Virus record (IMG/VR): IMGVR_UViG_3300025096_000063
Coordinates: 1 to 35,701 of that record
Length of the DNA: 35,701 nt
Direction: 5' to 3' (one strand)
Origin: a virus
Part shown: positions 1 through 35,701 of the stretch, piece by piece
Layout of the letters: every line of letters starts with the position of its first letter
Numbering within the stretch: the stretch's first letter is position 1
Made by a program: the position numbers and the translations under genes
Notes under the pieces: model-generated
Database searches by the model: none
What the model was told of the DNA's origin: nothing
Seen by the model: only the letters and a program-made list of their open reading frames with translations

Positions 1-32
1 TCTACTAGCACTAGGAGATTTGGGATAAGTTC

Positions 33-377
33 TCATTTCACATCTTTAAAGAAAACATGATCAGGCCAAGCCTTATCATCAATGAACATATCTGCATGAG
101 GTTTGCCCATGATTAGTTCGTGATACTTAACGCCCCACTCTTTAAGTTGTTTTTGAGTCAACTCAAATAGGACTGCTGAAGCCTTTGCTGCAGCGATGGG
201 ATATTCCTCAGTAGAGAATCTACCCATTGCACGAGCAGTGAAGTAAATAATATAATTTCCTTCATCATACAATTTATTTAGAGTATGAATTCTAGTCTCA
301 TATGGTTGAGCACTCTCATAATCCCTTCCCTTGGTTGGGGTACATATAGTACCATCTATATCAACGCAATACCTCAT
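33..377 (-). CDS. Small HAD-superfamily phosphatase, EcbF/BcbF capsule-phosphatase type
   Basis: This is a 114-residue HAD hydrolase without a cap domain. Motif I is D6-I-D8-G-T near the N-terminus, motif II is the Thr of YFTARA around residue 48, and the C-terminal acidic motif is FIDDKAW. The run MGKPHADMFIDD, with a preceding WG(V)KYHELI, resembles the small sugar/capsule-biosynthesis phosphatases of the EcbF/BcbF group. A phosphate on a sugar or small metabolite is the likely substrate, but it cannot be read from the sequence. It is the last gene of a minus-strand operon and overlaps the upstream hldD-like gene by 17 bp, which suggests translational coupling and a shared nucleotide-sugar or cell-surface pathway. 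The HAD family call is firm; the substrate is unknown. Confidence 0.8.
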   Translation of the reverse strand: MRYCVDIDGTICTPTKGRDYESAQPYETRIHTLNKLYDEGNYIIYFTARAMGRFSTEEYPIAAAKASAVLFELTQKQLKEWGVKYHELIMGKPHADMFIDDKAWPDHVFFKDVK

Positions 378-1155
378 TGATGTAATTCCTCACTGTAATA
401 AATTTATAATCACCCCATACTGGTAAAGCAGAAGTGAATTCTTGATACTTGCCTCGTAAGTGTTCAGGGAATGGTATTAATTCTATTTCACCATTATACT
501 TGTTTGCAACTAATTCCGCAACATCTTGGAAAGTAACTGCATTACTTGTGCCCAAATCATATATTCCAGAACCCTTTTGATTGCTCAAAACAATTGCAAC
601 CACATCTTCAACACAAACGAAATCTCTGAAGTACATATCAGAACCTTCAAAGAGTTTTATCTTACCTGTTTCTTGTACTTGTTTGGAGAATTTACTTACT
701 GGACTTGCTTGATTACCTTTATGTTCTTCTCCTTCACCATAGACATTAAAGTATCTAAACCCTTGTACTGATTTGAATTCTGTTATGTGATCATTAACCC
801 AGTAATCAACAGTAACTTTAGATAATGCGTAGTAGTTTAATGGATTAATAATCTGTTCCATATGTCCATATACCGATGCCGAAGATGCATATTTAACTGG
901 TATCTGGTATTCTATTGCTTTTTTGAATAGTTCAATTGTAAATTCTACATTATACTTATGGATCTTATTTAAATCTGTTTCTGTGGTACTTGATATTGCA
1001 CCTTGATGTATTATTAATTTTACTTTATCCCAATTCTTATATTCCTCCAGAAACTTAAAAGCTCCTTCTGCTTCTACTCTATAGAGATTTTCTGGATCAA
1101 GTACCTTAGTAAATGCTTGACCTATAAAACCTTGGTATCCAGTAAGTATTATCAT
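361..1155 (-). CDS. hldD: NAD(P)-dependent sugar epimerase, ADP-L-glycero-D-manno-heptose 6-epimerase-like
   Basis: This is a 264-residue extended short-chain dehydrogenase. The Rossmann signature is G6-Y-Q-G9-F-I-G12, the catalytic Ser region is KYASSASVYG, and the YxxxK pair is Y109/K113. The C-terminal half carries signatures of the HldD (RfaD) family: YFRDFVCVEDVV, the GIYDLGTSNAVTFQDVA stretch, and PFPEHLRGKYQEFT. HldD converts ADP-D-glycero- to ADP-L-glycero-D-manno-heptose, a precursor of the LPS inner core. The protein is shorter than bacterial HldD (about 310 residues). It is the middle gene of a minus-strand trio, overlapping DUF6445 by 4 bp and the HAD phosphatase by 17 bp. It could modify host LPS precursors or make a virion glycan; both are inference. 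Confidence 0.82.
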   Translation of the reverse strand: MIILTGYQGFIGQAFTKVLDPENLYRVEAEGAFKFLEEYKNWDKVKLIIHQGAISSTTETDLNKIHKYNVEFTIELFKKAIEYQIPVKYASSASVYGHMEQIINPLNYYALSKVTVDYWVNDHITEFKSVQGFRYFNVYGEGEEHKGNQASPVSKFSKQVQETGKIKLFEGSDMYFRDFVCVEDVVAIVLSNQKGSGIYDLGTSNAVTFQDVAELVANKYNGEIELIPFPEHLRGKYQEFTSALPVWGDYKFITVRNYINEVLR

Positions 1156-1868
1156 TGTTTAGGCCATGGAAAATGTAATGGTAAGAAGAACACCTGAACT
1201 AACCTGTGTAGGTCATCTTTGTATATAAGATCTTTATCATATGCTCCATGTAGGATACTGTCGGGATAGAATACCATTCTATTGTATTTCATTTCAGCGA
1301 GATGTATTAATTTCCAATCACCATCACTATCTGTAATATACTTATCTCTAGGAATATCTTTACACTCTTCAGATTTTGGATTGATTTGCATACCCTTATA
1401 GGTATAGAAACCAGTTCCACCATTACATTCATCATCTTTATTTAAGTATATAATACCAGCCCATCCTCTAGTTTTAAGACCAACTGGAAAATCTACATGT
1501 GGTATTCTATCTCTTCCTTCTGACTGGGTAACATTAACAGAGAATGGAACATTTCTCATTGATTGTTCCAATACTACAGATTCATCTTTTGTTAATCCAT
1601 ATACATTTTCTAGCATCTCTTTCCATACGGGAAAGAAATTATCCAGATCCATGTTCATATCTACTCTTACTCCAGGCAATCCTGCACATATTCTATTGTT
1701 TTTAGTGCCTGGTACTCTAAGTGCTAGATCTCTAACTTTATCTGGGTACTTATAGAAGTTATCAATATAGATTATTGGGGTCTCTTCCCATCCCATTATC
1801 TCTACTCTTGCACCCAATTCGTCATTGATTGCGAAAGTCTCGTGTTCATCAATAAAATACTTTTTCAT
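1152..1868 (-). CDS. DUF6445-like protein, probable 2-oxoglutarate/Fe(II) oxygenase fold
   Basis: This 238-residue protein shows a 2OG-oxygenase metal-binding pattern. H124-x-D126 lies in IPHVDFP, a distal H207 in SILHGAY, and R222 in HRLVQVFFL could bind 2-oxoglutarate. The intervening AGIIYLN and GGTGFYTYKG segments match the beta-strands of the jelly-roll core. The pattern fits the DUF6445 family found in phages and bacteria, whose substrate I do not know. It is the first gene of the minus-strand operon and is divergent from gene 13, with only 39 bp between the two start codons. It overlaps hldD by ATGA-type coupling, so a sugar- or surface-related hydroxylation is a reasonable guess, but no more than that. 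Confidence 0.65.
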   Translation of the reverse strand: MKKYFIDEHETFAINDELGARVEIMGWEETPIIYIDNFYKYPDKVRDLALRVPGTKNNRICAGLPGVRVDMNMDLDNFFPVWKEMLENVYGLTKDESVVLEQSMRNVPFSVNVTQSEGRDRIPHVDFPVGLKTRGWAGIIYLNKDDECNGGTGFYTYKGMQINPKSEECKDIPRDKYITDSDGDWKLIHLAEMKYNRMVFYPDSILHGAYDKDLIYKDDLHRLVQVFFLPLHFPWPKQ

Positions 1869-1873
1869 ATAAC

Positions 1874-1880
1874 CTAAATA
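1874..1880 (+). promoter_or_regulatory. Candidate T4-type late promoter box CTAAATA upstream of gene 13
   Basis: CTAAATA sits 28 bp before the gene 13 start in the 39-bp divergent intergenic region. It is one base off the TATAAATA late -10 box recognised by gp55-containing RNA polymerase in T4. The same CTAAATA spelling recurs before genes 15 and 19. Support is by motif and position only. Confidence 0.4.
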
Positions 1881-1907
1881 CTTCGGAGAAACTTATGAAT
1901 TACTGGA

Positions 1908-2726
1908 ATGGCGAAACCAATCAGTAAAGACGGGTTGAAAGAGTACGCTCTTAGGAAACTCGGAAAACCAGTACTGGAAATCAATGTCGATGATGATCAA
2001 GTAGATGATCTAATCGATGATGCCGTCCAATATTTTCACGAGAGACATGGTGAGGGAATAGATCGTGTCTTTCTTAAACACAAACTAACAAAAGCTGAGA
2101 AGACTACTCTCACGGGAGTTGCTTCTACAACAACAGTAACCAGTACTCAAGGTGGAATACCATCATTAGAGTATGAAGAAAATGCCAATTTCCTTCCTTT
2201 ACCTGACTCAGTTATTGCAGTCAATAAGGTATTTAAAATGGACTCATCCACCTTATCGGCGGGTATGTTCAATGTAAAATACCAGATCTTCCTTAATGAT
2301 TTATACTACTACGGTGCAATAGATTTATTGAACTATAGTCAAACAAAATCATACTTGGAGACTATCGATTATCTACTTAATCCAGATGTTCAAGTAAGAT
2401 TTAATAAGAAAAACGGTAAGTTATATCTTGATTTAAACCTAAAGGAATTGGTTGATGACCATTATCTAATTATAGATTGTTATAGGGTTGTTGATCCAGA
2501 AAGTGAAACAGCAGTTTATAACGATCACTGGCTTAAACAGTATACCACTTCTTTGATCAAAAGGCAATGGGGTCAAAATTTAATTAAATTCACAGGTGTT
2601 AAACTACCTGGCGGATTGGAATTAAATGGTCGTCAGATATATGACGATGCTGTTGCAGAAATTGAGAAACATGAGGAGAAGTTAATGTCAGAGTATGCTT
2701 TGCCACCTTTAGATATGGTAGGATAA
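1908..2726 (+). CDS. 13: Neck protein gp13, head completion
   Basis: This 272-residue protein is recognised as T4 gp13 from its N-terminal pattern: a short helix KEYALRKLGKPVLEINV, then DDQVDDLIDDAVQYFHERH. This is typical of cyanophage gp13 neck proteins and head-tail connector adaptors. Its place as first gene of the 13-14-15-16-17 block supports the call. With gp14 it forms the neck below the portal that closes the DNA-filled head and accepts the tail. T4 gp13 is about 309 residues. A CTAAATA late-type box lies 28 bp upstream. The next gene starts directly after its stop codon. An out-of-frame ATG at 1895 leads to a very short ORF and was not used. Confidence 0.88.
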   Translation: MAKPISKDGLKEYALRKLGKPVLEINVDDDQVDDLIDDAVQYFHERHGEGIDRVFLKHKLTKAEKTTLTGVASTTTVTSTQGGIPSLEYEENANFLPLPDSVIAVNKVFKMDSSTLSAGMFNVKYQIFLNDLYYYGAIDLLNYSQTKSYLETIDYLLNPDVQVRFNKKNGKLYLDLNLKELVDDHYLIIDCYRVVDPESETAVYNDHWLKQYTTSLIKRQWGQNLIKFTGVKLPGGLELNGRQIYDDAVAEIEKHEEKLMSEYALPPLDMVG

Positions 2727-5018
2727 ATGCCTTTATCTCCTTTCTTTTTACACGGATCACCAAGCGAACAAAGACTTGTTCAGGATTTGGTGAATGAACA
2801 TCTGAAGATGTTTGGTCAGGATGTCCTGTACATGCCTAGAAGGATTGTTAATGAGAACACAGTTATAAAGGAAATAACTGCTTCTAGATTTGACGATAGT
2901 TTTAGGTTAGAAGCATACTTAGTGAATGTTGATGGATTTGGTACTCCATCGGATGTACTATCTAAGTTTGGTGTTCGTGCAACTGATGAGATAACATTGG
3001 TTGTTTCTAAAGAAAGGTATGATGATTTCATATCTCCATTCTTAAAGTTATGGCCAGCAGATGAAATTAAGGTTGCTCATACTCCACAAGAAGGAGACTT
3101 AATATATCTTCCATTAGATAATGGATTGTTTGAGATCAAATACGTAGAAAGAAAAGTACCTTTCTACCAGATGAATGACCTATTCATGTATGAACTTAGA
3201 TGTGAGCTCTTTGAAGTTGAAGATGAAGTTATTGATCTACCAGATAGTCTCACCGATAAGGAAGGTGTTCCTGTAGAGGATACTATTGCAACTATGGGTC
3301 AAGTAGTAACATTACAGATGGCTACTGATGATTATCAGAATGCTGTTGCTAATGTATCTCTTGCCTCTACTATCATTGGAACTAAGTCTGTTCAGATGAT
3401 TAAGTTGTTTGATGATGGTAACTATAAGGGAACTCCAGCAGTTACTATTAACAAACCAACTAGAGGAGGACAAGCGATTGGTACTGTTACCATTGCTGAT
3501 GGTGCAATTCAAACTACAAACATTACATTTGCAGGTACTAATTATTTAAATGTCCCAAGCGTATCCTTTACTCCACCAAATCGTACAGCATCATCCCAGA
3601 TTAAGTTTGGAAACAATTCGTTATACCATAGTAACGATACTGATGTTAATGGTGCTAACTTTAAATTTACATCGAATGTAGATTCATTCCAAGCTGGGGA
3701 TGGAAGATTATCCTTTAGTTGTTGGATATATCCTACACAATTCGATCAAGATCCTAATTATGGTGCAGCCATAATGTGGACTAATAGATTCAAAATATAT
3801 CATAGAGAAACAGGAAACGTAGTATTTGCTTCTGGTTCTGGATCTATAGAGAATACTACACCACTAACTCTAAATGCGTGGAACTTTATTAGAGTAGAAC
3901 AGTATGAACAGGATGCTACTATATCTGTCAATGGAAACGTAAGTAACAATTTAGGTACTGCTGATCCTATTCTATTCTTTGCAAACGATCAATTAAAGTT
4001 TGGTGCTGATACCTCTGGTGCTGGTAAAAATCCCATTGTCACAAAGGGATTTAAAGGATATCTAGATCATGTCACTGTAAATTTAACAGGAGATAATGCA
4101 TTTAGAAATACCAGTTCTCAACTTGTTCCAACTACTACTGTACAACAAGAGAGTGATCCACAGACATCTACTGTTGCTCAGTTTATTAACAATCTTAATA
4201 ATGAGTTACCAATAGTAACTGCTGCGTTAAATTCTGATAGGGAAGTTGATAGTCTTACGATTAACCACCCAGGCAACGGATACACTTCTGTTCCTATAAT
4301 GACTATTGGTGCAGCTGATCTTGGTGATCAGGCAACTGCTGTTGCTATTATGACTAGTAGAAGTGGTGTTCCTAATAAAGCTATTGATAGAATTTTATTA
4401 GTAAATCCTGGCACAGGATACACTACTCCACCAACCATAACATTTACTGGTGGTTCTCCGACTTCTGTTGCAATTGCTACTGCTATTGTATCCGAAGCAT
4501 GTCTTGGTCCAGTTGCAATCACCACTGGTGGTACGGGATATACATATCTACCAACAGTTGGTATTACTCCTGTATGGGTTCAACAGTCTAATGAAACAAC
4601 AGAGTTACTGTGGAACGCACAAGCAGAGGCAGTTGTAAGTACTGCTAATACTGTTACTGAAATTAGATACAGTAATGCTGGTGCTGGTTATACAAGTACT
4701 AATGCACTTGTTTCTATATCTTCCATTACCTCACCATCATTTGGTGATTATGAAGGTGGAGAAATAGTTAAGGGAGTCTCTACTGGTACTAGTGCATATG
4801 TTTCTAGTTGGGATGCATCAACTAGGATACTTAAACTCAGTATTCCGAAAGGTAACTTTGCATTAGGTGAAGCAATTGTTGGTGCTGGAGCAAGTTATAC
4901 AGTATCTTCCGTTAAGGATGATTTTGGTAATTTGGACTTTGCTTCTAATGATGAAATAGAACTAGAAGCTGATTCAATATTAGATTTCACAGAGAACAAT
5001 CCATTTGGTGAGTTCTAA
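2727..5018 (+). CDS. 14: Neck protein gp14 with a large lectin-like (LamG/concanavalin-fold) insertion
   Basis: This is 763 residues, about three times T4 gp14 (256). Residues 1 to about 200 look like ordinary gp14, starting MPLSPFFLHGSPSEQRLVQDL and including LRCELFEVEDEVID. The C-terminal tail, ending ENNPFGEF, also looks like gp14. Between them lies an insertion. Repeats of the form GxGYTxxPxVxI occur near residues 265, 515, 560, 600 and 650. Within them, at about 285-460, is a domain with LSFSCWIYPTQF, WNFIRVEQYE, ISVNGNV and FKGYLDHV, which is the strand pattern of a LamG/concanavalin A-like jelly roll. The reading frame is open throughout, so this is not a sequencing fusion of two genes. 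gp14 is a neck protein; the insertion would be displayed on the neck exterior and could bind glycans or whiskers (inference). Confidence 0.85.
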   Translation: MPLSPFFLHGSPSEQRLVQDLVNEHLKMFGQDVLYMPRRIVNENTVIKEITASRFDDSFRLEAYLVNVDGFGTPSDVLSKFGVRATDEITLVVSKERYDDFISPFLKLWPADEIKVAHTPQEGDLIYLPLDNGLFEIKYVERKVPFYQMNDLFMYELRCELFEVEDEVIDLPDSLTDKEGVPVEDTIATMGQVVTLQMATDDYQNAVANVSLASTIIGTKSVQMIKLFDDGNYKGTPAVTINKPTRGGQAIGTVTIADGAIQTTNITFAGTNYLNVPSVSFTPPNRTASSQIKFGNNSLYHSNDTDVNGANFKFTSNVDSFQAGDGRLSFSCWIYPTQFDQDPNYGAAIMWTNRFKIYHRETGNVVFASGSGSIENTTPLTLNAWNFIRVEQYEQDATISVNGNVSNNLGTADPILFFANDQLKFGADTSGAGKNPIVTKGFKGYLDHVTVNLTGDNAFRNTSSQLVPTTTVQQESDPQTSTVAQFINNLNNELPIVTAALNSDREVDSLTINHPGNGYTSVPIMTIGAADLGDQATAVAIMTSRSGVPNKAIDRILLVNPGTGYTTPPTITFTGGSPTSVAIATAIVSEACLGPVAITTGGTGYTYLPTVGITPVWVQQSNETTELLWNAQAEAVVSTANTVTEIRYSNAGAGYTSTNALVSISSITSPSFGDYEGGEIVKGVSTGTSAYVSSWDASTRILKLSIPKGNFALGEAIVGAGASYTVSSVKDDFGNLDFASNDEIELEADSILDFTENNPFGEF

Positions 5019-5021
5019 ATA
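5015..5021 (+). promoter_or_regulatory. Candidate late promoter box CTAAATA before gene 15
   Basis: CTAAATA overlaps the stop codon of gene 14 and lies 21 bp before the gene 15 start. A ribosome binding site AAGGTGG at 5029-5035 lies between them. It is the same sequence as the boxes before genes 13 and 19. Support is by motif and position only. Confidence 0.45.
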
Positions 5022-5042
5022 CTATTATAAGGTGGTAATATT

Positions 5043-6107
5043 ATGCTAACCAATCATTTCTATCACGAAATAATTCGTAAAACAATTGTTTCGTTTGGTA
5101 CTCTTTTTAATAACATTGAAATTCAGCACACAGATAAGGCTGGAAAAGTTGTTAGTGTAATAAAAGTTCCAGTATCATACGGACCAACTCAGAAATTTCT
5201 TGCAAGATTAGAACAAGGTAGGGACTATAACGATGGAGTTGCTGCAGCTCTTACTCTACCAAGGATGTCTTTTGAAGTAATTGGTATGCAATATGACTCG
5301 ACCAGAAAGGTTTCTACTATGCAGACCTTTAAGTCAGTCAATAAGAGTACCAATAAACTGATTAAAGGGTTCATGCCTGTTCCTTATAATATTAGTATGC
5401 AAATGAGTATCCTTGCAAAGTTAAATGAGGATGCCATTCAGATTTTAGAACAGATCTTACCATATTTTCAACCAGCATTTAATCTAACGATAGATTTGGT
5501 AAGTATTATTGGTGAGAAAAGAGATATGCCAATAACTCTTGAGAGTATTGGTATGGAAGATAATTATGAAGATGATTATCTAACAAGAAGGGCATTGATT
5601 TATACTCTTAATTTTAATTGTAAGACATTCCTATTTGGTCCTATTAACAATAGTAGTGAAGGACTAATTAAGAAAGTTCAAGTTGATTACACTAGTGACA
5701 CTGCAAATCTTAAAACTGCTCCAAGACAAGTTAGATATCAAGCAGTTCCAGTTGCAGTTAAGGATTATAATGCAGATGATACCGCAAGAACAAATGAAGT
5801 ATTCAATGAAACTGTAACTTCATTTAATGTTAGTTCTGCAACTCCATTTAATAAAGGTGATTATATTCAGATAGATGAGGAGAAGATGTTAATTAAGTCC
5901 AAGTCTGGACAAAGATTAACTGTAAGAAGAGGAGAGTATGGAAGTACTCCTGTTCCACATGACATCGATGTTCCTATAAATGCTATTACTATACAGGATA
6001 CGGCTCTCATAGAAGAGGGTGATGACTTTGGTTTCGGTGAAACTAAGAGCGAATTCGCAGATGGTCAAGTATTCAGTATCAGTCAGCAAACTGATTCCGA
6101 CTTATGA
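5043..6107 (+). CDS. 15: Tail terminator and sheath stabiliser gp15, with an additional C-terminal domain
   Basis: This is 354 residues; T4 gp15 is 272. The N-terminal opening NHFYHEIIRKTIVSFGTLFN, the segment HTDKAGKVVSVIKVPVSYGP and the central PYNISMQMSILAKLNEDA are characteristic of gp15, which forms the hexameric ring capping the tail tube and sheath for joining to the neck. After the gp15 core, residues about 250-315 form an extra module. It contains FNKGDYIQIDEEKMLIKSKS and LTVRRGEYGST, a pattern seen in several unrelated phage structural proteins. The ribosome binding site is AAGGTGG, seven bases upstream. It overlaps gene 16 by 4 bp. The identity is secure; the role of the extra module is unknown. 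Confidence 0.88.
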   Translation: MLTNHFYHEIIRKTIVSFGTLFNNIEIQHTDKAGKVVSVIKVPVSYGPTQKFLARLEQGRDYNDGVAAALTLPRMSFEVIGMQYDSTRKVSTMQTFKSVNKSTNKLIKGFMPVPYNISMQMSILAKLNEDAIQILEQILPYFQPAFNLTIDLVSIIGEKRDMPITLESIGMEDNYEDDYLTRRALIYTLNFNCKTFLFGPINNSSEGLIKKVQVDYTSDTANLKTAPRQVRYQAVPVAVKDYNADDTARTNEVFNETVTSFNVSSATPFNKGDYIQIDEEKMLIKSKSGQRLTVRRGEYGSTPVPHDIDVPINAITIQDTALIEEGDDFGFGETKSEFADGQVFSISQQTDSDL

Positions 6108-6538
6108 AACATGAATTTGATGCTATAGATGATGCTTTGGAAGTTTCTTCAGAGATAATCCCTACAAAAGATATAGAGAAGAGACCAACTAGAACCAGCA
6201 TTAAGAAATCCTCAGAAGATTCTCCAGAGATTCAAAGGGATTATGAATATAGTAGAGCTCAGTTATATTCGTTAATTGAGAAGGGACAGGAAGCGGTTGA
6301 TGGTATTCTTGATGTTGCCGAACAAAGTCAATCTGCAAGATCGTATGAAGTTGCTGGTCAGTTAATCAAACACGTTGCTGACACTGCTGATAAGTTAATG
6401 GATCTTCAAAAGAAGGTTAAAGACATTGAAGAAGTAGATACTAAACAAACTACTAATGTCACTAATAATGCGTTGTTTGTAGGTAGCACTGCTGAATTGC
6501 AGAAGATGCTTAAACAGACAATGAAGGATTCTAAATAA
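6104..6538 (+). CDS. 16: Terminase small subunit gp16
   Basis: This is 144 residues, compared with 164 for T4 gp16, and is charged and helical. The segment DYEYSRAQLYSLIEKGQEAV followed by ARSYEVAGQLIKHVADTADKLMDLQKKVKDIE forms the coiled-coil core expected of T4-type small terminases. The C-terminus ALFVGSTAELQKMLKQ is also typical. gp16 oligomers recognise concatemeric phage DNA and regulate the gp17 motor. The gene overlaps gene 15 by ATGA and is separated from gene 17 only by a small unknown ORF. Function is assigned from position and helical pattern. Confidence 0.85.
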   Translation: MKHEFDAIDDALEVSSEIIPTKDIEKRPTRTSIKKSSEDSPEIQRDYEYSRAQLYSLIEKGQEAVDGILDVAEQSQSARSYEVAGQLIKHVADTADKLMDLQKKVKDIEEVDTKQTTNVTNNALFVGSTAELQKMLKQTMKDSK

Positions 6539-6560
6539 TCAAGGAGACCTGCGTTCTACT

Positions 6561-6809
6561 ATGAAATCATATAGAAACTTACGAGAAGAAAATTGGGATA
6601 GGTTGAACAAGTACGGCGCAACTTATTCTATAACGTTCATCTTTAGAGGACAAACTAAGTTCCTTCAGATGTTCTTCCCACAAAGAGGACGACCTTTTAA
6701 GAGGGATGTTCAACATGAATTGGAGAAAGTATATCCAGGCGGTAGAGTAATATATTTCTGTCCTTCTGACAAAGACCCGACTAAACCTTTACTTGTAATT
6801 AATCCCTGA
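6561..6809 (+). CDS. Conserved small protein of unknown function between the terminase genes
   Basis: This is an 82-residue, basic, Tyr/Phe-rich protein. I do not recognise a named domain. It has alternating hydrophobic strands (TYSITFIFRG, TKFLQMFFP, GGRVIYFCPS), which suggests a small beta or alpha/beta fold. AAGGAG at 6541-6546 lies 14 bases upstream of the start, a little far for a ribosome binding site. Its stop codon overlaps the first base of gene 17 (TGATGG), implying coupled translation. Position between terminase subunits suggests late expression and possibly a packaging role; this is inference only. Confidence 0.75.
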   Translation: MKSYRNLREENWDRLNKYGATYSITFIFRGQTKFLQMFFPQRGRPFKRDVQHELEKVYPGGRVIYFCPSDKDPTKPLLVINP

Positions 6810-8467
6810 TGGCTAAAGAATCTGATAATGTATATCTTGGTAACCCGAATCTAAAGAAAGCCAACACACCTATTAATTTCACTAAGAAACAGATTGCTGA
6901 GTTTCTGAAATGTAAAGATGATCCCGTATATTTTACTGAGAAGTTTATAAAAATTATTAACTTGGATGAAGGTCTAGTACCTTTTGACATGTATCCATTT
7001 CAAAGGAAGTTAATTCATAATTTCCATAGTGGTAGATTTAATATATGTAAGATGCCTCGACAGTCTGGTAAATCAACGACTGTGGTATCTTATCTTTTGC
7101 ATTATGCATTGTTCAATGACAGTGTAACTATAGGTATTCTTGCAAACAAAGCTGCAACCGCTAGGGATCTACTAGGTAGATTGCAGATTGCATATGAGGC
7201 ATTACCTAAGTGGATGCAACAAGGTATTATTGCATGGAACAAAGGTTCTATGGAATTAGAGAATAAGTCTAAGATTGTTGCTGCATCTACCTCTGCATCT
7301 GCGGTTCGGGGTATGTCATTCAACATCATATTCCTAGACGAATTTGCGTTCATTCCCAACCATATTGCAGATGATTTCTTTAGTAGTGTATATCCTACTA
7401 TTAGTTCTGGTAAGTCTACTAAGGTAATTATTGTTTCTACCCCTCGTGGTATGAATCATTTTTATCGATTGTGGCATGATGCAGAACTTGGTAGAAACGA
7501 GTATATAACCACGGACGTTCATTGGACAGAAGTTCCAGGCAGAGATGAAGCGTGGAAAGAACAAACGGTTAAGAACACATCAGAAGCTCAGTTCCGAGTT
7601 GAGTTTGAGTGTGAGTTCTTAGGATCTGTTGATACTTTAATATCTCCAGCTAAATTAAAAGTCATGGCCTATGACGAACCAACAGGTAAGGGCCCAAGAG
7701 GAGGAGAGATATATACAAATCCAGTTTCTGGTCACAATTATATCATAACAGTTGATGTTGCAAGAGGTGTAGAGAAGGATTATTCTGCTTTTATTGTTGT
7801 TGATACTACAGAGTTCCCGTATAAGGTAGTTGCTAAGTATCGAAATAATAATATAAAACCTATGATATTCCCCAGTGTTGTACAGGAATTTGCTAAAGCA
7901 TATAATAATGCATATGTTTTAGTAGAAGTAAATGATGTTGGGGATCAGGTTGCATCTATATTATTCTATGATTTGGAATATGAAAATTTATTAATGAGTT
8001 CTGTAAGAGGAAGAGCTGGTCAGGTATTAGGTATAGGTTTCTCTGGTAATAAGACGCAGTTAGGCGTTAAGATGTCTAAGACGGTTAAGAAGATTGGTTC
8101 TCTTAATTTAAAGACTTTAATTGAATCTGATAAATTACTTATAAATGATTATGATATAATTGCAGAACTAACTACCTTTATCCAAAAGGCTCAATCGTTT
8201 GAGGCAGAAGAAGGATCTAATGATGACCTTGCAATGTGCTTAGTAATATTTGCATGGTTGGTATGTCAGGATTTCTTTAAAGAGATGACTGATGATGATG
8301 TTAGAAAGAGAGTTTATGATGAACAGAAGAATGAGATTGAACAGGATATGGCTCCTTTTGGATTCGTGGATGATGGTTTAGGAGAAGATAGTTTTGTTGA
8401 TACTACAGGAGATAGATGGAATACAGATGAATACGGCGACAGATCTTACATGTGGGAATACCTCTAA
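6809..8467 (+). CDS. 17: Terminase large subunit gp17, packaging ATPase and nuclease
   Basis: This is 552 residues; T4 gp17 is 610. The ATPase domain has an adenine-binding PFQRKLI segment around residues 63-69, Walker A RQSGKST at 84-90, Walker B IIFLDEFAF with D177/E178, and coupling motif VSTPRG near 209-214. The RNase H-like nuclease domain begins with the metal-binding Asp of ITVDVARG (D316). It continues through LVEVNDVGD and ends with the acidic SNDDLAMCLVIFAWL segment. The C-terminus is acidic. gp17 docks on the portal, translocates DNA into the prohead and cuts headful lengths. All key residues appear present. Confidence 0.96.
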   Translation: MAKESDNVYLGNPNLKKANTPINFTKKQIAEFLKCKDDPVYFTEKFIKIINLDEGLVPFDMYPFQRKLIHNFHSGRFNICKMPRQSGKSTTVVSYLLHYALFNDSVTIGILANKAATARDLLGRLQIAYEALPKWMQQGIIAWNKGSMELENKSKIVAASTSASAVRGMSFNIIFLDEFAFIPNHIADDFFSSVYPTISSGKSTKVIIVSTPRGMNHFYRLWHDAELGRNEYITTDVHWTEVPGRDEAWKEQTVKNTSEAQFRVEFECEFLGSVDTLISPAKLKVMAYDEPTGKGPRGGEIYTNPVSGHNYIITVDVARGVEKDYSAFIVVDTTEFPYKVVAKYRNNNIKPMIFPSVVQEFAKAYNNAYVLVEVNDVGDQVASILFYDLEYENLLMSSVRGRAGQVLGIGFSGNKTQLGVKMSKTVKKIGSLNLKTLIESDKLLINDYDIIAELTTFIQKAQSFEAEEGSNDDLAMCLVIFAWLVCQDFFKEMTDDDVRKRVYDEQKNEIEQDMAPFGFVDDGLGEDSFVDTTGDRWNTDEYGDRSYMWEYL

Positions 8468-8701
8468 ATGATGGACTTTGACGACCAATTTGATTTAGGA
8501 CATCTATTTTTACAAGAGAGGAAATGTAGAACTTGTGGAGATGTAAAGGATCTTATAGGTGGTTTTTATTTGACACGTAAGAATAGAGGAGCTCTTGCTT
8601 CTTCATATTCATATGAATGTAGGATATGTACGGTTAAACGTATAGTTAAAAGAAGAAGAGAAAATAAAGTTTTACCAGATGAACTATATCCAGATTGGTA
8701 G
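8468..8701 (+). CDS. Small zinc-ribbon protein of unknown function
   Basis: This is a 77-residue protein with two Cys pairs, C-R-T-C near residue 20 and C-R-I-C near residue 52, separated by a loop containing GGFYLTRKNRG. A basic patch IVKRIVKRRRENK-like stretch follows. The arrangement resembles the zinc-binding N-terminal module that precedes HNH nuclease domains in many phage proteins, but no HNH catalytic part is present. Nucleic acid binding is plausible. It starts immediately after the gene 17 stop; a second Met at codon 2 is an equally possible start. The 87 bp after it contain a late promoter box and the gene 18 ribosome binding site. Confidence 0.75.
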   Translation: MMDFDDQFDLGHLFLQERKCRTCGDVKDLIGGFYLTRKNRGALASSYSYECRICTVKRIVKRRRENKVLPDELYPDW

Positions 8702-8741
8702 TATGTTCATGGATTGTTTCCCCATTAAAAAGCTCTAATCA

Positions 8742-8748
8742 ATAAATA
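8742..8748 (+). promoter_or_regulatory. Candidate late promoter box ATAAATA for gene 18
   Basis: ATAAATA within CAATAAATAAG lies 41 bp before the gene 18 start and matches seven of eight positions of the T4 late consensus TATAAATA. It is in a real 87-bp intergenic gap, so it is not constrained by coding. The ribosome binding site AAGGGGA follows at about 8776. Confidence 0.6.
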
Positions 8749-8788
8749 AGTTTAGGGAAAAAGATGAAACTCTTCAAGGGGAACTAAC

Positions 8789-11206
8789 ATGGCGTTAAAT
8801 TTAGTATCACCAGGCGTTAGAGTCAAGGAAATTGATTTAACCATCGGCAGAATTGACGATATCAACGATCAGGTTGGTGCAATTGCAGGTCCTTTTGAAA
8901 AAGGTCCAGTTAATGTACCGATTTTAATTGAGACAGAAGCCGAATTACTCAATACGTTTGGGTCACCAAAATCTTCTGATGCTCAGTACGAATATTGGAT
9001 GACTGCATCCGCTTTCTTGTCTTATGGTGGAGTACTTAGAGTAATTAGGACAAGTGGAGATAAACTCTCCAATGCTAACACACCTGTTGGTGCTGCAGTT
9101 ACTAACTTGTCTATCGAGTCTGCTGAAGACTATTTCAATAATCACACTATCGATCCAAACTGGAAGTATTCTGCAAGGAACCCTGGCTCATGGGCAAACG
9201 ATCTTAAAGTTTGCATCGTTGATGGTAAGGCAGATCAAAGACTTGCAATTGGTACTGATGGACTTGCAGTTGGATATGCTGTTACCGCTGGTTTCTCTAC
9301 TAGTGTTGCTCTAACAGATGGTACTGTTGGTGTTCAAACTGGATACCTTAAGGGACAGATCACTGCAATCAACAAAGGATCCTTTGACGTTAAGATCATT
9401 AGTAAGTTTGACAGTTCAACTAGTGTCTGGTCTGAAACCGACTATGAAGAAGGTTCATCTACTAATGCTTTCCAAGGATATGAACAGGGAATCTTCGATT
9501 GGCAGAACACTAATCAAGTTCCTAACGTTAACTATCCTAACCGTATAAGAGTTTTCAATGCTTCTGGTATTGAACAAAGAATTGAGAGAACTAGATTCCA
9601 AGCAACAATCGGAATTGGTTCTACTGGTATTGAATTTGGTTCTGATTTAGACACCTATAAGGCACATATCGGAGACCAGATCAAGTCCGTTAATGGAACA
9701 TACACTGGTAATATAGTTGGTTATTCAACTATCTTCAACCGTGTCATTATGGACACTTCTGCTACAGTGTCGTTTGCAAATACAGACTTCGTTGTTAGTT
9801 CTGGTGTTGGTAGTGGTATTAACTTACGTGTAGGTAATACTGCAACTGATTGGTATCAACAACAGACACTCGGACTTTCTAATAGTAATTTCTATTGGAA
9901 GAACGTTGCTCCTGCTCCTAGCACATCCGCATATGCTAAGGAAAGGAATTCAAGATTTGATGAAGTTCATGTTGTAGTTGTTGATGATACTGGTTCTGTA
10001 ACAGGTACAGCTGGTAACATCCTAGAGAAATGGACTGGATTATCTAAGGCACTTGATGCTAAGATCTCTCCAAGTACAGCTACTTACTACAAGGATTACA
10101 TCGCTAACTACTCTGATTACGTTTTCGCTGGTGCAGTTGAAACTGGAATCGGACTTAAGTACTCCACTAATAGTGGATATACTGTTGATGCAACAGGTAC
10201 TTGGGGTCAGAACGCTCAGAACGTTACCTTCAATGGTGTAGGTGCTGTTGCAAATACACTCGCAAGTGGTAATGACTATGGATCTGTTAATTCATACAAT
10301 ACTACTCTCGGAGACGTTGTTAGTTCCTATACAGTTTTAGAAAATCCTGCTGAATACGATGTTAATTATCTAATTCAGGGACCATCTGGCGGATCTTCAA
10401 TCTATGAAGCTCAGGCCAAGGCTAATAAACTAATTCAGATTGCAAATACCCGTAAGGATTGCATCGCTTGTATTTCACCATACAGATCTGGAGTAGTTGG
10501 TTTAACTAACTCTGACACTCAGACAAACAACGTAGTTACTTTCTACGATAGTTTGTCGTCTAGTTCCTATGCAGTATTTGACTCTGGTTACAAATACACC
10601 TTCGATAGGTTTAATAACACATTCCGTTATATTCCTTTGAATGGTGATATTGCTGGAGTTATGGCAAGAACATCTATTAATTCTTATCCTTGGTTCTCAC
10701 CTGCTGGTTCTACAAGGGGTACAATTAATAATGCAATCAAACTTGCATATAATCCTTCTCAGGCACAAAGAGATCTTCTCTATCCTAAGAGAATTAACCC
10801 TGTTGTCTTCTCTGCTGGTGCAGGAATGATTCTCTTCGGAGACAAGACAGGACTTAAGGATGCCTCTGCTTTCGATAGAATCAACGTTCGTCGTTTGTTC
10901 TTAACAATCGAAAGTACAATTGAAAGGGCTGCAAAAGCTCAACTATTTGAATTCAACGATACTCTTACAAGAACAAACTTCTTGAATATTGTTGAACCAT
11001 ACCTTCGTGATGTTAAGGCTAAGAGAGGTATTACAGACTTTGTGGTTGTCTGTGACGAGTCTAATAACACACCTGATGTTATTGACGCTAACCAGTTTAA
11101 GGCAGACATATTTGTGAAGCCTGCCAGATCGATCAACTTTATCGGTCTAACCTTTGTTGCAACTAGGACTGGCATCAGTTTTGATGAAGTCATAGGTACT
11201 GCTTGA
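8789..11206 (+). CDS. 18: Contractile tail sheath protein gp18
   Basis: This is 805 residues, longer than T4 gp18 (659). The N-terminus LVSPGVRVKEIDLT is the classic sheath opening. FGSPKSSDAQYEYWMTASAFLSYGG is the conserved region following it. The C-terminal core has GLKDASAFDRINVRRLFLTI, then the helix AAKAQLFEFNDTLTRTNFLN and a C-terminal strand-helix module ending VGTA, all typical of T4-type sheaths. The middle (roughly residues 130-450) holds the variable protruding domains and accounts for the extra length. Subunits stack around the tube and contract on adsorption. The gene has its own late box and good ribosome binding site, as expected for a protein made in many copies. Confidence 0.95.
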   Translation: MALNLVSPGVRVKEIDLTIGRIDDINDQVGAIAGPFEKGPVNVPILIETEAELLNTFGSPKSSDAQYEYWMTASAFLSYGGVLRVIRTSGDKLSNANTPVGAAVTNLSIESAEDYFNNHTIDPNWKYSARNPGSWANDLKVCIVDGKADQRLAIGTDGLAVGYAVTAGFSTSVALTDGTVGVQTGYLKGQITAINKGSFDVKIISKFDSSTSVWSETDYEEGSSTNAFQGYEQGIFDWQNTNQVPNVNYPNRIRVFNASGIEQRIERTRFQATIGIGSTGIEFGSDLDTYKAHIGDQIKSVNGTYTGNIVGYSTIFNRVIMDTSATVSFANTDFVVSSGVGSGINLRVGNTATDWYQQQTLGLSNSNFYWKNVAPAPSTSAYAKERNSRFDEVHVVVVDDTGSVTGTAGNILEKWTGLSKALDAKISPSTATYYKDYIANYSDYVFAGAVETGIGLKYSTNSGYTVDATGTWGQNAQNVTFNGVGAVANTLASGNDYGSVNSYNTTLGDVVSSYTVLENPAEYDVNYLIQGPSGGSSIYEAQAKANKLIQIANTRKDCIACISPYRSGVVGLTNSDTQTNNVVTFYDSLSSSSYAVFDSGYKYTFDRFNNTFRYIPLNGDIAGVMARTSINSYPWFSPAGSTRGTINNAIKLAYNPSQAQRDLLYPKRINPVVFSAGAGMILFGDKTGLKDASAFDRINVRRLFLTIESTIERAAKAQLFEFNDTLTRTNFLNIVEPYLRDVKAKRGITDFVVVCDESNNTPDVIDANQFKADIFVKPARSINFIGLTFVATRTGISFDEVIGTA

Positions 11207-11212
11207 TATCCA

Positions 11213-11219
11213 CTAAATA
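11213..11219 (+). promoter_or_regulatory. Candidate late promoter box CTAAATA for gene 19
   Basis: CTAAATA lies in the 36-bp gap between genes 18 and 19, 24 bp before the gene 19 start. A strong ribosome binding site AAGGAG at 11227-11232 follows. The same spelling occurs before genes 13 and 15. Confidence 0.5.
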
Positions 11220-11242
11220 AATTACGAAGGAGCTAAAAAGGC

Positions 11243-11929
11243 ATGGGCACTAAAAATCCAAATGGACCACAGGTAAAAGATCGCACTATCGACATTTTCA
11301 AGTCGAAACTAATCGGTGGTGCTGCAAGACCTAACCTGTTTGAGGTCAAATTACAATTCCCTTCTTATGTACAGGGAAACCAGTTGGATGATTTTTCATC
11401 CTTTATGGTTAAGGCTGCTGCACTTCCTGCCTCGAATGTTAATGTTATTAACGTGCCATTCAGAGGAAGAGAGTTAAAGATTGCAGGTGACAGGTCATTC
11501 GATATCTGGACAATCTCTGTAATTAATGACGTTTCATTCAATTTAAGAAACGCATTTGAACAGTGGATGAACGGAATCAATAAGCATGATAGTGCAATGG
11601 GTTATATCAATCCTACACAATATCAAACAGATGCTTATGTTCTTCAGTTAGGAAGAAACGATATACAAAGCACTAGACAGGCACAGGCTGGTACTATTAA
11701 CCAAGACATTCCAAAAGGTAATGATAAAGTTCCTGTACTTAAGAAGTATAAGTTCAATGGTGTCTTCCCAACCAATGTAAGTGCAATTGAAGTTTCTTAC
11801 GACGCTGCTGATCAAATAGAAGAATTTACAGTTGATCTACAAGTTCAATGGTGGGATGCTTGGGATGGAGAAGAGAATAATCTCTTCAATACTGAGTCTG
11901 CTGTTGAAAACGAACAACTTGCACCATAA
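11243..11929 (+). CDS. 19: Tail tube protein gp19
   Basis: This is 228 residues; T4 gp19 is 163. The segment FKSKLIGGAARPNLFEVKLQ followed by VKAAALPASNVNVINVPFRGRELKIAGDR-type sequence is diagnostic of T4-like tail tube proteins: a beta-barrel whose subunits form stacked hexameric rings. The ending, including VDLQVQWWDAWDGE and an acidic tail, matches cyanophage tube proteins. It lies between sheath (18) and portal (20) genes as in T4, has its own CTAAATA box and strong AAGGAG ribosome binding site, and is followed by a hairpin that could act as a partial terminator. Confidence 0.94.
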   Translation: MGTKNPNGPQVKDRTIDIFKSKLIGGAARPNLFEVKLQFPSYVQGNQLDDFSSFMVKAAALPASNVNVINVPFRGRELKIAGDRSFDIWTISVINDVSFNLRNAFEQWMNGINKHDSAMGYINPTQYQTDAYVLQLGRNDIQSTRQAQAGTINQDIPKGNDKVPVLKKYKFNGVFPTNVSAIEVSYDAADQIEEFTVDLQVQWWDAWDGEENNLFNTESAVENEQLAP

Positions 11930-11932
11930 ATA
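11926..11932 (+). promoter_or_regulatory. Candidate late promoter box ATAAATA at the end of gene 19
   Basis: ATAAATA overlaps the gene 19 stop codon, 70 bp upstream of gene 20. A second copy follows at 11965-11971. The overlap with the left arm of a hairpin (11928-11957) makes this copy ambiguous: it may be a promoter, part of a terminator, or both. Confidence 0.35.
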
Positions 11933-11957
11933 TCTCTATTTGATAAGAGGGATATTT
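11928..11957 (+). terminator. Hairpin after gene 19, possible weak terminator
   Basis: AAATATCTCT (11928-11937) pairs with AGGGATATTT (11948-11957), giving a 10-bp stem with one G-T wobble and a 10-base loop, starting in the gene 19 stop codon. The stem is AT-rich and followed by only a short T run (TTTTGA), so termination would be partial. Such a hairpin could also protect the very abundant gene 18-19 mRNA from 3' decay. Confidence 0.45.
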
Positions 11958-11964
11958 TGATGTA

Positions 11965-11971
11965 ATAAATA
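11965..11971 (+). promoter_or_regulatory. Candidate late promoter box ATAAATA for gene 20
   Basis: TAATAAATA ends 31 bp before the gene 20 start, in a 72-bp gap. The leader it would produce begins with the perfect 7-bp hairpin at 11971-11989. Spacing resembles that of the other late boxes in this block. Confidence 0.55.
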
Positions 11972-11989
11972 ACTGGGAAGAGCCCAGTT
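11971..11989 (+). promoter_or_regulatory. Perfect 7-bp hairpin in the gene 20 leader
   Basis: AACTGGG (11971-11977), loop AAGAG, CCCAGTT (11983-11989) form a GC-containing perfect stem 12 bases before the gene 20 start. No T tract follows, so it is not an intrinsic terminator. It lies where the ribosome binds and no better Shine-Dalgarno is visible, so it may limit or tune portal translation; this is inference. Confidence 0.45.
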
Positions 11990-12001
11990 AGTGATAGTTA
12001 A

Positions 12002-13687
12002 ATGGCTAAATTATTTGGTTTTAAAATTCAGAAGGACGATGAGGCTGTAAAGTCCGTCGTTTCTCCTGTTCCAAAATCCGAGGAGGATTCCTCGGATTAT
12101 TATGTTTCTAGTGGTTTTTACGGACAGTACGTAGACATCGATGGTGTCTATAAATCTGAATTTGATTTAATCAAAAGATATAGAGAGATGGCATTACATC
12201 CCGAAGTGGATAATGCTATCGAAGATATTATAAACGAAGCGATTGTTTCCGATCAGAATGATTCTCCTGTTCAGATTGACTTGGAGAATACTCCAGGCTC
12301 TGAGAAGTTAAAGGAATTAATCAGACAAGAATTTAAATCCGTTAAAGAACTCATGAACTTCGATAAGAAGTGTCATGAGATTTTGCGTAATTGGTATATT
12401 GATGGCAGAATCTTTTATCACAAAGTCATTGATATAAAAAAGCCAGAACAAGGAATACAAGAAGTTAGAAATATAGATCCACTTAAAATAAAATTTATTA
12501 GAAAGTTGAAAGAGGATAAGACTCTTAATGGCGCTCTACAAAGAGTTAATCAGGATCAAATTCAAAATGTAGATAATCCAGAGATTGAAGAATATTATCT
12601 TTACGATCCAGGCACTAATGCTAATAAAGCTGGAGTAGGTGGTATTGGACAACCATTTAAGAGTTCATTAAAACCAGTAAAACTTGCGCCAGATTCCGTT
12701 ACATTCGCTCATTCTGGTTTAGTAGATAGAAATAAGAATACCATTCTTTCTTATCTAAACAAGTCCATTAAGGCACTTAATCAGTTAAGAATGATTGAGG
12801 ACTCCCTTGTTATCTACAGGTTGAGTCGTGCTCCTGAAAGAAGGATCTTTTATATTGATGTAGGTAATCTTCCAAAGATTAAAGCGGAACAATACCTCAA
12901 AGAGGTTATGAACCGTTATAGAAATAAGTTAGTATATAACGCATCAACTGGTGAGATCAGGGATGACAGAAAGCATATGAGTATGCTGGAAGATTTCTGG
13001 TTACCACGTAGAGAAGGTGGTAGGGGTACTGAGATCACTACTCTTCCAGGCGGACAAAACCTTGGAGAACTTGCTGATATTGAGTACTTCCAAAAGAAAC
13101 TTTATCGTTCATTGGGAGTTCCCGAATCACGTATCGCTGGTTCAGGTGAAGGATTTAATCTTGGAAGGTCTTCTGAGATCTTAAGAGACGAGATTAAGTT
13201 CACCAAGTTTGTTGGTAGAATGAGAAAGAGGTTCTCAAGTGTCTTCCTTGACATGTTGAAGACTAATCTAATTCTTAAGAACATAGTTACCCCAGAGGAC
13301 TGGGAAGTTCTTTCAGATCATATACAGTTTGATTTTGTATATGATAATCATTTTGCAGAACTTAAAGATGTAGAACTTCTTAATGAGAGACTTGGTGTTG
13401 TTGCCGCAGTCGATCCTTATGTTGGTAAGTACTACTCAATGGATTATGTAAGAAGACATGTCCTTAAACAAAAGGATGAAGAGATCATTGAGATCGATAA
13501 GCAGATGGATAAGGAAATCAAAGACGGCAAGGTTATGGATCCTATGGAAACTCAACAATTAGGTATGGGTATTCATCCAGAACAGATGCCTGGCGGTATG
13601 CTTAATCCTGCTGATCCTTCAATGGATCCTGCTGCTCAACAGCAACAACAACCACCTGCCCAAATGCCTAAAGGTGGTGAGATATAA
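12002..13687 (+). CDS. 20: Portal vertex protein gp20
   Basis: This is 561 residues, close to T4 gp20 (524). Diagnostic cyanophage gp20 segments are present: DLIKRYREMALHPEVDNAIEDI-type wing sequence, then a region around VIYRLSRAPERRIFYIDVGNLP, then DFWLPRREGGRGTEITTLPG, and finally FQKKLYRSLGVPESRI. These regions include the classic targets used for cyanomyovirus diversity surveys. Twelve copies form the portal through which gp17 pumps DNA. The C-terminus is a low-complexity Met/Pro/Gln tail with QQQQQ near residue 548. A late box and hairpin precede it, and a perfect TATAAATA overlaps its stop. Confidence 0.96.
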   Translation: MAKLFGFKIQKDDEAVKSVVSPVPKSEEDSSDYYVSSGFYGQYVDIDGVYKSEFDLIKRYREMALHPEVDNAIEDIINEAIVSDQNDSPVQIDLENTPGSEKLKELIRQEFKSVKELMNFDKKCHEILRNWYIDGRIFYHKVIDIKKPEQGIQEVRNIDPLKIKFIRKLKEDKTLNGALQRVNQDQIQNVDNPEIEEYYLYDPGTNANKAGVGGIGQPFKSSLKPVKLAPDSVTFAHSGLVDRNKNTILSYLNKSIKALNQLRMIEDSLVIYRLSRAPERRIFYIDVGNLPKIKAEQYLKEVMNRYRNKLVYNASTGEIRDDRKHMSMLEDFWLPRREGGRGTEITTLPGGQNLGELADIEYFQKKLYRSLGVPESRIAGSGEGFNLGRSSEILRDEIKFTKFVGRMRKRFSSVFLDMLKTNLILKNIVTPEDWEVLSDHIQFDFVYDNHFAELKDVELLNERLGVVAAVDPYVGKYYSMDYVRRHVLKQKDEEIIEIDKQMDKEIKDGKVMDPMETQQLGMGIHPEQMPGGMLNPADPSMDPAAQQQQQPPAQMPKGGEI

Positions 13688-13690
13688 ATA
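13683..13690 (+). promoter_or_regulatory. Late promoter TATAAATA for the 67-like/21 unit
   Basis: TATAAATA is a perfect match to the T4 late -10 consensus. It overlaps the stop codon of gene 20 and lies 30 bp before the 67-like ORF and 351 bp before gene 21. It is the best late-promoter match found in the window and would let the prohead core and protease genes be transcribed separately from the portal. Confidence 0.65.
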
Positions 13691-13720
13691 TCTTTAGTCC
13701 AATCTTAAATTATTACTGTT

Positions 13721-14038
13721 ATGGATTCTGATTTGATTGATATGATAGCGAAAAATGAATCTCCAACGGACATTCATTCAAAGATAAAGGATATTCTATT
13801 TGCAAAATCTGCTGAGAATATCGATACTGTTAAACCAGCAGTAACTTCTTCTTTGTTTGGAGGACCCAATCCTTGGGCCGACGATCCTGAAGCAACTGCC
13901 GATGCAGAAGATTCTAACAATTCGGAAATTGAAGCTAGTCAAGAAGAGGAACCGACTTCTGAAGTTGATTCTGAAACCCCTAGTGCCGAGTTGGAAACTG
14001 AAACGGATACCACTGAAGAAGAAAAACCAGAGGCCTAA
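13721..14038 (+). CDS. Acidic prohead core protein, gp67-like
   Basis: This is 105 residues. The N-terminal 50 residues are helical (LIDMIAKNESPTDIHSKIKD and KSAENIDTVKPAV), followed by a long tail of Glu, Asp, Ser and Thr that is extremely acidic. T4 gene 67, located at the same place between 20 and 21, encodes an 80-residue internal core protein with a similar plan: a short helical head and a polyacidic tail that is shredded by the gp21 protease. The assignment rests on position and composition, not on clear sequence identity. It ends three bases before gene 21. If right, it is part of the scaffold core around the portal. Confidence 0.55.
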   Translation: MDSDLIDMIAKNESPTDIHSKIKDILFAKSAENIDTVKPAVTSSLFGGPNPWADDPEATADAEDSNNSEIEASQEEEPTSEVDSETPSAELETETDTTEEEKPEA

Positions 14039-14041
14039 AAA

Positions 14042-14767
14042 ATGAAACTCATTAGAGAAGAGATCGAAACTGCGAAGGTTCTTATCGAAGAAAAAGACGG
14101 TAAGAAGTCTATGTTTATTGAGGGTATTTTCTTACAAGGAAACCTTAAGAATAGAAATGGTCGTTTCTATCCTACCGAAGTTCTTGAAAAAGAAGTCGCT
14201 AGGTATAATGAGTCATATGTTGGAAAAGGCAGAGCTCTGGGAGAATTAGGTCATCCAGAAGGTCCAACTGTTAATTTGGACAGAGTATCTCACAAGATTA
14301 TAGATCTCCATAGGGAAGGAAATAATTTTGTAGGTAAAGCAAAGCTTTTAGAAACTCCAATGGGGGTTATCGCCAAGAATCTTTTAGATGAAGGCGTTAG
14401 TCTTGGAGTTTCATCAAGAGGCATGGGTTCTCTTAGAGACACTAACGAAGGTTACAAAGTCGTTGGTGAAGACTTCATGCTCGCAACAGCAGCAGACATT
14501 GTTGCTGATCCATCCGCTCCAGATGCTTTCGTAAACGGCATCATGGAGGGAGTTGATTGGGTTTGGGAAGCTGGCCTACTTAGGGCTCGTGAAGCTCAAT
14601 TGGTTGTCAAGGAGAGTACTCCAGAACCAGTTGCAGTGACAGAGCCTGAGAAGGTAGTCGAACAAGCAATAGAGAAAGCTCAAGAATCAATAAATAAGAT
14701 TGTTGATCCTAATGAGCTTGAGGAGAAGAAGTTGGAAATCTTCCAAACCTTCCTATCAAATCTCTAA
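14042..14767 (+). CDS. 21: Prohead maturation protease gp21
   Basis: This is 241 residues; T4 gp21 is 212. It has the herpesvirus-assemblin-like fold signatures: GNLKNRNGRFYP near the N-terminus, the catalytic His in GELGHPEGP (H71), and the catalytic Ser in SLGVSSRGMGS (S124 or S125). MLATAADIVADPSAPDAFV follows and is strongly conserved in the family. gp21 sits in the scaffold core and, after assembly, cleaves gp22, gp23 and itself after [L/I]-x-E motifs. The C-terminal 60 residues are helical and Glu-rich and are probably removed on activation. It lies between the 67-like ORF and gene 22, as in T4. Confidence 0.94.
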   Translation: MKLIREEIETAKVLIEEKDGKKSMFIEGIFLQGNLKNRNGRFYPTEVLEKEVARYNESYVGKGRALGELGHPEGPTVNLDRVSHKIIDLHREGNNFVGKAKLLETPMGVIAKNLLDEGVSLGVSSRGMGSLRDTNEGYKVVGEDFMLATAADIVADPSAPDAFVNGIMEGVDWVWEAGLLRAREAQLVVKESTPEPVAVTEPEKVVEQAIEKAQESINKIVDPNELEEKKLEIFQTFLSNL

Positions 14768-14771
14768 TTTA

Positions 14772-14782
14772 ATAAATAAATA
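14772..14782 (+). promoter_or_regulatory. Overlapping pair of late promoter boxes ATAAATA for gene 22
   Basis: AATAAATAAATAC contains two overlapping ATAAATA copies (14772-14778 and 14776-14782) in the 55-bp gap between genes 21 and 22. The ribosome binding site AGGAG at 14811-14815 is seven bases before the gene 22 start. The tandem spelling leaves the exact start of transcription open. Confidence 0.55.
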
Positions 14783-14822
14783 CAGATTACGATATCTACT
14801 AAAGCCTTAGAGGAGAGTTCAA

Positions 14823-15935
14823 ATGTCTCGTGGAGATTTACAAGAAATGGAAGTAGGCACAAAGCAATCCAAGACTGCTGTTAACGCCAACGCTGGTGCA
14901 GGCGATCCAATGCCTTCAACACCCGATTACGTTGCTGGTAGTCAAGCGGTGGAAGATCTGGGAGGTCCTACTCCACAGAACTCTAAGCCTGACGACGACT
15001 CTAACAAACTTAAGACTCCAACAGCGACGATTAAGCAAGTTAAAGACGTAGTAAACAAAGGAGCTGGGAAAGCTGACGCCATGCCTACTGCATCAAAAGG
15101 AAAAGTTTCTTACGAAGAAACAGAAACCAAAGAAGATGAGAAAGTGGAGGCCATCGCTGAAGATGAAACCGCTACTAAGGAAGATGAATCTAAGGTTGAT
15201 CTTAACGCTGCTATCGAGGAGGACGTAACTGCCCTTCTAAGTGGTGAAGAACTCTCCGAGGAATTCAAAGAAAAGGCTAAGGTAATCTTTGAAGCATCAA
15301 TCAATGCTAAGATTACTGATATCGAGAATCAACTTAATGAGGCATATGCCAAGAAACTTGTAGAAGAGACTGCCGAAGTTAAGGTAGAACTCACCGAGAG
15401 ACTTGACTCATACCTCGAATATGTCGCAGGAGAATGGTTAGAGGAAAATGCACTCGCAGTTGAGCGTGGCATTAAGTCCGAAATGACCGAATCTTTCCTA
15501 GACGGCATGAAGAAGCTTTTTGAAGAACATTATGTAACTTTACCTGAAGACAAATATGATGTACTTGAGAGCATGGTAGACAAGCTTGATGAAATGGAGA
15601 CAAAACTCAACGAGCAGATAGAGAAGAACGTATCCCTCAATAAGAGATTATCTGAGAGTACTGCTCAAACTGTCTTAAACAATGTTGCAGAAGGACTCGC
15701 AGTATCCCAAAAGGATAAACTTGTGAATCTCTCTGAAGGTGTTGAGTTTGAAAGTGAAGAATCTTATCGTGCAAAACTAGAAACACTTAAGGAGTCTTAC
15801 TTCGGAAGTAAGTCTGGTTCTGCAAAGGACGGACAGACTCAGGAGTTGAAGGAAGAAGCTGAGCATGTAGAAGCCCCTTCGGGATCTATGGCCACTTATC
15901 TTGCTGCTCTCTCCGCTGCCCATTCTAAAAATTGA
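14823..15935 (+). CDS. 22: Prohead core scaffold protein gp22
   Basis: This is 370 residues; T4 gp22 is 269. It is highly charged and helical. Residues about 1-100 are polar with Gly/Pro/Thr (an extra segment compared with T4). From about residue 120 it is a long coiled-coil region (SEEFKEKAKVIFEASINAKI and EKYDVLESMVDKLDEME-like heptads). The end is SGSMATYLAALSAAHSKN, and this type of C-terminus is typical of gp22. Many L-x-E sites for gp21 cleavage are present, as expected of a scaffold digested to peptides. It is located directly before the major capsid gene. Confidence 0.9.
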   Translation: MSRGDLQEMEVGTKQSKTAVNANAGAGDPMPSTPDYVAGSQAVEDLGGPTPQNSKPDDDSNKLKTPTATIKQVKDVVNKGAGKADAMPTASKGKVSYEETETKEDEKVEAIAEDETATKEDESKVDLNAAIEEDVTALLSGEELSEEFKEKAKVIFEASINAKITDIENQLNEAYAKKLVEETAEVKVELTERLDSYLEYVAGEWLEENALAVERGIKSEMTESFLDGMKKLFEEHYVTLPEDKYDVLESMVDKLDEMETKLNEQIEKNVSLNKRLSESTAQTVLNNVAEGLAVSQKDKLVNLSEGVEFESEESYRAKLETLKESYFGSKSGSAKDGQTQELKEEAEHVEAPSGSMATYLAALSAAHSKN

Positions 15936-15946
15936 GTTAACTATTT

Positions 15947-15954
15947 TTTAAATA
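15947..15954 (+). promoter_or_regulatory. Candidate late promoter box TTTAAATA for gene 23
   Basis: TTTAAATA lies 21 bp before the gene 23 start in a 40-bp gap and differs from the T4 consensus TATAAATA by one base. A leading T run (TTTTTTAAATA) makes the match partly compositional. Late expression of the capsid gene is expected. Confidence 0.4.
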
Positions 15955-15975
15955 ACACCTAAAGAGCATATAACA

Positions 15976-17373
15976 ATGCAACAAAACATCAATTATCAGG
16001 CGCTTACTGAAAAGTGGGCCCCGCTCCTCGATTACGACGGAGTAGATCCAATCAAAGATGCACACCGTAGAAATGTAACGGCTGTTCTTCTTGAGAACCA
16101 AGAGCAATGTCTCCGTGAGAACCAAGAATTCCTTGGAGAGGCTTCACCAACTAACTCTGCTGGAACAGGTGGATTTAGTGGTTCTTCAACACCAGCTGGT
16201 CCAGTTGCAGGTTTCGACCCTGTACTGATCTCATTGATCCGTCGTGCAATGCCTAACTTGGTCGCTTATGACCTCGCTGGCGTACAACCAATGAGTGGTC
16301 CTACTGGACTTATCTTCGCAATGCGTTCTCGCTACACGAATCAGAGTGGAACTGAAGCTCTATTCGACGAGCCAGATTCAGCATTCTCTGGACAGAACAG
16401 CGCTGAGAGCCTTACAGGAGGATTCTCTGACACCGCTGCTGGTTTCGGTACTACTTCTCAAAGTGGTTCTAACCCATCTGTTCTTAACCCAGTTGGTTCT
16501 GCTACAACCTCTGCCTACGACGTAGGACAAGGTATGCGTACAGGAGACTCCGAAGCTTTAGGCGACGGTGCTTCTAACCATTTCCAAGAAATGGCCTTCA
16601 GCATTGAGAAAGTAACAGTTACTGCGAAATCTCGTGCGCTAAAAGCTGAGTACAGTTTAGAATTGGCTCAGGACCTTAAGGCAATCCACGGACTAAACGC
16701 TGAGTCTGAACTCGCAAACATTCTCTCAACAGAGATTCTTGCTGAGATCAACCGTGAAGTTATCCGTACAATCTATAAGATTGCTGAACAGGGTGCAACA
16801 GTTAATACTGCAACTGCTGGTGCTTTCGACTTAGACGTTGATAGTAATGGTCGTTGGTCAGTTGAGAAATTCAAGGGACTTCTCTTCCAAATCGAAAGAG
16901 ATGCTAACCAGATCGCTCAAAGAACTCGTCGTGGAAAGGGTAACGTTGTCCTTTGCTCTGCTGACGTTGCTTCTGCATTGACAATGGCTGGAATCCTTGA
17001 TTACACACCTGCACTTAATGCTAACTTGAACGTTGATGACACTGGCAATACATTTGCTGGAACATTGGCTGGTAAGTTTAAGGTCTATATTGACCCATTC
17101 GCTGCTAACAATAGTGCTGATCAGTACTATGTAATCGGTTACAAGGGATCTAACCCTTATGACGCTGGACTGTTCTACTGCCCATACGTTCCTCTTCAGA
17201 TGGTTCGTGCAGTTGGACAAGACACCTTCCAACCAAAAATTGGATTTAAGACTCGTTACGGAATCGTTGCAAACCCATTTGCCGAAGGTAACGTATCTAA
17301 CCAAGGTCTTGGAAGACTTCTTGCTAACGCTAACCGTTACTACCGTCGTGTTAAGGTTCAAAACCTTATGTAA
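15976..17373 (+). CDS. 23: Major capsid protein gp23
   Basis: This is 465 residues; T4 gp23 is 521. It has the HK97 fold. Strong family signatures include DPVLISLIRRAMPNLVAYD, the PMSGPTGLIFAMRSRY stretch, AFSIEKVTVTAKSRALKAEY and ELANILSTEILAEINREVIR. RRGKGNVVLCSADVASAL and the C-terminal GRLLANANRYYRRVKVQNLM are also present. The prohead protease should cut after L-G-E at residue 55 (NQEFLGE followed by ASPTNS), removing a 55-residue delta domain. No gene 24-type vertex paralogue follows. A strong terminator lies 30-60 bp downstream. Confidence 0.97.
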   Translation: MQQNINYQALTEKWAPLLDYDGVDPIKDAHRRNVTAVLLENQEQCLRENQEFLGEASPTNSAGTGGFSGSSTPAGPVAGFDPVLISLIRRAMPNLVAYDLAGVQPMSGPTGLIFAMRSRYTNQSGTEALFDEPDSAFSGQNSAESLTGGFSDTAAGFGTTSQSGSNPSVLNPVGSATTSAYDVGQGMRTGDSEALGDGASNHFQEMAFSIEKVTVTAKSRALKAEYSLELAQDLKAIHGLNAESELANILSTEILAEINREVIRTIYKIAEQGATVNTATAGAFDLDVDSNGRWSVEKFKGLLFQIERDANQIAQRTRRGKGNVVLCSADVASALTMAGILDYTPALNANLNVDDTGNTFAGTLAGKFKVYIDPFAANNSADQYYVIGYKGSNPYDAGLFYCPYVPLQMVRAVGQDTFQPKIGFKTRYGIVANPFAEGNVSNQGLGRLLANANRYYRRVKVQNLM

Positions 17374-17378
17374 GACAG

Positions 17379-17394
17379 AAGGAAATAATTCCTT
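17379..17394 (+). repeat. Perfect 6-bp hairpin between gene 23 and its terminator
   Basis: AAGGAA (17379-17384), loop ATAA, TTCCTT (17389-17394). It stands just upstream of the main terminator, so the gene 23 transcript would end with two stacked hairpins. This may stabilise the 3' end of the abundant capsid mRNA. Confidence 0.45.
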
Positions 17395-17402
17395 TATTCA
17401 AG

Positions 17403-17431
17403 AGAGACTCCTTTGGGGGGTCTCTTTTTTT
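17403..17431 (+). terminator. Intrinsic terminator after gene 23
   Basis: AGAGAC (17403-17408) pairs with GTCTCT (17420-17425). The stem can extend inward by one T-G and two C-G pairs across a short loop. It is followed by an uninterrupted run of seven Ts (17425-17431). This is the clearest intrinsic terminator in the window and closes the structural block. Confidence 0.85.
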
Positions 17432-17463
17432 GTGCCTATATACTAAACCATATTATTGTCATT

Positions 17464-18018
17464 ATGAATAAATGGATTGGCATTAGTTTGGGTGCGGTCA
17501 TAGGACTATCACATATTGGTATGATAGGTATGATATCCAGACAAAGTAAGTTTCCTGTAGTAAATGTTCCTGTTGGTCCTTATACATCTTATGAAGTAGA
17601 GGCAGGACAGAAAGGATATAGGATTCAATATCGTGCAAACGATCCCAAGGTGATGCATGTGGAACGGGATATAAAGAAGAAAGGTGGCTTTCTGGGATTG
17701 GGTAACAACACCGTTAAAGTCAGGCAACAATACACAATGGATGGGATTCAAAACTTGGTTAATCCAGTGGGAGGACAACAAGACCCAAAGAATGTCGCCT
17801 GCATCGAGGCAATCGGTGGTGGAAAGTCAACAGGAAAAATGGTCGGTGCTAGTGTTGGTGCTGCTGTGGCCCCTGCTCTCACTGGGATTCCCTTCGTTGG
17901 TTGGGTTCTTGCTGGAGCGGCTACGATGATGGGCATGGATGCAGGTTCTGATGTTGGTGGTACTATGGTTGAAAGTATCAATCCTAATTGTGATCCTCCA
18001 GAATTACAAGATAAATAA
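17464..18018 (+). CDS. Glycine-rich membrane-associated protein of unknown function
   Basis: This is 184 residues from the ATG at 17464. An upstream in-frame start at 17413 would lie in the terminator and is rejected. Residues 4-23 (WIGISLGAVIGLSHIGMIGM) form an N-terminal hydrophobic segment that may be a signal anchor. The middle is polar, with repeated GY/RY and KKGGFLGLGNN. Residues about 128-172 are a Gly/Ala-rich hydrophobic stretch (VGASVGAAVAPALTGIPFVG and following) of the glycine-zipper type, ending in an acidic tail. No enzyme motif is seen. Position after the gene 23 terminator suggests a separate transcript. Confidence 0.8.
   Translation: MNKWIGISLGAVIGLSHIGMIGMISRQSKFPVVNVPVGPYTSYEVEAGQKGYRIQYRANDPKVMHVERDIKKKGGFLGLGNNTVKVRQQYTMDGIQNLVNPVGGQQDPKNVACIEAIGGGKSTGKMVGASVGAAVAPALTGIPFVGWVLAGAATMMGMDAGSDVGGTMVESINPNCDPPELQDK
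18011..18017 (+). promoter_or_regulatory. Candidate late promoter box ATAAATA before the gp3-like gene
   Basis: ATAAATA overlaps the last codons of the membrane protein gene and lies 14 bp before the start at 18031. The short distance would leave a leader of only a few bases, so it is a weaker candidate than the boxes before genes 18, 20 and 21. Confidence 0.35.
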
Positions 18019-18030
18019 AAGTAAAAGCCA

Positions 18031-18591
18031 ATGGCAACAACTGGATCTGACAAGGCAACTGCCTGGGATAGACAATTAAAGAATAGGAACTTTCTATCCC
18101 CTGCTGGATTTAAGTTCAATTTGTCTAGAGCTCCAAAGGTTGATTTCTTTTCTAACTCTGTAACTATACCAAATATAAATTTGGGAGTTGCAATTCAAGC
18201 AAGTTATCTTAAGGATATACCAGTTCCTGGCGATAAAATATCTTATGGTGATCTTGAAGTACAGTTCTTTGTAGATGAAAATCTAGAGAATTATTTACAG
18301 GTACATGATTGGATTAGAGCCTTAGGTTTTCCAGAGTCAATAAATGAGACAATACCTTTAACAGTCAATCCAGATGATCTTGAAGGTAGTGCATATTCCG
18401 ATGGAACACTATTGGTTTATAACAGTAGTTTCAATGCAGTAGCGAAAGTAACATTCCAAAGTCTTTTTCCTTCTTCATTAACCTCAGTGGAATTTAACGC
18501 TCAGACTACTGATATAAATTATATTATGGCGACAGCCTCTTTCAAATATACTATTTTTAATGTGGAGAGTTTAGTAGGTAATGAATCTTGA
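18031..18591 (+). CDS. 3: Tail completion / tail-tube-like protein, probably gp3
   Basis: This is 186 residues. The segments LSPAGFKFNLSRAPKVDFFS, SVTIPNINLG and DIPVPGDKISYGDLEVQFFV are followed by an NYLQVHDWIRALGFP helix. This pattern is found in tube-fold proteins of T4-like phages and their jumbo relatives. In cyanomyoviruses a gene at this position, between 23 and uvsY, is annotated as gene 3, the tail tube terminator. A gp54-like tube initiator or a second tube paralogue is the alternative. It overlaps uvsY by 11 bp. Confidence 0.65.
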   Translation: MATTGSDKATAWDRQLKNRNFLSPAGFKFNLSRAPKVDFFSNSVTIPNINLGVAIQASYLKDIPVPGDKISYGDLEVQFFVDENLENYLQVHDWIRALGFPESINETIPLTVNPDDLEGSAYSDGTLLVYNSSFNAVAKVTFQSLFPSSLTSVEFNAQTTDINYIMATASFKYTIFNVESLVGNES

Positions 18592-19009
18592 ATTTATACA
18601 GGAACTTTGGGAAAAGGACTCTGTAATTGATAATGAATTATTGCACTCCGAATCAACAAGAGTGCCAGCTCTACATGCTAAGTATTATAAAATCTACAAT
18701 AATATCTTAACGCTTAAGAGAGCTCAAGAGACTAAGTATAAAGTTTTAAAGAAAGAGAAGTGGCAATATTATACAGGTAAAGCATCACCAGAGGTGTATC
18801 AAGAAAAACCTTTTGACTTTAAAGTCATAAAGTCTGACTTGGGAATATACTTTGATGGAGATGAGGATCTAATTAAATGTATTGCTAAGATAGATTACTA
18901 TCAGATAATGTTAGATTATCTTGATAGTATTTTAAAGGTTATATTGAATCGAACATACCAAATAAAGAATGCCATTGAATGGCAAAGATTTACGAGGGGT
19001 TATGACTGA
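18581..19009 (+). CDS. uvsY: Recombination mediator UvsY
   Basis: This is 142 residues; T4 UvsY is 137. Helical and charged, it opens with LEFIQELWEKDSVIDNELL, has the conserved ESTRVPALHAKYYKIY and KKEKWQYYTGKASPEVY segments, and ends LNRTYQIKNAIEWQRFTRGYD. UvsY helps load the UvsX recombinase onto gp32-coated single-stranded DNA for recombination-dependent replication and repair. It lies directly before uvsW as in T4, overlapping it by 8 bp. uvsX and gene 32 are not in this window. Confidence 0.93.
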   Translation: MNLEFIQELWEKDSVIDNELLHSESTRVPALHAKYYKIYNNILTLKRAQETKYKVLKKEKWQYYTGKASPEVYQEKPFDFKVIKSDLGIYFDGDEDLIKCIAKIDYYQIMLDYLDSILKVILNRTYQIKNAIEWQRFTRGYD

Positions 19010-20462
19010 TCTTACTATTGCTAAGAAGAACGAGGTCTATCTAACTGTAGATGCACAACCTCATGTTCAACAGGAACTATCAGATTATTGTACGTTTGAT
19101 GTCCCTGGCGCAAAGTTCATGCCTCAGTATAGGAGTAGGCATTGGGATGGTAAGATAAGATTATTTTCAACTGCTACTGGTGAGATATATGTTGGTCTTC
19201 TTGATAAGGTTGTTGCATGGGCAAAGAAGTCAGAATATACAGTACAGTTTCTTAACAATGAACATTATGGACCACCCTTTGAACAGAACGAAGAGATATC
19301 AAAGACTGGTGTAAAAGATTATATGGATTCAATCTCTCAAATTAAACCAAGAGATTATCAGATTGAAGGAGTATATGATGCATTAAAACATAATAGGAGA
19401 CTAGTCATATCCCCTACGGGATCTGGTAAATCTTTAATGATATATTCTATTGCAAGATATCATGTTGGATATAAACGTAAAACTTTATTAGTTGTTCCAA
19501 CAACATCTCTTGTTGAACAGATGTATAAAGACTTTGAACAGTATGGATGGGATTCTGAGAAATATTGTCATAAGGTATATTCTGGCCAGCATAAAAGTAC
19601 CAATAAAATTGTAACCATAACAACATGGCAATCAATCTATAAACTGGATAAGAAATGGTTTAGTCAATTTGATGTTATAATAGGAGATGAAGCACATCAA
19701 TTTAAATCCAAATCATTAGTTGGTATCATGTCTAAACTTAGAGATACGAAATATAGATATGGTTTTACTGGAACTTTAAGTGGAGCACAGACACACAAGT
19801 GGGTACTAGAAGGATTGTTTGGACCTAGTTATAGTGTAACCAGAACAAAAGATCTCATAGATAAAGGTCATTTATCTAAATTAGATATTAGAATATTAGT
19901 ATTGAAACATGAACCTAGGACGTTTGATACCTATGAAGATGAAGTTCAATACATCATTTCACATGAGAAAAGAAATAATTTTATACGAGATTTATCTTTA
20001 ACTCTAAAAGGTAACACTTTAATTCTTTACAGTAGGGTTGAAACCCACGGGGAAATATTATATAACTCTATAAATAGTTTGGTAGATGATGTACGTAAGG
20101 TCTTTTTTATCCACGGTGGTGTAGATGTTGAAGATCGAGAGTCCGTCAGAGAAATAACGGAGAACGAAGAAAATGCTATCATTGTTGCGTCTTACGGGAC
20201 TTTCAGTACTGGTATTAACATTAAGCGTTTGCACAATATCGTGTTCGCAAGCCCCAGTAAGTCCAGAATTAGAAACCTCCAGTCAATCGGTAGAGTCTTA
20301 AGAAAAGGAAAAGGTAAGGTACGAGCTATGCTTTATGACATAGCTGATGATACAACCTGTGATCATATTCGTAATTATACATTGAATCACTTAGTTGAAA
20401 GGATCAAGGTGTATAATGAAGAGAAATTTAATTATGAATTTAACTCAATAAGGCTGAAATAA
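19002..20462 (+). CDS. uvsW: UvsW helicase, SF2 recombination and branch-migration helicase
   Basis: This is 486 residues from ATG 19002; T4 UvsW is 503. I prefer this start over 18969 because a GAGGGG ribosome binding site (18994-18999) directly precedes it and the first residues then match the UvsW N-terminal substrate-binding domain (residues 1-90). The helicase core has Q-motif PRDYQIEGVYDAL, Walker A SPTGSGKS (137-144) and DEAH (229-232). It continues with FTGTLSG, YGTFSTGINIKRLHNIVFA and the arginine motif QSIGRVLRKG. It rewinds R-loops and migrates branched DNA, turning off origin-dependent replication and promoting recombination. Confidence 0.95.
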   Translation: MTDLTIAKKNEVYLTVDAQPHVQQELSDYCTFDVPGAKFMPQYRSRHWDGKIRLFSTATGEIYVGLLDKVVAWAKKSEYTVQFLNNEHYGPPFEQNEEISKTGVKDYMDSISQIKPRDYQIEGVYDALKHNRRLVISPTGSGKSLMIYSIARYHVGYKRKTLLVVPTTSLVEQMYKDFEQYGWDSEKYCHKVYSGQHKSTNKIVTITTWQSIYKLDKKWFSQFDVIIGDEAHQFKSKSLVGIMSKLRDTKYRYGFTGTLSGAQTHKWVLEGLFGPSYSVTRTKDLIDKGHLSKLDIRILVLKHEPRTFDTYEDEVQYIISHEKRNNFIRDLSLTLKGNTLILYSRVETHGEILYNSINSLVDDVRKVFFIHGGVDVEDRESVREITENEENAIIVASYGTFSTGINIKRLHNIVFASPSKSRIRNLQSIGRVLRKGKGKVRAMLYDIADDTTCDHIRNYTLNHLVERIKVYNEEKFNYEFNSIRLK

Positions 20463-20463
20463 T

Positions 20464-20874
20464 ATGGACGAAGAATTCTATGGATCGATAAAATTGGTTT
20501 CTGGCGAAGAGATCTTCGCTGAAGTTCTTCCTGTGGAAGAAAATGGTCGCACCGTTTTGGTTTTGTCGGACCCCGTAGAAATTGAAACTGTTGCAGTTAA
20601 TGGATCTGCTGAAGGTCTAAGAATGATGCCTTGGTTACGTAGCATCCCTAAAGAGGGACTAGTAATCATTCCTATGGATAAAGTTATTACAGTAGTAGAA
20701 GCTTCTGAAGATTCTGAAGTAGTTTCTTACTATACAAAATTTGTTATGGCTAATTTTACTAATGGTTCTGAAAGAATTAAAGTAACCAAGAAGATGGGTT
20801 ATTTAAATTCTGTCGAGAAGGCTAGAGAACAATTAGAGAAGCTTTATAACAATACTCCAAATACACCAGATTAG
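20464..20874 (+). CDS. Sm/LSm-like phage protein
   Basis: This is 136 residues. The first 70 residues follow the Sm fold. YGSIKLVSGEEIFAEVLPVE and TVLVLSDPVEIE form an Sm1-like strand set: hydrophobic strand, Gly, polar, then a long strand pair. GLVIIPMDKVITVVEAS resembles Sm2. Residues 75-136 add a helical tail with many Lys/Glu. An Sm-like protein of putative cyanophage origin, from marine metagenomic DNA, has been characterised structurally, and this looks like that family (my recognition, not a search). Sm/LSm/Hfq rings bind RNA. It starts one base after uvsW and precedes gene 55 by a 105-bp gap. RNA binding here is inferred. Confidence 0.7.
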   Translation: MDEEFYGSIKLVSGEEIFAEVLPVEENGRTVLVLSDPVEIETVAVNGSAEGLRMMPWLRSIPKEGLVIIPMDKVITVVEASEDSEVVSYYTKFVMANFTNGSERIKVTKKMGYLNSVEKAREQLEKLYNNTPNTPD

Positions 20875-20898
20875 CATCCCTTTGAACCCTGGCAGAGT

Positions 20899-20913
20899 TA
20901 TCATACTGATAAA
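20899..20913 (+). repeat. Short inverted repeat upstream of gene 55
   Basis: TTATCA, loop TAC, TGATAA form a perfect 6-bp inverted repeat in the 105-bp gap between the Sm-like gene and gene 55, upstream of a TATAAT box. It is too AT-rich and lacks a T run for termination; it could be an operator or mRNA hairpin. Confidence 0.35.
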
Positions 20914-20933
20914 CGGGGGACTTGTCAAGTAGG

Positions 20934-20939
20934 TATAAT
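20934..20939 (+). promoter_or_regulatory. Candidate sigma70-type -10 box upstream of gene 55
   Basis: TATAAT lies 41 bp before the gene 55 start in the longest gap of the recombination region. No convincing -35 hexamer is found 16-18 bp upstream. An early or middle promoter for the late sigma factor is biologically sensible, but the evidence is one hexamer. Confidence 0.35.
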
Positions 20940-20979
20940 TATGGTAGTATATAAACAAAGTTAGATTGTCAAAGATGAT

Positions 20980-21462
20980 ATGCCCGCAGCAAAAGGCCGA
21001 AAGAGATCAGAACACTATGTAAATAACAAGGAATTTCTGTACGCTATCGTACAGTATAAAACGGATGTAAAGGAAGCTTTAGAAAAAGGTGATCCTAAAC
21101 CACGTATTAGTAATTACCTTGGTGAGTGTTTCTTAAAGATTGCGACACACCTGTCGTACAAACCAAACTTCGTGAATTACATGTTTAGGGAGGATATGAT
21201 TTGTGATGGAATTGAAAATTGCGTTCAATACATACATAACTTCAATCCAGAGAAATCTACAAACCCTTTTGCTTACTTCACCCAGATTATACACTACGCA
21301 TTTCTTCGGAGGATCCAGAAAGAGAAGAAACAAATGGAGATCCGTACAAAAATCATTGAGAAGTCGGGGTACGATGAAGTATTCACTGTTGATGATGATT
21401 ACGGCAGTCCTTCTGACTACAATTCTATAAAGGAAGCAGTTCAAACGAAGATGTATCAATGA
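20980..21462 (+). CDS. 55: Late-transcription sigma factor gp55
   Basis: This is 160 residues; T4 gp55 is 185. The conserved sigma-region-2-like core is seen in LGECFLKIATHLSYKPNFVN and MICDGIENCVQYIHNFNPEK, followed by NPFAYFTQIIHYAFLRRIQKEKKQ. This last stretch is the aromatic helix that melts the -10 region and binds RNA polymerase. gp55 replaces the host sigma factor and, helped by sliding clamp gp45, directs transcription from TATAAATA promoters, several of which are seen in this window. It is the first of three ATGA-coupled genes (55, a 55-residue ORF, 47). Confidence 0.93.
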   Translation: MPAAKGRKRSEHYVNNKEFLYAIVQYKTDVKEALEKGDPKPRISNYLGECFLKIATHLSYKPNFVNYMFREDMICDGIENCVQYIHNFNPEKSTNPFAYFTQIIHYAFLRRIQKEKKQMEIRTKIIEKSGYDEVFTVDDDYGSPSDYNSIKEAVQTKMYQ

Positions 21463-21626
21463 AGATCACCCAAAAGATTATTGATGACCTGACTGAGGCA
21501 TTGGCACATACCAAGAAGGATGGTACTGAGAATTGGAAAGATGGGGATGATATAGATGTATGTCTTGCTGGCACCTTTGCTAACGATAAATTCATTAGTC
21601 TTATTAATAGATCTAAAGACAAATGA
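21459..21626 (+). CDS. 55-residue protein of unknown function between genes 55 and 47
   Basis: An ATG at 21459 overlaps the gene 55 stop (ATGA), and the ORF ends in another ATGA that starts gene 47 at 21623, so it exactly fills the gap. The predicted protein begins MKITQKIIDDLTEALAHTKK and ends FISLINRSKDK. It has one amphipathic helix, an acidic centre (DGDDIDVC) and a single Cys. I recognise no family. The two precise stop-start overlaps are the main support that it is translated. Confidence 0.7.
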   Translation: MKITQKIIDDLTEALAHTKKDGTENWKDGDDIDVCLAGTFANDKFISLINRSKDK

Positions 21627-22666
21627 AGATTGCAATTATAACTGACACTCACTTTGGTGGAAGGAGGGGGAGCAAAACTTTTCATGAGTTCTGGCAAAAA
21701 TTTTATGATAATGTTTTCTTTCCTGAGTTAGAGAAGAGGGATATAAAGTATTGCATCCACATGGGTGATGCTTTTGATAATAGAAAGAATGTAGATTACT
21801 GGTCTCTTAATTGGGCAAAAGAGAACGTATATGATAAGTTTAAAAATCTAGGTGTAAAAGTTTGGCAACTTGTAGGTAATCACGATGTTTATTATAAGAA
21901 TACCAATAAGATTAACTCTGTTGATTCTCTTCTATGCAGTTACGATAACATTGTCCCTATATCTAAGCCTGGAGAATATGATATTAACGGGTTCAAAGCC
22001 TTCATGCTCCCTTGGATCTGTGAAGACAATTTTATAGAAACTGAATCTGCTATTGCATCCACGGAATCTAAGATTGCTTTTGGCCACTTAGAGTTGCATG
22101 GGTTTGAATTGTATCCAGGCTGTGTTCAACAGAGAGGTATTGATAAGGAAATTATTTCCAAGTTTGATACAGTATTCTCAGGACACTATCATACTAGAAG
22201 TAATGATGGTCAAACCTTTTACTTAGGTAATCCATATGAGATGCATTGGAATGACTGTGGTGATAAGAGGGGGTTTAATATTCTTGATACGGATGATATG
22301 ACTATTGAGTTTGTTGAGAACCCATATCATATATTTGAGAAGATATATTATGAAGATACTCCCGCTGCTGCCTTTCCTGCACATCGGTATCAGGATAAGA
22401 TTGTTAAATTAATTGTCAGGAAGAAAACAAATCAGTTGCAATATCAGAAGTTTGTTGATAGACTGCTTGACTCTGGGGTATCGGACCTCAAAATTATAGA
22501 AAACACGGAGATCAATGATGCAGAGGTAGAGTTTGATGGCGAAAAGGTAGAGGATACCTTAACACTCTTAAATAAATATATTGAAGATTCAGATTTTGAA
22601 CTTAAGAAGGACCGAGTAAAGGAACTTTTAAAGGAAGTCTACATGGAAGCTTGCGAAATGGTTTGA
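21623..22666 (+). CDS. 47: Recombination nuclease subunit gp47 (SbcD/Mre11 type)
   Basis: This is 347 residues; T4 gp47 is 339. All metallophosphoesterase motifs are visible: D8-x-H10 in ITDTHFGG, HMGDAFDNRK, VGNHDVYYKN, an FGHLELHG motif and FSGHYHTRSN. The C-terminal 100 residues are the helical region that contacts the coiled coil of gp46. The gp46/gp47 complex resects double-strand ends to give 3' overhangs for UvsX/UvsY strand invasion and helps degrade host DNA. Gene 46 follows after a DUF3110 gene, so the two subunits are not directly adjacent here. Confidence 0.95.
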   Translation: MKIAIITDTHFGGRRGSKTFHEFWQKFYDNVFFPELEKRDIKYCIHMGDAFDNRKNVDYWSLNWAKENVYDKFKNLGVKVWQLVGNHDVYYKNTNKINSVDSLLCSYDNIVPISKPGEYDINGFKAFMLPWICEDNFIETESAIASTESKIAFGHLELHGFELYPGCVQQRGIDKEIISKFDTVFSGHYHTRSNDGQTFYLGNPYEMHWNDCGDKRGFNILDTDDMTIEFVENPYHIFEKIYYEDTPAAAFPAHRYQDKIVKLIVRKKTNQLQYQKFVDRLLDSGVSDLKIIENTEINDAEVEFDGEKVEDTLTLLNKYIEDSDFELKKDRVKELLKEVYMEACEMV

Positions 22667-22669
22667 CGT

Positions 22670-22957
22670 ATGTTTATACTATCCCTTTCTGGACAAGAAG
22701 GCTTAGGAGCCTATGCTTGTAAAGACGATCAAGGCAATCAAGCTTTGTATTTGTTCCAGCAAGAGGATGATGCAACAAGGTATATGGGTCTCCTAGAAGC
22801 AGATGACTCAGCACCATTATCAGTAGTCGAAATAGACGACCAACTTGCTTTTGAAACTTGCAAAAACCACAACTACAGATATGTTATCATCACTCCTGAT
22901 GATATTGTGATACCACCAACTGATTATGATTACATTCAAGACGATACGGTGGCGTAA
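22670..22957 (+). CDS. DUF3110 family protein of cyanobacterial type
   Basis: This is 95 residues. The pattern MFILSLSGQEGLGAYACKD, then ALYLFQQEDDATRYMGLLEA, then VVEIDDQLAFETCKNHNY matches DUF3110. This is a small family typical of cyanobacteria and plastid-bearing organisms, in which a displayed value (F/V)xxEDDAxRYxxLLEA motif is diagnostic. Its function is unknown to me. The gene lies between 47 and 46, three bases after the 47 stop, and overlaps gene 46 by 32 bp in another frame. It probably came from a cyanobacterial host. Confidence 0.78.
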   Translation: MFILSLSGQEGLGAYACKDDQGNQALYLFQQEDDATRYMGLLEADDSAPLSVVEIDDQLAFETCKNHNYRYVIITPDDIVIPPTDYDYIQDDTVA

Positions 22958-24638
22958 CTTTCTATCCACAGGTAATATGTGGATTGAGATTGATATTACA
23001 AAATCTACTACAAATTTAATAGTTGGTGCGAATGGTGCTGGAAAGAGTACTATTTTAGATGCATTGTGTTTTGTTTTATTCAACAAACCTTTTAGAAAGA
23101 TATCAAAAGGTCAGTTGGTTAATACAATGAATGAGAAGGAATGTGAAGTACAAGTATCATTTTCTATAAGTTCTAGAGATTATCAGATCGTTAGGGGAAT
23201 AAAGCCAAATTTATTTGAGATCTATATTGATGGAAAGCTTCAAGACCAGTTTGCTTCTGCTATAGATCAACAGAAACATCTTGAAGATAATATTTTAAAA
23301 CTTAATTTCAAGTCATTTACACAGACGGTCATCTTAGGTTCTGCAACCTTTGTACCATTCATGCAATTAAAATCCTCACATAGGAGAGAGATTGTTGAGG
23401 ATCTTTTAGACATTAAGATATTCTCAGGTATGTCGACTATCCTTAGAGAAAGGATGCGTGGCATAAATGAAACAATAAGGGAACTCTCTGTTAAGAAAGA
23501 TATTGCAGAAGAGAAGATCCAGATGCAAAAGAGTTTTATTGCGGATCTTGATAGAAAGAGTAAAGATACTATTAAGAATAGAGAGGGAAGGTTAGATGGC
23601 CTTCATAAGGATATTAAAGAGTTGTTAAAAGAGAATGAGGATTATCTTAGTAAGTCCAAGTCTCATCAAGAAGAGTTACAGACTTTATCTTCTTCAAAGA
23701 CTGCTCTTAAAAAGATGAATACAATCCAGGCTAAACTGGATCAACGGATACAAACTATAACATCAGAACATAAATTTTTTAATGATAATACGGTTTGTCC
23801 TACATGCGAACAGGATATCCAAGAGGACTTTAGGCTAAATAGGGTGGGTGAAATCGAGGAGAAGGTAAAGGAGATTAACTCCGCTTACAAGGATCTTCAA
23901 AAGTCTATAACCAAAGAACAAGAAAAGAACCAAAGGTTTATAGATGTCTCTCAGCAGGTCACACAATTAACGAATGACGTTTCAACAAACAATTTTAAAG
24001 TATCTGAATATCAACGACAAATCAGAGAATTTGAACAAGAAGTTCAAGACATTACCGATCAGATTGCAGACAGAGATACTGAAAGATCTACCCTTGAGAA
24101 ACTGCAAACAGACCTGAAGGAAGCAGAAAGTAATAAGTCCATACAAACAGAAGACATGTCTTACTTGGAGTTTGCAATCTCTTTGATGAGAGATGGTGGG
24201 GTCAAGTCTAAAATTATTAAGAGATATCTTCCTATAATGAATAAGCAGATAAATCATTATCTGCAATTGATGGATTTCTATATTAATTTTACTCTTGATG
24301 GTGAGTTTAATGAAATAATAAAGTCACCTATCCATGAGAAATTCAGTTACGAGTCCTTCTCTGAAGGTGAAAAAATGCGAATTGATCTTGCTCTTCTCTT
24401 TACTTGGAGAGATATTGCTAAGATGAAAAATTCTTCTTCCACCAACCTATTGATCCTTGATGAGATCTTTGATAGTTCATTGGACAATGGTGGTACAGAC
24501 GAGTTTGTAAAGATAATTAGATATGTAATTAAGGATGCTCACATCTTTTTAATTACACACAAGTCGGAGGATTTGAACGATAGGTTTGATAACCTTATTA
24601 CTTTTGAGAAACTCAATGGGTTTAGTAAGATGGTATAG
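22926..24638 (+). CDS. 46: Recombination nuclease subunit gp46 (SbcC/Rad50 type)
   Basis: This is 570 residues; T4 gp46 is 560. The N-terminal ATPase half begins ITFKTIRWRNFLSTGN with Walker A GANGAGKST (34-42). Q-loop region FTQTVILGSATFVPFMQLKS follows. Two long coiled-coil arms (about 170-280 and 310-420) flank a zinc hook C291-P-T-C294. The C-terminal half has the ABC signature SFSEGEKMRIDLALLF, Walker B LLILDEIFDSSLD and an ITHK switch His. It dimerises through the zinc hook and works with gp47 in end resection. The start codon lies inside the preceding DUF3110 gene, which gives 32 bp of true two-frame coding. Confidence 0.95.
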   Translation: MITFKTIRWRNFLSTGNMWIEIDITKSTTNLIVGANGAGKSTILDALCFVLFNKPFRKISKGQLVNTMNEKECEVQVSFSISSRDYQIVRGIKPNLFEIYIDGKLQDQFASAIDQQKHLEDNILKLNFKSFTQTVILGSATFVPFMQLKSSHRREIVEDLLDIKIFSGMSTILRERMRGINETIRELSVKKDIAEEKIQMQKSFIADLDRKSKDTIKNREGRLDGLHKDIKELLKENEDYLSKSKSHQEELQTLSSSKTALKKMNTIQAKLDQRIQTITSEHKFFNDNTVCPTCEQDIQEDFRLNRVGEIEEKVKEINSAYKDLQKSITKEQEKNQRFIDVSQQVTQLTNDVSTNNFKVSEYQRQIREFEQEVQDITDQIADRDTERSTLEKLQTDLKEAESNKSIQTEDMSYLEFAISLMRDGGVKSKIIKRYLPIMNKQINHYLQLMDFYINFTLDGEFNEIIKSPIHEKFSYESFSEGEKMRIDLALLFTWRDIAKMKNSSSTNLLILDEIFDSSLDNGGTDEFVKIIRYVIKDAHIFLITHKSEDLNDRFDNLITFEKLNGFSKMV

Positions 24639-24659
24639 ACAGTTGTAGAAGCTGCACAC

Positions 24660-24704
24660 CATTGTCCCATTACCCTCTAGATGCTGTTATTATAAGTGCA
24701 TACA
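24660..24704 (+). promoter_or_regulatory. Promoter-like element before the metallopeptidase-vWA gene
   Basis: CATTGTCCC (24660-24668) is followed after 22 bases by TATAAG (24691-24696) and GCATACA (24698-24704), 10 bp before the start at 24715. The same parts with the same 28-bp offset between TGTCCC and TATAA occur before the downstream AAA+ gene at 26963-27006. The repetition in two otherwise unrelated gaps is the main support. Confidence 0.5.
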
Positions 24705-24714
24705 AGAGGACAAG

Positions 24715-26943
24715 ATGTTTTACGGATTTAGATCAAGCAGACCAAAAGTTAAGTCTTCCGTGAATTATGAGGTCAAAGGACAACTAGCTAAATTGCTTGC
24801 TACCGAAGACATCATAATCGAGAATCGCAAGGTCCCCACGGCTTCATTTGATGTGGTTAGAAGGATTCTTACCCTCCCACTATGGGAGAAGGCTTCTGAG
24901 GTCGTATATGACCTTTTGGTAGGACATGAAGTTGGCCATGCATTATATACTCCTGATGAAAATTGGAAACTAAAGTATCCAAAAATCCCAATGTCCTTTG
25001 TTAATATTCTTGAGGACGTTAGGATTGAGAAGTTGATGAAACGTAAGTATCCTGGCCTTATAAAGACATTTCGTAAAGGGTATTCTCAACTAAGTGATAT
25101 GGACTTCTTTGAGATTGAAGAAGTTGATCTTGATACCTTGAGTCTTCCTGATCGGATTAACTTATACTATAAGGTTGGTTCTTTTGTTAAGATTCCATTC
25201 ACTGTTGGTGAGTCTATCTTTCTCAGGAGGGCATCAGAGACTAATAATTTCCAAGAGGTTATAGATCTTGCAAAGGAATTAACAGAATTCTATACAGATG
25301 AAGAAGAAAATAAAATTAAGACACCAGTACCAGTACAAGATTCTGCACAGGATCGTCCTGATACAGAATTAGAAAGACCAGATATAGGTCCAGATACTAC
25401 TGAGTATGAAGAAACAGATCAGGAAGAAGAAGGTCAGTCAAAAACTGAAAGTAAGAACGAGTCTGATGATGTATCTGAATTTCCAAGTCCAGTTCCTAGT
25501 ATGGGTGATACTGGTGGGGATCTAGAGACTGTTACAGATTCAACTCTCCAAGATAATATTAATAAACTCACAGACGTATCTGATAGTAATGAAGAACCAG
25601 TTTATGTTGAATGTCCTAAGTTAAACCTTGACACTTTAATTACATCAGGTGAGGAAATTTATGAGTGTCTTGATGATTGGTATGCTTTAACTAAGAAGAA
25701 TCTTCTAGAACATAATATAGATCCCTTTGTGACTGTGGATAGTGACTATGTTAAGTTCAAAAAGACTGCTCAAAAGGAAGTTAATTACTTGGTTAAAGAG
25801 TTTGAATGTAGAAAATCTGCAAGTGCTTATGCTCGTGCTGCTACTTCTAGGACTGGAGTTTTGGACACAAGTAAGTTACAGACTTACAAATTCAATGAAG
25901 ATCTATTCAAGAAAGTAACAACTCTTCCAGATGGTAAGAATCATGGATTGATTTTCATTCTTGATTGGTCTGGATCTATGTCTGAGGTTCTTCTTGATAC
26001 AGTAAAACAACTTTACAATTTAGTTTGGTTCTGTAGGAAGGTTCAAATTCCTTATGAAGTATATGCTTTCACTAATGAATGGAAAACAAGAGATAAATCA
26101 GAAGAAATAAAAACTCTTCCAGAACATATGGAAAGGAAGGAAAGAGTTCTTCAAGTTGATTCAGAATTTACTCTTCTCAATGTATTGAGTAGTAGGACAA
26201 AGACCACACAACTTGATAATCGGATGAAGAGTTTCTTCAGACTTGTTACTTCATTGGATCGTAAGGGAAGGTCAAATCATATGGATTATTGTTATCAGTA
26301 TCCAGATAGACTTTGTTTGTCTGGTACTCCATTGAACGAGGCTTTAATTTCTCTTAATAGTATTATTCCAGAATTTAGAAAGAGAACTAAGGTTGAGAAA
26401 GTTCAGTGTATTACTCTTACAGATGGTGATGCACATGCATTAAAATATAATGCAATATGTAAGACCAGATATTATGAGGATGATGGTGAAACTTACATGG
26501 GTTACAGGAGTACTATCAATGGAAAAACTTTTATTCGTGATAGGAAGACTGGTAAAACATATTTCTGTAAGACTGAGTACTATGAAATGACTTCTGCTTT
26601 ATTGAATCAACTTAGAGATAGATTCCCCAATACTAATTTCATTGGTATCAGGGTTATGGCTAACCGTGATGCTAGTAATTTCATTCGTAGGCATTCTGAT
26701 TTTGATTATAATAAGGTAGAATCTATAGTTAAAGAATGGAGAAAAAATAAGTCTTTCTCAATTCCAGATGCAGGATACCATGCTTACTTTGGTCTATCTT
26801 CAAGTGCTCTCAATACTGAGACTGAGTTTGATACTGATCTTAATGCTACCAAAGCAGAGATCAAACGTGCCTTTAATAAGAGTCTTAAGGGTAAGAAAAT
26901 GAACAAGAAAGTTCTTGGTGAGTTTATCAGTCTGATCGCTTAG
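24715..26943 (+). CDS. Zinc metallopeptidase-von Willebrand A fusion, CobT/NorD-like partner of a MoxR ATPase
   Basis: This is 742 residues. An N-terminal domain has a zinc-peptidase motif H71-E-V-G-H75 (in LLVGHEVGHALYTP), with a second acidic motif L-E100-D-V-R-I-E105 about 25 residues later as in gluzincin-like and NorD/CobT proteins. Residues about 195-300 form an acidic, Pro/Thr/Ser-rich linker. A C-terminal vWA domain starts near 410 with a complete MIDAS D417-W-S419-G-S421 and later CLSGTPLNEAL and ITLTDGDAHAL. The downstream gene is a MoxR/CobS AAA+ ATPase, the standard partner. Cyanophage relatives are sometimes labelled CobT; the HEXXH site argues against a pure chelatase role. Processing, refolding or metal loading of a target protein is the likely function (inference). 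Confidence 0.82.
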   Translation: MFYGFRSSRPKVKSSVNYEVKGQLAKLLATEDIIIENRKVPTASFDVVRRILTLPLWEKASEVVYDLLVGHEVGHALYTPDENWKLKYPKIPMSFVNILEDVRIEKLMKRKYPGLIKTFRKGYSQLSDMDFFEIEEVDLDTLSLPDRINLYYKVGSFVKIPFTVGESIFLRRASETNNFQEVIDLAKELTEFYTDEEENKIKTPVPVQDSAQDRPDTELERPDIGPDTTEYEETDQEEEGQSKTESKNESDDVSEFPSPVPSMGDTGGDLETVTDSTLQDNINKLTDVSDSNEEPVYVECPKLNLDTLITSGEEIYECLDDWYALTKKNLLEHNIDPFVTVDSDYVKFKKTAQKEVNYLVKEFECRKSASAYARAATSRTGVLDTSKLQTYKFNEDLFKKVTTLPDGKNHGLIFILDWSGSMSEVLLDTVKQLYNLVWFCRKVQIPYEVYAFTNEWKTRDKSEEIKTLPEHMERKERVLQVDSEFTLLNVLSSRTKTTQLDNRMKSFFRLVTSLDRKGRSNHMDYCYQYPDRLCLSGTPLNEALISLNSIIPEFRKRTKVEKVQCITLTDGDAHALKYNAICKTRYYEDDGETYMGYRSTINGKTFIRDRKTGKTYFCKTEYYEMTSALLNQLRDRFPNTNFIGIRVMANRDASNFIRRHSDFDYNKVESIVKEWRKNKSFSIPDAGYHAYFGLSSSALNTETEFDTDLNATKAEIKRAFNKSLKGKKMNKKVLGEFISLIA

Positions 26944-26962
26944 ACCACTTTAAGAAGTGGTA

Positions 26963-27006
26963 CAATGTCCCTGAAAAATGGGACTTTTTCCTTTATAATG
27001 CATACA
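26963..27006 (+). promoter_or_regulatory. Promoter-like element before the MoxR/CobS-like gene
   Basis: CAATGTCCC (26963-26971), then TATAAT (26994-26999) and GCATACA (27000-27006), 16 bp before the start at 27023. TGTCCC to TATAA is 28 bp, identical to the upstream element at 24660. A CTGAAA at 26971-26976 stands exactly 17 bp from the TATAAT and could serve as a -35. The element overlaps a terminator hairpin. Confidence 0.55.
26967..26989 (+). terminator. Intrinsic terminator after the metallopeptidase-vWA gene
   Basis: GTCCC (26967-26971), loop TGAAAAAT, GGGAC (26980-26984), then TTTTT (26985-26989). The stem is short but GC-rich with a T run. A second hairpin, ACCACTT/AAGTGGT at 26944-26961, sits directly after the stop codon. 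The terminator shares bases with the promoter-like element for the next gene, a compact end/start arrangement. Confidence 0.65.
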
Positions 27007-27022
27007 TACAAACAAGATAACA

Positions 27023-29805
<2,783 letters not shown>

Positions 29806-30456
29806 TAGAACAGTTAATTTACTTCGTAATTTTTCTACGATCAATCAATCTATTCTGTTCAAACAGGGTACTAAACTTCGCACTATTAGTGTGATGAAGA
29901 ATATCCTTGCAGAAGCTAATGTGGATGAAGATTTCCCACAGGATTTTGGTGTGTATGATCTTGGACAGTTCCTCAATTCTTTGAGTCTGTTCCAAGAACC
30001 AGAGTTGAATTTTACTGGAGAGAGTTTCCTTACAGTTAAGGAAGGTAGGCAAAGATCTAAGTATTTCTTTGCTGATCCTAGTGTTATTGTTTCTCCTCCA
30101 GATAAGAAGTTGTCACTTCCTACAGTGGATGTAGAGTTCTCATTGAAGAGTGCTCAACTAGATCGTCTTCTTAAGGCTGCTGCTGTATATCATCTAACAG
30201 ATATTTCTGTTGTTGGAAATGGTAAAGAGATTAAGTTGAAAGTACATGATCGTAAGAACGATACTTCTAATGATTTCTCTATTATTGTTGGTGTAACTGA
30301 TAAGAAGTTTGAACTACACTTTAAGGTTGAAAATATCAAGATTGTTCCTGGCACATATGATGTCAAGATCTCTCGCAAACTATTAGCAGAGTTTAAGTCT
30401 TCTGAGTATGATCTTACTTATTTCATTGCTCTAGAACCTGATCTTACTTGGGAAGA

Positions 30457-30645
30457 ATGATCTGGGAGGTATGGAAGTATGCACTGGGAAGTTTCGAGGA
30501 TAATAAGACTGCAAAGTACGACAATGCAGTTTGTATTATTAGGAGTTTTATTCTTCTTACTTATCTTGCCACCAATATTTTTATTACTGCTGGTGTTGTA
30601 AGACATTGGAACCCACCAAACCATGTACAAAGTAATAGCCTATGA
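30457..30645 (+). CDS. Small single-pass membrane protein between genes 45 and 44
   Basis: This is 62 residues, starting at an ATG that overlaps the gene 45 stop (ATGA). A polar amphipathic start (MIWEVWKYALGSFEDNKTAK) is followed by one clear transmembrane segment (about residues 28-50: CIIRSFILLTYLATNIFITA) and a short polar tail. A TTG three codons upstream is a less likely start. Its 3' end overlaps the next gene by 23 bp. I recognise no family. The stop-start overlap and the clean transmembrane helix support it as real. Confidence 0.68.
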   Translation: MIWEVWKYALGSFEDNKTAKYDNAVCIIRSFILLTYLATNIFITAGVVRHWNPPNHVQSNSL

Positions 30646-30874
30646 AGATAGGTATTCCGATCAAGTTTCAGAAATGGAATGTGAGGATTGGACAGAGGCT
30701 CAAGATGAGGCTGTACGATTATTGGAATCTGGTATGGAATGGGTTGATATAATGCAAGATGCTGGGCTCTTGCAACAACTAAATTTAAAGAGAGGTATTG
30801 TAGGAACTTTCTTCAGTACCCATGTACTCGCTCCCTATTATGTAAGGTTAAGGAATTATGGCAAAAAAAACTAG
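30623..30874 (+). CDS. Small protein of unknown function
   Basis: This is 83 residues: an acidic N-terminal half (MYKVIAYEDRYSDQVSEMEC, then DWTEAQDEAVRLLESGMEW) with a strand-helix pattern, followed by a more hydrophobic, basic end (GTFFSTHVLAPYYVRLRNYG). No named domain is recognised. It is tightly packed, overlapping its upstream neighbour by 23 bp and its downstream neighbour by 17 bp, in the stretch between clamp and clamp-loader genes. Co-expression with replication proteins is implied by context only. Confidence 0.7.
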   Translation: MYKVIAYEDRYSDQVSEMECEDWTEAQDEAVRLLESGMEWVDIMQDAGLLQQLNLKRGIVGTFFSTHVLAPYYVRLRNYGKKN

Positions 30875-31112
30875 AGAAGAATTAATTCATGAGTATGCGG
30901 AATTTACTGCATCCAAAATGTCAGAAGATAGTCTAAGACGTATCGCTGTCATTACTTTGCTTGCTAATATTGATCCCAATAGTACTCTTGAGGATTGGGA
31001 GGATTATGTTGCAAGGATTGATCCCTTAATGAAGAGTGAAGATCTATTGCAGATGATTCAACCTCATGTTATAATGACTAAACCAGTTAAATCGAGGCCC
31101 GCCGATGAGTGA
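30858..31112 (+). CDS. Small helical protein of unknown function upstream of gene 44
   Basis: This is 84 residues, mostly helical: KKTREELIHEYAEFTASKM, then EDSLRRIAVITLLANIDPNS, then EDWEDYVARIDPLMKSEDLL. The ATG 30858 has a modest AAGGAA ribosome binding site seven bases upstream and the stop overlaps gene 44 by 8 bp. No family is recognised. Its place directly before gene 44 would suit a clamp-loader or polymerase accessory factor. It lacks the length of gp62 (187 residues in T4), and I see no sequence support for that role. Confidence 0.7.
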   Translation: MAKKTREELIHEYAEFTASKMSEDSLRRIAVITLLANIDPNSTLEDWEDYVARIDPLMKSEDLLQMIQPHVIMTKPVKSRPADE

Positions 31113-32055
31113 TGATTTTCTTTGGGTCGAAAAGTATCGCCCTAAGACAATTGATGATTGTATTCTACCAGAGAGTACAAAGAAAAGCTTCAAGGACTTC
31201 CTAGAAGCAGGTGAAATTCCAAATCTATTGTTGTCTGGTCCGCCAGGAATTGGTAAGACCACAGTTGCTAAGGCATTATGTGAAGAGTTGGGATGTGATT
31301 ATTATGTTATTAATGGATCCGATGAGGGAAGGTTCCTAGATACTGTGCGAAATCAGGCGAAGAACTTTGCCTCCACAGTATCTCTAATGTCAGATGGAGA
31401 TGCGAAACATAAGATTATAATTATAGACGAAGCAGATAACACTACACACGATGTTCAACTCCTCCTCAGAGCCAATATCGAATCCTTCTATAAGAATTGT
31501 AGGTTTATCTTCACATGTAACTTCAAGAATAGGATCATTGAACCCCTCCATAGCCGATGCTCAGTCATCGAGTTTGGAATCTCAGGGAAACACAAACAAG
31601 CAATCGCTGCCCAATTCTTCGGGAGACTTGTATCCATCTTGGACAAAGAACGGGTTGAAGCTGATAAGAAAGTCCTTGCCGAACTTATCAATAAGCACTT
31701 CCCTGACTGGAGAAGAGTCTTAAATGAGTGTCAGAGACATGCAGTTGGTGGTAAGATTGATTCTTCTATACTCGCTAGTTTTTCGGATGTTAATGTAAAT
31801 GATCTCGTTAAAAACCTCAAAGAAAAACAGTTTAAGGAAGTACGTAAATGGTGTGTCAATAATCTGGACAATGATCCTGCTGTACTTTTGCGTCGTATTT
31901 ACGATGCTCTTTGTGATTCCTTGGAAGGTCCTTCCGTTGCTGCTGCTGTTCTCATTATTGCTAAGTATCAGTATCAGATCGCCTTTGTTGCGGATCAAGA
32001 AATAAATCTTCTTGCATGTCTGACTGAAATTATGGTGGAGTGTGATTTTAAATGA
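31105..32055 (+). CDS. 44: Clamp loader large subunit gp44
   Basis: This is 316 residues; T4 gp44 is 319. AAA+ clamp-loader motifs are in order: FLWVEKYRPKTIDD, Walker A GPPGIGKT (45-52), Walker B IIIIDEAD (D108/E109), the SRC motif S150-R151-C152 in trans-acting Arg finger position, and a collar-domain C-terminus (PAVLLRRIYDALCDSLEG). It uses ATP to open gp45 and place it at primer ends. In T4 it works with gp62 at 4:1. The ORF that follows is not gp62-like, so the partner must be encoded elsewhere or be highly diverged. Confidence 0.95.
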   Translation: MSDDFLWVEKYRPKTIDDCILPESTKKSFKDFLEAGEIPNLLLSGPPGIGKTTVAKALCEELGCDYYVINGSDEGRFLDTVRNQAKNFASTVSLMSDGDAKHKIIIIDEADNTTHDVQLLLRANIESFYKNCRFIFTCNFKNRIIEPLHSRCSVIEFGISGKHKQAIAAQFFGRLVSILDKERVEADKKVLAELINKHFPDWRRVLNECQRHAVGGKIDSSILASFSDVNVNDLVKNLKEKQFKEVRKWCVNNLDNDPAVLLRRIYDALCDSLEGPSVAAAVLIIAKYQYQIAFVADQEINLLACLTEIMVECDFK

Positions 32056-32612
32056 TACCCACCGTACATTGGATACGATTCAGTGACTACCATAAATTAG
32101 CAGACTTAGTGGGTATGCGTGGTGCAGTTTATGGATTTGTTTGGAATGAGATTAAACCATCTATTACCCAGTCCCCATCAGATCTCGAAGGATGTGTATA
32201 CATCGGAGAGTCTGGTGGTTTTTATTATGATAAACAAGGTGGTAAAGGTAAGTTAAGAAGTCATTTACATAAAAGGATGACACAACACCATAAACCTTTT
32301 ACTACAGGTGAGTGTAATGAACGTAAGTATGAATTGTTTAAGGAGAGATATGGTTATGGTGATGATGTTCTTAATGGAACCTTAACTGGTATTGCCCTTT
32401 GGGTAGGATATATGTGTCCTCCTAAAGAAGATCCAGATTATTGTTTGAAGTCTTGGTTGATATCCACAGAACATCATGAGATTTATCAGTATCAACGTAG
32501 GTGGGGCAAGTCACCTCTTATGAATATGCAGGTTGATGGTAGAGGAAAGAATCCTGATTCTTATTCAAGTCAGATGATGCTTAGTTACAATTCTTTAGAC
32601 CAATTTTATTGA
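32052..32612 (+). CDS. GIY-YIG nuclease-like protein in the gp62 position
   Basis: This is 186 residues. GAVYGFV (24-30) and CVYIGESG (48-55) form the paired GIY and YIG strands. Basic KLRSHLHKRMTQHH (68-80) supplies the Arg/His of the active site, and STEHHEIYQYQRRWGKSPLMN provides the metal-binding Glu and terminal Asn of the family pattern (E...I...P-x-x-N). The whole protein is one GIY-YIG domain with insertions and no recognisable DNA-binding tail. It overlaps gene 44 by 4 bp (ATGA). Free-standing phage GIY-YIG enzymes are often homing or host-DNA nucleases. A gp62 identity was considered and not supported. Confidence 0.7.
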   Translation: MIPTVHWIRFSDYHKLADLVGMRGAVYGFVWNEIKPSITQSPSDLEGCVYIGESGGFYYDKQGGKGKLRSHLHKRMTQHHKPFTTGECNERKYELFKERYGYGDDVLNGTLTGIALWVGYMCPPKEDPDYCLKSWLISTEHHEIYQYQRRWGKSPLMNMQVDGRGKNPDSYSSQMMLSYNSLDQFY

Positions 32613-32637
32613 CTTATTGGGGGTTTTGAATTAAAAT
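32609..32637 (+). promoter_or_regulatory. Candidate sigma70-like promoter before the small membrane gene
   Basis: TTGACT (32609-32614) and TAAAAT (32632-32637) are separated by exactly 17 bp. The -10 overlaps the annotated ATG at 32636, so transcripts would start near 32645, where an in-frame ATG lies, or would serve genes further downstream. AT-rich sequence makes chance matches likely. Confidence 0.3.
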
Positions 32638-32908
32638 GGATGCTATGAAAAAGAAACAAAGACACCAAGTAAAATCCAGATTTTATTATTTGTTCTGGGG
32701 TGCTGCAACTCTATCAGTATTTGCTGGACAGTTGTATGTTGGTACTGGGTATCGTAAGATGTCTGAGTCCTTTGAACGGATACTGAAAACTCCGATTGTT
32801 GTTGGAATTACAGGCCTACCAAGCTTGCGAAAAGATAGTTGGGATAACTATCAACAACATGAACCTGAATTTTACCATCCAACGGATCCTCCTAAGAGAA
32901 TTTATTAA
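32636..32908 (+). CDS. Small membrane protein of unknown function
   Basis: This is 90 residues. A basic start (MDAMKKKQRHQVKSR) is followed by one transmembrane segment (about residues 16-36: FYYLFWGAATLSVFAGQLYV), giving an N-in orientation by the positive-inside rule, then a polar periplasmic-type region ending in a Pro-rich tail (HPTDPPKRIY). ATG 32645 is an alternative start. The stop shares a base with the next ATG (TAATG). No family is recognised. Confidence 0.7.
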   Translation: MDAMKKKQRHQVKSRFYYLFWGAATLSVFAGQLYVGTGYRKMSESFERILKTPIVVGITGLPSLRKDSWDNYQQHEPEFYHPTDPPKRIY

Positions 32909-34032
32909 TGCAACTATCACCTGCTGATGCCACTTATGCAGCAGATAAATTCATTGATTACTTCTCCAATACAGGAAGGATCGATGAATATTTGCGTACT
33001 GTGAAGATGGATCGTATTGCAGATCAACCTATGGCTTTGCCTGGGTTTGGTCCAGAAGACGATCTGTTTGATGATTTTGATATGCATCCAGATGATATGG
33101 ATATCAAAATTTATAATGCTGGAGATAGGGGAGGATTTAGTAATGAGTATTTCAATGAGAGATTACAGATTACTATGTCCCATGCCTTTGAGAGTTCTAT
33201 TCCTGGCAAATCTTTAAAGTGGATAGTAAAGGAAGGTAATACAGATAAGACTATTGGGTTCATAAGGTTTGGTTCTCCCACCATCAATTCTAAACCAAGG
33301 AATGAATGGTTGGGTAACACGCCAGATCTTAGTCGGTTTAATCGCCATGCTATCATGGGATTTATTATTGTTCCTACTCAACCATTTGGATTTAATTACC
33401 TAGGTGGAAAACTTCTAGCGATGTTGTGTTGTTCTCATAACGCAAGGGAACAATTGAATAAGAAATATGACGCTGATATATGTTTATTTGAAACTACATC
33501 CCTGTATGGATCAACCAAATCTTCTTCTCAATATGATGGGTTAAAACCTTATATGAGGTACAAGGGACTGACTGTAAGTGACTTTACTCCTCTTCTCCAT
33601 GACAGAATTTTCCATGATTTAAACAAGTGGTTTATAGCAAGGAATAATGATAAATTATTGGTAAAAGAAGATGCTTCCAGTAGGAAGTTAAAGACTCAAT
33701 CTAAGATGATATCCATCATTAAGAAGTCTTTAGAGTCTCCTGAAAAGTTACAACAGTTTCATGCTGCTATAAGATCTGCAAAGGATTTAACAGAACAAAA
33801 ACGTTTCTATATGTCTAACTATGGTTTCAAGAATGCTCGAGAAGTTATTCTCGGAACTGAAGATAAACTCATTAAGGCTGAGAATTATGATAGGTTCTCT
33901 GTTGATTCGATTGTTGATTGGTGGAGAAGGAAAGCTGCTCGTAGGTACGAAAGTCTCCAAAACCTTGGAAGACTAAGAACCAAGTTAGAGACTTGGAATA
34001 CTAACCCAGATGAAATTGACATAATAAGATGA
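32908..34032 (+). CDS. DUF4338/DruA-like protein
   Basis: This is 374 residues. The centre (about 115-230) has GFIRFGSPTINSK, RFNRHAIMGFIIVP, then FNYLGGKLLAMLCCSHNAR, and then ICLFETTSLYGSTKSSSQYD. The order of a rigid RF-x-x-P strand, an LGxKLLA helix, a Y-x-(5)-L-x-ET strand and a G-rich follow-up resembles DUF4338, the domain of DruA from the Druantia antiphage system. The similarity is my recognition of a pattern, not a database hit. The C-terminal 130 residues are basic and helical (KAARRYESLQNLGRLRTKLE), suggesting nucleic acid binding. It is coupled to the membrane gene (TAATG) and to purM (ATGA). Confidence 0.6.
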   Translation: MQLSPADATYAADKFIDYFSNTGRIDEYLRTVKMDRIADQPMALPGFGPEDDLFDDFDMHPDDMDIKIYNAGDRGGFSNEYFNERLQITMSHAFESSIPGKSLKWIVKEGNTDKTIGFIRFGSPTINSKPRNEWLGNTPDLSRFNRHAIMGFIIVPTQPFGFNYLGGKLLAMLCCSHNAREQLNKKYDADICLFETTSLYGSTKSSSQYDGLKPYMRYKGLTVSDFTPLLHDRIFHDLNKWFIARNNDKLLVKEDASSRKLKTQSKMISIIKKSLESPEKLQQFHAAIRSAKDLTEQKRFYMSNYGFKNAREVILGTEDKLIKAENYDRFSVDSIVDWWRRKAARRYESLQNLGRLRTKLETWNTNPDEIDIIR

Positions 34033-34934
34033 ACTACAAAGATTCGGGTGTTGATATAGAGGCAGGTAATGCTTTTGTAGAAGAACTCAAACTTAAAGCT
34101 CCCACCATTGGGGGCTTTAATGGTATGTTTAAAGTACCAAGTGGATATGAGAGACCTGTATTGGTTTCTGGTGCTGATGGTGTAGGTACTAAGATGAACA
34201 TAGCCAGAGTTGCTGGTGACTATACTACTATTGGTATAGATCTAGTTGCTATGTGCGTTAATGATGTTATCACTAGTGGTGCTAAACCATTATACTTTTT
34301 GGACTATGTTTCTACCAAGAAGATAGATGATAACGTTGCTGATATTATGGTTGGTATCCTTAAGGGATGTGAGATTGCAGGTGTTGATCTATTAGGTGGA
34401 GAGACTGCGGAACATTTCAGACAGAGTGATTATGATCTTGCTGGATTCTGTACAGGTATAGTAGAAGAGTTTGATATCGTTAATGGTAGGATGATTAAAC
34501 CAGGCGATAAGGTTATTGGTTTAGCTAGTAGTGGATTGCATAGTAATGGATATACTTTGATTAATGATATGTTATGGAGACATAAGATATCATGGAAAGA
34601 TACTCCTGAGTTACTTACTCCCACCACAATCTATGCTCCTATTATCAAAGAGTTGTTGGATGAATATCCTATCCTAGGGATGGCACATATAACTGGTGGT
34701 GGTATTCCAGAGAACCTTCCTAGGTGTTTGCCAGAAGGTTTAAAAGTAAGAGTAGATTATAATTCTTGGCCTCTACCAGAGATCTTTAGTAAGGTAATGT
34801 GTGCAGGTGAAATAACAGAGGAAGAGATGAAGAGAGTATTTAATCTTGGTATTGGATTTTGTTTAATAGTACCGCCAGAGATTGATATACATACTACAAT
34901 CCCTTCTTGGGAAATTGGAGAAGTCTATGAGTAA
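34029..34934 (+). CDS. purM: Phosphoribosylformylglycinamidine cyclo-ligase (AIR synthetase) PurM, short form
   Basis: This is 301 residues; bacterial PurM is about 345. YKDSGVDIEAGNAFVEELK, VLVSGADGVGTKMNIA, TIGIDLVAMCVNDVITSGAK, LGGETAEHF, DYDLAGFCTGIVE and MAHITGGGIPENLPR are all present, so the ATP and FGAM binding motifs are retained. It ends soon after VFNLGIGFCLIVPP, so the usual C-terminal strand-helix is shortened. PurM makes AIR in de novo purine synthesis. It overlaps the DruA-like gene by 4 bp and the next gene by 8 bp, and purN follows two genes later, giving a phage purine module. Confidence 0.94.
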   Translation: MNYKDSGVDIEAGNAFVEELKLKAPTIGGFNGMFKVPSGYERPVLVSGADGVGTKMNIARVAGDYTTIGIDLVAMCVNDVITSGAKPLYFLDYVSTKKIDDNVADIMVGILKGCEIAGVDLLGGETAEHFRQSDYDLAGFCTGIVEEFDIVNGRMIKPGDKVIGLASSGLHSNGYTLINDMLWRHKISWKDTPELLTPTTIYAPIIKELLDEYPILGMAHITGGGIPENLPRCLPEGLKVRVDYNSWPLPEIFSKVMCAGEITEEEMKRVFNLGIGFCLIVPPEIDIHTTIPSWEIGEVYE

Positions 34935-35199
34935 ACCAACGCCAGGATCTTATATTGATACTCAGGGGATGGGTGGTCCTGCTGATCCTAATGTTAAATC
35001 ATCTGGTCCAGTAGAATATAAACCTGCTTCAGTTAAACCTTGGAGATTATTTACTGAGACTTTTGCTAAGGAGATGAAGATCCTTATCAATGAAGTGTTG
35101 GATGAAAGAGAAGGTAAGACTGGTATATCTTACTTTGATACTGAACATTTTAAACATACTGTAATTGATGAAGAACCACCCTACCAACCATACCAATGA
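34927..35199 (+). CDS. Small protein of unknown function between purM and purN
   Basis: This is 90 residues from ATG 34927, chosen because GGAG (34917-34920) lies six bases upstream; an in-frame ATG at 34882 lies inside purM and lacks such a site. It begins MSKPTPGSYIDTQGMGGPAD, is Pro/Gly-rich for 40 residues, then has a helix (LFTETFAKEMKILINEVLDE) and ends EEPPYQPYQ. No family is recognised. It overlaps purM by 8 bp and the next gene by 4 bp. Confidence 0.72.
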   Translation: MSKPTPGSYIDTQGMGGPADPNVKSSGPVEYKPASVKPWRLFTETFAKEMKILINEVLDEREGKTGISYFDTEHFKHTVIDEEPPYQPYQ

Positions 35200-35510
35200 G
35201 TGAAAAACATAGTTATACTAATCCATCTAAACCTCAAGACCTAGCACATTTAGAGGCAGTTAGTGATAAGAAGTATGATGAGGAAGGTAATGAGTTAGAT
35301 AAGCATGGGTTTAGAGTTCAAGTATATCCAGATGGATTAGAATCAGTTCGCAAGTCGGTTGAGAATTGTGAGCAGATGTGTGGGTTGGATAGGAAAGTGA
35401 TTCAGGAATTACTTAAAGGTGAGTGGTGTGAATATACTACATTAAATTCAGTTGGTAGGTCATCCAAAAAGATTGTTATCGAATACAATATCAGGAGCAA
35501 AGAACAATGA
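35196..35510 (+). CDS. Small protein of unknown function upstream of purN
   Basis: This is 104 residues, acidic at first (DKKYDEEGNELDKHGFRVQV), then a helix (VRKSVENCEQMCGLDRKVIQ) with two Cys, then strands (EYTTLNSVGRSSKKIVIEYN). The acidic, polar start could be disordered. No family is recognised. Start and stop both overlap neighbours by ATGA, so it is translated as part of the purM-purN operon. Confidence 0.72.
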   Translation: MSEKHSYTNPSKPQDLAHLEAVSDKKYDEEGNELDKHGFRVQVYPDGLESVRKSVENCEQMCGLDRKVIQELLKGEWCEYTTLNSVGRSSKKIVIEYNIRSKEQ

Positions 35511-35701
35511 GACTAGGTGTTATGTGTTCTGGTAATGGATCTAACTTTGAGAATATAGTTAGGTCATGTAGAGTGGATGAAGTTGTGTTGATGATACACA
35601 ACAAAAGAGATTGTGGTGCAGCAAGACGTGCCCAGAAGTTGGGAATTAATCATTGTTATATTAAGTCAAAGAATGAGGATGAGATTATTCAACTTTTCAC
35701 A
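35507..35701 (+). CDS. purN: Phosphoribosylglycinamide formyltransferase PurN, partial, cut by the window end
   Basis: Only the first 65 codons are present. The predicted start MRLGVMCSGNGSNFENIVRS shows the folate-dependent transformylase signature SGNGSNFE, the phosphoribosyl-binding loop. VVLMIHNKRDCGAARRAQKL and an HCYIK strand follow, as in PurN. The enzyme adds a formyl group to GAR in the third step of de novo purine synthesis. Start ATG overlaps the previous stop. The catalytic Asn/His/Asp part lies beyond the window. Confidence 0.88.
   Translation, partial: MRLGVMCSGNGSNFENIVRSCRVDEVVLMIHNKRDCGAARRAQKLGINHCYIKSKNEDEIIQLFT

What the first reader, a model, noticed from the sequence alone, without database searches (positions are those of the whole stretch)
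24660..27006. Repeated promoter-like element TGTCCC-N22-TATAA with GCATACA
The two gaps before the vWA-metallopeptidase and AAA+ genes share CA[T/A]TGTCCC, TATAA and GCATACA, with an identical 28-bp offset between TGTCCC and TATAA (24663/24691 and 26966/26994). The spacer is too long for a usual sigma70 -35/-10, so TGTCCC could be the site of an activator working like MotA at T4 middle promoters. The genes between have no such copy that I noticed.
Basis: seen in the sequence. Interest (0 to 1): 0.65.

Follow-up and report, generated by a model that had tools for sequence, protein, structure and literature searches.

The report
Palindromic promoter switch in cyanophages

Summary
TGTCCC-N22-TATAA occurs 0 times in five complete cyanophage genomes (1.06 Mb), and TGTCCC is present in only 10 of 117 orthologous promoters. 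In gap 2 it is the 5' arm of a terminator hairpin. The shared element lies just upstream: a dyad, TGTGNCASTTNNNNAASTGNCACA (24635-24658 and 26941-26964), each exactly 29 bp before a -10 box (TATTAT 24688, TATAAT 26994). A model trained on other phages scores the two sites 29.4 and 21.8 bits; no other window site exceeds 9.1, and no shuffle of 300 gave two such sites. Palindromes picked without any -10 requirement still show TATAAT-like boxes at 29 bp (53 cases) or 30 bp (25), against about 1-2 at other offsets. The palindrome occurs in 14 of 14 T4-like marine cyanophages (98 copies; control 6) and is absent from T4, KVP40, S-TIM5, Ma-LMM01 and P-SSP7. It precedes a block of small ORFs, a helicase, the peptidase and cobS. 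Best explanation: a sigma70 promoter class switched on by an unidentified dimeric activator bound at about -53. Doron et al. 2016 (not held) may already have reported this element in phage Syn9.

The parts
24635..24658 (+). Operator-like palindrome 1, ATAGACAGTTGTAGAAGCTGCACA; its left arm overlaps the gp46 stop codon
   Evidence: 15.3 bits for the palindrome and 21.8 with its -10, in a model trained on other phages; found independently by motif discovery
24659..24687 (+).
24688..24693 (+). -10 box TATTAT of the peptidase promoter (predicted)
   Evidence: exactly 29 bp after palindrome 1, the commonest distance in relatives
24698..24704 (+). GCATACA, predicted start-site/initial transcribed region (TSS near 24700)
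   Evidence: position relative to the -10; downstream profile in relatives
24715..26943 (+). CobT-like/vWA peptidase gene (T4-GC 146 in relatives)
   Evidence: synteny and annotation of homologues; no Pfam family at E 0.001
26941..26964 (+). Operator-like palindrome 2, TAGACCACTTTAAGAAGTGGTACA; its left arm overlaps the peptidase stop codon
   Evidence: 19.8 bits for the palindrome and 29.4 with its -10; motif discovery
26967..26989 (+).
   Evidence: same arrangement in 58 of 70 cobS promoters
26994..26999 (+). -10 box TATAAT of the cobS promoter (predicted)
   Evidence: exactly 29 bp after palindrome 2
27000..27006 (+). GCATACA, predicted start-site/initial transcribed region (TSS near 27006)
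   Evidence: position relative to the -10
27023..28141 (+). cobS-like AAA+ gene (MoxR/CbbQ type)
   Evidence: PF07728 AAA_5 E 5.6e-19, CbbQ_C E 2.9e-4; 74% identical to S-SSM7 CobS

Best explanation
Each gap holds one promoter of a class shared by T4-like marine cyanophages. It consists of a 24-bp dyad (TGTGNCASTTNNNNAASTGNCACA), 29 bp (28-30) to a sigma70-type -10 box, and an ATG about 21-28 nt after the -10. The -35 is weak. The dyad, centred near -53.5 from the predicted start, most likely binds a dimeric activator that contacts RNA polymerase directly, for example the alpha C-terminal domain, and turns on an early or early-middle set of genes. At cobS, and often at the peptidase gene, the 29-bp spacer also holds an intrinsic terminator for the gene upstream, so terminator and promoter are nested. 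Shown by sequence: the element, its spacing, its placement, its lineage distribution, and that it behaves as DNA half-sites rather than an RNA stem. Inferred: activation, timing, and that the factor is a protein; the factor is not identified.
For: Unsupervised motif search on 113 non-redundant peptidase/cobS upstream regions returns this dyad first; 98 of 113 have it. Composite promoters at 17 bits or more: S-SSM7 20, S-PM2 27, S-CAM1 19, P-SSM2 30, Syn9 12, window 2, against 0-0.5 in shuffles. Of 129 palindromes taken from viral contigs without any -10 requirement, TATAAT-like boxes lie 29 bp (53) or 30 bp (25) away, against about 1-2 at other offsets. Of 100 sites at 18 bits or more, 68 have an ATG-ORF downstream (54 of them at 21-28 nt or close to it), against about 30% at random positions. 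14 of 14 T4-like cyanophages carry it, 98 copies against 6 for the reversed pattern. Variable arm positions do not co-vary (7/16: GC 26, GG 24, CC 19, CG 12), so it is not an RNA stem. Near-invariant distance to the -10 is what an RNA-polymerase-contacting activator would require (inference).
Against: No transcription start or binding data were available. A repressor cannot be excluded by sequence. No factor was found: no Ogr_Delta or Crp-type HTH family over cut-off in the cyanophages tested, and block proteins have no DNA-binding regulator family. In some genomes spacing is looser (S-PM2 27-31 bp). Timing rests on gene position and recalled literature, not on expression data read here.
Confidence: 0.68

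Rival explanations
1. The dyad is a repressor operator: host RNA polymerase reads these promoters at once and a phage or host protein bound upstream shuts them off later.
For: Perfect palindromes are typical of repressor operators as well as activator sites; the -10 boxes are near consensus.
Against: The site ends about 30 bp before the -10, outside the usual -35/-10 blocking zone, and its distance to the -10 is nearly invariant, which a simple repressor does not need; the -35 is weak.
Confidence: 0.18
2. The dyad replaces the -35 element for an unusual holoenzyme, such as a host group 2/3 sigma or a phage-modified RNA polymerase that reads the dyad directly.
For: Weak -35, strict spacing.
Against: A sigma recognising a 24-bp symmetric site 29 bp from the -10 has no precedent known to me; symmetry points to a dimer.
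Confidence: 0.06
3. The repeat acts as RNA: a terminator or processing hairpin between genes, with the -10 boxes incidental.
For: Hairpins fold in gap 2; terminators sit in the spacer at 58 of 70 cobS sites.
Against: The dyad's variable positions do not co-vary; the terminator is a separate element present at only 18 of 98 sites in the five whole genomes; the dyad has fixed distance to the -10.
Confidence: 0.05
4. One reading: TGTCCC is the binding site of a MotA-like activator 28 bp before TATAA.
For: Both copies are exact in the window.
Against: 0 copies in five complete cyanophage genomes; TGTCCC is in 10 of 117 orthologous promoters; lost from the cobS gap of the close relative L013, which keeps the dyad and TATAAT; not in register with the dyad (4 and 1 nt after it).
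Confidence: 0.02

Closest known systems
Novel regulatory element of Syn9 early genes (Doron et al. 2016, ISME J 10:1437; abstract recalled, paper not held)
   Same: Same phage group; reported to control early genes; the present dyad occurs in Syn9 in a block of small ORFs
   Different: I could not read its sequence, so identity is unproven; the palindrome, 29-bp rule, nested terminator and spread over 14 phages are worked out here
P2 late promoters with Ogr/P4 delta site (general knowledge)
   Same: Dyad centred near -55, weak -35, -10 retained, dimer-type activator contacting RNA polymerase alpha
   Different: Different sequence; no Ogr_Delta protein over cut-off in eight cyanophages; different gene class
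T4 middle promoters, MotA box (general knowledge; cyanophage absence of motA/asiA from PMC2984593, PMC5780444)
   Same: Phage-specific upstream site plus sigma70 -10, working on a T4-type gene set
   Different: MotA box is about 9 bp near -30 and not a 24-bp dyad; motA and asiA reported absent
NtcA and CRP-type activator boxes
   Same: Dimer sites at sigma70 promoters in cyanobacteria/phages; NtcA boxes have been predicted in cyanophages (PMC3037559)
   Different: Neither GTA-N8-TAC nor TGTGA-N6-TCACA is present at the two sites; here TGTG and CACA are 16 bp apart

Membership tests
T4 MotA-dependent middle promoter | MotA box near -30 with 12-13 bp to the -10 | tested here: not met
   Conserved site is a 24-bp dyad ending about 30 bp before the -10
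T4 MotA-dependent middle promoter | Phage encodes motA/asiA | not tested
   Reported absent in marine T4-like cyanophages by PMC2984593 and PMC5780444; no search made here
P2 Ogr/delta late promoter | Dyad centred near -55 upstream of a -10 | tested here: met
   Dyad centre -53.5 from the predicted start, calculated from 29 bp to the -10
P2 Ogr/delta late promoter | Ogr_Delta zinc-finger activator (PF04606) | tested here: not met
   No match over cut-off in 8 cyanophages
NtcA-type promoter | GTA-N8-TAC box | tested here: not met
   Absent from both sites by inspection of the sequence
CRP-type site | TGTGA-N6-TCACA spacing; Crp-type HTH in the phage | tested here: not met
   Half-site spacing differs; no HTH_Crp_2 in 10 cyanophages; host CRP not tested
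Syn9 early-gene element (Doron 2016) | Sequence and position at mapped early transcription starts | not testable with these tools
   Paper not held
T4-type late promoter (gp55) | NATAAATA -10 | tested here: not met
   -10 boxes are TATTAT and TATAAT; TATAAATA occurs elsewhere in the window
Host picocyanobacterial regulon operator | Same palindrome repeatedly upstream of host genes | tested here: not met
   135 of 151 genomes of the host family have none at up to 2 mismatches; the rest are mostly single or clustered in a few genomes

The most novel reading that the evidence does not exclude
T4-like marine cyanophages share a lineage-specific activator system, replacing MotA/AsiA, in which an undescribed DNA-binding protein (phage-encoded, virion-carried or a recruited host factor) reads a 24-bp palindrome fixed 29 bp before the -10 and switches on a takeover regulon of small ORFs, a helicase, the peptidase and cobS.
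Probability: 0.3. Interest if true: 0.75.

Novelty: new variant of a known kind. Interest (0 to 1): 0.52.

Why it matters
A 2010 review of T4-like cyanophages states that how early and middle transcription is controlled in this group is unclear (PMC2984593); they lack T4's MotA/AsiA. A precisely defined operator with a spacing rule lets one list the regulon in any cyanophage genome or metagenome contig, correct gene starts, and fish for the binding factor with a DNA bait. If it is the element Doron et al. saw in Syn9, this work generalises it to the group; if not, it is a second control element.

Tried and rejected
TGTCCC as the conserved site (0 copies in five genomes). BLAST of the gap against phages: only chance matches. 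Rfam: no RNA family in the window. Dyad as RNA hairpin: no co-variation. Candidate regulators: Ogr_Delta and Crp-type HTH not found in the phages; conserved block proteins are of unknown function or enzymes such as a helicase and a pyrimidine-dimer glycosylase-like protein. Host operator: sporadic only. Literature: Doron 2016 is not held and the papers held do not give its element. P-HM2 expression classes are in a supplement that could not be opened.

Full report
The window is a fragment of a T4-like cyanophage: UvsW, a gp55-like sigma, gp46-like SbcC, a peptidase, CobS-like AAA+, a bilin reductase and the gp45 clamp are in order. All the words quoted are present at the quoted places. TGTCCC-N22-TATAA occurs twice where 0.06 is expected, but the motif was picked after the fact.

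TGTCCC IS NOT THE ELEMENT. In gap 2, TGTCCC is the 5' arm of a terminator-like hairpin, GTCCC-N8-GGGAC-TTTTT. In L013, a relative whose CobS is 87% identical, the cobS gap has lost TGTCCC but keeps the neighbouring dyad and TATAAT. Five complete cyanophage genomes (1.06 Mb) contain no TGTCCC-N22-TATAA, and TGTCCC occurs in 10 of 117 orthologous promoters, 7 of those as part of the dyad's right arm.

THE REAL ELEMENT. Lining up the regions upstream of the peptidase and cobS genes from 89 viral contigs and the window shows a conserved dyad. A simple EM motif search over 113 non-redundant upstream regions, started from random sites, returns CCAcTTtaaAAACTGTCACA as its top motif; 98 of 113 have it, and the -10 lies at one of two adjacent distances in 82 of 91. 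Whole-genome searches show that the full form is a 24-bp palindrome, TGTGNCASTTNNNNAASTGNCACA. In the peptidase and cobS promoters the left arm often overlaps the stop codon of the gene before, as it does at both window sites, which may explain why TGTG decays to TAGA there.

SPACING. A composite model (palindrome, 27-31 bp, -10) trained only on five other genomes finds two sites in the window, 29.4 bits at 26941 and 21.8 bits at 24635, both with exactly 29 bp; the next best score is 9.1. In 300 shuffled windows the best single score was 21.9, and none had two sites at 21.8 or more. The model makes the -10 of gap 1 TATTAT at 24688, not TATAA at 24691. Because the model was seeded with spacing 28-30, an independent check is needed: palindromes taken from viral contigs by exact pattern alone show TATAAT-like hexamers at 29 bp (53) or 30 bp (25) on one side or the other, with about 1-2 at most other distances. 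Of 100 sites at 18 bits or more, 68 have an ATG opening an ORF of at least 35 codons 12-59 nt after the -10, most of them at 21-28 nt; random positions give about 30%. The spacer has only a weak -35 (TTGA-like).

DNA OR RNA. The two variable arm positions (7 and 16) combine almost freely (GC 26, GG 24, CC 19, CG 12), so they are not a base pair. This fits two half-sites read by a dimer. A separate terminator hairpin lies inside the spacer in 58 of 70 cobS promoters and 22 of 33 peptidase promoters, against 3-6% in shuffled spacers, but in only 18 of 98 sites in the five whole genomes. At cobS, terminator and promoter are therefore nested within about 60 bp.

WHO HAS IT. At up to 3 mismatches the palindrome occurs in 14 of 14 T4-like marine cyanophages (98 copies, 6 for the reversed-pattern control) and not in T4, KVP40, S-TIM5, Ma-LMM01 or P-SSP7; pelagiphage HTVC008M has 2 against a control of 1. 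S-TIM5 and P-SSP7 infect the same host genera, which mildly favours a factor of this phage lineage over a general host regulator. In 151 genomes of the host family, 135 have no site at up to 2 mismatches and the rest show no shared gene set apart from one repeated family in four genomes. Some other cyanobacteria carry exact sites. Of 80 viral loci with exact palindromes, 71 have ORFs similar to the five cyanophages.

THE REGULON. In S-SSM7, 17 of 20 sites lie in a 13-kb block of small ORFs with a helicase (T4-GC 36), and 2 are the peptidase and cobS promoters. P-SSM2 and Syn9 show the same pattern. Several orthologous groups share it, among them GC 36 helicase, GC 71, GC 81, GC 146 peptidase and GC 150 cobS. 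Some annotated starts in Syn9 lie upstream of the predicted promoter and may need moving.

MECHANISM. Fixed placement just upstream of a weak -35, with a good -10, is the arrangement of activator-dependent sigma70 promoters; the closest architecture I know is the P2 late promoter with its Ogr/delta dyad near -55. I therefore favour an activator. Membership fails for Ogr (no Ogr_Delta protein), MotA (form and position), NtcA and CRP (sequence). The binding factor remains unknown; searches gave no candidate. Repression cannot be excluded.

NOVELTY. From memory, the abstract of Doron et al. 2016 reports a novel regulatory element controlling early genes of Syn9 and host-like promoters for middle genes; the paper is not held. 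I consider it more likely than not that it is the same element. The 2010 review PMC2984593 calls the control of early and middle transcription in this group unclear. I rate the finding a new variant of a known kind (activator-type phage promoter), with the caveat that it may prove already known.

Noticed in passing
window 8702-8788, 11930-12001, 13683-13720, 14768-14822: T4-type late-promoter words (AATAAATA/TATAAATA) lie in gaps before structural genes, as expected for gp55-dependent late genes.
   Followed up: no
window 20875-20979: A 105-bp gap before the gp55-like sigma gene (20980-21462) has several sigma70-like -10 words but no palindrome of this class.
   Followed up: partly
window 28077-28724: A ferredoxin-dependent bilin reductase gene overlaps the 3' end of cobS and is probably co-transcribed from the cobS promoter.
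   Followed up: partly
L248 and L293 (IMGVR_UViG_3300008113_001711): The exact palindrome recurs with a period near 58 bp in a contig without ORFs similar to the five cyanophages; it looks like an array, not a set of promoters.
   Followed up: no
L347, L348, L350 (picocyanobacterial genomes G137, G012, G153): Repeated host copies TGTGYCAGTTTGATTAGTGGCACA, nearly the same core as S-SSM7 47374; in L347 and L348 they flank an ORF that looks like a PIN-type protein; a mobile or phage-related element is possible.
   Followed up: partly
L156 site 3805, L194 site 3295: In two Nostocales genomes an exact palindrome lies 18 bp from the end of a purH-like ORF, on its downstream side.
   Followed up: no
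window 9406-9427, minus strand: A dyad-like sequence GACACTAGTTGAACTGTCAAAC inside a structural gene scores well but has no -10 at the right distance; probably chance.
   Followed up: partly
P-SSM2 58535, S-RIM8 38852 (W11), S-SCSM1 226388 (W12), window 24649-24658: A variant right half-site AASCTGCACA (TG shifted by one base) recurs in several phages and is the form found in gap 1.
   Followed up: partly
Syn9 gp61, gp73, gp183 (44804, 48608, 148771): Annotated start codons lie upstream of, or on top of, the predicted promoter; an ATG about 25 nt after the -10 is the likelier start.
   Followed up: partly
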